A stretch of 64,000 nt of DNA from Bacteroidales bacterium (GTDB taxonomy: Bacteria > Bacteroidota > Bacteroidia > Bacteroidales > Tenuifilaceae). Position 1 is the first letter of the stretch; every line of letters starts with the position of its first letter. The DNA is taken from NCBI GenBank assembly GCA_013141385.1, contig JABFRB010000028.1:1-64000 (forward strand), in the 5' to 3' direction. The notes below the pieces were generated by a model that was given only the letters and a program-made list of their open reading frames with translations, was not told the origin of the DNA and made no database searches. Position numbers and translations under genes: made by a program. This document shows positions 1 to 64,000 of this stretch, in pieces.

Positions 1-538
1 AGAGAAGAGTAAGGGTCTTTAGCTGAACTTAGATCTTATAATCTGGCGGAGCTACTAGTTCACCTTTACTCTTCTGGTTAATCGGTATTGAAAATTAATG
101 TTTTTATTTGAATGCAAATCTAAAGGCAGAGCTAGTTCGGCAGAGCCAATGACACCTTACATCAAGCTGACGTTATTTAATATCCCACTAAAATAAAAAG
201 ATAGGAATAGTTACTCCTACTTCCTACCAAACCTCTAATTAACATGTAGTTGGATTTTATCACTTCATTTGTGCAATATTTGAATAAAGAGATTCCGTAG
301 AATATTGTTATTTTCAAAAAATTTAATCCACTGCCTTGAAATGTTGAATGAAGTAAAGCATTATTTTCCAAAACAAGTAGATTTTTGGATTTGTTCAGAA
401 CCAAGTTGGTGAGTTAGACATCTTAACCCGACCAGTAACATAATAAAAGAGTCACGCAAAATAGGCTATTTGCATTTACCTCTGTTAAACTTTGTTAAGC
501 CTATTCGTGAGCCTTACATAAAAGCTAACTTTGTTGAT
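1..538. other. No supported gene; upstream of histidine kinase
   Basis: I see no convincing gene here. A 75-codon minus-strand reading frame (177-404) has no recognisable motif and no clear start signal. A 10-bp perfect inverted repeat (3-12 and 67-76) with a 54-nt spacer lies at the window edge and could be the tail of something that begins outside. The promoter of the histidine kinase must lie in the last few hundred bases, but no clear TTTG / TAnnTTTG pair was found. Confidence 0.4.
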
Positions 539-2146
539 ATGAGTAGAAAGCTAATCTGGATTTTAACCATAATTATTTCATTTGCAACATTTGGATTAAT
601 CCTTGTTCAATCCAAATGGGTTAGAATTGCAATTGATGTAAAAGAAGAACAGTTTGTTCAGTCGGCAAATTTGGCTATGACAAGCATAATTGAAGAGGTT
701 GTACAACAAGAAACAATTTTACAAATTGTTGGCGAAATAAAACCTTACTCGACAATAAGTTCCACAGGAAAATCAAGACTAACTTATAGTACAAGTATAC
801 TAAATCAAACCCGAAGTGGTTATCGAAGTCTTCAAAAAGACCGTGAAGTATTCACCTTAAATCAACTTGACTCACTAAAAATTCCCACAATTATTGGCAT
901 CAGTACCAGTGATTCAATTAGGATAAACAAGGCTAACAAAATTAACGAATCATATTACAATCCTTCCAAATCCTCCGCCAAGAAGAATTTTTCAGACCTA
1001 AACCTCAACCTTGGAATTGATAATAGACTCCTCAATAAAACAATATTTGTTGAAAAAACTATAGATAATATGATTCGAATCGAGCAACCTATTGAGAAAC
1101 GAATTACCAAAGAGGTGCTTGATACTATAATTCGAGGAGAACTACTGCGTAAGGGTATTACTGCTAAGTTTGAGTATCGTGTATGCAATGAGCAGGATAG
1201 CACCGTTTACAAATCAAAATACTATAGCAGACAAATCAAAGGGGTTATTCTTAGGAATCAACTTTTTCCAAATGATTTCTTTGCACGTAGATATTTTCTA
1301 AATATCTACTTCCCAAACCAAAAGTCATATATCTTAAGCTCAATTGTGCTTATGACTATAACAACATTCCTGTTGACACTTATAATCGTTTTTAGTTTTT
1401 CAGTTACAATACTAATAATATTCCGACAAAAACGTCTCTCGGAAATAAAAAGTGATTTTGTAAGCAATATGACTCATGAGTTGAAAACGCCAATTTCAAC
1501 AATTTCCCTTGCTGCTCAAATGCTTAATGATAAAAGCATCCCGGTTGAAAGGAAAAACTTAAATTATCTTGGAGGTGTTATTGCCGACGAAAGTAAACGG
1601 CTTGGATTGCAGGTTGAAAAAGTGCTCCAAATGGCAATTTTTGAAAAAACCAAACTAAAATTAAAACTAAAAGATATAGATATTCACCAGATTATAGATA
1701 AAGTGGCTTCTAATTTTAAAATTCAAATTGACAATGCAGGAGGAAATCTTCATTGCCAACTTTCTGCATCGGATTATAATATATACGCAGATGAAATTCA
1801 CATTACAAATGTTATAATAAACCTACTTGATAACGCTTTGAAGTATCGTAATGGTCACCCAAGTATCATTTTATCAACACAATCGGCAACTAATGGAATA
1901 ATTATTGCCGTAAAAGATAACGGGATAGGTATTAGTCGTGATAATCTAAAAAGAATTTTCGATCAGTTTTATCGAGTTCCTACTGGAAATATTCATAATG
2001 TGAAAGGTTTTGGGCTCGGTCTTAGCTATGTTAAGAAAATAACAGAAGCTCATGGGGGTAAAATTTGGGTAGAAAGTACAATAGGTGAAGGAAGTGTTTT
2101 TTCAATATACCTGCCAAATGCAGGCCCAAACGATAGAATTCAATAA
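539..2146 (+). CDS. Two-component sensor histidine kinase
   Basis: Membrane sensor kinase that should autophosphorylate on His and pass the phosphate to the response regulator encoded 17 bp downstream. An N-terminal membrane segment (about residues 7-25) is followed by a roughly 240-residue periplasmic sensor region with no family I recognise and a second membrane segment near 267-295. The HisKA motif MTHELKTPI puts the phospho-acceptor at His313. The HATPase_c domain shows NLLDNALKYR (N box), DNGIGIS (G1), FDQFYRV (F box) and GFGLGLSYV (G2). I chose the ATG at 539 over an in-frame start at 470 because it places the membrane segment directly at the N-terminus. The signal sensed is unknown. 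Confidence 0.93.
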   Translation: MSRKLIWILTIIISFATFGLILVQSKWVRIAIDVKEEQFVQSANLAMTSIIEEVVQQETILQIVGEIKPYSTISSTGKSRLTYSTSILNQTRSGYRSLQKDREVFTLNQLDSLKIPTIIGISTSDSIRINKANKINESYYNPSKSSAKKNFSDLNLNLGIDNRLLNKTIFVEKTIDNMIRIEQPIEKRITKEVLDTIIRGELLRKGITAKFEYRVCNEQDSTVYKSKYYSRQIKGVILRNQLFPNDFFARRYFLNIYFPNQKSYILSSIVLMTITTFLLTLIIVFSFSVTILIIFRQKRLSEIKSDFVSNMTHELKTPISTISLAAQMLNDKSIPVERKNLNYLGGVIADESKRLGLQVEKVLQMAIFEKTKLKLKLKDIDIHQIIDKVASNFKIQIDNAGGNLHCQLSASDYNIYADEIHITNVIINLLDNALKYRNGHPSIILSTQSATNGIIIAVKDNGIGISRDNLKRIFDQFYRVPTGNIHNVKGFGLGLSYVKKITEAHGGKIWVESTIGEGSVFSIYLPNAGPNDRIQ

Positions 2147-2163
2147 CTCAAAAAAAACGAACA

Positions 2164-2856
2164 ATGGAAAATAGAATAATAAGGATTCTGCTTGCAGAAG
2201 ACGATGAAAACTTAGGAATGTTGCTAAAAGAGTATCTTCAAGCAAAGGATTTTGAGGTTGACCTTTATAAAGATGGGGAAAAAGCATATAAAGGATTTCA
2301 AAATAAATATTATGACATTTGCATCCTAGATGTTATGATGCCCATTAAGGATGGGTTTACCCTTGCTAGAGAAATAAGGATGTCTAATAGCAGTATGCCC
2401 ATTCTTTTCCTTACAGCCAAATCAATGAAAGATGACATAATTGAAGGCTTTTCGCTTGGGGCAGACGATTACATGACAAAACCATTTAGCATTGAAGAAT
2501 TGCTTATGCGCTTAGAGGCTATCCTAAGACGTACCCGAAAAGATTCAGTTACAACAAGTCAAAGTATTTTTCAAGTTGGCAAATATACATTTGATGCAAT
2601 GAAGCAGACCCTCCAAATTGGAGATAATATCCGTAAACTAACCACCAAAGAGAGTGAGTTGCTAAAATATTTAAGCGTAAATAAAAATGCTATTCTTGAT
2701 AGAAATTTTGCGCTAAAGACCATTTGGGTAGATGACAGCTACTTTAATGCTAGAAGCATGGATGTATACATTACAAAACTCCGTAAATACTTAAAGGGTG
2801 ATCCAACCATTGAGATTATTAATGTTCGGGGAAAGGGATTTAAGCTTATTTCGTAG
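2164..2856 (+). CDS. OmpR/PhoB-family response regulator
   Basis: DNA-binding response regulator of 230 aa, co-transcribed with the kinase just upstream. The receiver domain (about 1-125) has the acidic pair EDDE, the phospho-acceptor Asp56 in CILDVMMP, the conserved Thr in LFLTAKS and the Lys in DYMTKPF. The C-terminal winged-helix domain (about 135-230) carries the typical RSMDVYITKLRKYL recognition region and ends with a RGKGFKL hairpin. All receiver catalytic residues are present, so it should be phosphorylatable. Its targets cannot be read from the window. The next gene is 170 bp away and may or may not be in the same transcript. Confidence 0.95.
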   Translation: MENRIIRILLAEDDENLGMLLKEYLQAKDFEVDLYKDGEKAYKGFQNKYYDICILDVMMPIKDGFTLAREIRMSNSSMPILFLTAKSMKDDIIEGFSLGADDYMTKPFSIEELLMRLEAILRRTRKDSVTTSQSIFQVGKYTFDAMKQTLQIGDNIRKLTTKESELLKYLSVNKNAILDRNFALKTIWVDDSYFNARSMDVYITKLRKYLKGDPTIEIINVRGKGFKLIS

Positions 2857-2968
2857 TTTTTTCATCAATATTCTCAAACAAGATTAGCTATTTAGAACCT
2901 TTAACCTTCTTTTTCGTTATATTTGTCAAAGGATTGGCATAGTTTTAGTCTATTAATTCTTTCTTTTT

Positions 2969-3024
2969 AAAAAATATTTTGTATTATTAGCATTATGTTC
3001 TTAGTATTCAGACAAAATATTTTG
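2969..3024 (+). repeat. Pair of 12-bp AT-rich repeats upstream of DUF1987 gene
   Basis: The 12-mer AAAATATTTTGT, whose first ten bases are a perfect palindrome, occurs at about 2971-2982 and again at about 3014-3025, immediately before the start of the DUF1987 gene. The arrangement looks like a pair of operator half-sites, but the composition is AT-rich and chance is possible. Confidence 0.3.
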
Positions 3025-3029
3025 TGACC

Positions 3030-3419
3030 ATGGAAAAAATATTAATTGACCCTACAAACGAGACACCCAAGGTGGTTCTTGATAAAGATAGTAACAGGTT
3101 TGAAATTTCCGGTAACTCCCTGCCAGAGGATGTTAACTCATTCTATACTCCAATCCTTTCATGGTTTGATGAATACACCTCCAGTCCAAATTTAAAAACT
3201 GAGGTTGTATTAAATTTTGAGTACTACAACACTTCATCATCTAAGATGATATTAAAGATTCTCGAAAAATTCAAAGAAATTCACAGGAAGGGCTTTGATG
3301 TAGAAATTCAATGGCATTACATGGATGATGATGAGGATATGATTGAGGCAGGGGAAGATTATTCCGAACACGTAAAAGTGCCATTTAAATTTGTCTCACA
3401 CCAAAGATCCAACAATTGA
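3030..3419 (+). CDS. DUF1987 / SiaC-like regulatory phosphoprotein
   Basis: Small cytosolic protein of the DUF1987 family. In Pseudomonas aeruginosa the member SiaC is phosphorylated on Thr68 by the kinase SiaB and, when unphosphorylated, activates the diguanylate cyclase SiaD. Here the family signatures are visible: TPKVVLD, an FEISG strand, PEDV..FY.PIL.WFDEY, and NTSSSK, whose Thr falls at residue 68 when counted from the ATG at 3030. An acidic MDDDEDM stretch lies near the C-terminus. I prefer this ATG to the GTG six bases upstream, as paralogues start MEK or MKS. The gene ends 24 bp before the GH16-fold gene, so the two are probably co-transcribed. The partner and output are unknown. It is one of five paralogues in the window. 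Confidence 0.85.
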   Translation: MEKILIDPTNETPKVVLDKDSNRFEISGNSLPEDVNSFYTPILSWFDEYTSSPNLKTEVVLNFEYYNTSSSKMILKILEKFKEIHRKGFDVEIQWHYMDDDEDMIEAGEDYSEHVKVPFKFVSHQRSNN

Positions 3420-3443
3420 TCTAACCTTGAAATATCCCATCAA

Positions 3444-4931
3444 ATGGATAGCATAATCTTAAAACTTCGACTTCTAGCATTAAGGATTACTGGTAAATTC
3501 CCAAAAGTTGATGCTGTTGAAGCCAAGGAAAAAGCCCTTCAAAACGAATTTGAGGAGTTTAACCTTTTTGCTAAATCAGACGAGTTACTAAGATTTCAGG
3601 AACTTAAAACCTGGATCGAAACTAAAGAGCATGAGCAGGTTAGACTAGACCTAAAAGCCAAAACATTCAAATCCTCCGTTGAGTTTCAAACTGAAAAAGA
3701 ATTTATTACTCTGCGCAAAAATAAGGCTTTAAAAGATTATTTAATGCTCACCCAAACTAATACTCCTAAAGAGTATACCGATATTGATAAATCGGGATTA
3801 CCTCAGAAATTTATTGAACTTAAAGCATACATAACCAGCCCAGAATACAAGAAGGAAAGAAAACGATTTGTGGCTGAAAATACCGATGAGTATAAAAAAG
3901 AACTTGCATTTAATGAATTAAAACAGAATGAGCAGGTTAAAAAATTCTTCACCCTTAAGAAATCTAAATCGTTACAAAACTACTTTCAGATCAAGGATTC
4001 AGATATACTACCAAGATATAACAAATTAAAGGATCAGGTTGATTCCCCAGACTTTAAGGAAAAGAAAGTCTACCTATTATCTACCGACAAATTTGAGAAA
4101 ACAGAACAGTACCAAAAACTTCAAGAATACAATAAGTTAAAACAATCCGAAAAAATTCGTTGGTACTTTAAGGCCATTAAGGATGATAAGTTTAAGGAGA
4201 TTAAAAAATGGGAGTTGACCTTTAGTGAAGAATTTGAGAGTAAAAAACTTGATCAGCAAAAATGGCTCACAAAATTTTTCTGGGGTGAAGCATTACTAAA
4301 CAGCAGCTATTCCCTTGCTTCTGATAGTCATTGGTATACCGATGGCAATAACATTTCAATTGATAAAAGCATCCTTAAAATATCTACACGCAAGGAGAAA
4401 GCAAGTGGCTTATCCTGGGATTCAAAATATGGTTTTATCCCTAAGGAGTTTGACTATACATCTGGTGTTATTAGTACTGGGAATTCATTCCGTCAGCAAC
4501 ATGGTCGATTCGAAGCAAAAATCAAAATCACATCTTTAGAGGGAATTTACCATGCATTCTGGTTGGTAGGTGATAAAATGCTACCAGAGGTTGATATATT
4601 CAGGAAAAAAGGCGATGGTTCTTCTGCTCTTCAGGGCGCATTTTTCTGGGAGAATGGACAAAAGGGAAAACCAAAAAAGAGTATTACATCTGTTGGTGGA
4701 CTTTCCCTCGATTCTGAGTTTTATATTCTAGGTGTTGATTGGGACGAGCAAAAAATAACATGGAAAATAAATGGTATTCCATTTAAAGTAGAAACCAATA
4801 ACCTACCCAAAGGTGCGGTTTACCTAGTATTATCTTCAGGGGTAAATGGTAAAATAGATGAATCGAAACTACCTATAACCCTTGAGGTTGATTGGGTAAA
4901 ATGCTGGACTCATAAAAAAGATCAAGTATAA
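3444..4931 (+). CDS. GH16-fold (laminarinase-like) protein with N-terminal repeats, probably non-catalytic
   Basis: A 495-residue protein without a signal peptide. The first ~250 residues are charged, helical and repetitive: units of roughly 80 residues with recurring ELK..I.SPEYK, KQNEQVKKFF and LPRYNKLKD patterns. Residues ~255-495 match the concanavalin A-like fold of glycoside hydrolase family 16, with HGRFEAKIKI, HAFWLVG, GVDWDEQKITWKINGIPF and the closing EVDWVKCW. The family active site E-x-D-x-(x)-E appears as PEVDIFRK: the nucleophile Glu382 and Asp384 are present, but the acid/base Glu is replaced by Phe386/Arg387. It may therefore bind glycans rather than cut them, yet it appears cytosolic. 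It follows a SiaC-like gene by 24 bp. Function unknown. Confidence 0.75.
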   Translation: MDSIILKLRLLALRITGKFPKVDAVEAKEKALQNEFEEFNLFAKSDELLRFQELKTWIETKEHEQVRLDLKAKTFKSSVEFQTEKEFITLRKNKALKDYLMLTQTNTPKEYTDIDKSGLPQKFIELKAYITSPEYKKERKRFVAENTDEYKKELAFNELKQNEQVKKFFTLKKSKSLQNYFQIKDSDILPRYNKLKDQVDSPDFKEKKVYLLSTDKFEKTEQYQKLQEYNKLKQSEKIRWYFKAIKDDKFKEIKKWELTFSEEFESKKLDQQKWLTKFFWGEALLNSSYSLASDSHWYTDGNNISIDKSILKISTRKEKASGLSWDSKYGFIPKEFDYTSGVISTGNSFRQQHGRFEAKIKITSLEGIYHAFWLVGDKMLPEVDIFRKKGDGSSALQGAFFWENGQKGKPKKSITSVGGLSLDSEFYILGVDWDEQKITWKINGIPFKVETNNLPKGAVYLVLSSGVNGKIDESKLPITLEVDWVKCWTHKKDQV

Positions 4932-4938
4932 ATACAGC

Positions 4939-4970
4939 AAAGGAGGTTCTTAAGCCTCCTTTTATTTTTT
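4939..4970 (+). terminator. Rho-independent terminator after GH16-fold gene
   Basis: Stem AAAGGAGG / CCTCCTTT with a short loop, followed by a T-rich tract, eight bases after the stop codon. Confidence 0.8.
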
Positions 4971-5017
4971 ACAGCCTAAGAACCAAAAAGACACATTAGA
5001 CTCTTCCGGGTCTACCG

Positions 5018-5349
5018 ACTCTGGAAGGTCTTGCTTAATGGAAAATCCTACTGAAATCTTTAAAATTTAATTTTGAGAAGATTATAATACATAACACCCA
5101 ATATTTTTTCGAATAAAATTCAAGGAATAAATATTTCGGTGCTACGCATCTATACCTATATTCTACTTTATTCTCTACAAATATTCAGTTACTACGCAGC
5201 AAAGAAGGTGTAGAGCACCTCAATATTTGTAGAATCATTAATCACCCCAATAATTTAGGTGCGTAGCACCGTAATATCTCCAGAACCTTCCAGCCCCTAA
5301 AACTCTGGAAGGTCTTACCTAATGGAAAAACCTGCTAGAGTCTAAAAGA
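5018..5349. repeat. Intergenic repeat mosaic (two diverged copies plus GGTGC..GCACC units)
   Basis: A block sharing CTCTGGAAGGTCTT...TAATGGAAAA occurs at 5018-5060 and again at 5302-5349. The second copy carries hairpins CCTTCCAG/CTGGAAGG (5286-5313) and CTGCTAG/CTAGCAG (5331 onward). Between the two copies lie several variants of GGTGC(G/T)(T/A)(A/C)GCACC joined to 'aatatttgtag', including a perfect GGTGCGTAGCACC palindrome near 5260. These look like small non-coding palindromic repeat families. Copies of similar repeats are common between genes in Bacteroidota. No coding signal is seen. Confidence 0.6.
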
Positions 5350-5413
5350 CCTAGCAGAGTTTTGATAGGTTTACAACTCATAACACCATAATACTCCACT
5401 GAAAAAGAGCCAA

Positions 5414-5523
5414 AGTTTCACGCAAAACACGCAGCAATAAAACGCAAAGACCACAAAGCACTGATTTTGTAAACCAAACTCTTTGTGAACTTTGCGAAAC
5501 CCTTGGCAATCTTTGCGTGAACC
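5414..5523. repeat. Imperfect inverted repeat, 'CACGCAAAG' family
   Basis: The left arm (from 5416, TTTCACGCAAAACACGCAGC, then AACGCAAAG, CACAAAG) is the imperfect reverse complement of the right arm (CTTTGTGAACTTTGCG ... CTTTGCGTGA, about 5480-5521). The same sequence family recurs at 8584-8710 and 35023-35081, with a fragment near 30470-30515, always between genes. Confidence 0.6.
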
Positions 5524-5620
5524 CCTAAGGACTCAACGAAGTAAAAAATTCTTTTTGGACACCCTTTAATATCTTATTCAGCACCACAATTTAAGCTCAG
5601 GCAGTAGTAAGTATTGCTAA

Positions 5621-5746
5621 TTAAAAAACACCATCTTTTGTAGTTGGGTCTCCGTCACCACCCCTAATTTGGAGTAGTTCATTAATATTAAGGGTTTTAA
5701 ATCCTTTTGCCACTTTTTTTTCTTTTCTTTTTTTTAACGTTTTCAT
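5621..5746 (-). CDS. Putative double-glycine-leader peptide precursor (RiPP/secreted peptide-like), 41 aa
   Basis: A 41-codon minus-strand frame, ATG at 5746 and TAA at 5621. The very basic N-terminus (seven Lys and one Arg in the first 14 residues) is followed by NINELLQIRGGDGDPTT and a short Asp/Thr/Lys-rich tail. The E-L-L-x-I-x-G-G segment is the classic double-glycine leader used by C39-peptidase ABC exporters and seen on many Bacteroidota peptide precursors. Cleavage after GG would release an 11-residue product with no Cys and no Ser but two Thr. The gene is divergent from the CHAT protease gene, with 89 bp between the two start codons. No exporter or maturase gene is present in the window. 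There is no recognisable ribosome-binding site, which is normal for this phylum. It might be a chance frame, but the leader pattern argues otherwise. Confidence 0.6.
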   Translation of the reverse strand: MKTLKKRKEKKVAKGFKTLNINELLQIRGGDGDPTTKDGVF

Positions 5747-5776
5747 AATCTTAGGTTTTTAGTTAAACTTTTAGTT

Positions 5777-5784
5777 TATTTTTG
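5777..5784 (+). promoter_or_regulatory. Candidate -7 box (TATTTTTG) for CHAT gene
   Basis: Matches the Bacteroidota TAnnTTTG -7 consensus about 50 bp before the preferred ATG of the CHAT gene. No good TTTG -33 partner is visible. Confidence 0.35.
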
Positions 5785-5835
5785 TATTTATACTTAGTTT
5801 TTCGGCGCACTGTTAAGAACATTATCGCAATAATA

Positions 5836-8592
5836 ATGAATTCTTTTAAATCACAGTTTAATTACTTGATATTCAAAAATCTTGTTTTATTCTTAGCGGG
5901 TTTTTTTGTTGCTCTGACAGTAGATGCACAACAACTTACTAATGCCAATTATGCAAGTATACTTTACGATAGCAGTAAGGTATACTATTCAGTTGGAAAT
6001 TATAATAATGCTATAAAAGATTTAAATAGAATTCTTCTGCTAAAGAGTAAGTTACCAGATGATAACAGTCCTGAATACTTTAAGATATATAACCTGTTTG
6101 GGGTAGTTTATAGAAGACAGGGTGATCTAAGTAGGGCTATTGATTTTTACAAAAAAGCATCAAAAAGTACTTCCGATATTTTTAACTTATCAGTTATCAA
6201 TGGAAATATTGCCAATATTTATTCCTTAAAGGGAGATTATTCAAAAGCCATTTACTACTACGAAAACACCCTTCAGGTACTTGAAAAAAGCGATGATTCG
6301 AAGAGGTATCGCTACATGGCCGACTACAATCATAATGTTGGCTTTTGCTACTATAAGTTGGAGAATTACAGCCTTGCCCGAGATTACTACTTAAAAAGCA
6401 TTCAACTTGCCGAAAAGAATAAGCTGGGAGGGGTAGGTGAAACTTACTATAATAGTGGGCTAGTATATCAAAAACTAGACAGCTTGGAAAAAGCAAATTA
6501 TTGCTTTAAAAAGGCCATTGAATGTAATACCAAGGAGTTTGGAGAAAATCACTATATGACAGGAATGGCATATATGAACTATGCTGCCTTTTATTCAGAT
6601 ATCCGTGATTATAAGAATAGTTCTAAACTGTATAAAAAATCTCTTGCTATTTTGCAAAACACTCTTGGAGATAAACATCCTTATACATCGTTATGTCTTA
6701 AAAATATTGGATTTTTAAACTATCAATTGAATCAATACAAACAGGCTTTGATCTATTTTCAAAAATCACTTATAGCAAAGATATATAACTATAATGATAG
6801 CTCAGTATATGTAAATCCAGTCCCTGATATATTTCCAGACATGGATTTACTAGTTGTACTAAAACTAAAAGCACAGGCTTTTAAAAAATTGTCGGAACGC
6901 GAAAGAAAGGAAGAAAATCTTAAAGCAGCTCTTGCAACCCTTGAACTTACAACAGTTTTTATTGAGCAACTACGTACGGGTTATCTGTACGAGGGTTCTA
7001 AGCTGCAAATAGCAGCAAAGGAGCACGAAACTTACCTGTCTATAGTAGAAATAGCCAATGCCCTATACGAAATTTCAGGCGATTCTAAATACTTGGGTAT
7101 AGCATTTCGGTATGCTGAGTATAGCAAGTACGCTGTACTCAGGGAACTGAAAAACGAGGAAATGGCCAAGGGGGTTGCTGGAATACCCGATAGCATTAGC
7201 GATAACGAGCGTAGGGTAAAACAGCAAATTGCCAGCATTCGAATGCAGGTGGCAGATGAGAGCAAACTGGAACACCCGAATAGGCCGAAGATAGATAGGT
7301 GGAACGAGCAGCTGTTCAGCCTATACCAGAACCTTGAGGGGCTAATGCAGAGGCTCGAAAGCAATTATCCGCTTTACTTCAAGCAAAAGTATAGCAACCA
7401 AGTTGTAAGCGTAGAGCAGCTGCAGAAGTCAATGGGCAAAAATGAAGCTATACTCGAATACGTACTCGGCAACAATGCATTATATACCTTTACCATTACT
7501 AAGGAAACATTCCAACTTGTAAAGCAGGAGGCTGATAGTACCAGCCACACAAGTCTTAACTTTTTAATATCAGCCCTGCATAGCGAATACTCATCGGATT
7601 ATGCTGCCTACAGGAATTCCGCTTATGCCCTTTACAAGAAACTTATCTACCCCGTTGAGCCTTTGCTAAAAAACAAAAGCCTACTTATAATCCCAGATGG
7701 TGGGCTGAACCTTATCGCCTTTGATATACTCATAGACAAACCTTATCGGGATGGCGATAAGCGTGATTACAGGCAAGAATCATATTTACTAAAGAAATAT
7801 CCTATAGGCTATGCCTACTCGGCTACTTTATACAATAATACCTTAAGCAATACGTATAAAGGTTCACCCGATTTTCTTGGAATTGCACCCGATTACAAAA
7901 ACTCAAAGGATTCGCTAAGAAGCATTCCCTTGGGGTTACAGAATATTAGGAAGATTGCTCTGCTTACATTCGGAAAATCGCTAACGGGGAATAGTGCAAC
8001 TGAAGGGGCGTTTAAAAAATATTGTGGTAGGTACGGTATTATCCATTTCTACGCACATGGTTTTGAGGATACTCTTAACCCAGCCAACTCAAAACTTGTT
8101 CTATCCGCCCCTACAGATTCTGTAAACGATGGATACCTGCACGCCTGGGAGGTTTACAATATGCAACTGAATGCAGAACTGGTGGTGCTTGCATCCTGTT
8201 ACTCTGGATCCGGCAAAATGTCGAAGGGAGAAGGAGTGCTGAGCTTAAGTAGAAGTTTTATGTATGCTGGTAGCAAATCGTTAATAATGTCGCTTTGGGT
8301 TGCTTATGATAGATCCACAAACAGTATACTAAATAGTTTTTACCTGAATATGCTAAAAGGGATGCGAAAGGATGAGGCTCTTAGACTTGCAAAACTAGAG
8401 TATCTGGAAAATGCCGACCTAGCATCCCCACGTTTTTGGGCTGGTATAGTAGTAAATGGAAACCAAAATGCCTTATACAGTTATTGGTACTTAAAAAAGG
8501 CAATTATAGCAACTATAATTATTTTAATACTATTCCTCATTTTCAGAAAACGAAAAACGATAGGAACCAAGTTAAGGAAATTTTCACGCTAA
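5836..8592 (+). CDS. TPR-CHAT caspase-like protease, exported and membrane anchored
   Basis: A 918-residue protein from the ATG at 5836. An upstream in-frame ATG at 5782 would put 18 charged residues before the signal peptide. A signal peptide ends near VDAQQ. At least seven tetratricopeptide repeats follow (about residues 30-330), then a helical linker and a C-terminal CHAT domain (about 600-880). The CHAT caspase dyad is intact: His741 in HFYAHGF and Cys788 in LASCYSGSG. A single membrane segment (about 889-905) followed by basic RKRK suggests anchoring with the protease domain outside the cytoplasm. CHAT is a clan CD peptidase domain related to separase and caspases; TPRs usually bind the client. 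The substrate is unknown. Its neighbours are a divergent GG-leader peptide gene and a convergent membrane TPR gene. Confidence 0.88.
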   Translation: MNSFKSQFNYLIFKNLVLFLAGFFVALTVDAQQLTNANYASILYDSSKVYYSVGNYNNAIKDLNRILLLKSKLPDDNSPEYFKIYNLFGVVYRRQGDLSRAIDFYKKASKSTSDIFNLSVINGNIANIYSLKGDYSKAIYYYENTLQVLEKSDDSKRYRYMADYNHNVGFCYYKLENYSLARDYYLKSIQLAEKNKLGGVGETYYNSGLVYQKLDSLEKANYCFKKAIECNTKEFGENHYMTGMAYMNYAAFYSDIRDYKNSSKLYKKSLAILQNTLGDKHPYTSLCLKNIGFLNYQLNQYKQALIYFQKSLIAKIYNYNDSSVYVNPVPDIFPDMDLLVVLKLKAQAFKKLSERERKEENLKAALATLELTTVFIEQLRTGYLYEGSKLQIAAKEHETYLSIVEIANALYEISGDSKYLGIAFRYAEYSKYAVLRELKNEEMAKGVAGIPDSISDNERRVKQQIASIRMQVADESKLEHPNRPKIDRWNEQLFSLYQNLEGLMQRLESNYPLYFKQKYSNQVVSVEQLQKSMGKNEAILEYVLGNNALYTFTITKETFQLVKQEADSTSHTSLNFLISALHSEYSSDYAAYRNSAYALYKKLIYPVEPLLKNKSLLIIPDGGLNLIAFDILIDKPYRDGDKRDYRQESYLLKKYPIGYAYSATLYNNTLSNTYKGSPDFLGIAPDYKNSKDSLRSIPLGLQNIRKIALLTFGKSLTGNSATEGAFKKYCGRYGIIHFYAHGFEDTLNPANSKLVLSAPTDSVNDGYLHAWEVYNMQLNAELVVLASCYSGSGKMSKGEGVLSLSRSFMYAGSKSLIMSLWVAYDRSTNSILNSFYLNMLKGMRKDEALRLAKLEYLENADLASPRFWAGIVVNGNQNALYSYWYLKKAIIATIIILILFLIFRKRKTIGTKLRKFSR

Positions 8593-8710
8593 ATCGCTAA
8601 GTCACAAAGAAATTCAAAAGAGATATCAGAGTATAATTAATGGGCTAAAGAAAATTTTGAGGTGCTGGAAAAAAATCTTTGTGTAATACTTTGAGAACCT
8701 TTGTGTAATA
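8584..8710. repeat. Inverted repeat, 'CACGCAAAG' family copy
   Basis: TTTCACGCTAAATCGCTAAG..CACAAAG (8583-8610) is imperfectly complementary to TCTTTGTGTAATACTTTGAG and CTTTGTGTAATAG (about 8676-8711). It belongs to the same family as 5414-5523 and starts at the very end of the CHAT gene. It may act as a terminator-like structure. Confidence 0.5.
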
Positions 8711-8866
8711 GCTATTCAAAAAAGTCACAAAAATCCACCAAAAAGATTACCGAACCATTGTAAAATCAAATCCACTAAATATAATTTATATAGACTTTAT
8801 CTATTTTATATAATAATTACCCCTGTGGATTCTTTGTAATGTTAATACCTCCCTGGTGAGAAGTCA

Positions 8867-9739
8867 TTAATCACTGAGTTTCTTTAAAATACGCTTGGCC
8901 TTTTTGTAGTTATAATCATTGCCATCTACGATAGCCCGAAAAGTATTAATTGCTTTTTCTTTATCTCCAATTTTTAGGTAGCAAAGTCCTAGATACCATC
9001 TTGCTTGAGGAAAATAATCAAGTTTGCTCTGGTTATTAAGAACCTGTTCGAGGTAGTCGGCTGCTACGCTATATTTGCCAACCTCCATTAGAGCCAATCC
9101 AATGAATAAGTTTCGCTCAACTTCAATAGTTACGGATGATGGCAAATCTTTTAAAAGTAGTAGAGCATTTGTATACTCCCCATCCATATATTTCTGCTTG
9201 GCAATACTAAAAGAGTTGCTATTGATCATGTAACCAGAATAATCGTATGGGGCATAATATTTTGCGTAAAGGCTATTCTCCAACGAATCGTTGGGTTGAA
9301 AATAATACGCAATCCCACCTCCCGAGATAATTAGTACCGCAATAGAAGCAGCAACTAGCCAATATTTAAGTTTTCTATTTATAGAAAAAGTCCGAGTGGT
9401 GCTAGGATGTTCTTTGGCGGATACGTAGTTTCTATAAGCCTCTTCTAGTTTCTCCTTAAGTATAAGATTTTCAATAGAATTATTTATTTCTCTTTGTAGG
9501 TAGACCTCCTTCGAGAGTTCTAACCTCTTTTTTAGCGTGTGTTCAAATTCAACCCTTTGAGATGGTGATAATTCATTATCAGCATATTGATGCGTTTCTA
9601 CCTTAATTTTTTCTTCCTCGTATATTTTTGCTAAATATCCATCGGCGAGTATTTCATCCGCAACAATAGACATTTGTTCCAGAGGAAGTGTGTTGAGTAG
9701 AAAAGCAATAATCGTATCTCTATCAATCGGTAAGGTCAT
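8867..9739 (-). CDS. Single-pass membrane TPR protein (anti-sigma-like N-terminus)
   Basis: A 290-residue protein with a cytosolic helical N-terminus containing YADNELSPSQRVEFEHTL, reminiscent of the region before the membrane segment in Bacteroidota anti-sigma-like proteins. No zinc-binding Cys/His pair is seen. A membrane segment lies near residues 128-148 (YWLVAASIAVLIISGG), and about three TPR repeats occupy 165-285. The gene is convergent with the CHAT protease. Similar gene pairs in Bacteroidota often include an ECF sigma factor, but none is found here. It is probably a membrane scaffold working with the CHAT-TPR protein; that is inference from position and shared TPR architecture. Confidence 0.75.
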   Translation of the reverse strand: MTLPIDRDTIIAFLLNTLPLEQMSIVADEILADGYLAKIYEEEKIKVETHQYADNELSPSQRVEFEHTLKKRLELSKEVYLQREINNSIENLILKEKLEEAYRNYVSAKEHPSTTRTFSINRKLKYWLVAASIAVLIISGGGIAYYFQPNDSLENSLYAKYYAPYDYSGYMINSNSFSIAKQKYMDGEYTNALLLLKDLPSSVTIEVERNLFIGLALMEVGKYSVAADYLEQVLNNQSKLDYFPQARWYLGLCYLKIGDKEKAINTFRAIVDGNDYNYKKAKRILKKLSD

Positions 9740-10380
9740 AATTCATAGTTGTTTTTACCCAAGCAATATACAAATAATATTTATAACAATAAAATATTTA
9801 TAAAAACGAATAAATAATGTTTTTGTGTAAATAAAAACAACACTTAAAAGGCATTCAAATTCAAAGAGTCAAATAATTTAGGTGTTAAGGCTATATTTTT
9901 ATGTGATGTAGAGAAAATACTTCAAGTGAACAAACATAAATCTATGCTTTTTTGTTGTATCCTGAGTATTTTTACTCCGTTTTCTTTTGATATTGCTACT
10001 CTCACTTGAATTCTTTAGCAAACCACTTATGCGTTCAACCTTAATATTTACAATGTGTTGCGATAATACCGATTGGAAATATGTAATAGTCCAATTTCGG
10101 CTCCGCCTCATGGACTAAACATATTTATCCATCGGCATTTACCAATTTAATAAATTCAAAAGATTGGACTATTTTGAATTTAAGATTGGTATAAAATATC
10201 GCGAAATGCGAAGGAAAACTCAACTGCTGGGTTTAATCTTCTATTTATCAACAAATTACCCCAACAAATATGAAACTGATTTTTAATTTGAATAAACATT
10301 TTCGTTTGAAGGGTTGATAATATTTAAATGTCTGATTTGAGTATAAGCATAGTATTTATCTATATTTTTATTCATAAAAG
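9740..10380. other. Gene-poor 640-bp stretch with palindromes
   Basis: No convincing gene. A 70-codon minus-strand frame (9899-10111) is low in complexity and motif-free. The stretch contains the inverted repeats annotated at 10085-10190. The promoter of the membrane TPR gene should lie just above 9740, in a very AT-rich run, but no clean -7 box could be placed. Confidence 0.4.
10085..10190. repeat. Nested inverted repeats, possible cruciform or small palindromic element
   Basis: An 11-bp perfect inverted repeat (AATAGTCCAAT at 10085-10095, ATTGGACTATT at 10163-10173) overlaps a second, longer one whose arms at 10141-10161 and about 10172-10190 share ACCAAT and AAATTCAAAA with their complements. 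The two stems are mutually exclusive because they share the segment 10163-10173. There is no flanking T-tract that would make it a simple terminator. Confidence 0.55.
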
Positions 10381-11142
10381 TTACAATCTTATTGCAGTTA
10401 CGCTTAGTGTTGTTTTGCAATCCTCTTTGTACATCATCTTGGTATCAAAATGCCAGCTCCAACCCTTTTTTTCAATTCCCTCTGAAATGGTTGTATATAC
10501 AGTAGGTTTTGAACCTATAAGTTTACCATCCTCATCATGGTATTCCTCCTCATAATCAAAAATTAGCACAGATTTTCCGATAGGTAGCATTTCTATATGC
10601 TTTTTTTGAATTTCTTCAGTTATAACTATTGCTTGAGCATCTGTTAATTTTACTTTTTTTGCAAGATAATCTGTTAGAATTATACTTAGCTGGCTAAGCA
10701 GATTAACCGATACAATCATATCCTCAGAAAAGATAGGCGGTTTTATTGTTGAGATTCGCTGAATAAACTCATTCCCCTCAAAGTCCTTCTTTTTCTGATT
10801 ATAGATTAAATCTACAATACCTCCAGTTATATCAATCGTTTCGAACTCAACATTCTTATATCTTGAATATTTATTAATGATTTGATTGGGATGGATTATA
10901 TCTGTAAGTATAATTCTTTCACATCTTTCTATAAGAAATTGCATTGGCACATCAAGCAACCAGCCACTTCCTAGGATTCTAATCGATTTGGGATGTTGGT
11001 CTTTTACTGCTAACTGAATATACTCGCTCGATTTTACCAAATGGCTTTGCCATCCTCCCTCCTCGCGCAGCATCCGACGCATAATGCCTGACTGCCCTGA
11101 GAGAAAACCCATACGGGAATTCCTAAACCATTCTTTAATCAT
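10381..11142 (-). CDS. Putative class I SAM-dependent methyltransferase-like protein
   Basis: A 253-residue protein with a Rossmann-type nucleotide-binding pattern: IRILGSGWLLDVP (glycine-rich loop, about residues 54-66), then an acidic strand end at IILTDI, then VEFETIDITG. This is the layout of class I methyltransferases. The N-terminus (RNSRMGFLSGQSGIMRRMLRE) and C-terminus are not recognised. No catalytic NPPY-type motif is seen, so the substrate cannot be guessed. It lies 79 bp downstream of lepA, beyond a terminator, so read-through from lepA should be limited. Fold assignment is moderately secure; function is unknown. Confidence 0.6.
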   Translation of the reverse strand: MIKEWFRNSRMGFLSGQSGIMRRMLREEGGWQSHLVKSSEYIQLAVKDQHPKSIRILGSGWLLDVPMQFLIERCERIILTDIIHPNQIINKYSRYKNVEFETIDITGGIVDLIYNQKKKDFEGNEFIQRISTIKPPIFSEDMIVSVNLLSQLSIILTDYLAKKVKLTDAQAIVITEEIQKKHIEMLPIGKSVLIFDYEEEYHDEDGKLIGSKPTVYTTISEGIEKKGWSWHFDTKMMYKEDCKTTLSVTAIRL

Positions 11143-11168
11143 ATCAATTGAATAAAAAATACAAAGGA

Positions 11169-11198
11169 ATAAAAAATCCGGCTCAACTAGCCGGATTT
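11169..11198 (-). terminator. Terminator after lepA
   Basis: Stem AAATCCGGCT / AGCCGGATTT with a five-base loop, and a run of T on the minus strand after the stem. It lies about 25 bp beyond the lepA stop. Confidence 0.8.
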
Positions 11199-11221
11199 AA
11201 ATGAATCCAATATCTTTCTAA

Positions 11222-13009
11222 TTAATCCATTTTAAGAACTGCAAGGAATGCCTCCTGAGGAACTTCAACCGTTCCAATCTGGCGCATACGTTTCTTACCT
11301 TTCTTCTGCTTCTCCAACAGCTTACGCTTACGGGTTATATCACCACCATAGCACTTTGCAGTAACGTCTTTACGTAAAGCCTTAACGGTTTCACGAGCAA
11401 TAATTTTTGCTCCAATAGCTGCTTGAATTGCAATGTCGAATTGTTGGCGTGGAATAAGCTCACGTAACTTCTCGCACATCTTACGACCAAAATCATACGC
11501 ATAATCCCGATGAATAAGCGATGACAGTGCATCAACCATCTCGCCATTAAGCAGAATATCGAGCTTAACAAGGGTTGCCGTCTGAAATCCATCGATATGA
11601 TAGTCGAACGAGGCGTATCCTCTGGAAATAGATTTTAACTTATCATAGAAATCGAAAACAATATCGCTAAGCGGTAAGCGGAAGGTCAACTCTACCCTAT
11701 CTGAAGTTAGAAATACCTGATTCTTTAGGATTCCACGTTTATCAATGCAAAGTTTCATCACCCCGCCAAGATACTCAGATTTAGTAATAACCTGAGCATT
11801 GATAACTGGCTCCTCAATATGATCAATTACGGTTGGAGCGGGTAATCCACTTGGATTATGAACCTCTATTATCTCTCCTTTAGTAGTATGAACTTTATAG
11901 GATACGTTGGGTACGGTTGTAATAACATCAATATCAAACTCTCTGTACAAACGCTCCTGTACAATCTCCATGTGAAGCAGACCCAAGAATCCGCAACGGA
12001 AACCAAATCCTAACGCTAGTGATGATTCGGGTTCATATGTAAGCGAGGCATCGTTCAATCTAAGTTTATCCAATGATGCGCGTAAATCTTCATATTCATC
12101 GGCATCTACAGGGTATAGGCCCGCAAAAACCATGGGTTTTACATCAGCAAAACCCTCAATAGACTTAAGACAAGGATTGACAACGTGGGTAATGGTATCA
12201 CCTACTTTCACCTCTTTTGATTCCTTGATTCCTGAGATGATATACCCAACATTCCCAGCGTTTAATGACCCTCTGGAAATTAACTTTAATCTTAAAATAC
12301 CAACCTCATCAGCCTCGTATTCTTGACCAGTATTAAAGAATTTAACTTTGTCGCCTTTTTTAATCGTTCCATTGAAAATTTTGAAATAGGCGATGATTCC
12401 ACGGAAAGGATTAAAAACAGAGTCGAAAATTAGAGCCTGTAATGGAGCGTTTGAGTCACCTTTTGGTGGCTTGATCCTTTTTATAATTTCATCCAGAATA
12501 ACTGGTACGCCTTCCCCTGTTTTTGCGCTAACCGATAATATTTCATCGCGTTTGCAACCAATAAGATCCACAATCTGATCCTTAACATCCTCAACCATTG
12601 CAGCATCCATATCGATTTTATTCACAACAGGTATAATCTCAAGATCGTGATTTAGGGCAAGGTAAAGATTTGATATGGTTTGCGCCTGAATTCCTTGAGT
12701 TGCATCAACAATAAGTAATGCCCCTTCGCAGGAAGCGATTGCCCGTGATACTTCATACGAGAAGTCGACATGACCTGGGGTGTCAATCAGGTTTAGAAGA
12801 TAATTCGACCCCTGATACATATACTCCATCTGTATTGCATGACTCTTAATGGTGATCCCCTTCTCCCTCTCCAGATCCATGCTATCCAAAACCTGATTTT
12901 GGGATTCACGCTCGGTAAGAGTGTGGGTAAGATCAAGTAATCTATCGGCAAGGGTGCTCTTCCCGTGATCAATATGGGCAATTATGCAGAAGTTCCTGAT
13001 GTTATCCAT
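11222..13009 (-). CDS. lepA: Elongation factor 4 (LepA), ribosome back-translocase GTPase
   Basis: A 595-residue translational GTPase of the usual LepA length. The G domain motifs are [15 protein letters not shown] (G1), GITIKS (G2), DTPGHVDF (G3), NKIDM (G4) and SAKTGEG (G5). The LepA-specific C-terminal domain is present with [38 protein letters not shown] and [40 protein letters not shown]4 binds stalled or mis-translocated ribosomes under ionic stress. The gene appears monocistronic, with its own -7 box and terminator. Confidence 0.98.
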
Positions 13010-13029
13010 GCTGATTTTTAATTAGTTTG

Positions 13030-13037
13030 CAAAGATA
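13030..13037 (-). promoter_or_regulatory. Candidate -7 box (TATCTTTG) for lepA
   Basis: Perfect match to TAnnTTTG on the minus strand, about 20 bp before the lepA start. No clear TTTG at the expected -33 spacing. Confidence 0.45.
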
Positions 13038-13158
13038 TTCAAAAATCGCAAATAGAATGCCTATCGGGTTCAACTAAAGTTGACTATTATTCCTTTTTTA
13101 AAGTTCTCTTCTTTTTCCAAATAGTAAATTTTGTTTATTCGAACTCATATCAAATCTA

Positions 13159-13166
13159 TATCTTTG
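13159..13166 (+). promoter_or_regulatory. Candidate -7 box (TATCTTTG) for HAD phosphatase
   Basis: Matches TAnnTTTG 15 bp before the ATG. A TTTG lies at 13130-13133, but the 25-bp spacing is longer than the usual 19-21. Confidence 0.45.
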
Positions 13167-13181
13167 TAAAAAAGATAAGTC

Positions 13182-13886
13182 ATGTTGAATAAAATCAAGG
13201 TTATAGGTTTTGATGCAGATGATACACTCTGGGAAAATGAACCATACTACCGCGAAACTGAGGATAAATTTTGTGATCTACTAAAGGATTATTTACCAAA
13301 GAATAAGGTTGAAGAGGAACTTTTCAAAACCGAAATGAATAATCTTGAACTTTACGGTTACGGTATTAAAGCGTTTACCCTTTCGTTGATTGAAACTGCC
13401 ATTCGGATTTCGAATTCCCAGATTTCATCCTCAAAGATTAAAACAATAATTGAGATTGGGAAAGAACAAATAAATAGACCAAACCATCTACTGGATGGTG
13501 TGAATCTTGTTCTTGAAACATTAAAACCTAAATATAAACTGATTGTGGCAACAAAGGGTGATTTGCTCGATCAGGAAAGAAAACTGAATAATTCAAACCT
13601 CCTCCAGTATTTTCATCACATTGAAATTATGAGCGATAAACAGGAGGGTAACTACAAAGATCTTCTTAAGCATCTTGATATTGAGCCAGATGAATTTCTG
13701 ATGGTAGGTAACTCCCTTAAATCAGATATACTTCCAGTGCTTAACCTAGGTGGGTATGGCGTTTTCATTCCATTTCATGTAACATGGCTACATGAACGTG
13801 TTGACGAGAGTGAGGTTTCAAATCCAAGATTTTATAAGGTGGACTCTTTACATGAATTACTAAAATTGAAACTGCTTGAATTATAG
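13182..13886 (+). CDS. HAD-family phosphatase
   Basis: A 234-residue haloacid dehalogenase superfamily hydrolase. Motif I is FDADDTLWENE (nucleophile and acid/base Asp about residues 11 and 13), motif II IVATKGD, motif III around the Lys in MSDKQEGNY, and motif IV VGNSLKSDILPVLNLG with the Mg-binding Asp. A helical cap lies between motifs I and II. Its substrate, a small phosphomonoester such as a nucleotide or sugar phosphate, cannot be told. It is convergent with groEL, sharing the bidirectional terminator. Confidence 0.9.
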   Translation: MLNKIKVIGFDADDTLWENEPYYRETEDKFCDLLKDYLPKNKVEEELFKTEMNNLELYGYGIKAFTLSLIETAIRISNSQISSSKIKTIIEIGKEQINRPNHLLDGVNLVLETLKPKYKLIVATKGDLLDQERKLNNSNLLQYFHHIEIMSDKQEGNYKDLLKHLDIEPDEFLMVGNSLKSDILPVLNLGGYGVFIPFHVTWLHERVDESEVSNPRFYKVDSLHELLKLKLLEL

Positions 13887-13904
13887 AAAAAAATATGACA
13901 TTAA

Positions 13905-13933
13905 AAAAAGGAAGGCAAATTTGCCTTCCTTTT
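13905..13933. terminator. Bidirectional terminator between HAD gene and groEL
   Basis: Perfect palindrome GGAAGGCAAATTTGCCTTCC flanked by an A-run on one side and a T-run on the other, so it can end both convergent transcripts. Confidence 0.85.
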
Positions 13934-13967
13934 CTATATACTGCTAGGGCAGTGAAATATACTTTGC

Positions 13968-15635
<1,668 letters not shown>

Positions 15636-15672
15636 TTAGAAAACTATTGAAAAAATTTTCACAGAATTAATG

Positions 15673-15948
15673 TTATACAATTGCAAGGATATCTGATTGT
15701 TTCATCATTAAATAATCCTTACCATCAACGCTGATTTCAGTACCAGCATATTTTCCATAAAGAACAACGTCTTTAACCTTAACCTCCATGGTTACGTCTT
15801 TTGTTCCAGGGCCAACTGCGATAACTGTGCCTTTTTGAGGTTTTTCTTTAGCTGTATCAGGAATATAAATTCCACTTGCGGTTTTTTCTTCTGCCGCCGT
15901 TGGTTCAACAAGTACCCTGTCGGCTAATGGTTTAATCTTTACTGACAT
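15673..15948 (-). CDS. groS: Co-chaperonin GroES (Hsp10)
   Basis: A 91-residue co-chaperonin with the N-terminal [11 protein letters not shown], the mobile-loop region [18 protein letters not shown] and the family hallmark VAVGPG (here [10 protein letters not shown]), ending in the usual DILAIV. It caps the GroEL ring. It is the first gene of groESL, and upstream lies a sigma-54-type -24/-12 element rather than a CIRCE operator. Confidence 0.98.
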
Positions 15949-15998
15949 TTTTACTATTGTTTAAGGTTAAACATAATCATATTTCATGGTTGCGGAAT

Positions 15999-16014
15999 AG
16001 CATAAGATATGCCA
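15999..16014 (-). promoter_or_regulatory. Candidate sigma-54 (-24/-12) promoter of groESL
   Basis: The minus strand reads TGGCATATCTTATGCT: GG and GC separated by exactly 10 bases as sigma-54 needs, matching TGGCAcg-N4-tTGCw at most positions. It would start transcription about 40 bases before the groES ATG. No TAnnTTTG box was seen closer to the gene. Confidence 0.6.
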
Positions 16015-16024
16015 AATCCTTTTA

Positions 16025-16063
16025 CTGCCGTTTTGTGCCAGAAAAATCTGCCATTTGTCGCAC
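16025..16063. promoter_or_regulatory. Direct repeats upstream of groESL promoter, candidate activator sites
   Basis: On the plus strand CTGCCGTTTTGTGCCA (16026-16041) is repeated as CTGCCATTTGTCGCAC (16049-16064), about 24 bp apart. This is the position where a sigma-54 enhancer-binding protein would bind. The sites are inferred only from the repeat. Confidence 0.4.
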
Positions 16064-16151
16064 AAGTATCTTAAAATAAATTTATTTCGAAGTGGATTTT
16101 CCGCTTAATCTCTTAATTTTAAGCAAAGGACAGCAATAAATTGGTACAAAT

Positions 16152-16182
16152 AAAAAAGTGTCAGCACATGACATCCTGACAC
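16152..16182 (-). terminator. Terminator after secG
   Basis: GTGTCAG (16158-16164) pairs with CTGACAC (16176-16182), and a T-run follows on the minus strand. It ends the activator-lptE-TPR-secG operon before groESL. Confidence 0.85.
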
Positions 16183-16203
16183 CCCTTTGATGTTGTTATT
16201 GCG

Positions 16204-16557
16204 TTAATTCTTGGATGTATCCTTTTGCGCTTGTCCTGGTTGCTGTGTTGCGTTAGGAAAATTAGGGAGAGCCGTTGGATCTTGAGTGTCCTGAATCTGT
16301 TTCTCAATTTCTGAGCGGCTTGCATTCGCTCTATCCTTTGGCATTGTAAGCGATGCTAAAAGGCTAAGTACTAAAAGGCTAACAGCTAATGTCCATGTTG
16401 CTTTTTCAAGAAAATCAGCAGTTTTACGAACGCCCATAATCTGGTTTGAACCAGCAAAGTTGGAAGCTAATCCGCCTCCTTTTGAATTCTGCACTAGTAC
16501 AATTAATACCATGAAGATGCAGACTACAATGATCAGAACTGAAATAAGAATATACAT
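16204..16557 (-). CDS. secG: Preprotein translocase subunit SecG
   Basis: A 117-residue inner-membrane protein with two membrane segments (about 2-22 and 55-75) joined by the SecG signature QNSKGGGLASNFAG and GVRKTADFLEKATW. The C-terminal ~40 residues are polar and Gln/Pro-rich, typical of Bacteroidota SecG. It stimulates SecYEG-dependent export. It is the last gene of a four-gene operon, 17 bp after the TPR gene. Confidence 0.95.
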   Translation of the reverse strand: MYILISVLIIVVCIFMVLIVLVQNSKGGGLASNFAGSNQIMGVRKTADFLEKATWTLAVSLLVLSLLASLTMPKDRANASRSEIEKQIQDTQDPTALPNFPNATQQPGQAQKDTSKN

Positions 16558-16574
16558 CGCTTTGGTGTTTACGT

Positions 16575-17312
16575 TTATTTATTATCTTTTTCTATTTTCG
16601 AAATTTGACCCGCAAAGTAACTACTTTTTTCCGGATATTTCAAACTTAATTTTTCATAAATTGAAATTGCTTTATCAATATGTCCTTGTGAAAGGTATAT
16701 CTTTGCTATTGGTTCAGTAATTAAATCCTCTGGTTCTGCGAGTGATTTTAATGAAATATCTTCTTGATTTTCGGGTACAACTTGTGGTGGCTTAAGCCGA
16801 GGATTACTCTCAATGAACTGTGCTATTAAATCGTCATTAGTTAATGATTTACTAGATGTGCCATTGAAATTTTCGGATTCCTGAGATATAATTGAAAATT
16901 CATCGGTGCTTTCCGATTCGCCTATATCTAGTAGTTCCTGGCTAGAAATGGGTGTTTCGATATTTTTTGAATGATCACTTATATCAACTAATAGTCCATT
17001 TATATTCTGGGAATCTTCAATTAAAACAAAAGATGATTCCGACTCATTTGATGAAACTGAAATATCATTAGAAGGTTTAACTAATGGATTTAGAACAAAG
17101 AAAAGTTGACGACGATCCGGCAGCAATGCAGCTCCTTTATAGAGTTGTTCCTCAAAAGTTGAAGGTTTATTTATTCTCAGGTTTTTCAAGTATAAAACCC
17201 TTGCAGCATGAAAATAGGGATACTTTTCAACAACCGATGCGATATAATTGCATGTCTCAGCATTCATCATTTTCGATGAATCTAAGCGACTATAGAACGT
17301 TTCTTTCTCCAT
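16575..17312 (-). CDS. Conserved TPR-like hypothetical protein of the lptE-secG operon
   Basis: A 245-residue protein. The N-terminus (MNAETCNYIASVVEKYPYFHAARVLYLKNL) and C-terminus (IAKIYLSQGHIDKAISIYEKLSLKYPEKSSYF) are helical and TPR-like; the middle (about 80-175) is Ser/Glu-rich and probably disordered. There is no signal peptide or membrane segment. It sits between lptE (5-bp gap) and secG (17-bp gap), so it may assist envelope biogenesis or Sec export. That is inferred from position only. Confidence 0.75.
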   Translation of the reverse strand: MEKETFYSRLDSSKMMNAETCNYIASVVEKYPYFHAARVLYLKNLRINKPSTFEEQLYKGAALLPDRRQLFFVLNPLVKPSNDISVSSNESESSFVLIEDSQNINGLLVDISDHSKNIETPISSQELLDIGESESTDEFSIISQESENFNGTSSKSLTNDDLIAQFIESNPRLKPPQVVPENQEDISLKSLAEPEDLITEPIAKIYLSQGHIDKAISIYEKLSLKYPEKSSYFAGQISKIEKDNK

Positions 17313-17317
17313 TTACA

Positions 17318-17857
17318 TTACCAATTTGCAACTGAACTATTAAAAATTTCGTCAACAATCTTATCAACTATCGTTTTAACAAGTGCCTGTTCAACCGATG
17401 AAAACTCTTGCTCTCCACCAAAGTCTTCAAATTGAGAGATGGTCTTATCGAAATTGTACTTACTATCCTTTACATTTTCGTACTTAACCTTTATAGAAAT
17501 AGTTAACCTATTCTTTGCAGCTACCTCATTTCCCTGTATCGCAATGGGTGAGGTTAAATAGCTAGTTATTTGACCGGAAAATTGTAAATCGCCATTTTCC
17601 TTTACCAGATTTAAACTAGTTTGTGTTATAAATCTATCTTTTAAAGCTTCTGTAAAAATCCGACTGAGTGAAGGATTCACAAGACTTGCATAGTTCTGGA
17701 AGTATTCAACGCTAACCGTTTTAATGTCAGGAGATATTGAAGCCCCAGTAAATGAATACTGTATTCTGCAACTTGAAATTGGAATAATCACTAATCCCAC
17801 AAATGTTAGAATCGACATTGATCTACTAAAAAAGAATTTCCTAATTATAGTCATCAT
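17318..17857 (-). CDS. lptE: LptE-family LPS-assembly lipoprotein
   Basis: A 179-residue lipoprotein with a signal peptide ending in the lipobox region ISSC. The body has the pattern of Bacteroidota LptE: YSFTGASI..D.KTVSVEYFQNYA, LSRIFTEALKDRF, LVKENGDLQFSGQITSY and AAKNRLTISIKVKYEN. LptE plugs the LptD barrel in the outer membrane and helps deliver LPS to the surface. It follows the sigma-54 activator gene by 6 bp. Assignment rests on pattern recognition of a weakly conserved family. Confidence 0.82.
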   Translation of the reverse strand: MMTIIRKFFFSRSMSILTFVGLVIIPISSCRIQYSFTGASISPDIKTVSVEYFQNYASLVNPSLSRIFTEALKDRFITQTSLNLVKENGDLQFSGQITSYLTSPIAIQGNEVAAKNRLTISIKVKYENVKDSKYNFDKTISQFEDFGGEQEFSSVEQALVKTIVDKIVDEIFNSSVANW

Positions 17858-17863
17858 AATTTC

Positions 17864-19102
17864 CTAATCAATATTATGCTCTTTTATTTTGCGATAAAGC
17901 GTTCTTTCAGAAATACCCAATTCACCAGCTGCCATTTTTCTCTTCCCTTTATGTTTGTCGAGAGCCTTTTTAATGAACTCTATCTCCTTATTTTCAAGAG
18001 ATAAAGACTCTTCAACAATCTCCTCTGTATCCTGAATGTTTGCCTGATTTTGAGTATATGATTTACTATCTACCTGAACAGAAACGGGCGTAATTAAAGC
18101 ATCGGAAGTATTATATAGATTATTTAACAACTTTGCACTTTCATTTTTAATCTCAATATCATTAGGATTACTCCGTAAAAGGTCAAGCACAAGTTTTTTA
18201 AGATCGTTAACGTCATTGCGCATATCAAAAAGAACTTTGTAAAGTATTTCTCGCTCCGATGAAAATGTTTGTTCATCAACAAATCCCTTCTTGTCTAATA
18301 ATGCAGGCAGTTTAATTGAATTATAATCCGGAAGATATCGCATAAGAACCTCTGGGGTCACATTTCTGGTCTCTTCAATTATGGATATCTGCTCGGTAAT
18401 ATTCTTAAGCTGCCTAATATTCCCTGGCCACTTATAGGAAACTAAAATCCGACGAGCATCATCATTTATGGATATTTGGGGCATACGGTACTTATCCGCA
18501 AAGTCAGAGGCAAATTTGCGGAAAAGCAAAGGTATATCATCCATACGATCACGTAATGGGGGAATCTGAATGGGTACAGTATTTAATCGATAATACAGAT
18601 CCTCACGAAATTTTCCCTCTTGAATGGCATAAGGAATTGCTACATTGGTTGCGGCAACAACCCTAACATTTGTTTTATGAACCTTTGAAGAGCCAACCCT
18701 AATAAATTCGCCCGACTCAAGAACTCTGAGCAGACGAACTTGTGTTGAAGATGGTAATTCCGCCACCTCGTCAAGAAAGATCGTACCTCCATTAGCAACC
18801 TCAAAATAACCTTGACGGCTTTCAGTTGCACCAGTAAATGATCCCTTTTCGTGCCCGAACAATTCCGAATCAATAGTTCCTTCTGGTATTGCACCACAGT
18901 TAACTGCTATATATTGTCCATGTTTCCGAGCGCTAAAATGGTGGATTATCTGAGGAAAAACCTCTTTCCCAGTCCCACTTTCGCCTGTAATTAAAACCGA
19001 TAAATCTGTAGGAGCTACCTGACGGGCAATATCAATCGCCCTATTTAGTTCATCCGAAACTCCTATTATACTAAATCGTTGCTTAATGCTCTGAATATCC
19101 AT
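17864..19102 (-). CDS. Sigma-54-dependent transcriptional activator (AAA+ / Fis), no receiver domain
   Basis: A 412-residue enhancer-binding protein. The AAA+ domain starts almost at residue 10: Walker A GESGTGKE, the sigma-54-contacting loop as GSFTGA (Ser instead of the usual Ala), Walker B GGTIFLDEVAEL, and the sensor/arginine region FREDLYYRLN. A ~110-residue linker is followed by a Fis-type helix-turn-helix, KMAAGELGISERTLYRKIKEH. There is no N-terminal receiver or GAF domain, so activity may be controlled by its level or a partner protein. It opens the operon with lptE and secG. A sigma-54-type promoter lies nearby at groESL, though a link is only inferred. Confidence 0.93.
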   Translation of the reverse strand: MDIQSIKQRFSIIGVSDELNRAIDIARQVAPTDLSVLITGESGTGKEVFPQIIHHFSARKHGQYIAVNCGAIPEGTIDSELFGHEKGSFTGATESRQGYFEVANGGTIFLDEVAELPSSTQVRLLRVLESGEFIRVGSSKVHKTNVRVVAATNVAIPYAIQEGKFREDLYYRLNTVPIQIPPLRDRMDDIPLLFRKFASDFADKYRMPQISINDDARRILVSYKWPGNIRQLKNITEQISIIEETRNVTPEVLMRYLPDYNSIKLPALLDKKGFVDEQTFSSEREILYKVLFDMRNDVNDLKKLVLDLLRSNPNDIEIKNESAKLLNNLYNTSDALITPVSVQVDSKSYTQNQANIQDTEEIVEESLSLENKEIEFIKKALDKHKGKRKMAAGELGISERTLYRKIKEHNID

Positions 19103-19234
19103 AACTAATTAATCAAACACTGCCAAAATTACATCATTAAAACGATAAACCCAACTCAATGCTGCAATTTAAAACATTTTAAGATTACTATTTAACTGAC
19201 ATTTTTGCTTAGTCGCCAAATCAATCAAAAATTG

Positions 19235-19242
19235 TACTTTTG
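19235..19242 (+). promoter_or_regulatory. Candidate -7 box (TACTTTTG) for kdsB
   Basis: Matches TAnnTTTG 26 bp before the kdsB ATG. The nearest upstream TTTG (19204-19207) is spaced too far for a perfect promoter. Confidence 0.4.
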
Positions 19243-19268
19243 ATGCAAGAAAATAATAATGCTTTTAT

Positions 19269-20027
19269 ATGAAAATACTTGGAGTTATCCCAGCCCGCTT
19301 TGCTTCAACCCGATTTCCGGGAAAACCTCTTGCTGAGATTTCTGGCAAACCAATGATTCAATGGGTTTATGAGCGTACATCTAAGGTTTTTGAGGATGTT
19401 TATGTTGCAACTGACGATGAGCGCATTCAGAAAGCGGTAGTGGCATTTGGGGGACTAGTCGTAATGACATCAACAGAGCATCAAAGCGGAACAGACAGGT
19501 GTGCTGAAGCTCTTAACATAATTGAGAAAGAAGTTAATACTAAGTTTGATATTGTTATAAATGTACAGGGTGATGAACCTTTCATCCAACCAGAACAACT
19601 TAAAAAGGTTGCCAACTGTTTTAACGATCCAGCTGTTCAACTCGCAACGCTTGTAAAACAGTTCTCGAATAGCGAAGATATTTTCAATCCCAATAGCCCA
19701 AAGGTGATATTAAACTTAAAAAAGGAGGCTATATATTTTAGCCGATCTGTAATTCCTTTTGTTAGAAAAAAGGAGAAGTCTGAATGGCAACAAAACTATC
19801 CATTTTATAAGCATATTGGCCTTTATGCATATCGCTGCAATGTTTTAAGGGAGATAACCAAACTAACCCAATCGCCCCTTGAACTAGCAGAATCGTTAGA
19901 ACAACTACGATGGATCGAAAACGGATATCGAATTCGAGTTGAGGAAACAGATATGGAAACCCTAGCCGTTGATACCCCAGAGGATTTAGAAAGGGTGAAG
20001 GAGTTTGCGAAAACTGTTTTAAAATAA
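19269..20027 (+). CDS. kdsB: 3-deoxy-manno-octulosonate cytidylyltransferase (CMP-Kdo synthetase)
   Basis: A 252-residue enzyme that activates Kdo with CTP for lipid A-core assembly. It begins with the nucleotide-binding IPARFASTRFPGKPLAEI, then DVYVATDDERI, GTDRCAEAL, NVQGDEPFI (metal-binding Asp), YFSRSVIPFVR, YKHIGLYAYR and SPLELAESLEQLRWIENGYRI, all diagnostic of KdsB. Length is normal. It ends 16 bp from the stop of the convergent phosphodiesterase gene with no clear terminator between them. Confidence 0.98.
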   Translation: MKILGVIPARFASTRFPGKPLAEISGKPMIQWVYERTSKVFEDVYVATDDERIQKAVVAFGGLVVMTSTEHQSGTDRCAEALNIIEKEVNTKFDIVINVQGDEPFIQPEQLKKVANCFNDPAVQLATLVKQFSNSEDIFNPNSPKVILNLKKEAIYFSRSVIPFVRKKEKSEWQQNYPFYKHIGLYAYRCNVLREITKLTQSPLELAESLEQLRWIENGYRIRVEETDMETLAVDTPEDLERVKEFAKTVLK

Positions 20028-20043
20028 ATCCTCTCCCTTTTCT

Positions 20044-21093
20044 TTACTTCTCCTTTAAAATAAATACATACACTGGTAAGTGATCAGAATATCCTCCTTG
20101 CCATGTATTACCAACATAGGTGCGTAGTGGATACCCCTTAAATTGCCCTTCTTTCTGCAATACAAGCGGAGAATTAAAAACTTTGGCTTTGAAAAATTTG
20201 AGGGTTGATTTATCGCTACCCAAAAGAGGTTCTGAAACTATTATTTGATCGAATAAACTCCATGTGTCCTGATATGCTATTGAGCCAGTACCATCTTTAA
20301 ATAGCTTCCACATTGGGTTAAAAAGTTCTCCTTTCTTTACATCATCCATATTCCCTTTTGCCGTAAGAGAATTGGTTAAGCTACTATTCACGGGATCATC
20401 ATTTAAATCGCCCATGATGAATATTTTAGAGTTTATATCGGTTTTGAATATCGAGTCTACAATTGATTTTGTTAGCTCAGCCGCCGCTTGGCGGAAGGGT
20501 TGACTTCTTTTTTCTCCTCCACTCCTCGATGGCCAATGGTTTACAATAATATGGATAAGTTCATTGTCGAACATTCCGCTAACAACAAGTTGATCTCGGG
20601 ATCTCCATGTTGTGTCATCTTTACGTATTAACCGAACCGAACGGCTGGAAACAACCCTGAAGAAATCTTTGCGATAAAGAAGAGCAACATCTATACCTCT
20701 CCTATCTGGCGATTCATAATGTACAAAACTATACTTTGAAGCTTTTAGTTTGGGAGTATTTACCAAATCCTCAACCACAGAACGATTCTCAATTTCGCTT
20801 ACTCCAATCAACGCTGGCCCTCCTGGAAACATTTCAGAACCAATCTGAGAAATAACCGTTGACATGTGATCGAGTTTTTGATTGTACTTCTCGTAATTCC
20901 ATTTATTAACACCATCTGGGGTAAATTGAACATCGTTTGAACCCGGAATTGTATCAAATAGATTTTCAAGATTATAAAAAGCAACACAACCCACTTTGTA
21001 CTGTTTTTTACCTTGGGTAAATGCATTTTCGACAATGAATAAACCCAAAACCAATACAATAATTAAAACCTTTAGCACACCCTTCGATTTCAT
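20044..21093 (-). CDS. Secreted endonuclease/exonuclease/phosphatase-family protein
   Basis: A 349-residue protein with an N-terminal signal sequence (VLKVLIIVLVLGLFIVENAFTQG) and a DNase I-like metal-dependent phosphodiesterase domain: FYNLENLFDT, GVSEIENRSV (metal-binding Glu), DVALLYRKDFF, IIVNHWPSRSGGE (catalytic His), MGDLNDDP (Asp/Asn) and SDHLPVYVF (final Asp-His). All catalytic positions are present. It may be a nuclease or a phosphodiesterase acting on lipids or other substrates outside the cytoplasm; the sequence does not decide. Confidence 0.9.
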   Translation of the reverse strand: MKSKGVLKVLIIVLVLGLFIVENAFTQGKKQYKVGCVAFYNLENLFDTIPGSNDVQFTPDGVNKWNYEKYNQKLDHMSTVISQIGSEMFPGGPALIGVSEIENRSVVEDLVNTPKLKASKYSFVHYESPDRRGIDVALLYRKDFFRVVSSRSVRLIRKDDTTWRSRDQLVVSGMFDNELIHIIVNHWPSRSGGEKRSQPFRQAAAELTKSIVDSIFKTDINSKIFIMGDLNDDPVNSSLTNSLTAKGNMDDVKKGELFNPMWKLFKDGTGSIAYQDTWSLFDQIIVSEPLLGSDKSTLKFFKAKVFNSPLVLQKEGQFKGYPLRTYVGNTWQGGYSDHLPVYVFILKEK

Positions 21094-21396
21094 CGCAGAA
21101 AATTTTAATGTTTATACCCTCAAATATCTTGATAACAGCAAAAAAACAACGCATTGAGATAAACCAGAGAAAAAACAACTTTTTTCGTCAATCCATTAAA
21201 AATAAAACCTACCTTTCTCTTCGCAATGCCTCATCGAATGGCAAATATAGCGTACTCCTTTATATAAAAAAACTACAGGTCAATTATTATTCCTTTTAGG
21301 TAAATAATTAAAAAATAAACTGTTTTTTTGTACTTATTAACATTAAGAATTATTGTAAGTTGTAAGAAAATCAAAACAATTAATACTTATTTGCGG
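21094..21396. other. Divergent promoter region, no gene
   Basis: About 300 bp between the divergent phosphodiesterase and TonB-receptor genes. On the minus strand TATATTTG (21242-21249) fits the -7 consensus, leaving a 150-base leader for the phosphodiesterase gene. On the plus strand a TTTG near 21326-21329 sits 20 bp before TATTGTAA, a weak match, for the receptor operon. No small gene is convincing. Confidence 0.35.
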
Positions 21397-24096
21397 ATGA
21401 AGAGATTAATTATTTTCACTATTGTAGTTTTATGGGCAGGATTGGGAAGCATCAGTGCGCAAACTACAACACAGGGGGTTGTAAAGGATACAGATACTGG
21501 AAATCCCTTACCTGGCGTTACCATCCAGATTCAAGGAACACCAATTACAATTACTACAAATTCTCTGGGAGAGTATCAATTGCCATCCCTTCCAGAAGGT
21601 AACTATTTATTTACATTTACGTTAGCCGGATTTCAAATCACAGAACAGCAAGTTGAACTGAAATCTGGGAACCAAATAATTCCAGAGGTTTCTATGAAAC
21701 GAACTCAGGTTGATGAGGCTCAAAATCAAACATTATCAGAGGTAACCATCTCTTCCGATGATTTAGATATGGACTCAAAGGGTCAGTCTGTTTCTGGGTT
21801 ATTACAGTCTGGCGCAGATCCATTTGAATCGGCTGTTTCATTTACGTTTAGCCCTGCCAGATTTCAGATAAGAGGCTATGATTCTGACTACAATTTAATG
21901 TATATGAATGGCATACCAGTAAATGATGCCGAAAGCGGTTTTTCCAGCTGGGGCGATTGGGGTGGGCTAAATGATGTCACTCGTAATAAGGAGTCGCGAT
22001 ACGGCCTATCAACTTCAAACTTTTCATTTGGAGGAATTGGTGGAGTTACTAATATCAATACTCGTGCATCTCAGGCGCGAGTTGGCACAAAAGTATCATA
22101 CGCATCTACTAATAGAACCTATACAAACCGTTTAATGTTCACCCATTCAACCGGAATGATGGAAAACGGTGTTGCACTTACTTTAAGCGGTTCACGCCGA
22201 TGGTCAGAAGAAGGTTATGTGGAAGGTACTTTCTATGATGCATATTCCTATTTTATATCTATAGAAAAAAAGTTTAGCGATAAGCATTCCGTTTCTTTCA
22301 CAACATATAATGCTCCTACAAAAAGAGGAATGCAAGGAGCTGCAACAGACGAGGCAAACAAACTTGCTGGTTCAAACTTCTATAACCCCAATTGGGGCTA
22401 TCAGAATGGGGAAAAACGTAACGCCAGAATTCGTAATCAACAGGAACCAACCTTCATGTTAAACCATTACTGGAATATTAACGATAAAATGAACCTAACA
22501 ACCAATTTGGGTTATTCATTTGGAAATTATAGCACATCTGCACTTAATTGGTACGATGCTCAAGATCCAAGACCTGATTACTATCGTAAACTTCCCAGTT
22601 ACTACCAATCAACTGGCGATCAAGAAACCGTAGATCAAATTACAGATGCTTGGAAAAATGATATTAATACCCGCCAAATTAATTGGGATAACTTATATCA
22701 AAGCAACTATAGAAGCATTGATACCGCTAAGTACATTCTTGAAAATAGAATAACTGATTCAAGACAAGTCTCCTTTAGCTCCGTGTTAAACTGGGATTTT
22801 AAATCAAATATTAAAATAGTAAGTGGAGTTGAATTCTCAATGTATAAAGGAAGAAGTTATAAAACAGTTGACGATTTACTTGGAGGAAAATACTGGGTAG
22901 ATATAGATCAATTTGCTGAAAGAGATTTTGGTGATCATAATTTGGCTCAAAATGACTTGGATCACCCTGATAGACAAGTTAAAAATGGCGATACATTTGG
23001 CTATGACTATGATGCTAATGTTAATACTGGCTCACTTTGGGTTGTTGCTAGTTACATAACAAACCATGTGGATTATTACTTTGGCGCCAATTACGACATG
23101 ACCCAATTTTGGAGAACAGGAAATATGCGTAATGGTCGATTCCCAACAAACTCAAAGGGTAATTCAGAAAAGCAGACATACAACACATATGGATTTAAAG
23201 GTGGAGCAACATGGAAAATAGATGGCAGAAATTTTGTTGAAGCTAATGCCACTTATATAACAAGGGCACCATTCTTTAGGAATTCCTATATCTCCCCAAG
23301 AACCAGCAACAGGATTATTCCAGCATTAACGGAGGAGAAAATTTTAAGCACTGATATCAACTACAACCTTCGCACGCCATTTGTTAAAGCAAGATTTTCA
23401 GCCTACTATACTCGCTTTATGGATCAAAATGAGATGAAGAGTTTCTACCACGATACCTACAATACTTTTGTTAACTATTCAATGATTGGGATTGACAAAG
23501 AGCATAGGGGTATAGAATTTGGTGCTGAAATTAAGGTTACAACAACACTTAAAATAAATCTTGCAGCCGCTTTAGGTTCTTATAAATATATTTCGAGACC
23601 AAGTGTAACAGTAACAAAGGATAACAGCGATTCAATATTTACGTATAATCAATCTGTGTACATAAAGAATTTCTATATCTCTAATACACCTCAAACAGCA
23701 GCAATGATTGGTATCAATTATGCATCTCCTAAGTATTGGTATTTAGGTGCAAGTGTAAGCTATTTTGGTGATACCTATATTGATTACAATCCTGAAAGAA
23801 GAACTGCTGAGATGGTTGATCCAAGTAATCCAAGCAATCAACTAATTACAGAACAAACGGGTGTGCCAAGTGCATATCTTGTCGACGCTAGTATTGGTAA
23901 ATCATGGAGGATTAAAAAATACTTTATTAACTTAAACTTCCAAATTGCAAATGTCCTAGATAAAACCGATTTTAAGACAGGTGGTTATGAGCAATTACGC
24001 TATTCTGGTTTATCAAGCGACATTACAAAGTTCCCATCCAGATATTACTATGCGTTTGGACGGACTTACTACTTGAGTCTTGGATTTCGTTTTTAA
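21397..24096 (+). CDS. TonB-dependent receptor with carboxypeptidase-regulatory-like N-domain
   Basis: An 899-residue outer-membrane receptor. I chose the ATG at 21397 because it starts directly at the signal peptide (MKRLIIFTIVVLWAGLGSISAQ). Then comes a CarboxypepD_reg-like beta-sandwich (GVVKDTDTGNPLPGVTIQIQGT, about 27-115), a plug (about 120-240, with RFQIRGYDSDYNLMYMNGIPV and GGIGGVTNINTR) and a long beta-barrel ending in the aromatic ...YYLSLGFRF. It takes up an unknown ligand powered by TonB. No SusD partner follows; instead two DUF5689 lipoproteins are encoded 15 and 13 bp apart downstream, apparently in one operon. Confidence 0.93.
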   Translation: MKRLIIFTIVVLWAGLGSISAQTTTQGVVKDTDTGNPLPGVTIQIQGTPITITTNSLGEYQLPSLPEGNYLFTFTLAGFQITEQQVELKSGNQIIPEVSMKRTQVDEAQNQTLSEVTISSDDLDMDSKGQSVSGLLQSGADPFESAVSFTFSPARFQIRGYDSDYNLMYMNGIPVNDAESGFSSWGDWGGLNDVTRNKESRYGLSTSNFSFGGIGGVTNINTRASQARVGTKVSYASTNRTYTNRLMFTHSTGMMENGVALTLSGSRRWSEEGYVEGTFYDAYSYFISIEKKFSDKHSVSFTTYNAPTKRGMQGAATDEANKLAGSNFYNPNWGYQNGEKRNARIRNQQEPTFMLNHYWNINDKMNLTTNLGYSFGNYSTSALNWYDAQDPRPDYYRKLPSYYQSTGDQETVDQITDAWKNDINTRQINWDNLYQSNYRSIDTAKYILENRITDSRQVSFSSVLNWDFKSNIKIVSGVEFSMYKGRSYKTVDDLLGGKYWVDIDQFAERDFGDHNLAQNDLDHPDRQVKNGDTFGYDYDANVNTGSLWVVASYITNHVDYYFGANYDMTQFWRTGNMRNGRFPTNSKGNSEKQTYNTYGFKGGATWKIDGRNFVEANATYITRAPFFRNSYISPRTSNRIIPALTEEKILSTDINYNLRTPFVKARFSAYYTRFMDQNEMKSFYHDTYNTFVNYSMIGIDKEHRGIEFGAEIKVTTTLKINLAAALGSYKYISRPSVTVTKDNSDSIFTYNQSVYIKNFYISNTPQTAAMIGINYASPKYWYLGASVSYFGDTYIDYNPERRTAEMVDPSNPSNQLITEQTGVPSAYLVDASIGKSWRIKKYFINLNFQIANVLDKTDFKTGGYEQLRYSGLSSDITKFPSRYYYAFGRTYYLSLGFRF

Positions 24097-24111
24097 CAAT
24101 TAATACTGTAG

Positions 24112-24975
24112 ATGATGAAAAAGATAATATATATAATAAGTGGAGTAGTACTCTGCACGCTGATATTCAACTTCTCAAGTTGTATCGATAAAAGTTTTAC
24201 TGATATCGAGCCTAGAATTGACTCAACATTAATAAACGCAAACACAACAATTGCTGAACTTAAATCTGCTTACCCAGGGGAATTAATTAAACTAACAGAT
24301 ACCACCTTTTACAAAAGAGATTCAATAATTATTGAGGGTATTGTTATTTCCGATGATCAAGCAGGTAACTTCTATAAATCAATTATCATTCAGGATGCCA
24401 CTGGTGGAATTGAAGTGAAATTAGATAAAACAACCCTTTACAACGATTACAAAAGAGGGCAAAGAGTTATAGTCATTTGTAACGATCTTTATTTAGGCGA
24501 TTATGGTGGACTAACCCAAATTGGCTCGACATTCACCGAGAACGGGTATAGGCAGATTGGGGGTATTGAGGGAGATGTTATGATAAACAAACATGTGTAT
24601 AGAAAAGGAAAAGTTTTAGTTCCAGTAACCCCTCTAACGCTATTACCCAATATGCTAACTACCAATAATTTTAGCAAATTGGTAAGGGTCAATAATGTTC
24701 AATTTACAACTTTGTCTTTGCCGGGAACTAGCAATCGTTTAACTTTTGCGGATAAAGCAGGGGGTGAATCCATTGATCATTATATAAATACCTGCCCTAG
24801 CTCGTTTACTAGTTTGGTGGTTCGTTCAAGCGGCTATGCAAAATTCGCAAACGATACAATTCCCAGTAGGAATGGTTCAATTATTGGAATACTCAGCTAC
24901 TATAACGGCACCTACCAGCTGATTGTGAGGGATTTGAAAGATATTAATTTTATTAACGCTAGATGTAACAACTAG
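24112..24975 (+). CDS. DUF5689 surface lipoprotein (single domain)
   Basis: A 287-residue lipoprotein: signal peptide with a Cys at NFSSC, then one DUF5689 domain, recognised by TIAELKSAY, IIEGIVISDDQAGNFYKSIIIQD, GGIEVKLD, RGQRVIVICNDLYLGDYGGLTQIG and the closing QLIVRDLKDI. DUF5689 looks like a small OB-type beta-barrel and is common in Bacteroidota surface lipoproteins. It is 15 bp after the TonB receptor, so it may be the receptor's surface partner in the way SusD serves SusC. That role is inference from operon position. An overlapping start two codons in (ATGATG) is possible. Confidence 0.85.
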   Translation: MMKKIIYIISGVVLCTLIFNFSSCIDKSFTDIEPRIDSTLINANTTIAELKSAYPGELIKLTDTTFYKRDSIIIEGIVISDDQAGNFYKSIIIQDATGGIEVKLDKTTLYNDYKRGQRVIVICNDLYLGDYGGLTQIGSTFTENGYRQIGGIEGDVMINKHVYRKGKVLVPVTPLTLLPNMLTTNNFSKLVRVNNVQFTTLSLPGTSNRLTFADKAGGESIDHYINTCPSSFTSLVVRSSGYAKFANDTIPSRNGSIIGILSYYNGTYQLIVRDLKDINFINARCNN

Positions 24976-24988
24976 GAGGAGATAAACA

Positions 24989-27073
24989 ATGAAAAAGAAA
25001 ATTACATCAATACTGATACCCTTTATTTTTCTTGGGTACGTAATGTTTCAAGGTGGATGTGTTAAGGAAAACTTTGATACTATACCTAGCTTAAAAGATA
25101 CCTCAAGCCTAATTACTACAGCTAGCATTTCCGAGATAAAAGCTTTATTAACAAATACAGCCATTGTCTCCAAAGTTAAAGACCTTGCCACTCCTACGTT
25201 TTGGCAAACAGTAAAAAGTCGCAATATTTCAAAAAATGTGACTGATATTGCTTCAATTGTGATTGAAGGGTATGTTACCTCAAGTGATTCAACTGGAAAT
25301 TTCTATGAGGTATTTACTATTCAGGATTCAATAGATGGACGGAATGCAACTGGAGGGATAGATATTAAGGTTAATACAAGCGATTTATACACAATTTATA
25401 GGCTAAAACCAGGGCAAAAAGTTTTGGTTAAATTAAATGATTTATACTTGGGTTATTATAGGGGTGTATACCAATTGGGTGCTGCAATTGTTGAATTAGG
25501 TGCATTAAAACTTGTTGGAATACCTCCTGCTCAAGTTCCTAACTTTATTGAAAGATCTGGGGTAAGAAAAAAACTTGAACCTATCGATCTTAACATAGAT
25601 CAGGTTAATGTTTCGCATGTTCAAAAACTAATTCGAATTAATAACGTTCAATTTAAAGATCCTTTCAATGCTTTTAGTATTCCAGGTGTTAATACAAACC
25701 GAACACTCATTGATTGCGCCGGGAAAACACTTATTCTCAGAACAAGCGGTTTTTCAACATTTGCCGCTGCGCAAGTTCCATCTGGAAACGGTTCTATCAC
25801 AGGTGTTCTTAGCACCTATGATGCAACGCTCCAATTATATATCCGCGATTTAAATGATATCCAGTTTACCTACCCTCGATGCGGATCAACAGCCCCAACG
25901 CCAAATAAAACCATTGCTGAATTAAAGGCCATGTGTACCTCCACCTATTTATACATTAATACAGATGTGGTTATTTCAGGGATTGTAACTGGAAATGATG
26001 AATCGGGAAATCTTTATAAATTACTAAACATTCAGGATGAAACAGGTGGAATAACATTCTCTATTAACATTGGTGGATTATACCCAGAATATCCTGTAGG
26101 AACCAAAATCGTCGTTAATTGCAACGGATTGTGTATTGGAAAATATGGCGGTGTAGTTCAGCTTGGTATGCCTCCCTATGCAACTTATGTTACAAGATTA
26201 GACCAAAACACTTTTTATAGCAAAGTATTTACAATTGGAACAGGTTTTACTGTTGCGCCAATTAGCACTACAGCTGACGCTTTGAATGACAATATGATTA
26301 ACAAATTGATTACATTAAAAGATGTACAGTTTGGCGATTCTGATCTTGGAAAATCATGGTCTGAACCCAGTGCAACTACTAATCGAAATATTGAAAGCAT
26401 TTCGGGAAATAAGGTTATTGTTAGAACAAGTAACTTTGCAAATTTTGCGCTAACAAGCTTACCTTCTGGTAGTGGGAATATCACTGCAATTTTAACAAAA
26501 TATAGTAGTGATTACCAACTTGCAGTCCGCGATTTAACCGATGTTCGACTAATTAAACCCCGATTCTCCTTTGTTCTTTCACAGGGTTTTAGTTCTGCTA
26601 CTGTTGGTTTGCCCATTTCTGTTGATGGCTGGAAAACAATTGCCACCGCTGGCACAAAATTATGGTCGGCAAAGGCTTATTCTGGTGATACTTACGCTGA
26701 GATGAACCCTTATAACTCAGGTGAGGCTAGTAATATAGCATGGCTTGTTTCACCTCAGGTAAATTTGGCTGGAATAACTAACCCAACTTTAATTTTCCAA
26801 ACTGAATATAACTACTGGTTTAGCCTATCAACATTGCAAGCATACATCTCTACAGATTTTGATGGTACTAATGTTAATGGAGCCACATGGACACAATTGA
26901 CAGGAGCACGAATTGTCCAACAAGCCGATGGTACTAATAAATGGGTTAGCTCAGGTTCAATCGATCTAAGCCAATATACAGGTAATATCTACATTGGTTT
27001 TAAATACTCTTGCAGTGGAGGAACTAGCGCTACTGCATACAGAGTTGATAATGTAAAGATATTTTCTAAATAA
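24989..27073 (+). CDS. DUF5689 lipoprotein, two DUF5689 domains plus choice-of-anchor-J-type C-terminus
   Basis: A 694-residue lipoprotein with a lipobox Cys at FQGGC. It contains two DUF5689 repeats: about residues 40-295 (IVIEGYVTSSDSTGNFYEVFTIQD, QKVLVKLNDLYLGYYRG) and about 305-520 (VVISGIVTGNDESGNLYKLLNIQD, GTKIVVNCNGLCIGKYGG). The C-terminal ~165 residues (GWKTIATAGTKLWSAKAYS, WLVSPQVNLAG, YIGFKYSC, YRVDNVKIF) match the choice-of-anchor-J/MAM-like lectin sandwich often found in surface proteins. It is co-transcribed with the TonB receptor and single-domain DUF5689 gene. It probably binds a ligand at the cell surface for that receptor. Confidence 0.85.
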   Translation: MKKKITSILIPFIFLGYVMFQGGCVKENFDTIPSLKDTSSLITTASISEIKALLTNTAIVSKVKDLATPTFWQTVKSRNISKNVTDIASIVIEGYVTSSDSTGNFYEVFTIQDSIDGRNATGGIDIKVNTSDLYTIYRLKPGQKVLVKLNDLYLGYYRGVYQLGAAIVELGALKLVGIPPAQVPNFIERSGVRKKLEPIDLNIDQVNVSHVQKLIRINNVQFKDPFNAFSIPGVNTNRTLIDCAGKTLILRTSGFSTFAAAQVPSGNGSITGVLSTYDATLQLYIRDLNDIQFTYPRCGSTAPTPNKTIAELKAMCTSTYLYINTDVVISGIVTGNDESGNLYKLLNIQDETGGITFSINIGGLYPEYPVGTKIVVNCNGLCIGKYGGVVQLGMPPYATYVTRLDQNTFYSKVFTIGTGFTVAPISTTADALNDNMINKLITLKDVQFGDSDLGKSWSEPSATTNRNIESISGNKVIVRTSNFANFALTSLPSGSGNITAILTKYSSDYQLAVRDLTDVRLIKPRFSFVLSQGFSSATVGLPISVDGWKTIATAGTKLWSAKAYSGDTYAEMNPYNSGEASNIAWLVSPQVNLAGITNPTLIFQTEYNYWFSLSTLQAYISTDFDGTNVNGATWTQLTGARIVQQADGTNKWVSSGSIDLSQYTGNIYIGFKYSCSGGTSATAYRVDNVKIFSK

Positions 27074-27093
27074 AAGATATTTGAATATTCTGA

Positions 27094-27126
27094 CCCCATC
27101 AGCAAAACTGGTGGGGTTTTTTTATC
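27094..27126 (+). terminator. Terminator of the TonB receptor/DUF5689 operon
   Basis: CCCCATCAG / CTGGTGGGG hairpin with a four-base loop followed by seven or more T, 20 bp after the stop codon. Confidence 0.9.
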
Positions 27127-27127
27127 A

Positions 27128-28117
27128 TTATAAAAATCCTAATAAAGTATTTTCTTCCTCAGTGAAATTCAAAGATGAATTCTTCTTCTTAATTTTTTTT
27201 ATCAACTCCAAAGTATTAGCAACAAATGCTCTGTGCTCTGGGATATTGGGATTAAATGGCTTGTGGTTAACCGCAGAAATAACTTTTTCTATCTCCTCCA
27301 TTAAGGTTATTGATTTTGATTCAATTAAAGATTTTTTAAACTTTTCCCAGATATATTCAACAGCCACTTTTGAGGGATGCAGCATATCATCGGCATAATA
27401 ACGATAATCACGCAAATCGTCCATTAAAATTTCGTACGATGGGAAGTAAAAAGCATTATCAGGGTATTTGAGGATCAATTTATGGATTGCAACATTAAGA
27501 ATTGATTTACTTTGCTGATTTCCAACAGCACCATCTTTCCAATGTCGAACAGGGCTTATCGTAAAAACAATTTTACTGCATGGTGTCTGGCTCAAAAGCA
27601 AATCAATCAGTTCAGACCATGATGTCACAATCTCCTCAACGCTCATCAAGTTATTATTAAATTCTTTTGATGGAACCTTATGGCAATTTGTAACGGGTTG
27701 ATTATTCTCCTTAAGGTAGTATACCCTAGCCGTTCCGAAGGTTACAAGTAAGCAATTTGCACTTTTAATAAATTTATTTGCATGTGATAAATCATAGTTA
27801 ATCATCGCAAGACATTTGTTCTTATCTGAAGAGGAGTAACTAGAATGGTGAAGGTAACTATACCATAGACCATCCCTAAACCTAAGATCGGATTCCGTGA
27901 GCGGCGTTGCCTGAATAATACGTTCAATAACAAGTTTTACTGACAATGGGTTATAAACAACCCCAAAAGGATTAACTAAAGCGGGCATCTTGCGCTCAAC
28001 CATAATTCTTCCAATATTCTCAGTAAAACAAGAACCACAAAAGATTATGGGTGTTTTGTAGCTAATATCAAAAGGGAATGGTTGAACATCAACCTCAGTT
28101 CTGAATGCTGGGATCAT
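27128..28117 (-). CDS. GSCFA-domain protein
   Basis: A 329-residue protein of the GSCFA family, named after its GSCFxx motif, seen here as IIFCGSCFTENIGRIM near residue 28. Further family features are NPFGVVYNPLSV, LVTFGTARVY, VFTISPVRHWKDG and YYADDMLHPSKVAVEYIWEKF, where the Ser and the Asp-x-x-His recall SGNH/GDSL esterases. I start at the ATG at 28117 rather than 28174. This overlaps the end of the lipase-like gene by 23 bp, suggesting translational coupling. Family members are thought to be hydrolases; the substrate is unknown. Confidence 0.88.
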   Translation of the reverse strand: MIPAFRTEVDVQPFPFDISYKTPIIFCGSCFTENIGRIMVERKMPALVNPFGVVYNPLSVKLVIERIIQATPLTESDLRFRDGLWYSYLHHSSYSSSDKNKCLAMINYDLSHANKFIKSANCLLVTFGTARVYYLKENNQPVTNCHKVPSKEFNNNLMSVEEIVTSWSELIDLLLSQTPCSKIVFTISPVRHWKDGAVGNQQSKSILNVAIHKLILKYPDNAFYFPSYEILMDDLRDYRYYADDMLHPSKVAVEYIWEKFKKSLIESKSITLMEEIEKVISAVNHKPFNPNIPEHRAFVANTLELIKKIKKKNSSLNFTEEENTLLGFL

Positions 28118-28964
28118 CGCATTTTTTAAAATCAATATCCATTTTAGAATCAATCCATTTAATGATTTCTTCAAATACTATCCCCCGTACAGTTTCATTG
28201 TGTAACTCGTGGTACATGTTAGGCCAAGGAATAAAGGTGCCACAATTAAGACTAGTCGAAAACTCTTTAGAAGCATTAAACGAGGTAATCTGATCGGCCT
28301 CCCCATGCATTAAAAGAACAGGCGTTTTAATTCCCTTTGCATACTTCAGGGCAAACTCACCTGCATTTCTTAAGGCAACATATAATTTAGGTGTAATTCG
28401 ATTGTGATTGAGAGGATCGTTCTTATACTTCCAAACCTCTTCATCTAAATGTGAAATTTCAGAGGGTAAAACAGAAGACTTCATTGGTAGGAATGGAGCG
28501 ATGTAATTAAGTACCGAGGCTAAGAAATTTAATAATGGGGAAATTGGTTTTGTCAATTTTAGCCAAGGTGATGTTGAAATGATAGCGTTTACACTACAGC
28601 ATCTGCGAATAGCGTGATTTAATACAATGTTACCTCCCATGCTATGACCATAGAGGATTACTGGCATATTTGGAAAAAACTCTTTCCCTTTAGTAATCGC
28701 TAAATCAACTTCAAGAAGTAACTGCTCATAATGGTGAATGTGACCCCGTTGACCGTCCGAAAGACCATGACCTATATGATCCCATGTAAGAAATGCATAT
28801 CCTTTATTCACAAATATCTCCGCCCAATGCAGATAACGTTTGGAATGCTCGCCATGTCCATGTACAAAAAGTATCAGGGCTTTGGGTGTTGTTCCCGGAG
28901 AAACATGCCAGACAAATAGTTTATGATTTCGGGGTGTAACCCAAAGTAGTTCTACCATTTTCAT
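28095..28964 (-). CDS. Alpha/beta hydrolase, monoacylglycerol lipase/lysophospholipase type
   Basis: A serine hydrolase with oxyanion region LFVHGHGEHSKRY, nucleophile elbow YGHSMGG, catalytic Asp in LMHGEADQITS and final His in MYHELHNE. This is the arrangement of PldB/monoglyceride lipases. The frame is open up to 29144, overlapping queG. The ATG at 28964 (or 28958) gives the normal family start (MVELLWVTPRN...), so I use it, but an N-terminal extension with a hydrophobic segment cannot be excluded. It overlaps the GSCFA gene and follows queG in the run that begins with sufB. Confidence 0.87.
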   Translation of the reverse strand: MKMVELLWVTPRNHKLFVWHVSPGTTPKALILFVHGHGEHSKRYLHWAEIFVNKGYAFLTWDHIGHGLSDGQRGHIHHYEQLLLEVDLAITKGKEFFPNMPVILYGHSMGGNIVLNHAIRRCCSVNAIISTSPWLKLTKPISPLLNFLASVLNYIAPFLPMKSSVLPSEISHLDEEVWKYKNDPLNHNRITPKLYVALRNAGEFALKYAKGIKTPVLLMHGEADQITSFNASKEFSTSLNCGTFIPWPNMYHELHNETVRGIVFEEIIKWIDSKMDIDFKKCDDPSIQN

Positions 28965-29121
28965 AAAAATAAATAAAAAGCCAAGATAGTAAATAATTGA
29001 TAATGTTGTATGTGTAATAGAAAATGAAGGATGAAAAACAATTGTATTACTCCAGATATTAAATTTTAGTGGCATTTTGATATAAAACTTGCGAATTGTT
29101 TTAAGGTTTTTAAGTGATATT

Positions 29122-30057
29122 CTATTGATTAGAATTCGTAACAATTTTTTTCCATCCAGTTCTAAGTAAAGGCGTATTATTAAAAATCATATTAAAATTT
29201 TCATTGGATATTGTTCGCATTTCTTCTGGAGAAAGGCTTAATATCTCCTGCTTTGACATTAACTCTTCACATTTTGATATAGTAATTTTACTATTCCAAG
29301 GGCAGACTTCCTGGCAAATATCGCAGCCAAAGCACCAGCCATTTAGCATTTTAACTTCATCATCAGTCAATGCTGATTTTTTTTCAATTGTTAGGTATGA
29401 TATACATTTTCGTGAATCGATAACACTTGGCGATACAATTGCTCCAGTTGGGCAAGCATCCATGCAACGTGTGCATGTTCCACAATGGTTTCTAATTTCT
29501 GCGATAGAAGGTTCAACCTCAAGATCAACTATCAACTCACCAATAAAAGTATATGATCCTAATTTGGGATTTATCAACAAGGAATTTTTACCAATCCAGC
29601 CTAACCCTGTGCGAACAGCCCATGTTTTTTCCAGAACTGGGGCAGAATCAACAAAGACTCTCCCCTCAACTTGTCCAAACTCTTTTTGGATTAACTCAAG
29701 TAGTAGATATAATTTATCCCTTACAACATCATGATAATCGTGACTAAGAGCGTAACGGGAAATTTTTGGAGATTCCGTTGATATTCTTGGACTCCCTGAA
29801 TAGTAGTTGATTAGAACAGATATTACAGATTTAGCATTAGGTACAAGAATTCTGGGATCTAGTCGTTTTTCGAGATTTCGTTCCATGTAGGCCATCTCTC
29901 CATTCATTCCTTCTGCCAACCAATGCTTAATATGACTATCTTCTTCCGCTAAAAAACTGGCAGAGGATACCCCACAAGCATCAAAGCCTATTTCAAGGGC
30001 AAGAGATTTGATTTTTTGTTCTTTAGTCGCTGACTGTTGCTTGGCTTCGCCATTCAT
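29122..30057 (-). CDS. queG: Epoxyqueuosine reductase QueG
   Basis: A 311-residue enzyme that reduces epoxyqueuosine to queuosine in tRNA using cobalamin and two [4Fe-4S] clusters. Visible are YMERNLEKRLDPRILVPNAKSVISVL, RYALSHDYHDVVRDKL, FVDSAPVLEKTWAVRTGLGWIGKNSLLINPKLGS, the ferredoxin cluster CGTCTRCMDACPTGA and a second CFGCDICQEVCPWN. It ends at the core; the HEAT-like C-terminal extension found in some homologues is absent. Its position behind the SUF genes is sensible for an Fe-S enzyme. Confidence 0.95.
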   Translation of the reverse strand: MNGEAKQQSATKEQKIKSLALEIGFDACGVSSASFLAEEDSHIKHWLAEGMNGEMAYMERNLEKRLDPRILVPNAKSVISVLINYYSGSPRISTESPKISRYALSHDYHDVVRDKLYLLLELIQKEFGQVEGRVFVDSAPVLEKTWAVRTGLGWIGKNSLLINPKLGSYTFIGELIVDLEVEPSIAEIRNHCGTCTRCMDACPTGAIVSPSVIDSRKCISYLTIEKKSALTDDEVKMLNGWCFGCDICQEVCPWNSKITISKCEELMSKQEILSLSPEEMRTISNENFNMIFNNTPLLRTGWKKIVTNSNQ

Positions 30058-30076
30058 ATTTATTCGGGGATTCGTT

Positions 30077-30100
30077 CAACTGTCAACTAAAAAATGTCAA
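30077..30100. repeat. CTGTCAACTAAA-type short repeat (copy 1)
   Basis: CAACTGTCAACTAAA...TGTCAA in the spacer between the sufT-like gene and queG. Related stretches lie at 32752-32789 and 34192-34240, all in spacers of the same operon. Confidence 0.45.
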
Positions 30101-30102
30101 TA

Positions 30103-30426
30103 CTATAGAAATCCAAGTTCAAGCATAGCCTCTTCGCTCATGCGACTTTTATCCCAAGGGGGATCGAAGGTCAGATTGATTAATGCTTCAGTTATGCCCT
30201 CAACCTTACCCACCTTTTCATGAACTTCATCTAGCAATTCATCTGCCAATGGACAGTTTGGTGCAGTAAGAGTCATTGTTACCTTAACTTTTCTATCCTC
30301 ATCAACATCAACCTCGTAAATAAGGCCTAAATCGTAAATGTTAACGGGTATCTCTGGATCGAAAATATTTTTCAGAACCTTTACAATATCGGCCTCTATT
30401 GCTAGTATATCTCGTTTTGTTTCCAT
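30103..30426 (-). CDS. SufT/PaaD-like MIP18-family Fe-S assembly protein
   Basis: A 107-residue protein of the MIP18 (DUF59) family from the ATG at 30426; an upstream in-frame start at 30471 would add 15 residues. Core signature: FDPEIPVNIYDLGLIYEVDV, then VTMTLTAPNCPLADEL with the conserved Cys, and FDPPWDKSRMSEEAMLELGFL. Family members help mature Fe-S proteins. It lies downstream of sufE and upstream of queG, as is typical in Bacteroidota SUF clusters. Confidence 0.92.
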   Translation of the reverse strand: METKRDILAIEADIVKVLKNIFDPEIPVNIYDLGLIYEVDVDEDRKVKVTMTLTAPNCPLADELLDEVHEKVGKVEGITEALINLTFDPPWDKSRMSEEAMLELGFL

Positions 30427-30469
30427 AATAGTAATAATTTTATTCCACAAATAATTAAATCCTTTAACC

Positions 30470-30515
30470 ACATAGTTTCATGAAGGAATCCACTAAGAAA
30501 CACAAAGGAAAACTT
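30470..30515. repeat. Fragment of 'CACAAAG' intergenic repeat
   Basis: TTTCATGAAGGAATCCACTAAG then AAACACAAAGG resembles one arm of the repeat family seen at 5414-5523. It lies in the sufE to sufT-like spacer. Confidence 0.35.
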
Positions 30516-30573
30516 ATTAATACCTAATGGTTAGATTGACCTTAGCGTTCATTTGTAGTTGATATTTCATGGA

Positions 30574-31005
30574 TCAATTATTAAGTTTCGATTGGTATGC
30601 AATTGCATAGAGTCTCATCTGCTTAACCATTGCAACAAGCCCATTCGAGCGGGTTGGGGAAAGATTCTCCTTTAGCCCAATCTTATCAATAAAGTAAAGA
30701 TCCGCATCAATTATCTCTTTGGGTGTTCGTTGGTTTAATACTTGAATGAGCAGTGCAACAATACCTTTGGTTATGATCGCATCGCTATCTGCCGAAAAAA
30801 GAATTCTTCCGTTTTCAAGTTCAGCATCAAGCCAAACCTTACTTTGGCAACCTTTAATAAGGTAAGATTCCGTGCGCTTCTTCTCATCTATTGGAGGAAG
30901 GTCTTTCCCCAACTCTATAAGCTGTTGGTATTTATCCATCCAATCGTCAAAAACGCTAAAATCGTCAATTATCCTATCCTGTACCTCGTTTAAAGTCATC
31001 TCCAT
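30574..31005 (-). CDS. sufE: SufE, sulfur-transfer activator of SufS
   Basis: A 143-residue protein starting at the ATG at 31005; the longer frame would run into the upstream gene. SufE accepts persulfide sulfur from SufS on its conserved Cys, seen here in YLIKGCQSKVWL. Further family features are DWMDKYQQLIELGKDLPP, SDAIITKGIVALL and GLKENLSPTRSNGLVAMVKQM. It lies 4 bp after the YcxB-like gene and belongs to the SUF operon. Confidence 0.95.
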   Translation of the reverse strand: MEMTLNEVQDRIIDDFSVFDDWMDKYQQLIELGKDLPPIDEKKRTESYLIKGCQSKVWLDAELENGRILFSADSDAIITKGIVALLIQVLNQRTPKEIIDADLYFIDKIGLKENLSPTRSNGLVAMVKQMRLYAIAYQSKLNN

Positions 31006-31009
31006 TATT

Positions 31010-31468
31010 TTAAATCTTCTTAATAATTTCTTTTTCAAACCATTCTCTATCCCCAACGCTCTTAAAAGATTCGACAGGAAGATAAATAAAATCAATTTTT
31101 GATGTGTAAAGTAAATAATACTTTCTGTTTCTTTCTACACTTCGAAAAAAACGAGTTTCAATGGATGTTGATGTACCATTCACAATTATTACATCGATTT
31201 TATCAGAATCAATTTCATAGTGTCTTTCCAGAAGAAATAGCCCATTATTATTAGCAAACGTCCAATACTGGTATGCCATAACCGCCTGAATAAGAATTAA
31301 CGCTGCAATTATGAAATACGCAAAAGAATCTCCTTGTTTAAGTAATAAAAGTAATACCAGCATAATCCAAATCCAAGCCACTAACCACCAGCGTTTTTTC
31401 AAATAGCTTGTGATCAAAATCTTGAATAGCTCTTTTTCAGTTAATGTTATTTGTTCAGTTACTATCAT
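31010..31468 (-). CDS. YcxB-like membrane protein within the SUF operon
   Basis: A 152-residue protein with two adjacent membrane segments (about residues 27-43 and 48-65) and a cytosolic C-terminal domain with ERHYEIDSDKIDVIIVNGTSTSIETRFFRSVERNRKYYLLYTS, which resembles the YcxB-like domain. It sits between sufS (32-bp gap) and sufE (4-bp gap), an unusual guest in an iron-sulfur operon. Role unknown. Confidence 0.75.
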   Translation of the reverse strand: MIVTEQITLTEKELFKILITSYLKKRWWLVAWIWIMLVLLLLLKQGDSFAYFIIAALILIQAVMAYQYWTFANNNGLFLLERHYEIDSDKIDVIIVNGTSTSIETRFFRSVERNRKYYLLYTSKIDFIYLPVESFKSVGDREWFEKEIIKKI

Positions 31469-31500
31469 GGTTTTTACTAAATTTTATTTATTCCTCTGGC

Positions 31501-32727
31501 TTACCCAAACATCTCTTTTATCTTCTTAACACCATCAATCAACCTATCAATCTCCTCAAAAGTATTGTAAAATGCTAATGAAGCCCTAACGGTGCCATCA
31601 ATAGCAAAATGAGCCATCACAGGCTGGGTGCAATGATTTCCGGTGCGGACGGCAATGCCCATTTTATCGAGTATCATTCCTGTATCGTAGGGATGAATGT
31701 TTTCAACCAAAAATGATACTATTGGTGCTTTATGCTGAGCATTCCCTATAATCCTTACACCGTCAATAGCAAGTAATTTTGATGTAGCATATTTTAATAA
31801 CTCAGTTTCATATGCTGTGGCTGCCTCAATGCCAATAGATTTATAGTATTTAATAGCAGAAGATAATCCAGCCGCTCCTATATAATTTGCAGTACCAGCC
31901 TCAAACTTAAATGGGAGTTCATTGTATACGGTTTTTTCAAATGTTACTCCTCGTGGGGCAACCATATCTCCCCCTCCCTGCCAAGGGACTATTGCGTTTA
32001 ACAGTTTTTCTTTACCATATAAAACGCCTATTCCAGTGGGTCCATATATTTTATGTCCTGCAATTGCATAAAAATCTGCATCCAGATCCTGAACATCAAT
32101 AATACCATGCTTAACTCCTTGTGCGCCATCTATCAAAACTGGAACATTATACTTATGTGCTTTTTTAATGATTTCCTTGATTGGGTTTACAGTTCCAAGA
32201 GAATTTGAAACGTGAGTTACCGCCAGAATACGTGTTTTTGAGGTGATTAGTTCATCTAACTTTTCGATGATTAGTTCCCCATTATCATCGAAGGGTAAAA
32301 CTTTAAGTTTTGCCTTTTTGCGCTCGCATAACATCTGCCATGGAACGATATTGGAATGATGCTCCATTTCTGAGACAATTACCTCGTCCCCCTCATGAAC
32401 AAAAGTTTCTCCAAACGAGAAGGCAATCATGTTAATTGAGGCTGTTGCTCCAGAGGTAAAAATCACCTCATTTGTTTTTTTTGCATTAATAAAACTTCGA
32501 ACTGTTTCACGAGCCTCTTCATAGGCTTTTGTTGACTCCTCGCTCAACTTATGAACTCCCCGATGAATATTAGCATTGATGCTGTTATGGAAATGAGTTA
32601 TTGCATCGAGAACTACTTGAGGTTTCTGCGTTGTTGCCCCATTATCGAAGTATGCAAGAGGCTTCCCGTAAAGAGTTTGATTTAATATTGGGAAATCTTG
32701 ACGAATTTTATTAATATCTAATGACAT
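31501..32727 (-). CDS. sufS: SufS-type cysteine desulfurase
   Basis: A 408-residue PLP enzyme (group II cysteine desulfurase) that releases sulfur from cysteine for cluster assembly. Visible are YFDNGATTQKP at the start, HHSNIVPWQ, DGAQGVKH, the PLP Lys in AGHKIYGPTGIG and the active-site Cys in RTGNHCTQP near the C-terminus. Length is normal. It is located after sufD in a complete sufBCDSE set. Confidence 0.97.
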   Translation of the reverse strand: MSLDINKIRQDFPILNQTLYGKPLAYFDNGATTQKPQVVLDAITHFHNSINANIHRGVHKLSEESTKAYEEARETVRSFINAKKTNEVIFTSGATASINMIAFSFGETFVHEGDEVIVSEMEHHSNIVPWQMLCERKKAKLKVLPFDDNGELIIEKLDELITSKTRILAVTHVSNSLGTVNPIKEIIKKAHKYNVPVLIDGAQGVKHGIIDVQDLDADFYAIAGHKIYGPTGIGVLYGKEKLLNAIVPWQGGGDMVAPRGVTFEKTVYNELPFKFEAGTANYIGAAGLSSAIKYYKSIGIEAATAYETELLKYATSKLLAIDGVRIIGNAQHKAPIVSFLVENIHPYDTGMILDKMGIAVRTGNHCTQPVMAHFAIDGTVRASLAFYNTFEEIDRLIDGVKKIKEMFG

Positions 32728-32751
32728 AAAATATTTTTTTAAGATTTACGA

Positions 32752-32789
32752 TAACTGTCAACTAAATACAGTCAACCTCAACCGTCAAC
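32752..32789. repeat. CTGTCAACTAAA-type short repeat (copy 2)
   Basis: AACTGTCAACTAAATACAGT followed by CAACCTCAACCGTCAAC in the sufD-sufS spacer. Confidence 0.45.
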
Positions 32790-32793
32790 GAAT

Positions 32794-34158
32794 CTAACAG
32801 CAATGCATAGGACAATTATGGCATCTTGATAGTTCCCCGCGAAGACGTTTGTTTACCAGATCATCAATTCTATCGCGAAGCGGGTCAACGCTGATTTTCT
32901 TCACAACATCATGTGCAAATCCAAACATCAGCAGTAACATCGCTTCCTTCTCACCAATACCTCTTGTCTGCATATAAAATTTGGCTTCCAAGTCGAGTTG
33001 TCCAACGGTTGCACCATGACTACATTTAACATCATCAGCATAAATTTCAAGTTGAGGCTTTGTGTTCATCTTGGCATCAGCGGTTAGAAGTAGATTATTA
33101 TTCGCTTGAAATGCCTGTGTTTGTTGAGCACCCCTTCTTACCAATATTCTACCGTTAAATGCCCCAGTTGCCTGATCATCAAGGATACCTTTGAATAATT
33201 CAGTGCTAGTACAATGTGGTTTAGCATGATCAATAAACGAATAGTTATCGATATGCTGGGTTCTATCATTTAAGTAAAGTCCGAAGGAGTTATTCTCACA
33301 TCCTTCCTCATCAAGAAGAACATCTAGATTATTTCTTATAAATCCACCATGAAGGGTAATTGTGTTGGTTGTAACCTTCGAGTCTCTAAGTTGACGAATG
33401 TAAACATGCGAAATTTGTGATGAATCGTTGTGTTCGTTCTGCATCTTTACAAAATCCAGCGTAGAAGATGATTCCGTAATAATTTCAGTGACAACGTTCG
33501 AAAGAAATTTCTGTGAAGAAAGCGTATGATCACATACAACAATACTCGCTTTACTTCGCTCTTCAAGTATTATTAGGTTTCTGTACTGAACAAGAAGATT
33601 TTCATCAGACATTAAAAGATTGATAATCTGAATAGGTCTATCAAGTTCGACTCCTTTAGGAACATATATAAAAACACCATCTTGAACGAAAGCAGTGTTA
33701 AGCGAAACAAGTCCTTCGCCATTATTATCGGCAATTGTATTGTAATACTTCGAAACTATTTCGGGATACTTTATTGCTGCTTCGGATAAACTGCCATATA
33801 TCAATCCATTATCGAGTTTGGTGATTTTTTCACCTTTAGGAAGATAGAATCCATTCAAAACCAAAGCTAAATCAGTTCCAATTTCTGGGATATCACACCT
33901 AAAAATATCATCAATTTGGAAAGTAATATTTTTAGGAGCAAAGTATTTTTCAAAATCTTGTGAGAATAGAGGCTCAATTTTCGAGTATTTATACTTCTCG
34001 TTTTTAGCATCGGGCAGTCCCAGAAGGTTGAAATTCTCTATAGCCTCCTGTCTTCCCCTATTCAATATTGGAGCTGAGTTATCGGTAATAAGATCAAGGT
34101 TGCTAAGATAAAGGTCTACCAAATCCTCCTTGATCGATATAGTTGTTGATTTACTCAT
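32794..34158 (-). CDS. sufD: SufD, Fe-S scaffold component
   Basis: A 454-residue member of the SufB/SufD family. It has the right-handed beta-helix body and the C-terminal CSHGATVGQLD and LRGELSRCHNCPMHCC. SufD pairs with SufB on SufC to form the SufBC2D scaffold that builds [4Fe-4S] clusters. The Cys-rich tail (four Cys in the last ten residues) is a feature seen in Bacteroidota SufD. It follows sufC in the operon. Confidence 0.95.
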   Translation of the reverse strand: MSKSTTISIKEDLVDLYLSNLDLITDNSAPILNRGRQEAIENFNLLGLPDAKNEKYKYSKIEPLFSQDFEKYFAPKNITFQIDDIFRCDIPEIGTDLALVLNGFYLPKGEKITKLDNGLIYGSLSEAAIKYPEIVSKYYNTIADNNGEGLVSLNTAFVQDGVFIYVPKGVELDRPIQIINLLMSDENLLVQYRNLIILEERSKASIVVCDHTLSSQKFLSNVVTEIITESSSTLDFVKMQNEHNDSSQISHVYIRQLRDSKVTTNTITLHGGFIRNNLDVLLDEEGCENNSFGLYLNDRTQHIDNYSFIDHAKPHCTSTELFKGILDDQATGAFNGRILVRRGAQQTQAFQANNNLLLTADAKMNTKPQLEIYADDVKCSHGATVGQLDLEAKFYMQTRGIGEKEAMLLLMFGFAHDVVKKISVDPLRDRIDDLVNKRLRGELSRCHNCPMHCC

Positions 34159-34191
34159 TTAAATTTTTATTAGATTGTTATCTTTGTTAAA

Positions 34192-34240
34192 GACAGTCAA
34201 TGAAATATCTGTCAACTGATAACAAAAATCTGTTAACTAA
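34192..34240. repeat. CTGTCAACTAAA-type short repeat (copy 3)
   Basis: ACAGTCAATGAAATATCTGT, then CAACTG and CTGTTAACTAAA, in the sufC-sufD spacer. Confidence 0.45.
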
Positions 34241-34243
34241 ATC

Positions 34244-34990
34244 CTACTCACCATTTTTAATCCAATCATACCCTTTCTCCTCAAGTTCAAGTGCAAGTTC
34301 TTTGCCAGCACTTTTTACAATTTTACCACTGTAAAGGATATGTACAAAGTCTGGAACAATATAGTCAAGCAATCTTTGATAGTGTGTAATTACTATTGAA
34401 GCGTTATCTGGGCGTTTTAACTTATTTACACCATTTGCCACAATGCGCAACGCATCGATATCGAGACCAGAATCAGTCTCATCAAGAATCGAGAGCTTCG
34501 GTTCAAGCATCGCCATCTGAAAGATTTCATTTTTCTTCTTTTCTCCTCCAGAGAATCCTTCGTTCACTGAGCGATTGGTTAATGCAGAATCAATTTCAAC
34601 GAGTTCTTTCTTCTCGCGCATCATTTTTAAAAAATCTGATGCGGATAATGGTTCTAATCCCCTGTATTTACGTTGCTCATTAACAGCCGCTTTCATAAAG
34701 TTAACCATGCTAACGCCTGGTATTTCAATAGGATATTGAAAACTTAGAAATAACCCTTCACGCGAACGAACTTCGGGTGATAGATCAAGTAAATTTTTCC
34801 CGTTGAAAAGGATCTCACCATGTGTCACCTCAAAGATTTCTCTCCCTGCAAGAACCGCAGCAAGCGTGCTTTTTCCAGAGCCATTGGGTCCCATGATCGC
34901 ATGAACTTCACCTGCGTTAATCTCTAGATTAATTCCCTTTAATATCTCTTTGCCTTTTATGTTGGCGTGTAAGTTTTTAATTACTAGCAT
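34244..34990 (-). CDS. sufC: SufC ATPase
   Basis: A 248-residue ABC-type ATPase without membrane domain. Walker A is GPNGSGKSTLA, the ABC signature FSGGEKKKNE and Walker B LSILDETDSGLD, the last being the SufC-type variant. It drives conformational change in the SufBC2D scaffold. It lies about 117 bp after sufB, with a repeat of the CACAAAG family in the gap. Confidence 0.98.
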   Translation of the reverse strand: MLVIKNLHANIKGKEILKGINLEINAGEVHAIMGPNGSGKSTLAAVLAGREIFEVTHGEILFNGKNLLDLSPEVRSREGLFLSFQYPIEIPGVSMVNFMKAAVNEQRKYRGLEPLSASDFLKMMREKKELVEIDSALTNRSVNEGFSGGEKKKNEIFQMAMLEPKLSILDETDSGLDIDALRIVANGVNKLKRPDNASIVITHYQRLLDYIVPDFVHILYSGKIVKSAGKELALELEEKGYDWIKNGE

Positions 34991-35022
34991 ATTAAAATGT
35001 TTATTATAAATCTTTCTTGAAT

Positions 35023-35081
35023 TTTTGTGCCTTTGTAACTTTGCATCAATAATTAAACGCTAAGGCTCAAAGACGCTAAGT
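35023..35081. repeat. Inverted repeat, 'CACGCAAAG' family copy
   Basis: TTTTTGTGCCTTTGTAACTT (from 35024) is complementary, imperfectly, to AACGCTAAGGCTCAAAGACG (from 35057). Same family as 5414-5523; it sits in the sufB-sufC spacer and could tune expression of the distal genes. Confidence 0.5.
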
Positions 35082-35107
35082 ATCTTAAACTTTATTATCT
35101 GCAAATA

Positions 35108-36553
35108 TTACCCAACACTTCCCTCAAGACTAATCTGTAGCAATTTCTGCGCTTCAACAGCAAACTCCATCGGAAGTTTATTTAACACCTCCTTTGCATA
35201 ACCATTTATTATAAGTCCAATCGCATCCTCGGTGGATAAGCCTCTCTGATTACAATAAAAGATTTGATCTTCGCCTATCTTAGAAGTTGTTGCTTCGTGT
35301 TCAACTATTGCAGTTGGATTATCAACCTCAATGTATGGAAATGTATGTGCTCCGCATTTATCGCCTAAAAGAAGTGAATCACACTGTGAGAAATTTCTTG
35401 CATTCTCTGCCCCTTTAAGAACCTTAACCAACCCCCTATAACTATTATTACTAACCCCCGCGGAAATGCCTTTTGAGATAATATGGCTACGGGTATTTTT
35501 ACCAATATGAATCATCTTTGTTCCTGTATCGGCTTGTTGATGATTGTTTGTTACCGCTACCGAATTAAACTCTCCGTATGAATTATCCCCTAGAAGTATA
35601 CAACTCGGATATTTCCAAGTAATTGCAGAACCCGTTTCAACCTGAGTCCACGATATCTTACTATTCTTTCCCCTACAAATCCCACGCTTGGTGACAAAGT
35701 TGTAAATTCCGCCTTTACCATTCTTATCACCCGGATACCAGTTTTGAACTGTAGAATATTTAACTTCGGCGTTTTCAAGAGCAACAATTTCGACTACTGC
35801 CGCATGCAACTGATTCTCATCACGAACAGGAGCAGTACAACCTTCCAAATAGCTAACATAACTATCAGCCTCGGCTACAATAAGCGTACGTTCGAATTGA
35901 CCAGTATTTGCAGCGTTTATCCTGAAATAGGTGCTTAACTCCATTGGGCATCGAACACCTCTGGGAATATAGCAGAACGAACCATCGCTAAAAACAGCAG
36001 AGTTTAGAGCGGCAAAATAGTTATCGGTTGTAGGAACAACTGATGCAAGGTGTTTCTTAATTAAATCAGGATGTTCACGAATAGCTTCGCTCATCGAACA
36101 GAAAATAATACCATGCTCAGAAAGAGTCTCGCTAAAGGTTGTCTTAACCGATGAACTATCCATAACAGCATCAACGGCTACACCAGATAGTATCTTTTGT
36201 TCATTTAGAGGAATACCTAACTTTTCGAATGTTTCCTTTAGTTCAGGATCTATTTCCTCGCTACTATTTGGGTTTTTCTTACGAGGAGCAGCATAAAAGA
36301 TAATCTCTTGATAGTCAATGTCCGGGACATTTAGGTGAGCCCAAGTAGGCGTTTCCATTGTTAACCAGTAACGATATGCCTTCAAGCGGAATTCAAGCAT
36401 CCACTCTGGTTCTTCCTTTTTTTTTGATATTATCCTCACAACATCCTCGCTTAAGCCTTTGGGAATAATATCTGTTTCAACATCTGTTACAAATCCGTAT
36501 TTATAGTCTCCTGATGTAACCTCGCTTATTATTTTATCCTGATCGTTTGTCAT
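35108..36553 (-). CDS. sufB: SufB, Fe-S scaffold component
   Basis: A 481-residue scaffold protein, with start taken at the ATG at 36553 (MTNDQDK...) rather than 23 codons upstream. Family features: [67 protein letters not shown], and the cluster/sulfur region [19 protein letters not shown]. It is the first gene of the long minus-strand SUF run. Its transcript probably starts at the -7 box at 36661-36668. Confidence 0.97.
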
Positions 36554-36660
36554 TGCTAAGAAATCTTTATATCGGTAACTTATGAACAAACTGAAAGTAG
36601 TAATGTTTGCTCCTATATGCAAATAGTAAATTAATAATGTAGAATAATTCTAATTAAGCA

Positions 36661-36668
36661 CAAAGATA
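36661..36668 (-). promoter_or_regulatory. Candidate -7 box (TATCTTTG) for the suf operon
   Basis: Perfect TAnnTTTG match on the minus strand about 110 bp before the sufB ATG, implying a leader of around 100 bases. The -33 region has only a weak TTTC. No obvious iron or IscR-type operator was recognised. Confidence 0.45.
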
Positions 36669-36764
36669 TTTACTTTGATTGGATTAGAAAATGTTTTTAG
36701 TCAAGAACTATTAAATTACTAAGATTATATATAGTTGACTTTTAAAAGAATTATCAATAATTTT

Positions 36765-36892
36765 ATTGTAGCTAAAACTGAGCGAAGGCTTTAAATTATT
36801 TGGAAGAAATTATCTCTTATAAAATTGTAGATTATTTGTGTTTGCAAGCCTCAGCCACTCGCTCATTAACAAAATATTCTGAATTGTAGCTA
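36765..36892 (+). repeat. Structured leader element bounded by 10-bp direct repeats
   Basis: ATTGTAGCTA occurs at 36765-36774 and 36883-36892. Between the copies TGAGCG (36779-36784) pairs with CGCTCA (36860-36865), and AGGCTT (36786-36791) with AAGCCT (36846-36851), forming a long-range stem. It lies immediately upstream of the secreted-protein gene. Confidence 0.45.
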
Positions 36893-36919
36893 TTCAGATA
36901 AACCTAACAGTAAATCAAA

Positions 36920-37447
36920 ATGGCAAAAAAAATCATCTACCTAACAACCCTTCTCTTGGGTTTTCTGATCATTTCTCAACCTACCGTAAACGGGCAGGAA
37001 AAGAAAAAAGTTATCGATAGACCATCAAAGTGCGATGTAAAAAACATTGACGATTTTGTTTCTAAGACCTTCGACACCTATGATGAAAGTCAAAAAATAT
37101 CTGAGGATCTCAGTTTTATCAAGGTAGAGGGTGATGGGAAAACAGTTCCTATTAAAATTACTAACGGTAAAGGAGAGTCTATTAGCAAAGAAACTGCCCT
37201 TATTCAATTTGGCGACTTGCTGGTTAGAGCCAAGAAACAAAACGATAATATAAAGACATTACAAGAACTTCAAAAGCCCGCACAGGAGAGTCTGAAAAAG
37301 TGCCCCTTGACTCAAAAGCCAAAAGCAACCAAATCCCTGAGTAAAGGTGGCGAAGCTTTAAATGAAGTAGTCAAACAAACAAAAGAGCAGGTTGAATTGA
37401 TAGAAAAGCAGATAGCGGATATCAAAACAATTAAAGATTCAAAATAA
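36920..37447 (+). CDS. Hypothetical secreted/periplasmic helical protein
   Basis: A 175-residue protein with a signal peptide (IIYLTTLLLGFLIISQPTVNG). The mature part is charged and mostly helical, with a likely coiled coil at the C-terminal ~45 residues (VVKQTKEQVELIEKQIADIK). Two Cys (CDVKN and KKCPL) could form a disulfide. I do not recognise a family. It stands alone, with its own structured upstream region and terminator. Confidence 0.7.
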   Translation: MAKKIIYLTTLLLGFLIISQPTVNGQEKKKVIDRPSKCDVKNIDDFVSKTFDTYDESQKISEDLSFIKVEGDGKTVPIKITNGKGESISKETALIQFGDLLVRAKKQNDNIKTLQELQKPAQESLKKCPLTQKPKATKSLSKGGEALNEVVKQTKEQVELIEKQIADIKTIKDSK

Positions 37448-37478
37448 ACACCTAGTAATCCAATAAGTCCAAAATGGT

Positions 37479-37504
37479 AAACCCCAACTTTTGAGTTGGG
37501 GTTT
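37479..37504 (+). terminator. Terminator after secreted-protein gene
   Basis: AACCCCAACT / AGTTGGGGTT hairpin with a four-base loop, 32 bp after the stop; only a short T-run follows. Confidence 0.65.
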
Positions 37505-37522
37505 GCTATCTATTCTAATTGT

Positions 37523-37933
37523 TTATTCTTTTTTTGTAGCAATGTAGAAGAAGGGGACATTTGCCATATCAGAAAGCTCCTCGCCCGCTTCGCGAAGTTC
37601 ATCATCATCCTCGTCAAAATACCAATAAATCTTAATGGAAAATCCTTCTTTTTGAAATCCATTGAGCAGTATTATTATATCATAAATAAATTTAGCTGAT
37701 GAGGAGTTAAAGTATATTAACTTAAATTTAAAAGTAAATGGCTCAACTTCAACATTCAAAGATTTGTTGTTTTTAATCCAATTATTCAACTCATCGAGCC
37801 ACTGAATTAATGGAAAATAAAAATCACGAACATTCTCTGGTCGCGAAAACCCACTAATTTCTAGCGTTCGCAATTCAATATTAAAATCAACAGTGGGCGA
37901 TACCTGTGTTCCGTTTATATGTAACGACTTCAT
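37523..37933 (-). CDS. DUF1987 / SiaC-like protein
   Basis: A 136-residue SiaC-like protein: SPTVDF, LEISGFSRPENV..FYFPLIQWLDEL, YFNSSSAK and the acidic FDEDDDELREAGEELSDM. The residue aligning with SiaC Thr68 is a Ser here (Ser77). It is the last of a minus-strand trio after the SiaB-like kinase and another SiaC-like gene, separated from the latter by about 180 bp. It is closest in motif detail to the gene at 38115. Confidence 0.82.
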   Translation of the reverse strand: MKSLHINGTQVSPTVDFNIELRTLEISGFSRPENVRDFYFPLIQWLDELNNWIKNNKSLNVEVEPFTFKFKLIYFNSSSAKFIYDIIILLNGFQKEGFSIKIYWYFDEDDDELREAGEELSDMANVPFFYIATKKE

Positions 37934-38114
37934 TTGTGACTTTATTTTCTAAGGTGCAAGATAGAAAAAACATTCTTTATGTATTACAGAAAAATATTAA
38001 TAAACGATAAAGATGCTAACATAATTGATTAACTAACAATTAGAGATGACCATCAATTAGAAAATAGAGTCTTAAAAAGTAAGTCCGCTTGATAATTAAT
38101 GGGACTTATTCGGT

Positions 38115-38525
38115 TTAGGTTTGGTAGGGTATGAAATTAAAGGGGTATCCAAGCATATCGGAAATCTCTTCACCTGATTCCTGAATCTCATCATCTCCAT
38201 CCTCAAAAAACCAGTTAATTAGTACCTCATTTCCTCTTGAGTGATATTTCATAAATTCTAATAAAATATCAAGTAAGAATTTTGAGGATGCAGAGTTGAA
38301 ATATGTCATCTTAAGGTTTACTGTTAATATATTCTTGTTAAAATCGATATTTTTACTCAATACACCATCACTGAACTCATCAAGCCACTTTAGGATAGGT
38401 CTATAAAAACCAATTACATTTTCTGGTCGCGAGAAACCAGAAATTTCAAATAGATTGTTTTCAGGATCGAAATTTATTTTAGGAGTGAACTCGGTAGGTT
38501 CAATATTAAGGGAATCCATAAGCAT
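38115..38525 (-). CDS. DUF1987 / SiaC-like protein, partner of adjacent SiaB-like kinase
   Basis: A 136-residue protein with TPKINFD, FEISGFSRPENVIGFYRPILKWLDEF, YFNSASSK and EDGDDEIQESGEEISDM. The phospho-site equivalent is Ser78. It begins 5 bp after the stop of the SiaB-like kinase gene, so it is almost certainly translated with it and is the likeliest direct substrate. A start at 38519 (two codons later) is equally plausible. Confidence 0.85.
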   Translation of the reverse strand: MLMDSLNIEPTEFTPKINFDPENNLFEISGFSRPENVIGFYRPILKWLDEFSDGVLSKNIDFNKNILTVNLKMTYFNSASSKFLLDILLEFMKYHSRGNEVLINWFFEDGDDEIQESGEEISDMLGYPFNFIPYQT

Positions 38526-38530
38526 TCTGG

Positions 38531-39058
38531 TTATTTTATGTGTTTATGGGCTATCTGCACGTTTAATGTAAAATATGAATATTTATCATTAATTGTTGAA
38601 AAGGTATAGTTGATTTTATTTTCTGAAACCTTTGCAATATTAATAATTCCGAGACCCGCACCTCCTTTAGGTGAAACATTTCCGCTTAAAATAGTATTCT
38701 TATACAGATCCTTCAATCCTTCTTTGTCAAGCGAATTGACTCTGTCTAATTTATTCTTTAAAAGTAGAATTTTATGGTTAAATATTGAGTTTGAAACATA
38801 CATCGTTAGATTTTGAGAATCCATATATAAGTTAAATTTCGGTAAAAATGCTTTATCATCCTCAATATGATCCTGATGCTTATAGATGTTTTCCAAACTT
38901 TCAACCATGGCAGCATACACCTTTTTTCTAATAGTAATATTCATACCACGTTTATCAAGAAGGGCAGCCATCTTGTTAAGCAAAAATCCTATTTCTTCGT
39001 AGCTCAAAGGCCCAAAATGCCTTAATAACTCTTCGTTAGCTATTTCTACTTCTTCCAT
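38531..39058 (-). CDS. SiaB-family (DUF6272) protein kinase, HATPase-like
   Basis: A 175-residue protein resembling the SiaB family of single-domain GHKL kinases. The N-box equivalent is ESLENIYKH (Glu56, Asn57) and the ATP-lid glycine motif is GGAGLGI (about 132-138); there is no transmembrane or sensor domain. In Pseudomonas SiaB phosphorylates SiaC and SiaA dephosphorylates it. Two SiaC-like genes follow in the same direction, but no SiaA/PP2C-type phosphatase gene is present in the window. The ATG at 39058 is chosen over a TTG at 39079. Confidence 0.78.
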   Translation of the reverse strand: MEEVEIANEELLRHFGPLSYEEIGFLLNKMAALLDKRGMNITIRKKVYAAMVESLENIYKHQDHIEDDKAFLPKFNLYMDSQNLTMYVSNSIFNHKILLLKNKLDRVNSLDKEGLKDLYKNTILSGNVSPKGGAGLGIINIAKVSENKINYTFSTINDKYSYFTLNVQIAHKHIK

Positions 39059-39231
39059 TTTATATTCTAAGGGTTGCAAAATATGAAAGTTAATTAATAT
39101 TAACTAATATTCAAAGGCATTTTCGATAAAACATATTTTGGTTCTAATAAAAAATAATTTACAATATCACCTTAAAAATACTATTTTCTTTCAATATTAA
39201 ACTATTAATGAGGCTATTTTTAACCTTATTT

Positions 39232-39260
39232 AAAAAAAAGGTTGGAATAAATCCAACCCT
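39232..39260 (-). terminator. Terminator after S46 peptidase gene
   Basis: GGTTGGA / TCCAACC hairpin with a five-base loop, followed on the minus strand by a run of eight T. Confidence 0.85.
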
Positions 39261-39286
39261 TTAGTACAGATATAGCAGTTTTCTAT

Positions 39287-41434
39287 TTATTGAATTATCT
39301 TCATTTCATCGATTAATCGTGCTGCTCCAGCATATTTATCAACGATAAAAAGAACATACCGAATATCAACATTTATAGTTCGTTGAAGTTGCTTCTCAAA
39401 AACGATATCTCCGCTCATAGCCTCCCAGTTTCCATCAAAAGCTAGTCCAATAAGTTCTCCATAAGCGTTTAACACGGGGCTGCCAGAGTTTCCACCAGTT
39501 ATATCGTTTGTAGTTATAAATGCAACTGGCATTTTGCCATTTTCACCATAACGACCATAGTCCTTTGTTTTGTAAAGATCCTTTAATTTTTCTGGAACAA
39601 CAAATTCCCAATTATCTGGATCTTCCTTCTCCATAACACCATCAAGTGTTGTTAAAAACTCATAATGAACAGCATCCATAGGGTAATAATCTTTAACCTG
39701 TCCATAGGTTAAACGCATGGTCGAATTTGCATCTGGATACATCGCTTTCCCTTGATTCATTTCCAAAACACCCGCAATATATAACCTTTGACCCTTTTTA
39801 TAGAGAATATCAAATGGATCCATTAGTTTTTTTATCTCTTTATCCTTAGCACTAATTGATTTTGATGCTATAAACGCCGGATCATTTTCTAAAATAGCCA
39901 AAGTTGGTGCTGCAAGAAATTCATTTACCTTAGTAGAATCTGAAAAAATTGATTTGGTAAACAAAAAGTCTGAATATTTCACAAAGTCTCCTTGGTATTC
40001 GGCAGTAATTGTGTTAAATATATCTGGATAATACGTTTTATCGACATTTTCATAAAATAATTTTAGCATTGCACAAGCTACTTTTATATCAGTGGCTAAG
40101 CTGTAATCCTTATAAAATAGTTTTGCTTCTCTCTTTAATCTCAATGCCCTTTTCCCAATTGAATCCGGATCATTCAATTTTAATGATTCATATAACCTTG
40201 ATGCCTTATCTGCCATTGAGAATATTTCGATTCCTCTTGACAATGCCTCCGAGATGTATTGGGTTACGTAAGTGTAATTCTTATTGCCTGCTATACCTTG
40301 CTCAACCATTTTTAGAGCCTCTCCATATTTCTCTTTTCGTTGACTGTTTTCGGACACCCAATCGGAAAAAGTTTTTTCACCCTGTTTTTTAATATCAAAT
40401 ACCTTTAGCCGTTTAAGCGCTTTATTTTGCCCAATGGAGTTCTTCCAGTAGTTGCTTGATCTAGAGTATTTAGATGCATATTTAATGTTAATTGCTCTAT
40501 CTGCTAGCATATCTTTTAGTAGGATATCCTGTCTGATTCCTCTAATAAGAATTCTGTTCTTATTACTAATATTGATTTGGGTTTCAACCTCCGAAGAGGT
40601 CATGTAACGCTGTGTCCTTGCGGGATATCCCATTATCATTGCAAAGTCATCCTTTTTAACGCCTTTTATCGAAATTGTTAGTGCTTTTTTGGGTTTATAA
40701 GGCACGTTCTCATTTGAGTACTCACCTGGTTTGTTTTCTTTATTGGCATATACACGAAAAATCGAAAAATCCCCAGTATGGCGAGGCCACATCCAGTTAT
40801 CCGTATCAGCACCATATTTTCCAATTGATGATGGTGGAGCACCAACCATTCTTACATCATTAAAAACCTCATATACTAAAAGATAAAATTGATTTCCGCC
40901 AAAATAATTTTTTACAATTGCATTGTAACTATTACCTTCTTTTGCCTTTTTAGAGATTTCACCACTTATTTTTTCAATTGCCTTATCTCTTTCTGGTTCT
41001 GTCATTTGCGGTGTAATTGCTGCATTGACTTGATTTGTTACATCTTCGAGTCTAACCAAGAAAGTAACAGATAATCCGGGCGTTGGAATTTCTTCCTCAA
41101 GTGTTTTTGCCCAGAAACCATCCTTTAAATAATCATGTGTTGGCGAACTGTGCTTCTGAATTGAACCGTAACCACAATGGTGATTTGTAAGAATCAAGCC
41201 TTGTTCAGAAATAATTTCTCCAGTACAACCGTTACCAAAAATTACAATTGCATCTTTTAAGCAGGAACTATTAATACTGTAAATATCTTCAGCTGAAAGT
41301 TTTAATCCCTCCTGTTTCATCTGCTTTATATTTAGTTGATTGAGCAAAGGAAGTAGCCACATCCCTTCGTCCGCTTTTACAGTATTTCCTATTAGGATAA
41401 CCATCCCAATTAGCAGTAAACAAAATCTTCTCAT
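39287..41434 (-). CDS. S46-family dipeptidyl-peptidase, DPP7-like
   Basis: A 715-residue exported serine peptidase with a signal peptide (MRRFCLLLIGMVILIGNTVKA). The chymotrypsin-like double beta-barrel is interrupted by a helical domain (about 290-580). The catalytic His lies in NHHCGYGS (85/86), the Asp region in DTDNWMWPRHTGDFSIFR and Ser650 in GGNSGSPVLN. The residue 18 after the Ser (Gly668) corresponds to the S1 determinant that is Gly in DPP7 (hydrophobic P1) and Arg in DPP11 (Asp/Glu P1), so DPP7-like specificity is predicted. It should cut dipeptides from peptides in the periplasm, feeding amino-acid-based metabolism. Confidence 0.93.
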   Translation of the reverse strand: MRRFCLLLIGMVILIGNTVKADEGMWLLPLLNQLNIKQMKQEGLKLSAEDIYSINSSCLKDAIVIFGNGCTGEIISEQGLILTNHHCGYGSIQKHSSPTHDYLKDGFWAKTLEEEIPTPGLSVTFLVRLEDVTNQVNAAITPQMTEPERDKAIEKISGEISKKAKEGNSYNAIVKNYFGGNQFYLLVYEVFNDVRMVGAPPSSIGKYGADTDNWMWPRHTGDFSIFRVYANKENKPGEYSNENVPYKPKKALTISIKGVKKDDFAMIMGYPARTQRYMTSSEVETQINISNKNRILIRGIRQDILLKDMLADRAINIKYASKYSRSSNYWKNSIGQNKALKRLKVFDIKKQGEKTFSDWVSENSQRKEKYGEALKMVEQGIAGNKNYTYVTQYISEALSRGIEIFSMADKASRLYESLKLNDPDSIGKRALRLKREAKLFYKDYSLATDIKVACAMLKLFYENVDKTYYPDIFNTITAEYQGDFVKYSDFLFTKSIFSDSTKVNEFLAAPTLAILENDPAFIASKSISAKDKEIKKLMDPFDILYKKGQRLYIAGVLEMNQGKAMYPDANSTMRLTYGQVKDYYPMDAVHYEFLTTLDGVMEKEDPDNWEFVVPEKLKDLYKTKDYGRYGENGKMPVAFITTNDITGGNSGSPVLNAYGELIGLAFDGNWEAMSGDIVFEKQLQRTINVDIRYVLFIVDKYAGAARLIDEMKIIQ

Positions 41435-41536
41435 AGCCAGGTTTATTTTATATTATAAATATTTAAGGTTAAATGATAACGTATAGACTTAACAAATACA
41501 ATAAAGTTTATTTAACAAAAAATACCAAAAGAAATA

Positions 41537-42136
41537 TTAAAACATTTTAAGTTGGTTTTCTTGCAGTTTATAGGATAATCGATGATAAGGTGTAATTCCG
41601 AATTCCTGTAATGCTTTTCGATGGAATTTAGTTGGGTATCCTTTATTCTGTTCCCACCCATATTGAGGAAATTCATTATGCAGGTTAGCCATATAATCAT
41701 CGCGAAAGGTTTTTGCCAGAATAGAAGCTGCTGCAATTGACATATATTTTGCATCTCCTTTAACAATACATTGATGTTGAATTCCAGGATATTGTTTAAA
41801 CCTATTTCCATCAATTAGCAAAAGTTCAGGTTTAAGGTTTTTTAAAGCATCAACCGCCTTATGCATTGCCAAAATGGATGCATTTAGTATATTAATTTTA
41901 TCGATCTCAATATTGGATACCTGCTGAACCGAGTAATCAAGGGCATTTGTAATTATTATTTCCCTAAGGGCATAACGCTGCTTAGCCGATAGCATTTTTG
42001 AATCGTTAAGAACCTCATTTACAAAATCAGGGGGCAGTATTACGGTTGCAGCAAAAACTGGTCCTGCAAGGCATCCCCGACCAGCTTCATCACAACCGGC
42101 CTCAATAGTATTGGGCTTATAGAAGGGTTTAAGCAT
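41537..42136 (-). CDS. rnhB: Ribonuclease HII
   Basis: A 199-residue enzyme that removes ribonucleotides and RNA from RNA/DNA hybrids. The acidic active site is visible: AGCDEAGRGCLAGPVFAA (DEAGRG), DSKMLSAKQR, LLIDGNRF and VKGDAKYMSIAAASILAKTFRD. The C-terminus (HRKALQEFGITPYHRLSY) is standard. It starts 5 bp after the glycosyltransferase gene and is likely co-transcribed. Confidence 0.97.
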   Translation of the reverse strand: MLKPFYKPNTIEAGCDEAGRGCLAGPVFAATVILPPDFVNEVLNDSKMLSAKQRYALREIIITNALDYSVQQVSNIEIDKINILNASILAMHKAVDALKNLKPELLLIDGNRFKQYPGIQHQCIVKGDAKYMSIAAASILAKTFRDDYMANLHNEFPQYGWEQNKGYPTKFHRKALQEFGITPYHRLSYKLQENQLKMF

Positions 42137-42141
42137 GGTAT

Positions 42142-43269
42142 TTACTGGTTAACTGTTTTCATCATACATTTGTAAAGTGAATTAGCAGTACTATCCCAGC
42201 TAAATCGTTCACGTTGGATACGAGCGTTCACAATAAGCTGTTTCCTTAAGCTTTCGTCCTTGGAAATTATTATCATCCCTTCGGCAATAGATTCAATATT
42301 AAAGGGATCGACATAGATGGCTGCATCTCCTGAAACTTCAGGTAAAGATGTGCAATTAGATACTACTAGCGGCACATCACACTTCATCGCTTCAAGTATT
42401 GGGATACCAAACCCTTCATAATATGAAACAAATACCATAGCTAGAGCTGAACCAATAACATTCTTAAGCCTATCAACCTGTAATCGCCCAGAGAAAATAA
42501 CTTCATCCTTAAACTCCATTCCTTTTAAAATCCCCATCATCTGAGATGTTCCATACATTTTTTCGCCAACTATTACTAGTTTTATCTTTGAACTCGTTGA
42601 CTTTTTAAATAGTTCAAACGCTAATAATAACCTAACAATATTCTTACGTGGGTTAAAGGCTCCCACGAATACAAAGTATGGTGCTCCATGGGATATCAAA
42701 TTCTGGGTTCCCTCTATTTCTTTTGGAGATAAAGGGGTATACAATTCATTCGCACCATTATATACTACATCAATTTTGGCTGGATCGATTCCGTAATTTT
42801 GACAAATATCCTTTTTAGAATATTCGCTTACTGTTGCTAATCGGTTGGCTTTGTGTGCGAATTTTGGGAAGAAATAGTTATAGTACCACCTTACTAAAAG
42901 AGGTATCGTTTGAGGAAAATGAAAAAAATTAATGTCGTGTATTACCCCTATCTGTGGTATATTTGATTTAAGTGGGAGGTAACCATCCGGTGAGACAAAA
43001 AGGTCGATTTTGTTCTTTTTAATATATTTTTTTACGGAAATCTCAAACCATATAAACCACAAGATGGGATGTCTAGATTGTGGTTTGAGCACAACAGGTT
43101 TTATATTGTTCGAAAAAATGAAATCAGGATCGAATTTTCTATCAAACAGAAAAAAAAACTCATGCTCAGGATGACCCTGAGTAATTCGCTTCATGGTTTC
43201 ATACGTAAACCAACCTATCCCTTCGAGTCGATTTTTAAGCAGAAAGCGAGTGTTAACGGCAATCCTCAT
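42142..43269 (-). CDS. Glycosyltransferase family 4 protein
   Basis: A 375-residue GT-B glycosyltransferase. The C-terminal donor-binding domain has FVGAFNPRKNIVRLL, LVIVGEKMYG, FSGRLQVDRLKNVIGSALAMVF and SYYEGFGIPILEAMKCDVPLVVSN (the GT4 E-x7-E motif). The N-terminus carries an acceptor domain with GIGWFTYE. It probably adds a sugar from a nucleotide donor to a surface polysaccharide or lipid-linked glycan. A flippase is encoded divergently 120 bp away, supporting a glycan-export role, but there is no full polysaccharide cluster. Confidence 0.92.
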   Translation of the reverse strand: MRIAVNTRFLLKNRLEGIGWFTYETMKRITQGHPEHEFFFLFDRKFDPDFIFSNNIKPVVLKPQSRHPILWFIWFEISVKKYIKKNKIDLFVSPDGYLPLKSNIPQIGVIHDINFFHFPQTIPLLVRWYYNYFFPKFAHKANRLATVSEYSKKDICQNYGIDPAKIDVVYNGANELYTPLSPKEIEGTQNLISHGAPYFVFVGAFNPRKNIVRLLLAFELFKKSTSSKIKLVIVGEKMYGTSQMMGILKGMEFKDEVIFSGRLQVDRLKNVIGSALAMVFVSYYEGFGIPILEAMKCDVPLVVSNCTSLPEVSGDAAIYVDPFNIESIAEGMIIISKDESLRKQLIVNARIQRERFSWDSTANSLYKCMMKTVNQ

Positions 43270-43388
43270 CAGAAAACATTTCCATCAAATTACATCATTT
43301 TTACATTAATTTGCAAGGATTATTATTTTAGATGTTTGGTTAAATCTACCTTTTGTCTACATTTGGATAATTCAACATTTGTAAAGCA

Positions 43389-44828
43389 GTGAAGAGAAAG
43401 TTCGCTACAAATCTAATTCTACTACTATCCCTTAATTTACTTGTAAAACCATTTTGGATCTTTGGGATTGACCGAACTGTTCAAAATCTTGTGGGTGCTG
43501 GTGAATATGGATTATTCTACTCTCTATTCAACTTTTCTCTACTATTAAATATTGTACTTGATTTCGGGTTAACCAACTTTAATAATCGCGAGATTAGTAG
43601 ACACTCACAACTCATTTCCAAATACTTCTCTAATATCGTTGTTATAAAGGTTATTCTTGCTATTATCTATGGTATCCTTTGTTTAGGAGTAGGTGTTATA
43701 ATGGGATATAGTGGACGGCAATTCTATCTCCTTTCTTTGCTAGTTTTCAACCAATTTGTATCATCTTTTATTCTTTACCTACGCTCCAACCTCAGCGGCC
43801 TACAGTTTTTTAAAACCGATAGTTTTATCTCTGTTTTAGATCGTTTTTTGATGATTTTGATTTGCAGTTTTTTGCTATGGGGAAACATTTCGAACTTCCA
43901 ATTCTCCATTGATTGGTTTGTCTACGCTCAAACTGCATCCTATATTATCACATTGTGTATTACTTTTTTAATTGTTTTACCCAAAACAAATTTCTTTAAA
44001 TTTCGATTCGATAAAGTTTTCCTGATCTCAATTGTACGGCAAAGCTATCCGTTCGCTTTGCTTGTTCTACTTATGAATCTGTACAGTAGAATTGACTCCG
44101 TAATGCTTGAAAGAATACTCCCTAAAGGGAATGTGGAATCAGGAATTTACGCTCAAGCATTTCGTATTGTTGATGCTGTTAATATGATACCCTTTCTATT
44201 TGCTGGCCTTTTACTTCCAATATTTTCAAAAATGATCAAGAATATAGAACCAACCCAGCCTCTTGTTGGTTTCTCATTCTCCTTACTTTTCATTCCTGCA
44301 TTTGCCTTTACTGTCTCCTGTGTGTTTTTTCGATCAGAATTGATGCTTCTTCTTTATCATCAGCATGCCGCTGAATCTTCATCAGTATTAGGCATACTAA
44401 TGATTTCGTTTCTCTTGATATCTATAAATTACATCTTCGGAACCCTTTTAACAGCCAATGGAAGTATTTGGCAACTAAATAAAATAGCCGTAATTGGAGT
44501 TGCTGTAAGTTTTACATTGAATATTATTTTAATACCTCATTACAAATCCTTTGGTGCAGCAATCGCTAATTTAAACACACAGCTAATCGTTTTAATTTTA
44601 CAAGTATTTCTTGCCTTTAAGACTTTTAATTTTACAGTAAACATCAAGCAATTAGGTGTTTATTTTATCTTTATTCCAGCAAGTATTGTTCTTGTATTTC
44701 TTGCAAAAACGCTGTTTCCGCTATGGATTGTAGGGTTTGTTTTCTCTTTGCTCAGTGTAGCATTGCTTAGCTTCCTTTTGAAAATCATTAAAATAAGAGA
44801 ACTATTAGATCTTTTTATTAAAGGCTAA
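43389..44828 (+). CDS. Wzx-like polysaccharide/lipid-linked glycan flippase (MATE-like superfamily)
   Basis: A 479-residue integral membrane protein with about 14 hydrophobic segments, resembling the polysaccharide biosynthesis (Wzx/RfbX) family: KPFWIFGIDRTVQNLVGAGEYGLFYSLFNFSLLL at the start, then DFGLTNFNNREISR, YSRIDSVMLERIL, YAQAFRIVDAVNMIPFLFAGLLLPIFSKMI and SFGAAIANLNTQLIV. It likely flips an undecaprenyl-linked glycan. The start is a GTG at 43389, since no ATG is available before the first membrane segment. The nearest gene is a divergent GT4 glycosyltransferase. Confidence 0.9.
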   Translation: MKRKFATNLILLLSLNLLVKPFWIFGIDRTVQNLVGAGEYGLFYSLFNFSLLLNIVLDFGLTNFNNREISRHSQLISKYFSNIVVIKVILAIIYGILCLGVGVIMGYSGRQFYLLSLLVFNQFVSSFILYLRSNLSGLQFFKTDSFISVLDRFLMILICSFLLWGNISNFQFSIDWFVYAQTASYIITLCITFLIVLPKTNFFKFRFDKVFLISIVRQSYPFALLVLLMNLYSRIDSVMLERILPKGNVESGIYAQAFRIVDAVNMIPFLFAGLLLPIFSKMIKNIEPTQPLVGFSFSLLFIPAFAFTVSCVFFRSELMLLLYHQHAAESSSVLGILMISFLLISINYIFGTLLTANGSIWQLNKIAVIGVAVSFTLNIILIPHYKSFGAAIANLNTQLIVLILQVFLAFKTFNFTVNIKQLGVYFIFIPASIVLVFLAKTLFPLWIVGFVFSLLSVALLSFLLKIIKIRELLDLFIKG

Positions 44829-44990
44829 CCCGCTTCTTTTTTTAGATTATTGTTTAAAGAAATATTATCTCTATTCGCCTTCTATGAACGTAATTTGGTA
44901 AAATTTGCAACTATGCCTTGAATATTTCTTTCTAAAAGATTACCTTTAAACCCGATAAATTAATTTGGCTTATATTAAACATTAGTATTC

Positions 44991-45500
44991 ATGGGTCTTC
45001 TGATTGATAAAACAGCTGATACCCCTTATATTAATTTTTCTGAAGAAGGAATTATTGACATAGAAGGTCGTTCCATCGCAGAGGATGTGTTTTCATTTTG
45101 GCAGCCATTACTAGAGTGGGTAACTGACTACTGCAAGAAACCAGCAGCCTTTACAAGCATTGTAATTTACCTTGAGTATACAAATAGCAGTTCAAATAAA
45201 TACATTAATGAGATACTTAGAAAAATTGAAGACTGCAGCTCCAATGGAAATAAACTGCTTATAACTTGGAAATACGAAGAGGATGATGAATCGATATATC
45301 AACTTGGCAAAGACCTAGAAGCTATAACAAAACTTTCTTTTAAATTTGAAGTTGTTGAGATAGAGAGGATGAGAACTCAACGGGTTAAAATAAAAAGTAA
45401 AAAGAATGGTAATGAGGCAATAATTACATACCGTTACTGGGATGCCATTATTCGTAATGGACATGGTGATGAATATATAGTACTTGAAGAGATTAACTAA
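44991..45500 (+). CDS. DUF1987 / SiaC-like protein with C-terminal extension
   Basis: A 169-residue SiaC-like protein. Residues 1-120 show TPYINFSEEG, DIEGRSIAEDVFSFWQPLLEW, YTNSSSNK (phospho-site equivalent Ser66) and EEDDESIYQLGKDL. A further ~45 residues follow (MRTQRVKIKSKKNG..EAIITYRYWDAIIRNGHGDEYI) that the four paralogues lack and that I do not recognise. It diverges more than the others (IAEDV for IPENV, WQPL for YxPI). It is followed 29 bp later by another SiaC-like gene. Confidence 0.75.
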   Translation: MGLLIDKTADTPYINFSEEGIIDIEGRSIAEDVFSFWQPLLEWVTDYCKKPAAFTSIVIYLEYTNSSSNKYINEILRKIEDCSSNGNKLLITWKYEEDDESIYQLGKDLEAITKLSFKFEVVEIERMRTQRVKIKSKKNGNEAIITYRYWDAIIRNGHGDEYIVLEEIN

Positions 45501-45529
45501 TATATACTGTTTCATTTAATGCTTATTTC

Positions 45530-45913
45530 ATGGTGAAACTCGAACTTAAAGAAACCGCAACAACCCCCTATGTCAATTTTGACTCAACTTCTGGTTTACT
45601 CAAAATTGATGGAAGGTCAATTCCTGAAAATGTTATTGATTTCTACCACCCAATACTTAGGTGGATTGATGAGTATGCCAAAATCCCATGCGAAAAAACC
45701 GAAATCACTCTCAAATTTGAGTACTTCAATACAAGTTCCTCGAAAAGGATTTTTGATATTATGAAAAAACTTGAAAAAATGGCTGCAGATACCGGTAAAA
45801 GGGTTGTTATTAACTGGTATTACGAGGAGGATGATGAGGATATTTTTTTCGCTGGAAACGACTACAAAGCACTTATTAGCAAGGTGGAGTTTAATCTAAT
45901 AGAAATTATTTAG
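45530..45913 (+). CDS. DUF1987 / SiaC-like protein
   Basis: A 127-residue SiaC-like protein with TPYVNFD, IDGRSIPENVIDFYHPILRWIDEY, FEYFNTSSSK (Thr68, matching the SiaC phospho-site number) and EEDDEDIFFAGNDY. Shared wording (GRSI, TPY) with the gene 29 bp upstream suggests tandem duplication followed by divergence. No kinase or phosphatase gene is adjacent. Confidence 0.85.
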   Translation: MVKLELKETATTPYVNFDSTSGLLKIDGRSIPENVIDFYHPILRWIDEYAKIPCEKTEITLKFEYFNTSSSKRIFDIMKKLEKMAADTGKRVVINWYYEEDDEDIFFAGNDYKALISKVEFNLIEII

Positions 45914-46056
45914 CAATAAATTTTTGGTTATAAGATTGATACAGAACTTTACTCTGGAGTTTTTGGTAATTCTACTAAAAGAATTCTATTCATTCGTCTA
46001 AAACAATACCTTAATTATCGCTTTTCTTTGAGGTAAAGAGCACCGATAAACGAAAA

Positions 46057-46079
46057 AAGCCTGCAATTGCAGGCTTTCT
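46057..46079 (-). terminator. Terminator after tRNA fragment
   Basis: AAAGCCTGCA / TGCAGGCTTT palindrome with a T-run on the minus strand. It occupies the same position relative to the tRNA fragment as the terminator of the intact tRNA. Confidence 0.75.
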
Positions 46080-46081
46080 AG

Positions 46082-46160
46082 TAGCGGGAGTAGGCTGCGT
46101 TCGGCAACCGACGAAACTTGAACCTACGTCCGGCAGTTGCCGGATATGAGCCCAACGAGT
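46082..46160 (-). pseudogene. Broken 3' part of initiator tRNA gene with palindromic insertions
   Basis: Read on the minus strand it carries CTCGTTGGGCTCATA (anticodon arm), CGTAGGTTC (T-arm) and CCCGCTACTAG (acceptor 3' strand and flank), all shared with the intact tRNA at 46458-46530. The variable arm is replaced by a TCCGGCA/TGCCGGA hairpin. The T-loop is split by a second stretch containing TCGG-TTG-CCGA. The D-arm and 5' acceptor strand are missing, so it cannot be a functional tRNA. Confidence 0.75.
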
Positions 46161-46163
46161 TAT

Positions 46164-46409
46164 TTAATTCCGTATTAGTTTGCGAATAAAATCTCTTCCC
46201 TGATGTGACTTCAATTCCTGTTCTCGTTTCATAGCCTCATCTTTGGTGGAAAAGGGTTCTGAATGGATTATCCGCCAAGGTTGGTATCTCTTTGTCCAAC
46301 CTTTATTCTTAGGATGGTTATGTGCCTCTAATCTTCCCTGAGGGTTATTTGTGAAACCGATGTATATCTTGTCGTTCACCTCAGAGTAAAGGACGTAAAC
46401 GTAGTACAT
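46164..46409 (-). CDS. Small GIY-YIG nuclease-family protein
   Basis: An 81-residue stand-alone GIY-YIG (UvrC/URI-type) domain: YYVYVLYS (GIY equivalent), KIYIGFTNNPQGRLEAHN (YIG plus the catalytic Arg), WRIIHSEPFSTKDEAMKREQELK (metal-binding Glu) and the ending RDFIRKLIRN. All expected catalytic residues are visible. It is flanked by the intact tRNA-fMet gene on one side and a degenerate copy of that tRNA's 3' half on the other, suggesting the gene arrived at the tRNA locus as a small insertion. Its substrate is unknown. Confidence 0.88.
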   Translation of the reverse strand: MYYVYVLYSEVNDKIYIGFTNNPQGRLEAHNHPKNKGWTKRYQPWRIIHSEPFSTKDEAMKREQELKSHQGRDFIRKLIRN

Positions 46410-46423
46410 AAAATTGCTTTTAA

Positions 46424-46452
46424 CGAAAAAACCCCCGATTTTTCGGGGGTTT
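46424..46452 (-). terminator. Terminator of tRNA-fMet
   Basis: ACCCCCGA / TCGGGGGT hairpin with a short loop and a T-run on the minus strand, directly after the tRNA. Confidence 0.85.
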
Positions 46453-46457
46453 CCTAG

Positions 46458-46530
<73 letters not shown>

Positions 46531-46751
46531 ATATATTTTTCAAATCTCTTAAGAACAATTTTTTCTAATGCGGTGCAAAGATAACATCTCATCTCACAAT
46601 ATGCAAACATCCTAGAAATATTTTAAAAAGTTTTTATTATTCTACAGCAATTAGAGTTAAAATATTCAACATAATCCATAATAACCTTGTTTCTTAAAAC
46701 TTATATAATAAACTATTCCCACGCAGTAACCCCCTAATATCCAAAATCAAT

Positions 46752-46759
46752 TATCTTTG
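46752..46759 (+). promoter_or_regulatory. Candidate -7 box (TATCTTTG) for M23 peptidase gene
   Basis: Perfect TAnnTTTG match 17 bp before the preferred ATG at 46777. The -33 element is not obvious. Confidence 0.45.
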
Positions 46760-46776
46760 TGGCTTTATTAATATTT

Positions 46777-47643
46777 ATGGCAAAGAGTAAGGAAAAACGA
46801 AAGTATATTGAAAAACTTAAGAGTAAGTATCGCCTCAATATACTAAACGATCAAACTTTCGAAGAGGTTTGGACTATGAGGTTATCACGTTTAAACGTAA
46901 TTTCCGTCTTTGGGAGTGCAGCAATCCTCATTGTAATTTTTATTATCGTGCTAATTGCTTTTACACCTATTAGGGAATTTATTCCAGGTTATCCTGATGG
47001 AAATACACGAAGAAATATTGTTGTAAATGCTTTAAGGGTAGATTCTCTTGAAAGAGAGTTGAAGCACTGGAAAGGGTATTACAGTAATATCAATAAAATT
47101 TTAAATGGTGGCGAACCAACTAGTATTGTAAGTAAACCCGATTCAACAGTCAAATATAAGGAGATTCGTTTTACTCGATCTGTAGAGGACTCATTACTAA
47201 GGCTGCAAATTGAAGAAAATGAAATGTACAACTTATCAGTGTTTGATAATCGCAAATCAAAGAGTAGTATAAGTAATATGCTTTTCTTTACCCCTGTAAA
47301 AGGTGTTATTACTAGCACATTTAGTTTGCAGCAAAATCATTATGGTGTAGATATTGTTGCTGCTCCAAACGAAGCTGTTGTTGCTGTTGCTGATGGTACC
47401 GTTACCCTATCAACTTGGACGCTTGAAACAGGGTATGTTATACAAATCCAGCACGATGATAACCTAATTTCTGTTTATAAGCACAATAGTCAACTATTAA
47501 AGAAACAAGGTGCTAGAGTAAAAGCAGGAGAAACAATTGCAATTATAGGTAACTCCGGAGAACTCACAACTGGCCCACATCTACATTTTGAACTATGGCA
47601 CAATGGAAATCCGATTGATCCTCAAAAGTATATTATTTTCTAA
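46777..47643 (+). CDS. M23-family murein peptidase-like membrane protein
   Basis: A 288-residue protein starting at the ATG at 46777 (MAKSKEKRKY). A basic cytosolic N-terminus is followed by a membrane segment (about 38-58), a helical stalk and a C-terminal LytM/M23 domain (about 180-288). Zinc ligands are visible as HYGVDI and GPHLHFELW, and the second His region as YKHNSQL. It probably trims peptide cross-bridges in peptidoglycan or activates an amidase. It lies 32 bp before dxr. Confidence 0.9.
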   Translation: MAKSKEKRKYIEKLKSKYRLNILNDQTFEEVWTMRLSRLNVISVFGSAAILIVIFIIVLIAFTPIREFIPGYPDGNTRRNIVVNALRVDSLERELKHWKGYYSNINKILNGGEPTSIVSKPDSTVKYKEIRFTRSVEDSLLRLQIEENEMYNLSVFDNRKSKSSISNMLFFTPVKGVITSTFSLQQNHYGVDIVAAPNEAVVAVADGTVTLSTWTLETGYVIQIQHDDNLISVYKHNSQLLKKQGARVKAGETIAIIGNSGELTTGPHLHFELWHNGNPIDPQKYIIF

Positions 47644-47675
47644 TCGTTTTATTTACAAAATTACATAAGTATCCA

Positions 47676-48833
47676 TTGAAGAGAAAAATTGCCATACTTG
47701 GATCTACTGGTTCAATTGGAACACAGGCTTTGGATGTAATTGCATCAAATACTGACTTGTTTGATGTTGAGGTGCTAACCGCATATAACAGTTACGAAAC
47801 CTTAGTAAAGCAGGCATTGCAGTTCCGTCCCAATGCAGTTGTAATAGGAAATAAAGAGAACTACCCCTTTGTAAAAGATGCGTTATCCTCTACTGATATT
47901 AAGGTTTATGCTGGCTTCGATGCTATTGCTCAAATAGTAGAAATGGATACCATTGATATTGTCCTAACAGCAATGGTGGGTTTTTCTGGACTAATACCTA
48001 CTATCAATGCAATTAAAGCAAAAAAAACGATTGCTCTCGCCAATAAAGAGACCTTGGTGGTTGCTGGAGATCTGATTACTGAACTTTCGTTACAAAACAA
48101 TGTCCCTATAATACCTGTTGACTCTGAACATTCAGCAATTTTTCAATGTTTAGTGGGAGAAAAAAGTCCAATTGAAAAAATAATTCTAACTGCTTCTGGG
48201 GGTCCTTTTCGTCAGCACACCCTTGAACAGCTTAAAAGGGTGACCTGTGCCGATGCATTAAATCATCCAAACTGGTGTATGGGCTCAAAAGTAACTATCG
48301 ATTCAGCCACAATGATGAATAAGGGATTAGAGGTTATAGAGGCAAAATGGCTATTTAACCTTAAGCCCAACCAAATTGATGTGGTTATTCATCCACAATC
48401 AATAATTCACTCACTGGTTCAATTTGAAGACAGTTCTATTAAAGCTCAACTCGGACTTCCCGATATGAGGTTACCAATACAATATGCGTTTTCGTTCCCA
48501 TATAGAATAAAATCGGATTTTCCCCGATTCACCTTTACGGATTATCCAACACTCACTTTCGAAGAGCCGGATATTAAAAGATTCCCAAATCTCAATTTTG
48601 CCAGAGAATCGCTTATTAGAGGCGGTAACTCCCCATGCATTTTAAATGCTGCAAATGAAATAGCGGTGGAATCATTCTTAAACGAAAAAATTAGTTTCCT
48701 TCAGATGTCGGAGGTAATTGGAGAGGCAATTTCTCGTTCGTTTTTTATTCCCAAACCTTCCATTGAGGATTACATTTATACCGATAAGGAAACACGAATT
48801 TTAACCAAAGAAATCATAAAAGAATATCAATAA
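47676..48833 (+). CDS. dxr: 1-deoxy-D-xylulose 5-phosphate reductoisomerase
   Basis: A 385-residue enzyme of the MEP isoprenoid pathway that converts DXP to MEP using NADPH. NADPH-binding GSTGSIGTQALDVI, ANKETLVVAG, the metal site PVDSEHSAIFQ, substrate-binding TASGGPFR, WCMGSKVTIDSATMMNKGLEVIEA and VIHPQSIIHSLV are all present. The start codon is TTG at 47676; the next in-frame ATG would remove the nucleotide-binding motif. It is followed by rseP 5 bp later, a common Bacteroidota pairing. Confidence 0.97.
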   Translation: MKRKIAILGSTGSIGTQALDVIASNTDLFDVEVLTAYNSYETLVKQALQFRPNAVVIGNKENYPFVKDALSSTDIKVYAGFDAIAQIVEMDTIDIVLTAMVGFSGLIPTINAIKAKKTIALANKETLVVAGDLITELSLQNNVPIIPVDSEHSAIFQCLVGEKSPIEKIILTASGGPFRQHTLEQLKRVTCADALNHPNWCMGSKVTIDSATMMNKGLEVIEAKWLFNLKPNQIDVVIHPQSIIHSLVQFEDSSIKAQLGLPDMRLPIQYAFSFPYRIKSDFPRFTFTDYPTLTFEEPDIKRFPNLNFARESLIRGGNSPCILNAANEIAVESFLNEKISFLQMSEVIGEAISRSFFIPKPSIEDYIYTDKETRILTKEIIKEYQ

Positions 48834-48838
48834 TAGCT

Positions 48839-50158
48839 ATGGAAATATTAGTAAAAACTGGTCAACTTCTATTAAGTTTATCAATCCTCGTTTTACTTCA
48901 CGAGCTGGGTCATTTTATTTTTGCAAAACTCTTCAAAACAAGAGTCGAGAAATTTTACCTTTTTTTCGATCCTTGGTTCTCGCTTTTTAAGTTTAAAAAA
49001 GGAGATACAGAGTACGGAATAGGATGGCTACCCCTAGGTGGTTATGTTAAAATATCGGGGATGATTGATGAATCGCTCGATAAAGAACAACTAAAACAAC
49101 CGCCTCAACCCTACGAGTTTAGGTCAAAACCAACATGGCAAAGATTACTAATAATGATTGGCGGTGTAGTTGTCAACTTTTTTCTAGCCCTATTCATTTA
49201 TAGTCTAGTGCTTTATGCATGGGGTGAAGAATATCTGCCAAACTCTAGTGTTAAATATGGTATTGCTTGTGATTCTCTTGGGCTTGAAATGGGATTCCGT
49301 AATGGAGATAAAATTATAACTGTTGGAGGAAAAGAGGTAGATGATTTCCTTAAAATTACACACGATATACTACTTAACAGCGAAAGAAGTATCACTGTTC
49401 TTAGAGATAACAAGACTGTAACTTTTATTGTCCCCGATAGCCTAATTGCTAGGCTTATTAAAAACCCATTTGTAATTATTTATCGTATACCGTTTATTGT
49501 AGGTGAACTTGAAAAAAACTCACCCGCTATAAATGCAGGGTTTAAAAAGGGCGATGAACTGGTTGCCATAAATGGCGAGCCAAAAAAATATTTTGACGAG
49601 TTTAGATCCACCATACAAAAATCTAAAAATAAAAATATTGCTTTTACTTTTAAACGAGGTGTTGATACAATTGATATAAGTGTTCAAGTACCAAATACGG
49701 GTATTGTAGGGGTTTATCCCGTTAGAGACTTTTCGAGGTTTTTTGAAACAAAAAAATTAACCTATACCTTTTTTCAATCATTTCCTGCAGGAATCAAAAG
49801 GGGTATGAGCACCCTTTCCAGCTATATTAAACAGTTTAAACTGATATTTACCCCAAAAACAAAGGCATACGAATCGGTAGGTGGATTTATAACAATTGGC
49901 AACATCTTCCCTGGAACATGGGACTGGCAAGCGTTTTGGAATCTTACCGCATTTCTGTCATTAATACTGGCATTTATGAATATCCTTCCAATTCCTGCAC
50001 TCGATGGGGGGCATGTGCTATTTTTACTATTCGAGATGGTCACAGGTAAAAAGCCTGGTGATAAATTCTTAGAGTATGCTCAAATAGTTGGGATGATTAT
50101 TTTACTGAGTTTATTAGTATTTGCAAATGCAAATGATATTATTAAACTCTTTAAATAA
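48839..50158 (+). CDS. rseP: RseP-type site-2 zinc metalloprotease
   Basis: A 439-residue intramembrane protease. The zinc site HELGHF lies in the first membrane segment (about residues 21-26) and the third ligand motif PALDGGHVLF in a C-terminal segment. Between them are two PDZ-like domains (about 135-205 and 215-290). RseP cleaves membrane-bound anti-sigma factors and remnant signal peptides. Length is normal. It is directly downstream of dxr. Confidence 0.95.
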   Translation: MEILVKTGQLLLSLSILVLLHELGHFIFAKLFKTRVEKFYLFFDPWFSLFKFKKGDTEYGIGWLPLGGYVKISGMIDESLDKEQLKQPPQPYEFRSKPTWQRLLIMIGGVVVNFFLALFIYSLVLYAWGEEYLPNSSVKYGIACDSLGLEMGFRNGDKIITVGGKEVDDFLKITHDILLNSERSITVLRDNKTVTFIVPDSLIARLIKNPFVIIYRIPFIVGELEKNSPAINAGFKKGDELVAINGEPKKYFDEFRSTIQKSKNKNIAFTFKRGVDTIDISVQVPNTGIVGVYPVRDFSRFFETKKLTYTFFQSFPAGIKRGMSTLSSYIKQFKLIFTPKTKAYESVGGFITIGNIFPGTWDWQAFWNLTAFLSLILAFMNILPIPALDGGHVLFLLFEMVTGKKPGDKFLEYAQIVGMIILLSLLVFANANDIIKLFK

Positions 50159-50255
50159 AAAAATTACTTGCGCTTAAGTACTGAAGAAAACGGCTCTAAG
50201 TGATTTCTTTAAACACTGTTTTCCTAATTTTCTTTTAAATTGTTATTATTTGAAT

Positions 50256-50263
50256 TAGGTTTG
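50256..50263 (+). promoter_or_regulatory. Candidate -7 box (TAGGTTTG) for tatA
   Basis: Matches TAnnTTTG 19 bp before the tatA ATG. The -33 region is AT-rich without a clear TTTG. Confidence 0.4.
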
Positions 50264-50282
50264 TACCATAAAACATAAAACG

Positions 50283-50489
50283 ATGAATGCATTTGTTCTT
50301 GCTGGTCAAATTGGAATGACAGAACTGTTGGTCATACTTGTCATAGTCCTTCTGCTATTTGGTGGAAGAAAAATACCTGAACTAATGAAAGGACTTGGTC
50401 AAGGTGTAAGTGAGTTCAAAAAGGGGATGCGCGAAGCCGATCAACCTACTAATAATGATAAAAAGGAGACAAATACCTCAAAAGAGTAG
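50283..50489 (+). CDS. tatA: TatA/E-family twin-arginine translocase subunit
   Basis: A 68-residue protein with one N-terminal membrane helix ([21 protein letters not shown]), the [14 protein letters not shown] hinge and amphipathic helix ([13 protein letters not shown]), and a short charged tail. It forms the pore-side component of the Tat export system for folded proteins. No tatC is in the window, so the rest of the system lies elsewhere. The transglycosylase gene starts 31 bp after its stop. Confidence 0.95.
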
Positions 50490-50520
50490 TATCGTAATCC
50501 TTTATTCCCCAATAGTCAGT

Positions 50521-51831
50521 ATGGCGGTTAATTTGTTTTTCCGACAATGTATCGTTTTGGTGTTCTTTTTATTTATATCCGTATTAGCCAATGGACATAA
50601 TAAGGTTAACCCTGTTCTGATAAAATATGATTATACACTTGAAGTCTTTGATTGTTTAGAAAGCCTTCACATTTTCCCTGATTCTATATCTAAGCCAAGG
50701 AATAAATTATCTGATAATTTCCCTACTTTCCCAGATCTTGTTTACGAGTATAAAATTGCATCTATTGGAAAGTTATCACCAATTGACTTTGATTATAACC
50801 CCCATGTTAGAAGATATATCGATATCTATTCAATTGAACGTCGTGAACAGGTTTCGCTAATCCTTGGACTTGCTGAATTGTATTTTCCTCTTTTCGATGA
50901 AATGCTCGATAAGTATCATCTACCTCTTGAGTTAAAATATTTAGCGGTAGTTGAGTCAGCCTTAAATCCTCTTGCTGTATCAAAGGCAGGTGCCACTGGC
51001 CTTTGGCAATTTAAAATCAACTCTGCAAAGATGTTCAACCTCGCAGTTAACTCCTATGTTGATGAAAGAATGGATCCTGTAAAATCAACCGAGGCTGCCT
51101 GCCAATACCTCCAATATCTTTATAAAATTTTTAACAATTGGCACTTAGCACTTGCTGCTTACAATACAGGTCCTGGTGCTGTTCGGAATGCTATTAGTAG
51201 AGCAAAGGGAGAAACTAATTTTTGGAAAATCTACGACTATCTTCCAGAGGCAGCTCAAAACTATGTTCCAGCTTTTATTGCAGCTGCATATATAATGAAC
51301 AATGCAAGTAGTCACCATATTGATATCATTAAGCCAATCATTACTTACACAAAAACCGATACCGTTATGGTATCCAAGCCTGCAACATTTGCTGCCATAT
51401 CAAAAGAACTTGGTATTCCTATAGAACTAATTCGTTTTTTGAATCCCGTATACCGTAGAGACTTTTTACCCGAAGTAGGAAAGCCTATCACATTATGGTT
51501 ACCTACAAACGAAATTGAACAATTCCTGCAAAAAGAACAAACGATTTACAATTCAAAAGTTGAAACGGCAACCTACAATGATATACTGGCTAATTCTGGT
51601 AATACCGATGGAAAAATTAAGGTTCAACATAAGGTAAAATCTGGCGAATATCTTCACAAAATTGCAATTAACTATGGTTGTACAATAGACGATATTCTAA
51701 TTTGGAATCCTAATGCCGATGATAATTTAAACAAAGGAGAGTATCTGAATATTTGGGTTGATAAAAAAGTATACCAAAGAATACAGCAGGAGAATTCCAC
51801 TGACTCACTAAAAACAAGCACAAACCAATAA
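50521..51831 (+). CDS. MltD-like membrane-bound lytic transglycosylase with LysM
   Basis: A 436-residue exported murein hydrolase, with start taken at the ATG at 50521 since the longer frame runs through tatA. A signal peptide (IVLVFFLFISVLANG) precedes the SLT domain with catalytic Glu in AVVESALNP, then AVSKAGATGLWQFK, DERMDPVKSTEAACQYL and LAAYNTGPGAVRNAI. One LysM repeat at the C-terminus (KSGEYLHKIAINYGCTIDDILIWNP) binds glycan strands. It cleaves the MurNAc-GlcNAc bond. Confidence 0.94.
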   Translation: MAVNLFFRQCIVLVFFLFISVLANGHNKVNPVLIKYDYTLEVFDCLESLHIFPDSISKPRNKLSDNFPTFPDLVYEYKIASIGKLSPIDFDYNPHVRRYIDIYSIERREQVSLILGLAELYFPLFDEMLDKYHLPLELKYLAVVESALNPLAVSKAGATGLWQFKINSAKMFNLAVNSYVDERMDPVKSTEAACQYLQYLYKIFNNWHLALAAYNTGPGAVRNAISRAKGETNFWKIYDYLPEAAQNYVPAFIAAAYIMNNASSHHIDIIKPIITYTKTDTVMVSKPATFAAISKELGIPIELIRFLNPVYRRDFLPEVGKPITLWLPTNEIEQFLQKEQTIYNSKVETATYNDILANSGNTDGKIKVQHKVKSGEYLHKIAINYGCTIDDILIWNPNADDNLNKGEYLNIWVDKKVYQRIQQENSTDSLKTSTNQ

Positions 51832-51856
51832 AAAAGCCAACATATCGTTGGCTTCA
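51831..51856 (-). terminator. Terminator after lpxA
   Basis: AAGCCAAC / GTTGGCTT hairpin, and a T-run follows on the minus strand. The opposite direction has only a broken T-run. Confidence 0.75.
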
Positions 51857-51875
51857 ATTTATTTTGGAATGGACA

Positions 51876-52679
51876 CTAATCTTCAAGTCCATCGGAAGGA
51901 TCGCCTGTAAATTCCCTTACAATTCCCCTTTTTGATTTTTTAATGAAGTCTAAAATTAAATCTCTTTCAGATGTTTGAACCATATTGTTCTCAATATAGC
52001 CAATTGCTTGGGTAACGTTCATCCCCTTGCCATAAAGATTACGATATAACTCCTGAATTTCACCAACTTTTTCAGCATTAAAGCCTCTCCTCCGTAAACC
52101 AATAATATTAAGTCCTGCAAAAGTAATTGGCTCTCTAGCTGCAATTATATAAGGAGGAATATCCTTATTAACTTTAGTGCCTCCCTGAACCATTACATGC
52201 ATACCAATTCGTTCAAATTGATGAACTAAAACTTGACCGCTAAGGATTGCAAAATCGTCGATCTCAACTTCTCCGGCAAGTTGTGTCCCATTTCCCAATA
52301 TTATATTGTTGCCCAATATACAATCGTGGGCAACATGTACATAAGCCATTAGTAAGCAATTATTGCCTACAACAGTTTTCCCACGTGATTTGGTACCCCG
52401 ATTAATGGTTACACATTCACGCATTGTAACATTATCACCAACTTCGGCGGTTGTCTCCTCACCTCTAAATTTTAAATCCTGAGGAATTGCAGAGATAACC
52501 GCACCCGGAAAAATACGACAATTCCTACCAATCCGTGCACCATCAAGAATGGTAGCATTAGGACCAACCCAAGTTCCATCTCCAATTTCAACATTCTCAG
52601 CAATATATGCGAATGGTTCAATGGTAACATCTTTACCTATTTTTGCATTGGGATGTATATATGCTAGATTTTGGTTCAT
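51876..52679 (-). CDS. lpxA: UDP-N-acetylglucosamine acyltransferase LpxA
   Basis: A 267-residue left-handed beta-helix acyltransferase, the first enzyme of lipid A synthesis. Hexapeptide repeats run from [19 protein letters not shown] through most of the protein. The catalytic His is in AYVHVAHDC, and [25 protein letters not shown] and [10 protein letters not shown] are LpxA-specific. Its ATG overlaps the lpxC-fabZ stop in an ATGA arrangement, implying translational coupling. Confidence 0.97.
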
Positions 52680-54076
52680 TCTTCTTTAATTTTTGAGATT
52701 TGTGCCATAAGAACTCCTTCCATAACAAGCTGATCTCCAACAAAAGCTTGCCCTGTCATGTTTGCAATACCTCTACGTATAGGTTCGTTAAGAAAACATT
52801 TAAAGATAAGGGTATCGCCCGGCACAACTTTTCTTTTAAACCGTACTTGATCAATTTTTAGAAAGTATGTCAAGTAGTTTTCAGGATCAGGAACCGAATT
52901 AAGAACCAAAATTCCACCAACCTGTGCCATTGCCTCAACCTGTAATACTCCTGGCATAACGGGTTCATTAGGGAAATGGCCTACAAAAAAACCCTCATTC
53001 ATAGTAACATTCTTCATTCCTACTACCGATGAACCATCCATACTCATAATCTTATCGATCAACAGGAATGGAGGACGATGTGGAAGTATTCTTTGTATCT
53101 GAAGAATATTCATCAGGGGTTGTTGGTTTGGATCGTATATTGGAGGTGTTGGTTTAAGAATCTCCTTTTTATACTGCTTGCGAAGCATTTTTGCAAACTC
53201 TGTGTTTGCATGATGTCCAGGTCTAAGTGCGGTTATCTTCCCTTTTATTCTTAGGCCTAAAAGGGACAGGTCACCAACCATATCCAAAAGTTTATGGCGG
53301 GCAGGTTCATTAGTAAAATGAAGATCAAGATGGTTTAGAAATCCTGAGGGTCTGACCTGTACATGGGGTTTATTGAAAAGATCAGCAATACGGTCAAGCT
53401 CTATCTGAGGAACCTCCCGCTCCATTATAACAATTGCGTTTTGCAGGTCTCCTCCTTTAATAAGGTTGTTTTTAAGGAGAATCTCTAACTCATGGAAAAA
53501 CACAAATGTTCTACAAGGTGAAATTTGTGATTCAAAATCTTCGATGTGAGTTAGTTTTGCATATTGATGCCCAAGTACCCTAGAGTTATAATCGATCATC
53601 ACATCAATGCTAAAACCATCATCGGGATAGGCAACTATTTCGATATTATTCTTCTCGTCACGGTAAACCGTTTTTTCGCGAATAATAAAGAAATTTCTTT
53701 CCGCACCCTGCTCATCCGTTCCCACCTTTGCAATTTCGTTTACAAAAGCGCTGGAACTCCCATCCATAATGGGCATTTCAGGGCCATTCACCTTAATTAG
53801 TGCATTATCAATACCCATCCCAGATAATGCGGCCAAAACATGCTCAACGGTATTTATCTTAACTCCTTTTTGGACTAACGTTGTCCCTCGGGAGGTATCG
53901 GTAACATAATCTGCAAGAGCTTCAACTTTGGGTTGGCCTTCTAAATCAACTCTTTGGAAATTATATCCAGTATTAACTTCTGCTGGACAAATTATTACTT
54001 CGACCTCAACGCCAGTATGTAATCCCCTTCCTTTAATAGAAATAGGTTGATGAATGGTTCTTTGCTTATCTGCCAT
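52676..54076 (-). CDS. lpxC-fabZ: LpxC-FabZ fusion: UDP-3-O-acyl-GlcNAc deacetylase and hydroxyacyl-ACP dehydratase
   Basis: A 466-residue bifunctional protein starting at the ATG at 54076. Residues ~1-305 are LpxC: KGRGLHTG, zinc ligand [14 protein letters not shown], and [14 protein letters not shown] (second His and Asp). Residues ~315-466 are Fab[15 protein letters not shown], and [20 protein letters not shown] with the catalytic His and Glu. LpxC commits to lipid A; FabZ dehydrates hydroxyacyl-ACP for fatty-acid synthesis, so the fusion balances the two users of 3-hydroxyacyl-ACP. This fusion is characteristic of Bacteroidota. Confidence 0.97.
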
Positions 54077-54168
54077 AAAATTATAAATTGCTGAAATAAA
54101 ACTTCGCAATTTATAAAAATAACTATTAATTTATTGTAACGAAAGGGGTAATAAACCGTGAATTAGAT

Positions 54169-55218
54169 TTATTGTTCTGATAATCTGTCTTTTAAATTCT
54201 TAACTATTTTTTCAAGATCGCTCATTCTGTTACGCAACTCTGGAAGATTTTTATAAACAGCCATTGATCTTTTTTGAGAAGATATATCAATTGCAGGGCT
54301 ACCTAATACAATACTACCCTCCTTCTTAATGTCACTTGGAATTCCCGCTTGTGGCCCGGCTTTTACACCGTCGGCAATTTTAAGATGAGGTCCTATTCCC
54401 ACCTGTCCACCAAACATGCAATTTTTTCCAATTTTTGTTGAGCCAGCAACACCGGCATGAGCTGCCATAACTGTGTTTTCTCCTACTTCAACATTGTGTG
54501 CAATGTGCACATGATCGTCTAGTTTAACGCCTTTTCGAAGGATCGTTGAACCCATAGTTGCCCTGTCAATGGTTGAGTTAGCGCCTATCTCAACGTTATC
54601 TTCAAGAATAGCATTACCAATCTGAGGGATTTTCTTGTAATTTGTATCCTCGCCTGATGCGAATCCAAATCCATCGGCACCAATAATAGCCCCTGCATGA
54701 ATAACACAATTGCTGCCTACGATACAATCCTCGTAAATAATAGCGCTGGGGTAAATAATGGTATCATTACCTATTTTAACATTATCACCAACGTATGCGT
54801 TTGGATAAATTTTTACATTATTACCAATTATCGCATTTTCTGAGATATAAGCAAAAGCTCCAAGATAAAGATTTTCACCAACCTTTGCTGAACTATGAAT
54901 AAAAGAAGGCGTTTCAATTCCGTTTTTTTGTTTTTTGGATTGTGCATAAAGTTGAAGCAATTGGGCAAAAGCTTCATATGCATTAGCGACCCTAATTAAG
55001 GTTGCTTTAATCGGTGACTCTGCCACAAAATCGTTATTAACAAGAACGATTGAAGAGTCCGTGGTATATATATAATGTGCATATTTTGGGTTGGCCAAAA
55101 ACGAAAGAGCACCAGAAAATCCCTCTTCTATCTTCGCCACGTTATTAACAATAACGTCAGGGTTTCCTTCAATAGTTCCTCCTAAAAATTTGGCAACTGC
55201 TTGTGCTGTAAATTCCAT
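54169..55218 (-). CDS. lpxD: UDP-3-O-acylglucosamine N-acyltransferase LpxD
   Basis: A 349-residue hexapeptide acyltransferase, third enzyme of lipid A synthesis. The N-terminal uridine-binding domain has [21 protein letters not shown] and [11 protein letters not shown]. The beta-helix carries [46 protein letters not shown] (catalytic His) and [16 protein letters not shown] short C-terminal coiled coil closes it. It precedes lpxC-fabZ by 92 bp and follows the HD gene by 44 bp. Confidence 0.97.
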
Positions 55219-55262
55219 GTTAAATATTCTTTAATTTATTCACAAAACTAAATATTTCTAAA

Positions 55263-56507
55263 TCATTTCGGGTAACAGAGAAAATATTTTTTCACTTCAG
55301 TAGATAACGCTTTCGTGTTAAGTATGTCTGAAGCTATGGCAATATCAACCAGATCTCCATTATTATATAATATTTTAATGGAATCGTCCTGAGAACTGTA
55401 AGCATTATTGCTTACAGAATCAGAAAACACAAAATAGTCAATGTTTTTATCAAAAAAAGGAAATTTGAGCAAAACTTGCTGACGAATAGAATTTAATTTT
55501 TCCGTTTCGAAGGGTTTGCTACTCAACTCTATTTTAAGCAACTTTCGGTTTACTATCATCTCTGCCAATTTTGATAGCACTATATCCTGATGTTGACACC
55601 ACATTTTAGCAGCTATCATCAAATCGCTATCATCAAGGTTTGCAAAATGGGTAAGGGCTTCAGAAGGATTATCCATTTTGATAGATACTAAGAAATCCTT
55701 CTCGGAAACATCATTCTTTAAAAAAAAATTAAGTGATGGCGTTGCAAATAAGTCTTCTCCTCGTCTTACCAACTCCCTCGCTCTTTGTAGCATTTTGATA
55801 AGAATTTGCTCTGCAACTACTACCGTTTTATGAAGATAAACCTGCCAGTACATAAGCCTTCGAGCAATTAAAAAATTTTCAACAGAGTAAATCCCTTTTG
55901 CTTCAACAACTAACTGATCATCCACCACATTAAGCATCTTAATAATCCGCTCAACACCAACAGTACCCTCGGTAACCCCCGAAAAAAAACTATCTCGTCT
56001 AAGGTAATCGAGCCTATCCATGTCAAGCTGGCTGGACACCAGCTGGTGTAAGAATTTCTTAGGGTAATCTCCTTCGAAAACCTCAATTGCCATTTTTAGC
56101 CTCCCCTTCATTTCTATATTTAGCCCTTGAATAAAACAACGACTAATGGTCTCATGACTAATATCTTTGGCAATGCTGTACTCCAATGAGTGGGAAAAGG
56201 GGCCATGTCCAATATCATGGAGTAAAATTGCTATAGAAACGGCTTCGGACTCCTCTTCACTTATACAATGTCCTTTTGAACGAAGTACCGAAATCGCCTC
56301 GCTCATTAAATGTAATGAGCCTAAAGCATGTTGGAAGCGATTATGATTTGCCCCAGGGTATACCAAATAGGTTAAACCCAACTGCTTGATGTTTCGTAGA
56401 CGCTGAAAATATGGATGCTCTATCAAATCGAAAACAAGGGGATGTTGTATATTAATAAATCCATGAACAGGATCGTTAACAATCTTCTTTTTATTGGTTG
56501 CATCCAT
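55263..56507 (-). CDS. HD-domain phosphohydrolase
   Basis: A 414-residue HD-superfamily metal-dependent phosphohydrolase similar to dNTPase-like proteins. It begins NDPVHGFINIQHPLVFDLIEHPYFQRLRNIKQLGL, then NRFQHALGSLHL (first His), AILLHDIGHGPFSHSLE (the HD motif), HQLVSSQLDMDRLDYLRRDSFFSGVTEG (final Asp). All four metal ligands are visible. The C-terminal ~200 residues are helical. It is the upstream gene of the lpxD-lpxC-lpxA run, a conserved Bacteroidota arrangement, but no lipid A function is known to me. Confidence 0.92.
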   Translation of the reverse strand: MDATNKKKIVNDPVHGFINIQHPLVFDLIEHPYFQRLRNIKQLGLTYLVYPGANHNRFQHALGSLHLMSEAISVLRSKGHCISEEESEAVSIAILLHDIGHGPFSHSLEYSIAKDISHETISRCFIQGLNIEMKGRLKMAIEVFEGDYPKKFLHQLVSSQLDMDRLDYLRRDSFFSGVTEGTVGVERIIKMLNVVDDQLVVEAKGIYSVENFLIARRLMYWQVYLHKTVVVAEQILIKMLQRARELVRRGEDLFATPSLNFFLKNDVSEKDFLVSIKMDNPSEALTHFANLDDSDLMIAAKMWCQHQDIVLSKLAEMIVNRKLLKIELSSKPFETEKLNSIRQQVLLKFPFFDKNIDYFVFSDSVSNNAYSSQDDSIKILYNNGDLVDIAIASDILNTKALSTEVKKYFLCYPK

Positions 56508-56646
56508 ACTAAATATTTATGAGAAAGAGTCGGGTAGCAAGATAACCAAACCTTCAATAATTGTTTACCTGATAAAGAAAATTTTCCACTACAAAACAAT
56601 CAATCGATTCTCATTAAAGGCTCTAAATATATCTTTAAAAGATAAA

Positions 56647-56684
56647 AGAACCTGTCAAGTTTAAAACTTGACAGGTTCTTCAAT
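56647..56684 (-). terminator. Terminator after FISUMP gene
   Basis: Long near-perfect hairpin AAGAACCTGTCAAGTTT / AAACTTGACAGGTTCTT, followed on the minus strand by TTTT. It lies 60 bp beyond the FISUMP stop. Confidence 0.85.
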
Positions 56685-56743
56685 AAATGATTAAATTCTA
56701 ATTGTTTTTATCTGAATATTCTCTTTAATTGAATAGAACTATA

Positions 56744-58147
56744 TCACTTTGCGGGCATCCCTTTCCCCTTAACACACCTAACGGAGAAAGCATTTGAAGG
56801 ATTTCCTGAACCAACGACTACCCCTCCACCACTATCAAGTTTTAGTACAGTTCCGAATTTTCCCCACCAATTGGCTTCCGTTCCAAAACCACTAAAAATC
56901 CACTGTGTGCTCGGCATTGCTTGACCAGCGGCTCTACCCGAAAATCCTGAAGCGTTATTAGCTTTGTTGGGTACACTCCAGTAATTTTTGTCCATTAGCC
57001 TTAAGCCAGTTATTATTGAATCTCTTTTCCAGTAAGGTCCACCAACAAAAACTAATAAAGAATCCCAATCAGGAGGCGATGGAACATGCCAACCATTAGG
57101 GCACACATTTGAAGTATCCGTTACTGCAAAATATGAGTAAAGCCTACCATAATTCTTAATAGTATCAACATTAGTTGTATTATTATAAGCCGTATCGTAT
57201 GGGTAAATAGATTTACCATAGGAATAATGAGTGGTTCTGAGGTTCTCTTTCATCCAAACCTGGGTGCCAATCTGAACAGTTTGGTAAACGTTTCCATCAA
57301 TATCTAAAACTGGGGTAGACGCAGTACCTGCTCCAGAACTAATATTACCCGTAGATGTAATATTCGCACTTGCAAATACAGTAGTACTAAAATATGATGA
57401 GTCCTTAGTAACTTTAAAGAAATCGCTATTAGTTCCAGATTTTGATTGGTTGGAGAGTCCTCCAACTGCAAATCCACCCTTTGCTCCTTTTGCGATATTC
57501 TCATTAAAATTTATTCGAGTTGAATCGGGGTTAACAAATAGTATATCGCGGGCAATCGCTCCCTTTGCTTGGGTTGATAAACCACCAACAGCAAATCCGC
57601 CCTTTGCTCCCTTAACGGGACTATCCTCTACATAGATTTTAACCCCCGTTTGGTAAACGGCGAATACTATTTTCCCATCCTTATTTTTTACAACAAAGAT
57701 TGGATCATCAACAGCTGCATTGGGTTGGCTCACAACTTGACTAACACTACCAGCATATAGAGCATAGGGGACAGATAGTATTTGTGTTGCACCAATCGTT
57801 TGATAGGTGGATTCTGTAGTTTTCTTTTCATCAACCTGAATAAAAATATTCTCACCCCAAGGAATAGTAGCAAAAACTCCACTTAGAACCGTTCCCCCTC
57901 CTATAGACAGAGAAATAACTCCTTGAGCATTGGTAGGTATTGCACTAAAAGTCTCAGAATAAACAATATCACCAGATAAAGAGGTTTTCCGTAGACTTAT
58001 TTTAATATCTACAGATTGGGAGGCCATTACTGTTCCATCAGCATTGCGGATAACTGCCTGATAAGAAAATTTTTGTGGAACCTGTCCTTGAAGCTGAAGC
58101 ATCATAGCAACAAGGAGTAATCCCATTATAAATATTTTTTTTTTCAT
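56744..58147 (-). CDS. FISUMP-domain secreted protein (Fibrobacter succinogenes major paralogous domain)
   Basis: A 467-residue exported protein from the ATG at 58147; the longer frame starts with TTG. Signal peptide KKKIFIMGLLLVAMMLQLQG, then an N-terminal beta domain (FSYQAVIRNADGTVMASQSVDIKISLRK), a middle region with the 13-mer KGAKGGFAVGGLS at two places about 48 residues apart, and the C-terminal FISUMP domain: DIDGNVYQTVQIGTQVWMKENL, CPNGWHVPSPPDWDSL and NAFSVRCVKG. Such proteins are surface-exposed and expanded in Bacteroidota. No T9SS C-terminal sorting domain was recognised. Function unknown. Confidence 0.87.
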   Translation of the reverse strand: MKKKIFIMGLLLVAMMLQLQGQVPQKFSYQAVIRNADGTVMASQSVDIKISLRKTSLSGDIVYSETFSAIPTNAQGVISLSIGGGTVLSGVFATIPWGENIFIQVDEKKTTESTYQTIGATQILSVPYALYAGSVSQVVSQPNAAVDDPIFVVKNKDGKIVFAVYQTGVKIYVEDSPVKGAKGGFAVGGLSTQAKGAIARDILFVNPDSTRINFNENIAKGAKGGFAVGGLSNQSKSGTNSDFFKVTKDSSYFSTTVFASANITSTGNISSGAGTASTPVLDIDGNVYQTVQIGTQVWMKENLRTTHYSYGKSIYPYDTAYNNTTNVDTIKNYGRLYSYFAVTDTSNVCPNGWHVPSPPDWDSLLVFVGGPYWKRDSIITGLRLMDKNYWSVPNKANNASGFSGRAAGQAMPSTQWIFSGFGTEANWWGKFGTVLKLDSGGGVVVGSGNPSNAFSVRCVKGKGMPAK

Positions 58148-58396
58148 GGTCAATTCCTTCCTAAAAATTTAAAATAGATTAAACAATTTTTCGAATCAAT
58201 TTGAAAATAAGCCAATGCGTATAACAATAAACGATGAACAAATGTTGCAGTAAATAGCTATGCTTTTTGCAACTTTAGATACTTTGTAATATCAATAAAC
58301 TATCAATGTAAAATTATAAAATTAGTTATGTATGTAAAATAATGACTTGCTAAGTTAATGTTTTTAAAAGTATTCCTCTAACTTTCAAGTTAATAT

Positions 58397-58428
58397 TTTG
58401 TTTTAGAAAAATTTTTTTCCTATTTTTG
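58397..58428 (+). promoter_or_regulatory. Sigma-A promoter of rimP-nusA-infB
   Basis: TTTG (58397-58400), a 20-bp spacer, then TATTTTTG (58421-58428): an exact fit to the Bacteroidota TTTG/N19-21/TAnnTTTG promoter. Transcription should begin near 58435, leaving a ~65-base leader. Confidence 0.75.
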
Positions 58429-58451
58429 CATCGGTTTTGCGACAAGTAGTG

Positions 58452-58474
58452 CAGGGGACATTGTCCCCTGTTTT
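58452..58474 (+). promoter_or_regulatory. Leader hairpin (possible attenuator) before rimP
   Basis: CAGGGGACA / TGTCCCCTG hairpin directly followed by TTTTATT, inside the leader of the rimP-nusA-infB transcript. The shape is that of an intrinsic terminator, so it could attenuate transcription in a NusA-dependent way. Gammaproteobacteria also have a rimP leader attenuator, but homology is not claimed. Confidence 0.6.
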
Positions 58475-58498
58475 ATTAACAAAGCCCCAATTAAAAGC

Positions 58499-58966
58499 AT
58501 GATCACAAAGGAACAGATAGAAAACTTAATTAAACCAAAAATCGACGAAGAGGATTTATTTCAGGTAGAAGTAAGCGTTAATTCATCGAATAAAATTTCT
58601 GTGTTCATTGATGGGGATAAGGGGGTAACAATTGATCAGTGCATGGCATTAAGCCGATTTATTGAGCAAAACCTAAATCGCGATGAGGAAGATTATGAAC
58701 TAGATGTTTCCTCTGCTGGATTGGATCTCCCATTAAAAGTGCAAAGGCAATACATTAAGAATATTGGTCGTTCTGTAGCAATTATCTTAAGGAATGGGCA
58801 AAAACTTACTGGGAAACTTGTTAATGCTAATGATGATGGAATTAATCTTGAAGTAGAAAAAAATGTTGTTCTTGAAGGGAAAAAAAGAAAACAGCAAATT
58901 ACCGAAATTATGCCTTTAAAATATTCAGACATAAAATCAACTAAAATTGTAGTATCATTTAGATAG
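58499..58966 (+). CDS. rimP: Ribosome maturation factor RimP
   Basis: A 155-residue protein needed for 30S subunit maturation. Family features: LFQVEVSVNSSNKISVFIDGDKGVTIDQCMALSRFIEQNLNRDEEDYELDVSSAGLDLPL (the conserved DVSSPGL-type motif, with Ala for Pro) and GKLVNANDDGINLEV in the SH3-like C-domain. It is first in the rimP-nusA-infB operon, 20 bp before nusA. Confidence 0.95.
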   Translation: MITKEQIENLIKPKIDEEDLFQVEVSVNSSNKISVFIDGDKGVTIDQCMALSRFIEQNLNRDEEDYELDVSSAGLDLPLKVQRQYIKNIGRSVAIILRNGQKLTGKLVNANDDGINLEVEKNVVLEGKKRKQQITEIMPLKYSDIKSTKIVVSFR

Positions 58967-58986
58967 TTTGTAAACATATTAACACA

Positions 58987-60225
58987 ATGGAAAACCTGAA
59001 TCTGATTGACACATTTGCCGAGTTTAAGGAGCTGAAAAATATCGATCGTCCAACGATGATGAGCGTATTGGAAGATGTCTTCAGAAATATGCTTATCAAA
59101 ATGTACGGTTCGGATGATAACTATGATATTATCATCAACATTGATAAGGGTGACTTCGAAATTTGGCGTAACCGTGAAGTGGTTGAGGATGGCCTAGTTG
59201 AAGATACAAACCGCCAGATAGGGCTAAAAGCAGCCAAGAAAATTGACAAAGAATATGAGGTTGGTGAAGAGGTTACTGACGAGGTTAAACTTATAGACTT
59301 TGGGCGTAGAGCTATTCTTGCCCTAAGGCAAAATCTTACTTCAAGAATTCTGGAACTTGAAAAGAATAATATCTATAATAAGTACAAAGATCGAATCGGT
59401 GAAGTTGTTACTGGTGAAGTTTATCAGGTTTGGAAGAAAGAAATTCTGATTCTGGATGATGAGGGAAATGAATTGATTATTCCTAAGGTGGAGCAAATTC
59501 CGACTGACTACTTCCGTAAAGGTGATACTATTCGTTCAGTTGTTATTCGTGTTGAAATGCGTAACAACAGTCCATTAATTGTTCTTTCGCGTACTTCGCC
59601 AGTTTTCCTTGAGCGGCTTTTTGAACTTGAAGTTCCTGAAATATTCGATGGCCTTATTACAATTAAAAAAATTGTTCGTGTTCCTGGCGAAAGAGCAAAA
59701 GTTGCAGTTGAATCATACGATGAAAGGGTTGACCCTGTTGGTGCCTGCGTTGGGATGAAGGGAAGCCGCATTCACGGGATTGTTCGGGAATTACGTAACG
59801 AGAATATTGATGTAATCAACTATACCAATAATACCCAACTTTACATAACACGCGCATTAAGTCCTGCTAGAATTTCTTCAATAAAACTGGATGAAGCGAA
59901 TAAACGAGCTGAGGTTTATTTAAAACCGAACGAAGTTTCGTTAGCTATCGGAAAGGGAGGCTTTAACATTAAACTTGCAAGCCAACTTTCGGGTTACGAA
60001 ATTGATGTTTATCGTGAAGCCGATACTGAAGATGAAGAGGATGTTAATCTCGATGAGTTTGTAGATGAAATAGAAGGTTGGGTTATTGATGCAATCAAAG
60101 GTATAGGTTGCGACACAGCAAAAAGGGTTCTTGAAATTCCATTTAAAGAATTGGTAAAACGTACCGATCTGGAAGAGGAAACGGTAAAAGAGGTTATCAG
60201 AATCTTAAAATCGGAATTTGAATAG
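58987..60225 (+). CDS. nusA: Transcription termination/antitermination factor NusA
   Basis: A 412-residue RNA polymerase-binding factor. The N-terminal domain (about 1-130) is followed by S1 (GEVVTGEVYQVWKKEILILDDEGNELIIPKVEQIP), KH1 (RTSPVFLERLFELEVPEIFDGLITIKKIVRVPGERAKVAVES with GACVGMKGSRI) and KH2 (AIGKGGFNIKLASQL). A short helix-hairpin-helix at the C-terminus contains IDAIKGIGCDTAKRVLEIP. It affects pausing and termination and may act on its own leader hairpin. Confidence 0.98.
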   Translation: MENLNLIDTFAEFKELKNIDRPTMMSVLEDVFRNMLIKMYGSDDNYDIIINIDKGDFEIWRNREVVEDGLVEDTNRQIGLKAAKKIDKEYEVGEEVTDEVKLIDFGRRAILALRQNLTSRILELEKNNIYNKYKDRIGEVVTGEVYQVWKKEILILDDEGNELIIPKVEQIPTDYFRKGDTIRSVVIRVEMRNNSPLIVLSRTSPVFLERLFELEVPEIFDGLITIKKIVRVPGERAKVAVESYDERVDPVGACVGMKGSRIHGIVRELRNENIDVINYTNNTQLYITRALSPARISSIKLDEANKRAEVYLKPNEVSLAIGKGGFNIKLASQLSGYEIDVYREADTEDEEDVNLDEFVDEIEGWVIDAIKGIGCDTAKRVLEIPFKELVKRTDLEEETVKEVIRILKSEFE

Positions 60226-60277
60226 TGCGCTCAAAAGCTTAGTTTTGCAATTAATTAAATAACGGGGATTACCTGGT

Positions 60278-63200
60278 ATGACAAATGTCGAAAAATCATT
60301 AAGGCTTAGTAAACTTGCACGGGAGTTTAATGTGGGAATATCAACCATTGTTGAGTTTTTGCATAAAAAAGGTCATAAAATTCCGAGCGATCCTAACTCT
60401 AAAGTAGATGCAGAGTTGTACAATCTGCTTGCTAAAGAGTATGGTGCTGAGGTGAATTTAAAAATGGAGTCTCAGAAAGTAAGCCTTAAAGGCCTTCGGG
60501 ACAAAAAGGAAACAGTTTCTATTGAGGATGTTGAAAAAGTAGTTGAAGAAGATACTGACGCTCCAGATACTGACGATGAGGAGTTCATTAAGAATATTCT
60601 AGCCACTCCCAAGCAGAAAGAGGTTATAAGTTTTGAAAAACCTAAGATTGATTTAAAGGTTAAAGGCAAAATTGATTTAAATGCTCTTTCACCAAAGAAA
60701 CAGCAGCCTGTAACTCCAAAAGCACCAGAAGTTAAGCCCAAACAAGAGCAAGAGATTCCAAAACCTGTAGATAAAAAAGATGAAAAACCGGAAGTAGTTC
60801 ATCCAAAAGTCGAAAAAAAACCCGAGCATATTAGTACGTCTCCTATTCATGTTGAACAACCCAAGGTTATTGGAAAAGTTGATTTGGATCAATTGAATCA
60901 AAAGACTCGACCTACCCATAATAAACAGGAACAACACCCTAATCAAAAACAGAAATATCACAAACAGGGGCAGGAGAAACAAGGGTCGGAAAAGCATGGA
61001 CATGAGAAACATGGACAAGAGAAGAAGCAAGCAACAGGACAGGAAACAAATGTGCATAAAATTCACAAACCTGTTAAAATAATTGAGAGACCAAAACCCG
61101 CTGAAGAGATAAAAGCACCCGTTGCTGAAGCGCAAGAGTCTATTGTTAAGGTTGAACCACAGGAAGCCGTTCTTTTTAGAAGAGAAGTTGAAAAACTTTC
61201 AGGTCCAACTGTTGTTGGAAAAATTAACCTAGAGGCTTTTGAGATTAAGAAAAAACAGCCCGTTGCATCGTCTAATGATGTTGAAAAATCGAATAAAAAG
61301 AAACGTCGTAAGAGAATTAGAAAAGATAATCAGAAGGTAAACTTACCAACCCCACACACACCTGGCCAAAAATCTGCTATTCCTCCAACATTAACGAAAC
61401 GTGCAGATTTACCAGCAAGAAAGAACCTTAAAAAGAAGAAGAAGATTGTAAAGCAGGAAGTTAGTGAGGAAGCAGTACAAAAACAGATTAAGGAAACCCT
61501 TGCAAGGTTAACTTCAAAAGGGAAAACTAAAGGTTCAAAATATCGTAGAGAGAAGCGTGATCTTGTTAGTGCACGTCAACAACAGGAGTTTGATCAACAG
61601 GAGATTGATAAAAATACGCTTAAAGTTACTGAATTCGTTTCTGCAAGTGAACTTGCAAGTATGATGAACGTCTCCCCTAAAGAAGTAATTGAAGTTTGTA
61701 TGAACCTTGGGCTGATGGTTTCAATCAACCAAAGACTTGATGCAGAAACCATGGCTTTAGTTGCCGATGAATTCAGCTATAAAGTTGAATTTGTTAGCGT
61801 AGAACTACAAGAAGCAATTAAGCAGGACGAAGATCTCCCTGAAGATTTGGTTCATCGCTCACCTATTGTTACTGTAATGGGGCACGTTGACCACGGTAAA
61901 ACTTCACTACTTGACTATATTCGTCATACCAATGTAATTGCCGGCGAGGCAGGAGGTATTACCCAACACATCGGGGCTTACAATGTAGAGGTTAAAGAAG
62001 GTAAACATATCACATTCCTAGATACTCCAGGTCACGAAGCTTTTACTGCGATGCGTGCTCGTGGAGCAAAAATTACCGACGTAGCAATTATTGTGGTTTC
62101 TGCTGATGACGCAGTTATGCCCCAAACTATTGAGGCTATAAACCACGCTAGTGCTGCAGGTGTACCAATTGTATTCGCTATCAACAAGGTTGATAAACCA
62201 AATGCCGACCCTGAGAAGATTAAACAAGAATTGGCTAACATGAATTACCTTGTTGAGGACTGGGGAGGAAAATATCAAAGTCAAGAGATATCAGCTAAGA
62301 AAGGAACGAATATCGAAAAACTACTCGATAAAGTTCTTCTTGAAGCAGAGATGCTCGATCTTAAGGCTAATCCACAAAAGAAAGCCCAAGGAACCGTTGT
62401 TGAATCTACCCTTGATAAAGGTCGTGGTTATACTGCAACTGTTCTAGTTCATTCTGGTACACTTAAACAGGGTGATATAATGATTGCTGGGATAAACTTT
62501 GGCCACGTAAAAGCTATGTTCAACGAGCGTGGCAATAGGATTAATGAAGCAGGTCCTTCAATGCCTGTTCAGGTTATCGGCTTAAATGGCGCTCCACAAG
62601 CTGGTGATTACTTCAACGTTATGGAGACTGACAGAGAAGCAAAAGAGATTGCAAATAAACGGGAGCAACTTCAACGTATGCAAGGTCTCAGAACACAGAA
62701 ACATATTACACTTGATGAAATTGGGCGTCGTATTGCGATTGGTAATTTCCAAGAATTAAATATCATTGTAAAGGGTGATGTTGATGGATCGATTGAAGCT
62801 TTGGCCGATTCACTTATCAAACTTTCAACCCCAATGATTCAGGTTAATGTTATTCATAAAGCAGTTGGTCAGATTTCAGAATCGGATATCCTTTTAGCTG
62901 CTGCATCAAATGCAATCGTAATTGGATTCCAAGTTCGCCCATCCATTGGTGCACGTAGACTCGCTGAAAAGGAGGAGATTGATATACGTTTATATTCAAT
63001 TATCTACTCTGCTATCAACGAGATAAAGGATGCTATGGAAGGCATGCTTTCACCTGAACTTAAAGAGGAAATCATTGGTACAACCGAGGTGCTTGAGGTA
63101 TTCAAGATTACCAAAGTGGGTACAATCGCAGGATGTATTGTTAGAGAGGGTAAAATCATCAGAAATAATAAAGTACGATTAATCCGTGATGGTATTGTAG

Positions 63201-63361
63201 TATATACTGGAGATCTTGAATCATTAAAACGATTCAAGGATGATGCAAAAGAGATACTTAATGGATTTGAGTGCGGCTTGAACATCAAAAACTTTAATGA
63301 TATTAAGGTTGGAGATATAATTGAAAGCTTCCAAGAGGTAGAGGTGAAGAGAAAATTGTAA
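60278..63361 (+). CDS. infB: Translation initiation factor IF-2
   Basis: A 1027-residue GTPase that brings fMet-tRNA to the ribosome. The N-terminus has an IF2N helix ([27 protein letters not shown]), then a ~350-residue Lys/Gln/His-rich region with short [13 protein letters not shown]-like repeats (about 215-255). The second IF2N is at [30 protein letters not shown]. The G domain shows [52 protein letters not shown] and SAKKGTNI. Domains II-IV follow. The gene for initiator tRNA is also in this window. Confidence 0.98.
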
Positions 63362-63379
63362 TTACAAAACAATCATATA

Positions 63380-63413
63380 AAAAAGCCGGAGAAATTCGGC
63401 TTTTGCTTTTTTT
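63380..63413 (+). terminator. Terminator after infB
   Basis: AAAAGCCG / CGGCTTTT hairpin and a T-run about 20 bp after the stop. It is almost identical to the terminator at 63913. Confidence 0.85.
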
Positions 63414-63511
63414 AATTGAATTAAAAATGTATTTTTGGTATAGAAATTGTATCTGTGAACGTTCGACTGTATCAATATTTTCACCAATGTTTAAAATAAA
63501 ATTGAAAAATT

Positions 63512-63901
63512 ATGAAAAAGTTAATCTTTAGTAAAAGAAATGCACTTTATACTGCCATTTTAATAGCAGTTGTTTTTTTATCTGGATGTGGTATTAATTC
63601 AGGAATAATGAATCAATATAGCGTTAATGGAGCCAATACAAACGTTGTTCTACAAAAGAATAATTTTAAGGTTGTAGAAAATGTTAGCGGAGAAGCTACT
63701 GACACCTATTGGTTTTTTATAGGTGGTTTTAAACAAACATTAGTTGCAAAGGCAAAACAAAACATGATTGAAAAAGCCAAACTTGAGGGCACCTCTAAGG
63801 CTATTATTAATGTTACCCTTGAAGAGCATAATAAACTGATGTTTATATACGTAAAAAGAACTGTAATCGTTCACGGTACTGTGATAGAATTTAAGGAATA
63901 A
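63512..63901 (+). CDS. DUF6567-like lipoprotein
   Basis: A 129-residue lipoprotein with lipobox VFLSGC. The mature part (NNFKVVENVSGEATDTYWFFIGGF, KAKQNMIEKAKLEGTSKAIINVTLEEHNKLMFIYVKRTVIVHGTVIEF) resembles small Bacteroidota DUF6567 proteins, which look like periplasmic or outer-membrane beta proteins of unknown role. A TATTTTTG (63430-63437) upstream may be its -7 box, so it could be transcribed independently of infB. Confidence 0.8.
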   Translation: MKKLIFSKRNALYTAILIAVVFLSGCGINSGIMNQYSVNGANTNVVLQKNNFKVVENVSGEATDTYWFFIGGFKQTLVAKAKQNMIEKAKLEGTSKAIINVTLEEHNKLMFIYVKRTVIVHGTVIEFKE

Positions 63902-63912
63902 TAAAAATCAAG

Positions 63913-63942
63913 AAAGCCGGAGAAATCCGGCTTTTGTTTTTT
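63913..63942 (+). terminator. Terminator after DUF6567 lipoprotein gene
   Basis: AAAGCCGGA / TCCGGCTTT hairpin followed by a T-run. Confidence 0.85.
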
Positions 63943-64000
63943 CACTCCATTTAATCGATTAGGGAAATTATGGATTTTTATTTATCAACTTTATCAACTT

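Follow-up and report, generated by a model that had tools for sequence, protein, structure and literature searches.

Receptors of the RRNPP group (NprR, Rap, PlcR and Rgg) are cytoplasmic and bind re-imported peptides. In Craspase, cleavage of Csx30 by the TPR-CHAT protease Csx29 is reported to lift sigma inhibition, and structural changes pass from its TPR domain to its catalytic site (PMC10028731, available part). CHAT proteins, named after the heterocyst protein HetF, are found in the gene context of ECF54, where proteolytic control has been proposed; in the available part of that source, ECF54 is spoken of as acting without an anti-sigma factor and a peptide is not named (PMC8999054). HetC of Nostoc is a PCAT, a C39 exporter of unknown substrate, and the accessible text reports that a GG-leader gene was not found near hetC (PMC10986499). 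PatX is cut by the peptidase PatP (PMC12756182, available part). Double-glycine (GG) RiPP precursors are described from Bacteroidales, and the word CHAT is absent from that paper as available (PMC10352776). Among the matches listed by our literature search, which left subscription journals mostly outside its scope, none joins CHAT proteases with double-glycine peptides. Here we describe a pairing of such peptides with CHAT proteases that looks like an undescribed peptide-to-protease signalling system.

We analysed the window, a stretch of DNA of 64,000 nucleotides, in which a first-pass annotation had placed a 41-aa peptide with a double-glycine leader and an 11-residue tail on the minus strand. 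The translation of window:5621-5746 (-) agrees exactly, giving MKTLKKRKEKKVAKGFKTLNINELLQIRGGDGDPTTKDGVF followed by a stop. The leader spacing is classical, with I at -4, L at -7 and L at -12 before the cut; by its short ORF, its GG and its hydrophobics at -4/-7/-12, the product fits the C39/PCAT double-glycine peptides. A block, GTTTAACTAAAAACCTAAGATT, precedes the ATG and recurs, altered, at many paralogues. In model scans that included the bacteriocin, ComC and EntF families, no model scored above its cut-off on the window peptide (P0001): bacteriocin_sig TIGR01847 reached 15.5 bits (curated cut-off 15.7), ComC PF03047 12.5 bits (20.4) and EntF NF033383 12.3 bits (35). In the same genome, the NF033214 ComC model matched 5/24 peptides (best E 1.4e-6, by E-value alone, without cut-off comparison) and TIGR04149 gave weak matches, also without cut-off comparison, in 2/24. 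Among eight distant peptides, TIGR04149 reached 14.1 and 15.1 bits in two, under its cut-off of 25 bits, and did not match the other six. No maturase was found by Pfam among the four window neighbours scanned. We weighed the bacteriocin and RiPP readings against these scores and set them aside.

The first-pass annotation was also right that a divergent gene for an exported TPR-CHAT protein begins 89 bp from the peptide start: the gene opens with the ATG at 5836 and matches PF12770 at 8.9e-49, plus TPR repeats (Pfam; Table 1). The signal peptide and membrane helices of the CHAT protein and of the 290-aa protein convergent with it were read by eye. The CHAT His and Cys are also invariant in 40/40 rows of alignment A5. 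An AlphaFold2 model of the CHAT protein (mean pLDDT 86.4; model residue n is protein residue n+1) has helices at 2-28 and 883-916 and two segments with pLDDT <50, one of which, residues 789-797, directly follows the catalytic Cys. The model has a TPR-CHAT fold: its best PDB match by Foldseek E-value was Csx29 (8eey_B, E 2.7e-13), and the Csx29 entries 8eex_B and 7y9x_B matched too. Separase came next, several of the separases among the top matches having been solved with securin, and the third match was DdvA, a transmembrane anti-sigma factor. Whole-protease superpositions are loose, with TM 0.38-0.45 for 8eey_B and 0.38-0.51 over the Csx29 entries. Sequence matches of the TPR region included NprR (4gpk, E 1.8e-15), kinesin light chain, LGN and many other TPR proteins. 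Kinesin light chain, LGN and NprR bind peptides. PADLOC returned a generic TPR model alone.

Table 1. Features of the peptide-CHAT locus in the window.
Feature	Position	Strand	Basis
Tail DGDPTTKDGVF (predicted exported product, 11 residues) with stop codon	5621..5656	-	Translation
Peptide leader, 30 residues from Met to GG (MKTLKKRKEKKVAKGFKTLNINELLQIRGG)	5657..5746	-	Translation; codon selection
Divergent intergenic region, 89 bp, between peptide and CHAT starts	5747..5835	.	Coordinates
TPR-CHAT protease of 918 aa with TPR superhelix and CHAT; signal peptide and C-terminal membrane helix read by eye	5836..8592	+	Pfam, alignment, AlphaFold2 model
CHAT domain; all 10/10 paralogues keep His (residue 741) and Cys (residue 788)	7618..8460	+	Pfam, alignment
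Membrane TPR protein of 290 aa, convergent with CHAT gene; helices at the N-terminus, a single membrane helix read by eye, and a TPR domain	8867..9739	-	Pfam; neighbour counts

Searching the genome with the window peptide returned 14 matches at E<=10. A paralogue profile returned 33, of which 28 at E<=0.01, with scores that are not independent because the profile was built from most of these matches. All 28 lie within 3.7 kb of a CHAT gene or CHAT fragment; one has an in-frame stop and one (C6:29141) lacks its GG. The genome carries 10 CHAT genes, each above the PF12770 cut-off, and one broken CHAT stretch. At least one intact divergent peptide accompanies nine of the ten genes, and the tenth (C6:30k) has a decayed remnant alone, as read by eye. 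There are tandem arrays as well: C16:149k has four copies, of which one leaves the frame after GG, C21:13k has three, and C21:155-159k has twelve ORFs. The peptides form two sequence classes plus one outlier at L031, the second class being confined, within this genome, to L014 and L032.

Some of these loci have features of their own. The twelve tandem ORFs, of the second class, surround a broken CHAT stretch with two in-frame stops (C21:155709-156785) at L014:5327-8716, upstream of an intact CHAT gene. Larger GG ORFs adjoin the peptide-CHAT cassette at L011:8609-14108 and L032:4579-7085; the ORFs beside them resemble a grasp-with-spasm modified-peptide locus. At type A loci, e.g. L009, L013, L065 and L067, an imperfect inverted repeat like TGTTCYTTARTTRGRACA was seen by eye ~35-60 bp before the peptide ATG, between the peptide and CHAT genes. 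At L013, both arms are changed together (GTATC...GATAC); thus, the repeat may be a shared operator.

The leader codons are under purifying selection. The pN/pS ratio, taken over all pairs of related sequences, was 0.35 for 27 leaders and 0.41 for 14 leaders, a set that includes the unrelated row L032:6891. The other forward frames gave 0.82 and 0.99 (with 112 and 52 stops) for the 27 leaders, and 0.91 and 0.80 (with 55 and 16 stops) for the 14. The homologues and the codon conservation on which the first-pass reading of this frame depended are thus both present.

The 76 unique tails have a median of 13 residues (range 9-39); 57 start with Asp or Glu, 75 are without Cys, and the tail product is mostly acidic across the family. 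An acidic residue followed by hydrophobics forms a core in 42/76 tails, versus a mean of 23.7 and a maximum of 37 after shuffling, a descriptive comparison because the pattern was written after the tails had been viewed. The GG cleavage codons coincide exactly with runs of 7-9 G at L009:8912-9540, L010:8559 and L061:5797, and also at L064:3714, 5656 and 5804, L067:5314, and L077:5522 and 5799. In three 8-G copies (L009:9430, L064:5656 and L067:5314) the frame is lost directly behind the GG, a hint that slippage may turn the tail on and off.

The GG peptide is a mark of particular CHAT clades in Bacteroidota. We scanned named genomes with the CHAT alignment and took the best 80 of 154 relatives, which correspond to 78 distinct loci; a GG-leader regex matched up to 2.5 kb upstream in 21/68 loci with enough upstream sequence. 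For a position control, one GG-leader regex was applied to 58 CHAT loci, which are not independent because several come from one genome. It gave 24 matches in 18 loci within 500 bp upstream on the divergent strand, 0 upstream on the other strand, and 0 and 1 on the two downstream strands; the far flanks gave 16 matches per 321,901 bp over both strands. An order-level search with distant CHATs matched 152/393 genomes, and its best 30 loci were scanned for the peptide. CHAT frames of up to 967 aa had a peptide in 14/14 loci (13 divergent, and L189 with its peptide on the CHAT strand; three of these loci had already come up among the named genomes). A peptide was found in 0/13 loci with CHAT frames of at least 1032 aa and about 720-1130 bp upstream, three more of the 16 longer CHATs having almost no upstream sequence. 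On a tree of 127 CHATs, 7 changes suffice for the peptide label, versus 32.8 when shuffled, and 0/500 shuffles were as low; the support values (FastTree) are local, and the tree has some long deep branches.

In type A, the window's clade, the peptide is present in 22 of 24 rows (21 by regex, L072 by eye); of the other two, one has a remnant and L068 has GG ORFs only beyond 1 kb. Type B has it in 17/17 rows (16 by regex, L079 by eye). Twenty wider stretches (L199-L218), eleven of which are known loci again, contain a plausible peptide in 17 cases, four of them on the CHAT strand (L208, L210, L211 and L218); L214 has two peptides, beyond its ECF gene. In the wider stretches of L213 and L217 a convincing peptide was not found, though an exporter adjoins the CHAT gene. 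Peptides occur at CHATs only 24-32% identical to the window CHAT. Twenty-nine CHAT loci sampled across the phylum (L140-L168), not all of them with much sequence upstream, yielded no convincing peptide; upstream regex matches at L143 and L154 were dropped as chance-like.

The own-genome peptide profile (A2) matched 3 of 295 genomes of the order, the own one included. The peptide sequence is thus a poor probe by itself, and the search succeeded once it was anchored on the protease. One of the two outside matches (L036), a Cys-containing GG peptide near a transposase-like ORF (by eye) and not a CHAT gene, was rejected. The second (L035/L138) is a GG peptide (MKKFKKLTIAQLQKIKGGDDSGTT...) at L138:6522-6650 (-), divergent from a TPR-SpoIIE phosphatase gene at 6847-8898 (+) and not from a CHAT gene, a hint that GG peptides may exist for other TPR sensors too.

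The first-pass annotation saw no exporter near the peptide and suggested an export system encoded elsewhere. Both points are supported. A C39 exporter was not found in the window, where the sole match of the C39 model is the ABC protein at 34247-35059, a member of the Suf cluster. Above cut-off, the C39 model matches the genome six times; three of these matches are strong and fall in frames of 718-733 aa. One of the strong matches is at L031, where C39, HlyD, peptide and CHAT stand in a row; this exporter has C39 and ABC domains (Pfam) and could serve other loci of the genome. Besides L031, a C39 exporter adjoins the peptide-CHAT pair at L078, L200, L202, L207 and L212 and, cut off by the stretch end, at L201.

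We counted neighbours at 38 clade loci with 5 kb on both sides and at 24 other loci, in stretches of 5-8 kb each side. A membrane TPR gene lies within 8 kb of CHAT at 37/38 clade loci versus 14/24 other loci, and an ECF gene at 19/38 versus 10/24. Histidine kinase genes were found at 12/38 versus 0/24, C39-ABC genes at 8/38 versus 0/24 and HlyD genes at 6/38 versus 0/24. By these counts, ECF and membrane TPR genes belong to CHAT loci generally, whereas kinase and exporter go with the peptide clades. The peptide, whose co-occurrence with CHAT-TPR and C39 ABC genes the first-pass annotation proposed as a check, pairs clade-wide with CHAT, and eight of the 38 clade loci have a C39-ABC gene. Two of these eight (L213 and L217) are without a peptide, and at L013 the C39 gene may export the product of a different GG ORF at that locus. 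In the other 30 clade loci a C39 gene was not found within the 5-8 kb each side; L200, L207 and L214, which have too little flank for the count, carry an exporter as well.

Several distant loci share an order of HisKA kinase, membrane TPR protein, peptide, divergent CHAT and ECF sigma factor (Pfam for examples), and several also carry a C39 peptidase-ABC exporter and HlyD. From its gene context, the 290-aa membrane TPR protein may be anti-sigma-like. It is below the anti-sigma cut-offs (zf-HC2, 12.7 versus 22.2 bits; NF052375, 14.9 versus 100), and an anti-sigma domain is absent among its 50 Foldseek matches listed, all TPR-type folds. The membrane TPR proteins of the distant example loci gave no anti-sigma model match at 0.01 (Pfam). 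Sigma70_r2 is above cut-off in L099 and L115, with region 4 below cut-off or absent. An ECF gene was not found beside the nine own loci tested (model match under 1e-12), so the ECF partner of type A, if any, is encoded elsewhere. At L102:8217-9617, one frame matches both the ECF and the membrane TPR models, possibly a fusion of sigma factor and membrane regulator; if so, it would support a partnership of the two.

Judged from sequence distances, the peptide varies with the TPR half of the protease more closely than with its catalytic half. Identity between the window and its nearest relative is 68% in the TPR half, compared with 90% in the CHAT half. L014 and L032, which carry the second peptide class, share 67-82% identity with the remaining type A paralogues in the CHAT domain but only 39-43% in the TPR domain; the TPR domains of those remaining paralogues are 64-85% identical to one another. 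Over 23 type A loci, tail distance correlated with TPR distance with r 0.60 (0/2000 permutations; partial 0.55 given CHAT) and with CHAT distance with r 0.32 (35/2000 permutations; partial 0.11 given TPR). Without the second peptide class, which may be one evolutionary event, the partial values were 0.54 (TPR) and -0.20 (CHAT). However, the correlation of leader with TPR distance (0.76) is higher than that of the tails. This is not predicted by a receptor that reads only tails, so part of the signal must come from linkage to the CHAT 5' end. Because the peptide gene lies next to this end, which encodes the TPR half, shared recombination tracts could co-vary peptide and TPR domain without contact.

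We propose that the ORF encodes the precursor of a secreted signalling peptide that switches the neighbouring protease and, through it, an anti-sigma/ECF pathway; we rate the complete chain at even chances. The precursor would be cytoplasmic, and a C39 peptidase-ABC exporter would cut after GG and export the acidic product (11 residues here); for the window peptide the exporter would be encoded elsewhere in the genome, as it lies beside the pair in several relatives. This predicted cleavage and export step is well supported, by leader anatomy and gene clustering. The tail may then bind the TPR superhelix of the periplasmic, membrane-anchored TPR-CHAT protease, as the clade-wide pairing and TPR covariation suggest. 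Binding may switch the protease, whose catalytic loop is modelled as disordered. By gene order and likeness to Craspase, the protease would act on its anti-sigma-like partner, the membrane TPR protein, and free the ECF sigma factor; an alternative or added output would be action on an orphan histidine kinase. Against a periplasmic ligand, a C39 exporter with HlyD normally carries its product past the periplasm, where the receptor sits.

The first-pass annotation had proposed that the adjacent protease processes or senses the peptide. The neighbouring protease does emerge as a meaningful partner; processing is less likely, because C39 exporters cluster with the pair in relatives and because leaders are cut in the cytoplasm, whereas the CHAT protein appears to lie outside it. 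The peptide might still be a substrate after export, trimmed or degraded by the periplasmic CHAT protease as maturase or signal terminator while the signal acts elsewhere. Adjacency and clade-wide pairing suit a protease-substrate pair equally well, the acidic-hydrophobic core could be a recognition site, and periplasmic peptidases can cut exported signal precursors, as with PatX and PatP (PMC12756182, available part). We nevertheless consider a substrate role unlikely: the peptide covaries with the TPR half more strongly than with the catalytic half, the tails are already only 9-39 aa, and the ECF and membrane TPR partners would be left unexplained. Inhibition of the protease by a securin-like pseudo-substrate or TPR-bound clamp, so that loss of the peptide and not its arrival activates, is a rather improbable account. 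The separases solved with securin speak for it, as do the acidic tail that could occupy the active site and the tandem copies (twelve ORFs at L014), which suit a dose-controlled inhibitor; it needs export to the periplasm just as our proposal does, and sequence does not show whether the peptide would activate or inhibit. Most of the data behind our proposal suit the substrate and inhibitor roles too.

If the peptide were a C39-class toxin like a bacteriocin, with the CHAT protein as immunity, this would suit the likeness of the leaders to those of bacteriocins (TIGR01847, 15.5 bits versus a cut-off of 15.7). But the tails are short (median 13 aa), mostly acidic and without Cys in 75/76, and the recurring partners are regulators, making a toxin very unlikely. 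Finally, the ORF could be a chance frame or a hitch-hiking relic without function, as might be thought from the decayed copy that stands alone at one CHAT gene and the three copies out of frame after GG. Purifying selection, the position and strand control, tandem multiplication and presence at CHATs 24-32% identical leave this scarcely credible for the window ORF, and the position control, the split between shorter and longer CHATs and the codon selection refute it as a general account.

Beyond what one window offered, the analysis brought in tandem paralogues, clade-wide pairing, and membrane TPR, ECF and kinase partners. The peptide gene is tiny, of a kind that gene finders usually miss, and belongs to a family found beside a caspase-like protease in many Bacteroidota; peptides shorter than usual annotation limits may explain why the pairing was missed so far. 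CHAT (caspase-like) proteases outside CRISPR gain a concrete candidate trigger, and the GG peptides of Bacteroidota a candidate receptor. More tentatively, and with somewhat less than an even chance of being right, this may be a new form of Gram-negative peptide communication. C39-exported GG peptides, extracellular or periplasmic, would allosterically switch TPR-CHAT proteases through paralogue-specific peptide-TPR pairs, with cleavage of a membrane anti-sigma factor as relay. If true, one genome would hold about ten private channels, some tuned by slippage in the G tract over the cleavage codons. Several genomes have exporter, peptide, putative receptor and regulators together, so the idea is directly testable.

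How does this system compare with described ones? CHAT genes beside ECF genes (PMC8999054) and cleavage of a sigma inhibitor by a CHAT protease (PMC10028731) were already known, as far as the available parts of these sources go; what is added here is the peptide and its exporter, and how faithfully both keep to certain CHAT clades. With ECF54, the window system shares CHAT proteins in its gene context. It resembles C39 (PCAT) GG peptides such as ComC/CSP and the pneumococcal GG peptides in the -4/-7/-12 hydrophobics of the leader, the C39-ABC and HlyD genes beside several copies and the short linear product, whereas here the constant partner is a caspase-like protease, the tails are mostly acidic and the hosts are Bacteroidota. 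The GG RiPP precursors of Bacteroidales, of TIGR04149 and other types, share the GG motif, a PCAT and the taxonomic order (PMC10352776, available part); however, the distant peptides do not reach the TIGR04149 cut-off and the window neighbours scanned are without a maturase. PatX and HetC of Nostoc likewise combine an exported regulatory peptide and a C39 exporter; they differ in PatX being cut by PatP and, in the accessible text (PMC10986499), in the lack of a GG-leader gene near hetC. As in RRNPP receptors, the proposed peptide sensor is a TPR superhelix, NprR being among the TPR matches, but the TPR superhelix here reads as exported and is fused to a protease. In Craspase (Cas7-11, Csx29, Csx30 and CASP-sigma) too, an ECF sigma factor and a sigma inhibitor go with a TPR-CHAT protease. 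RNA is the activator of Csx29, with Cas7-11, whereas here the protease reads as exported and membrane-anchored, with a secreted peptide as candidate trigger. The system is best read as a peptide-gated counterpart of Craspase.
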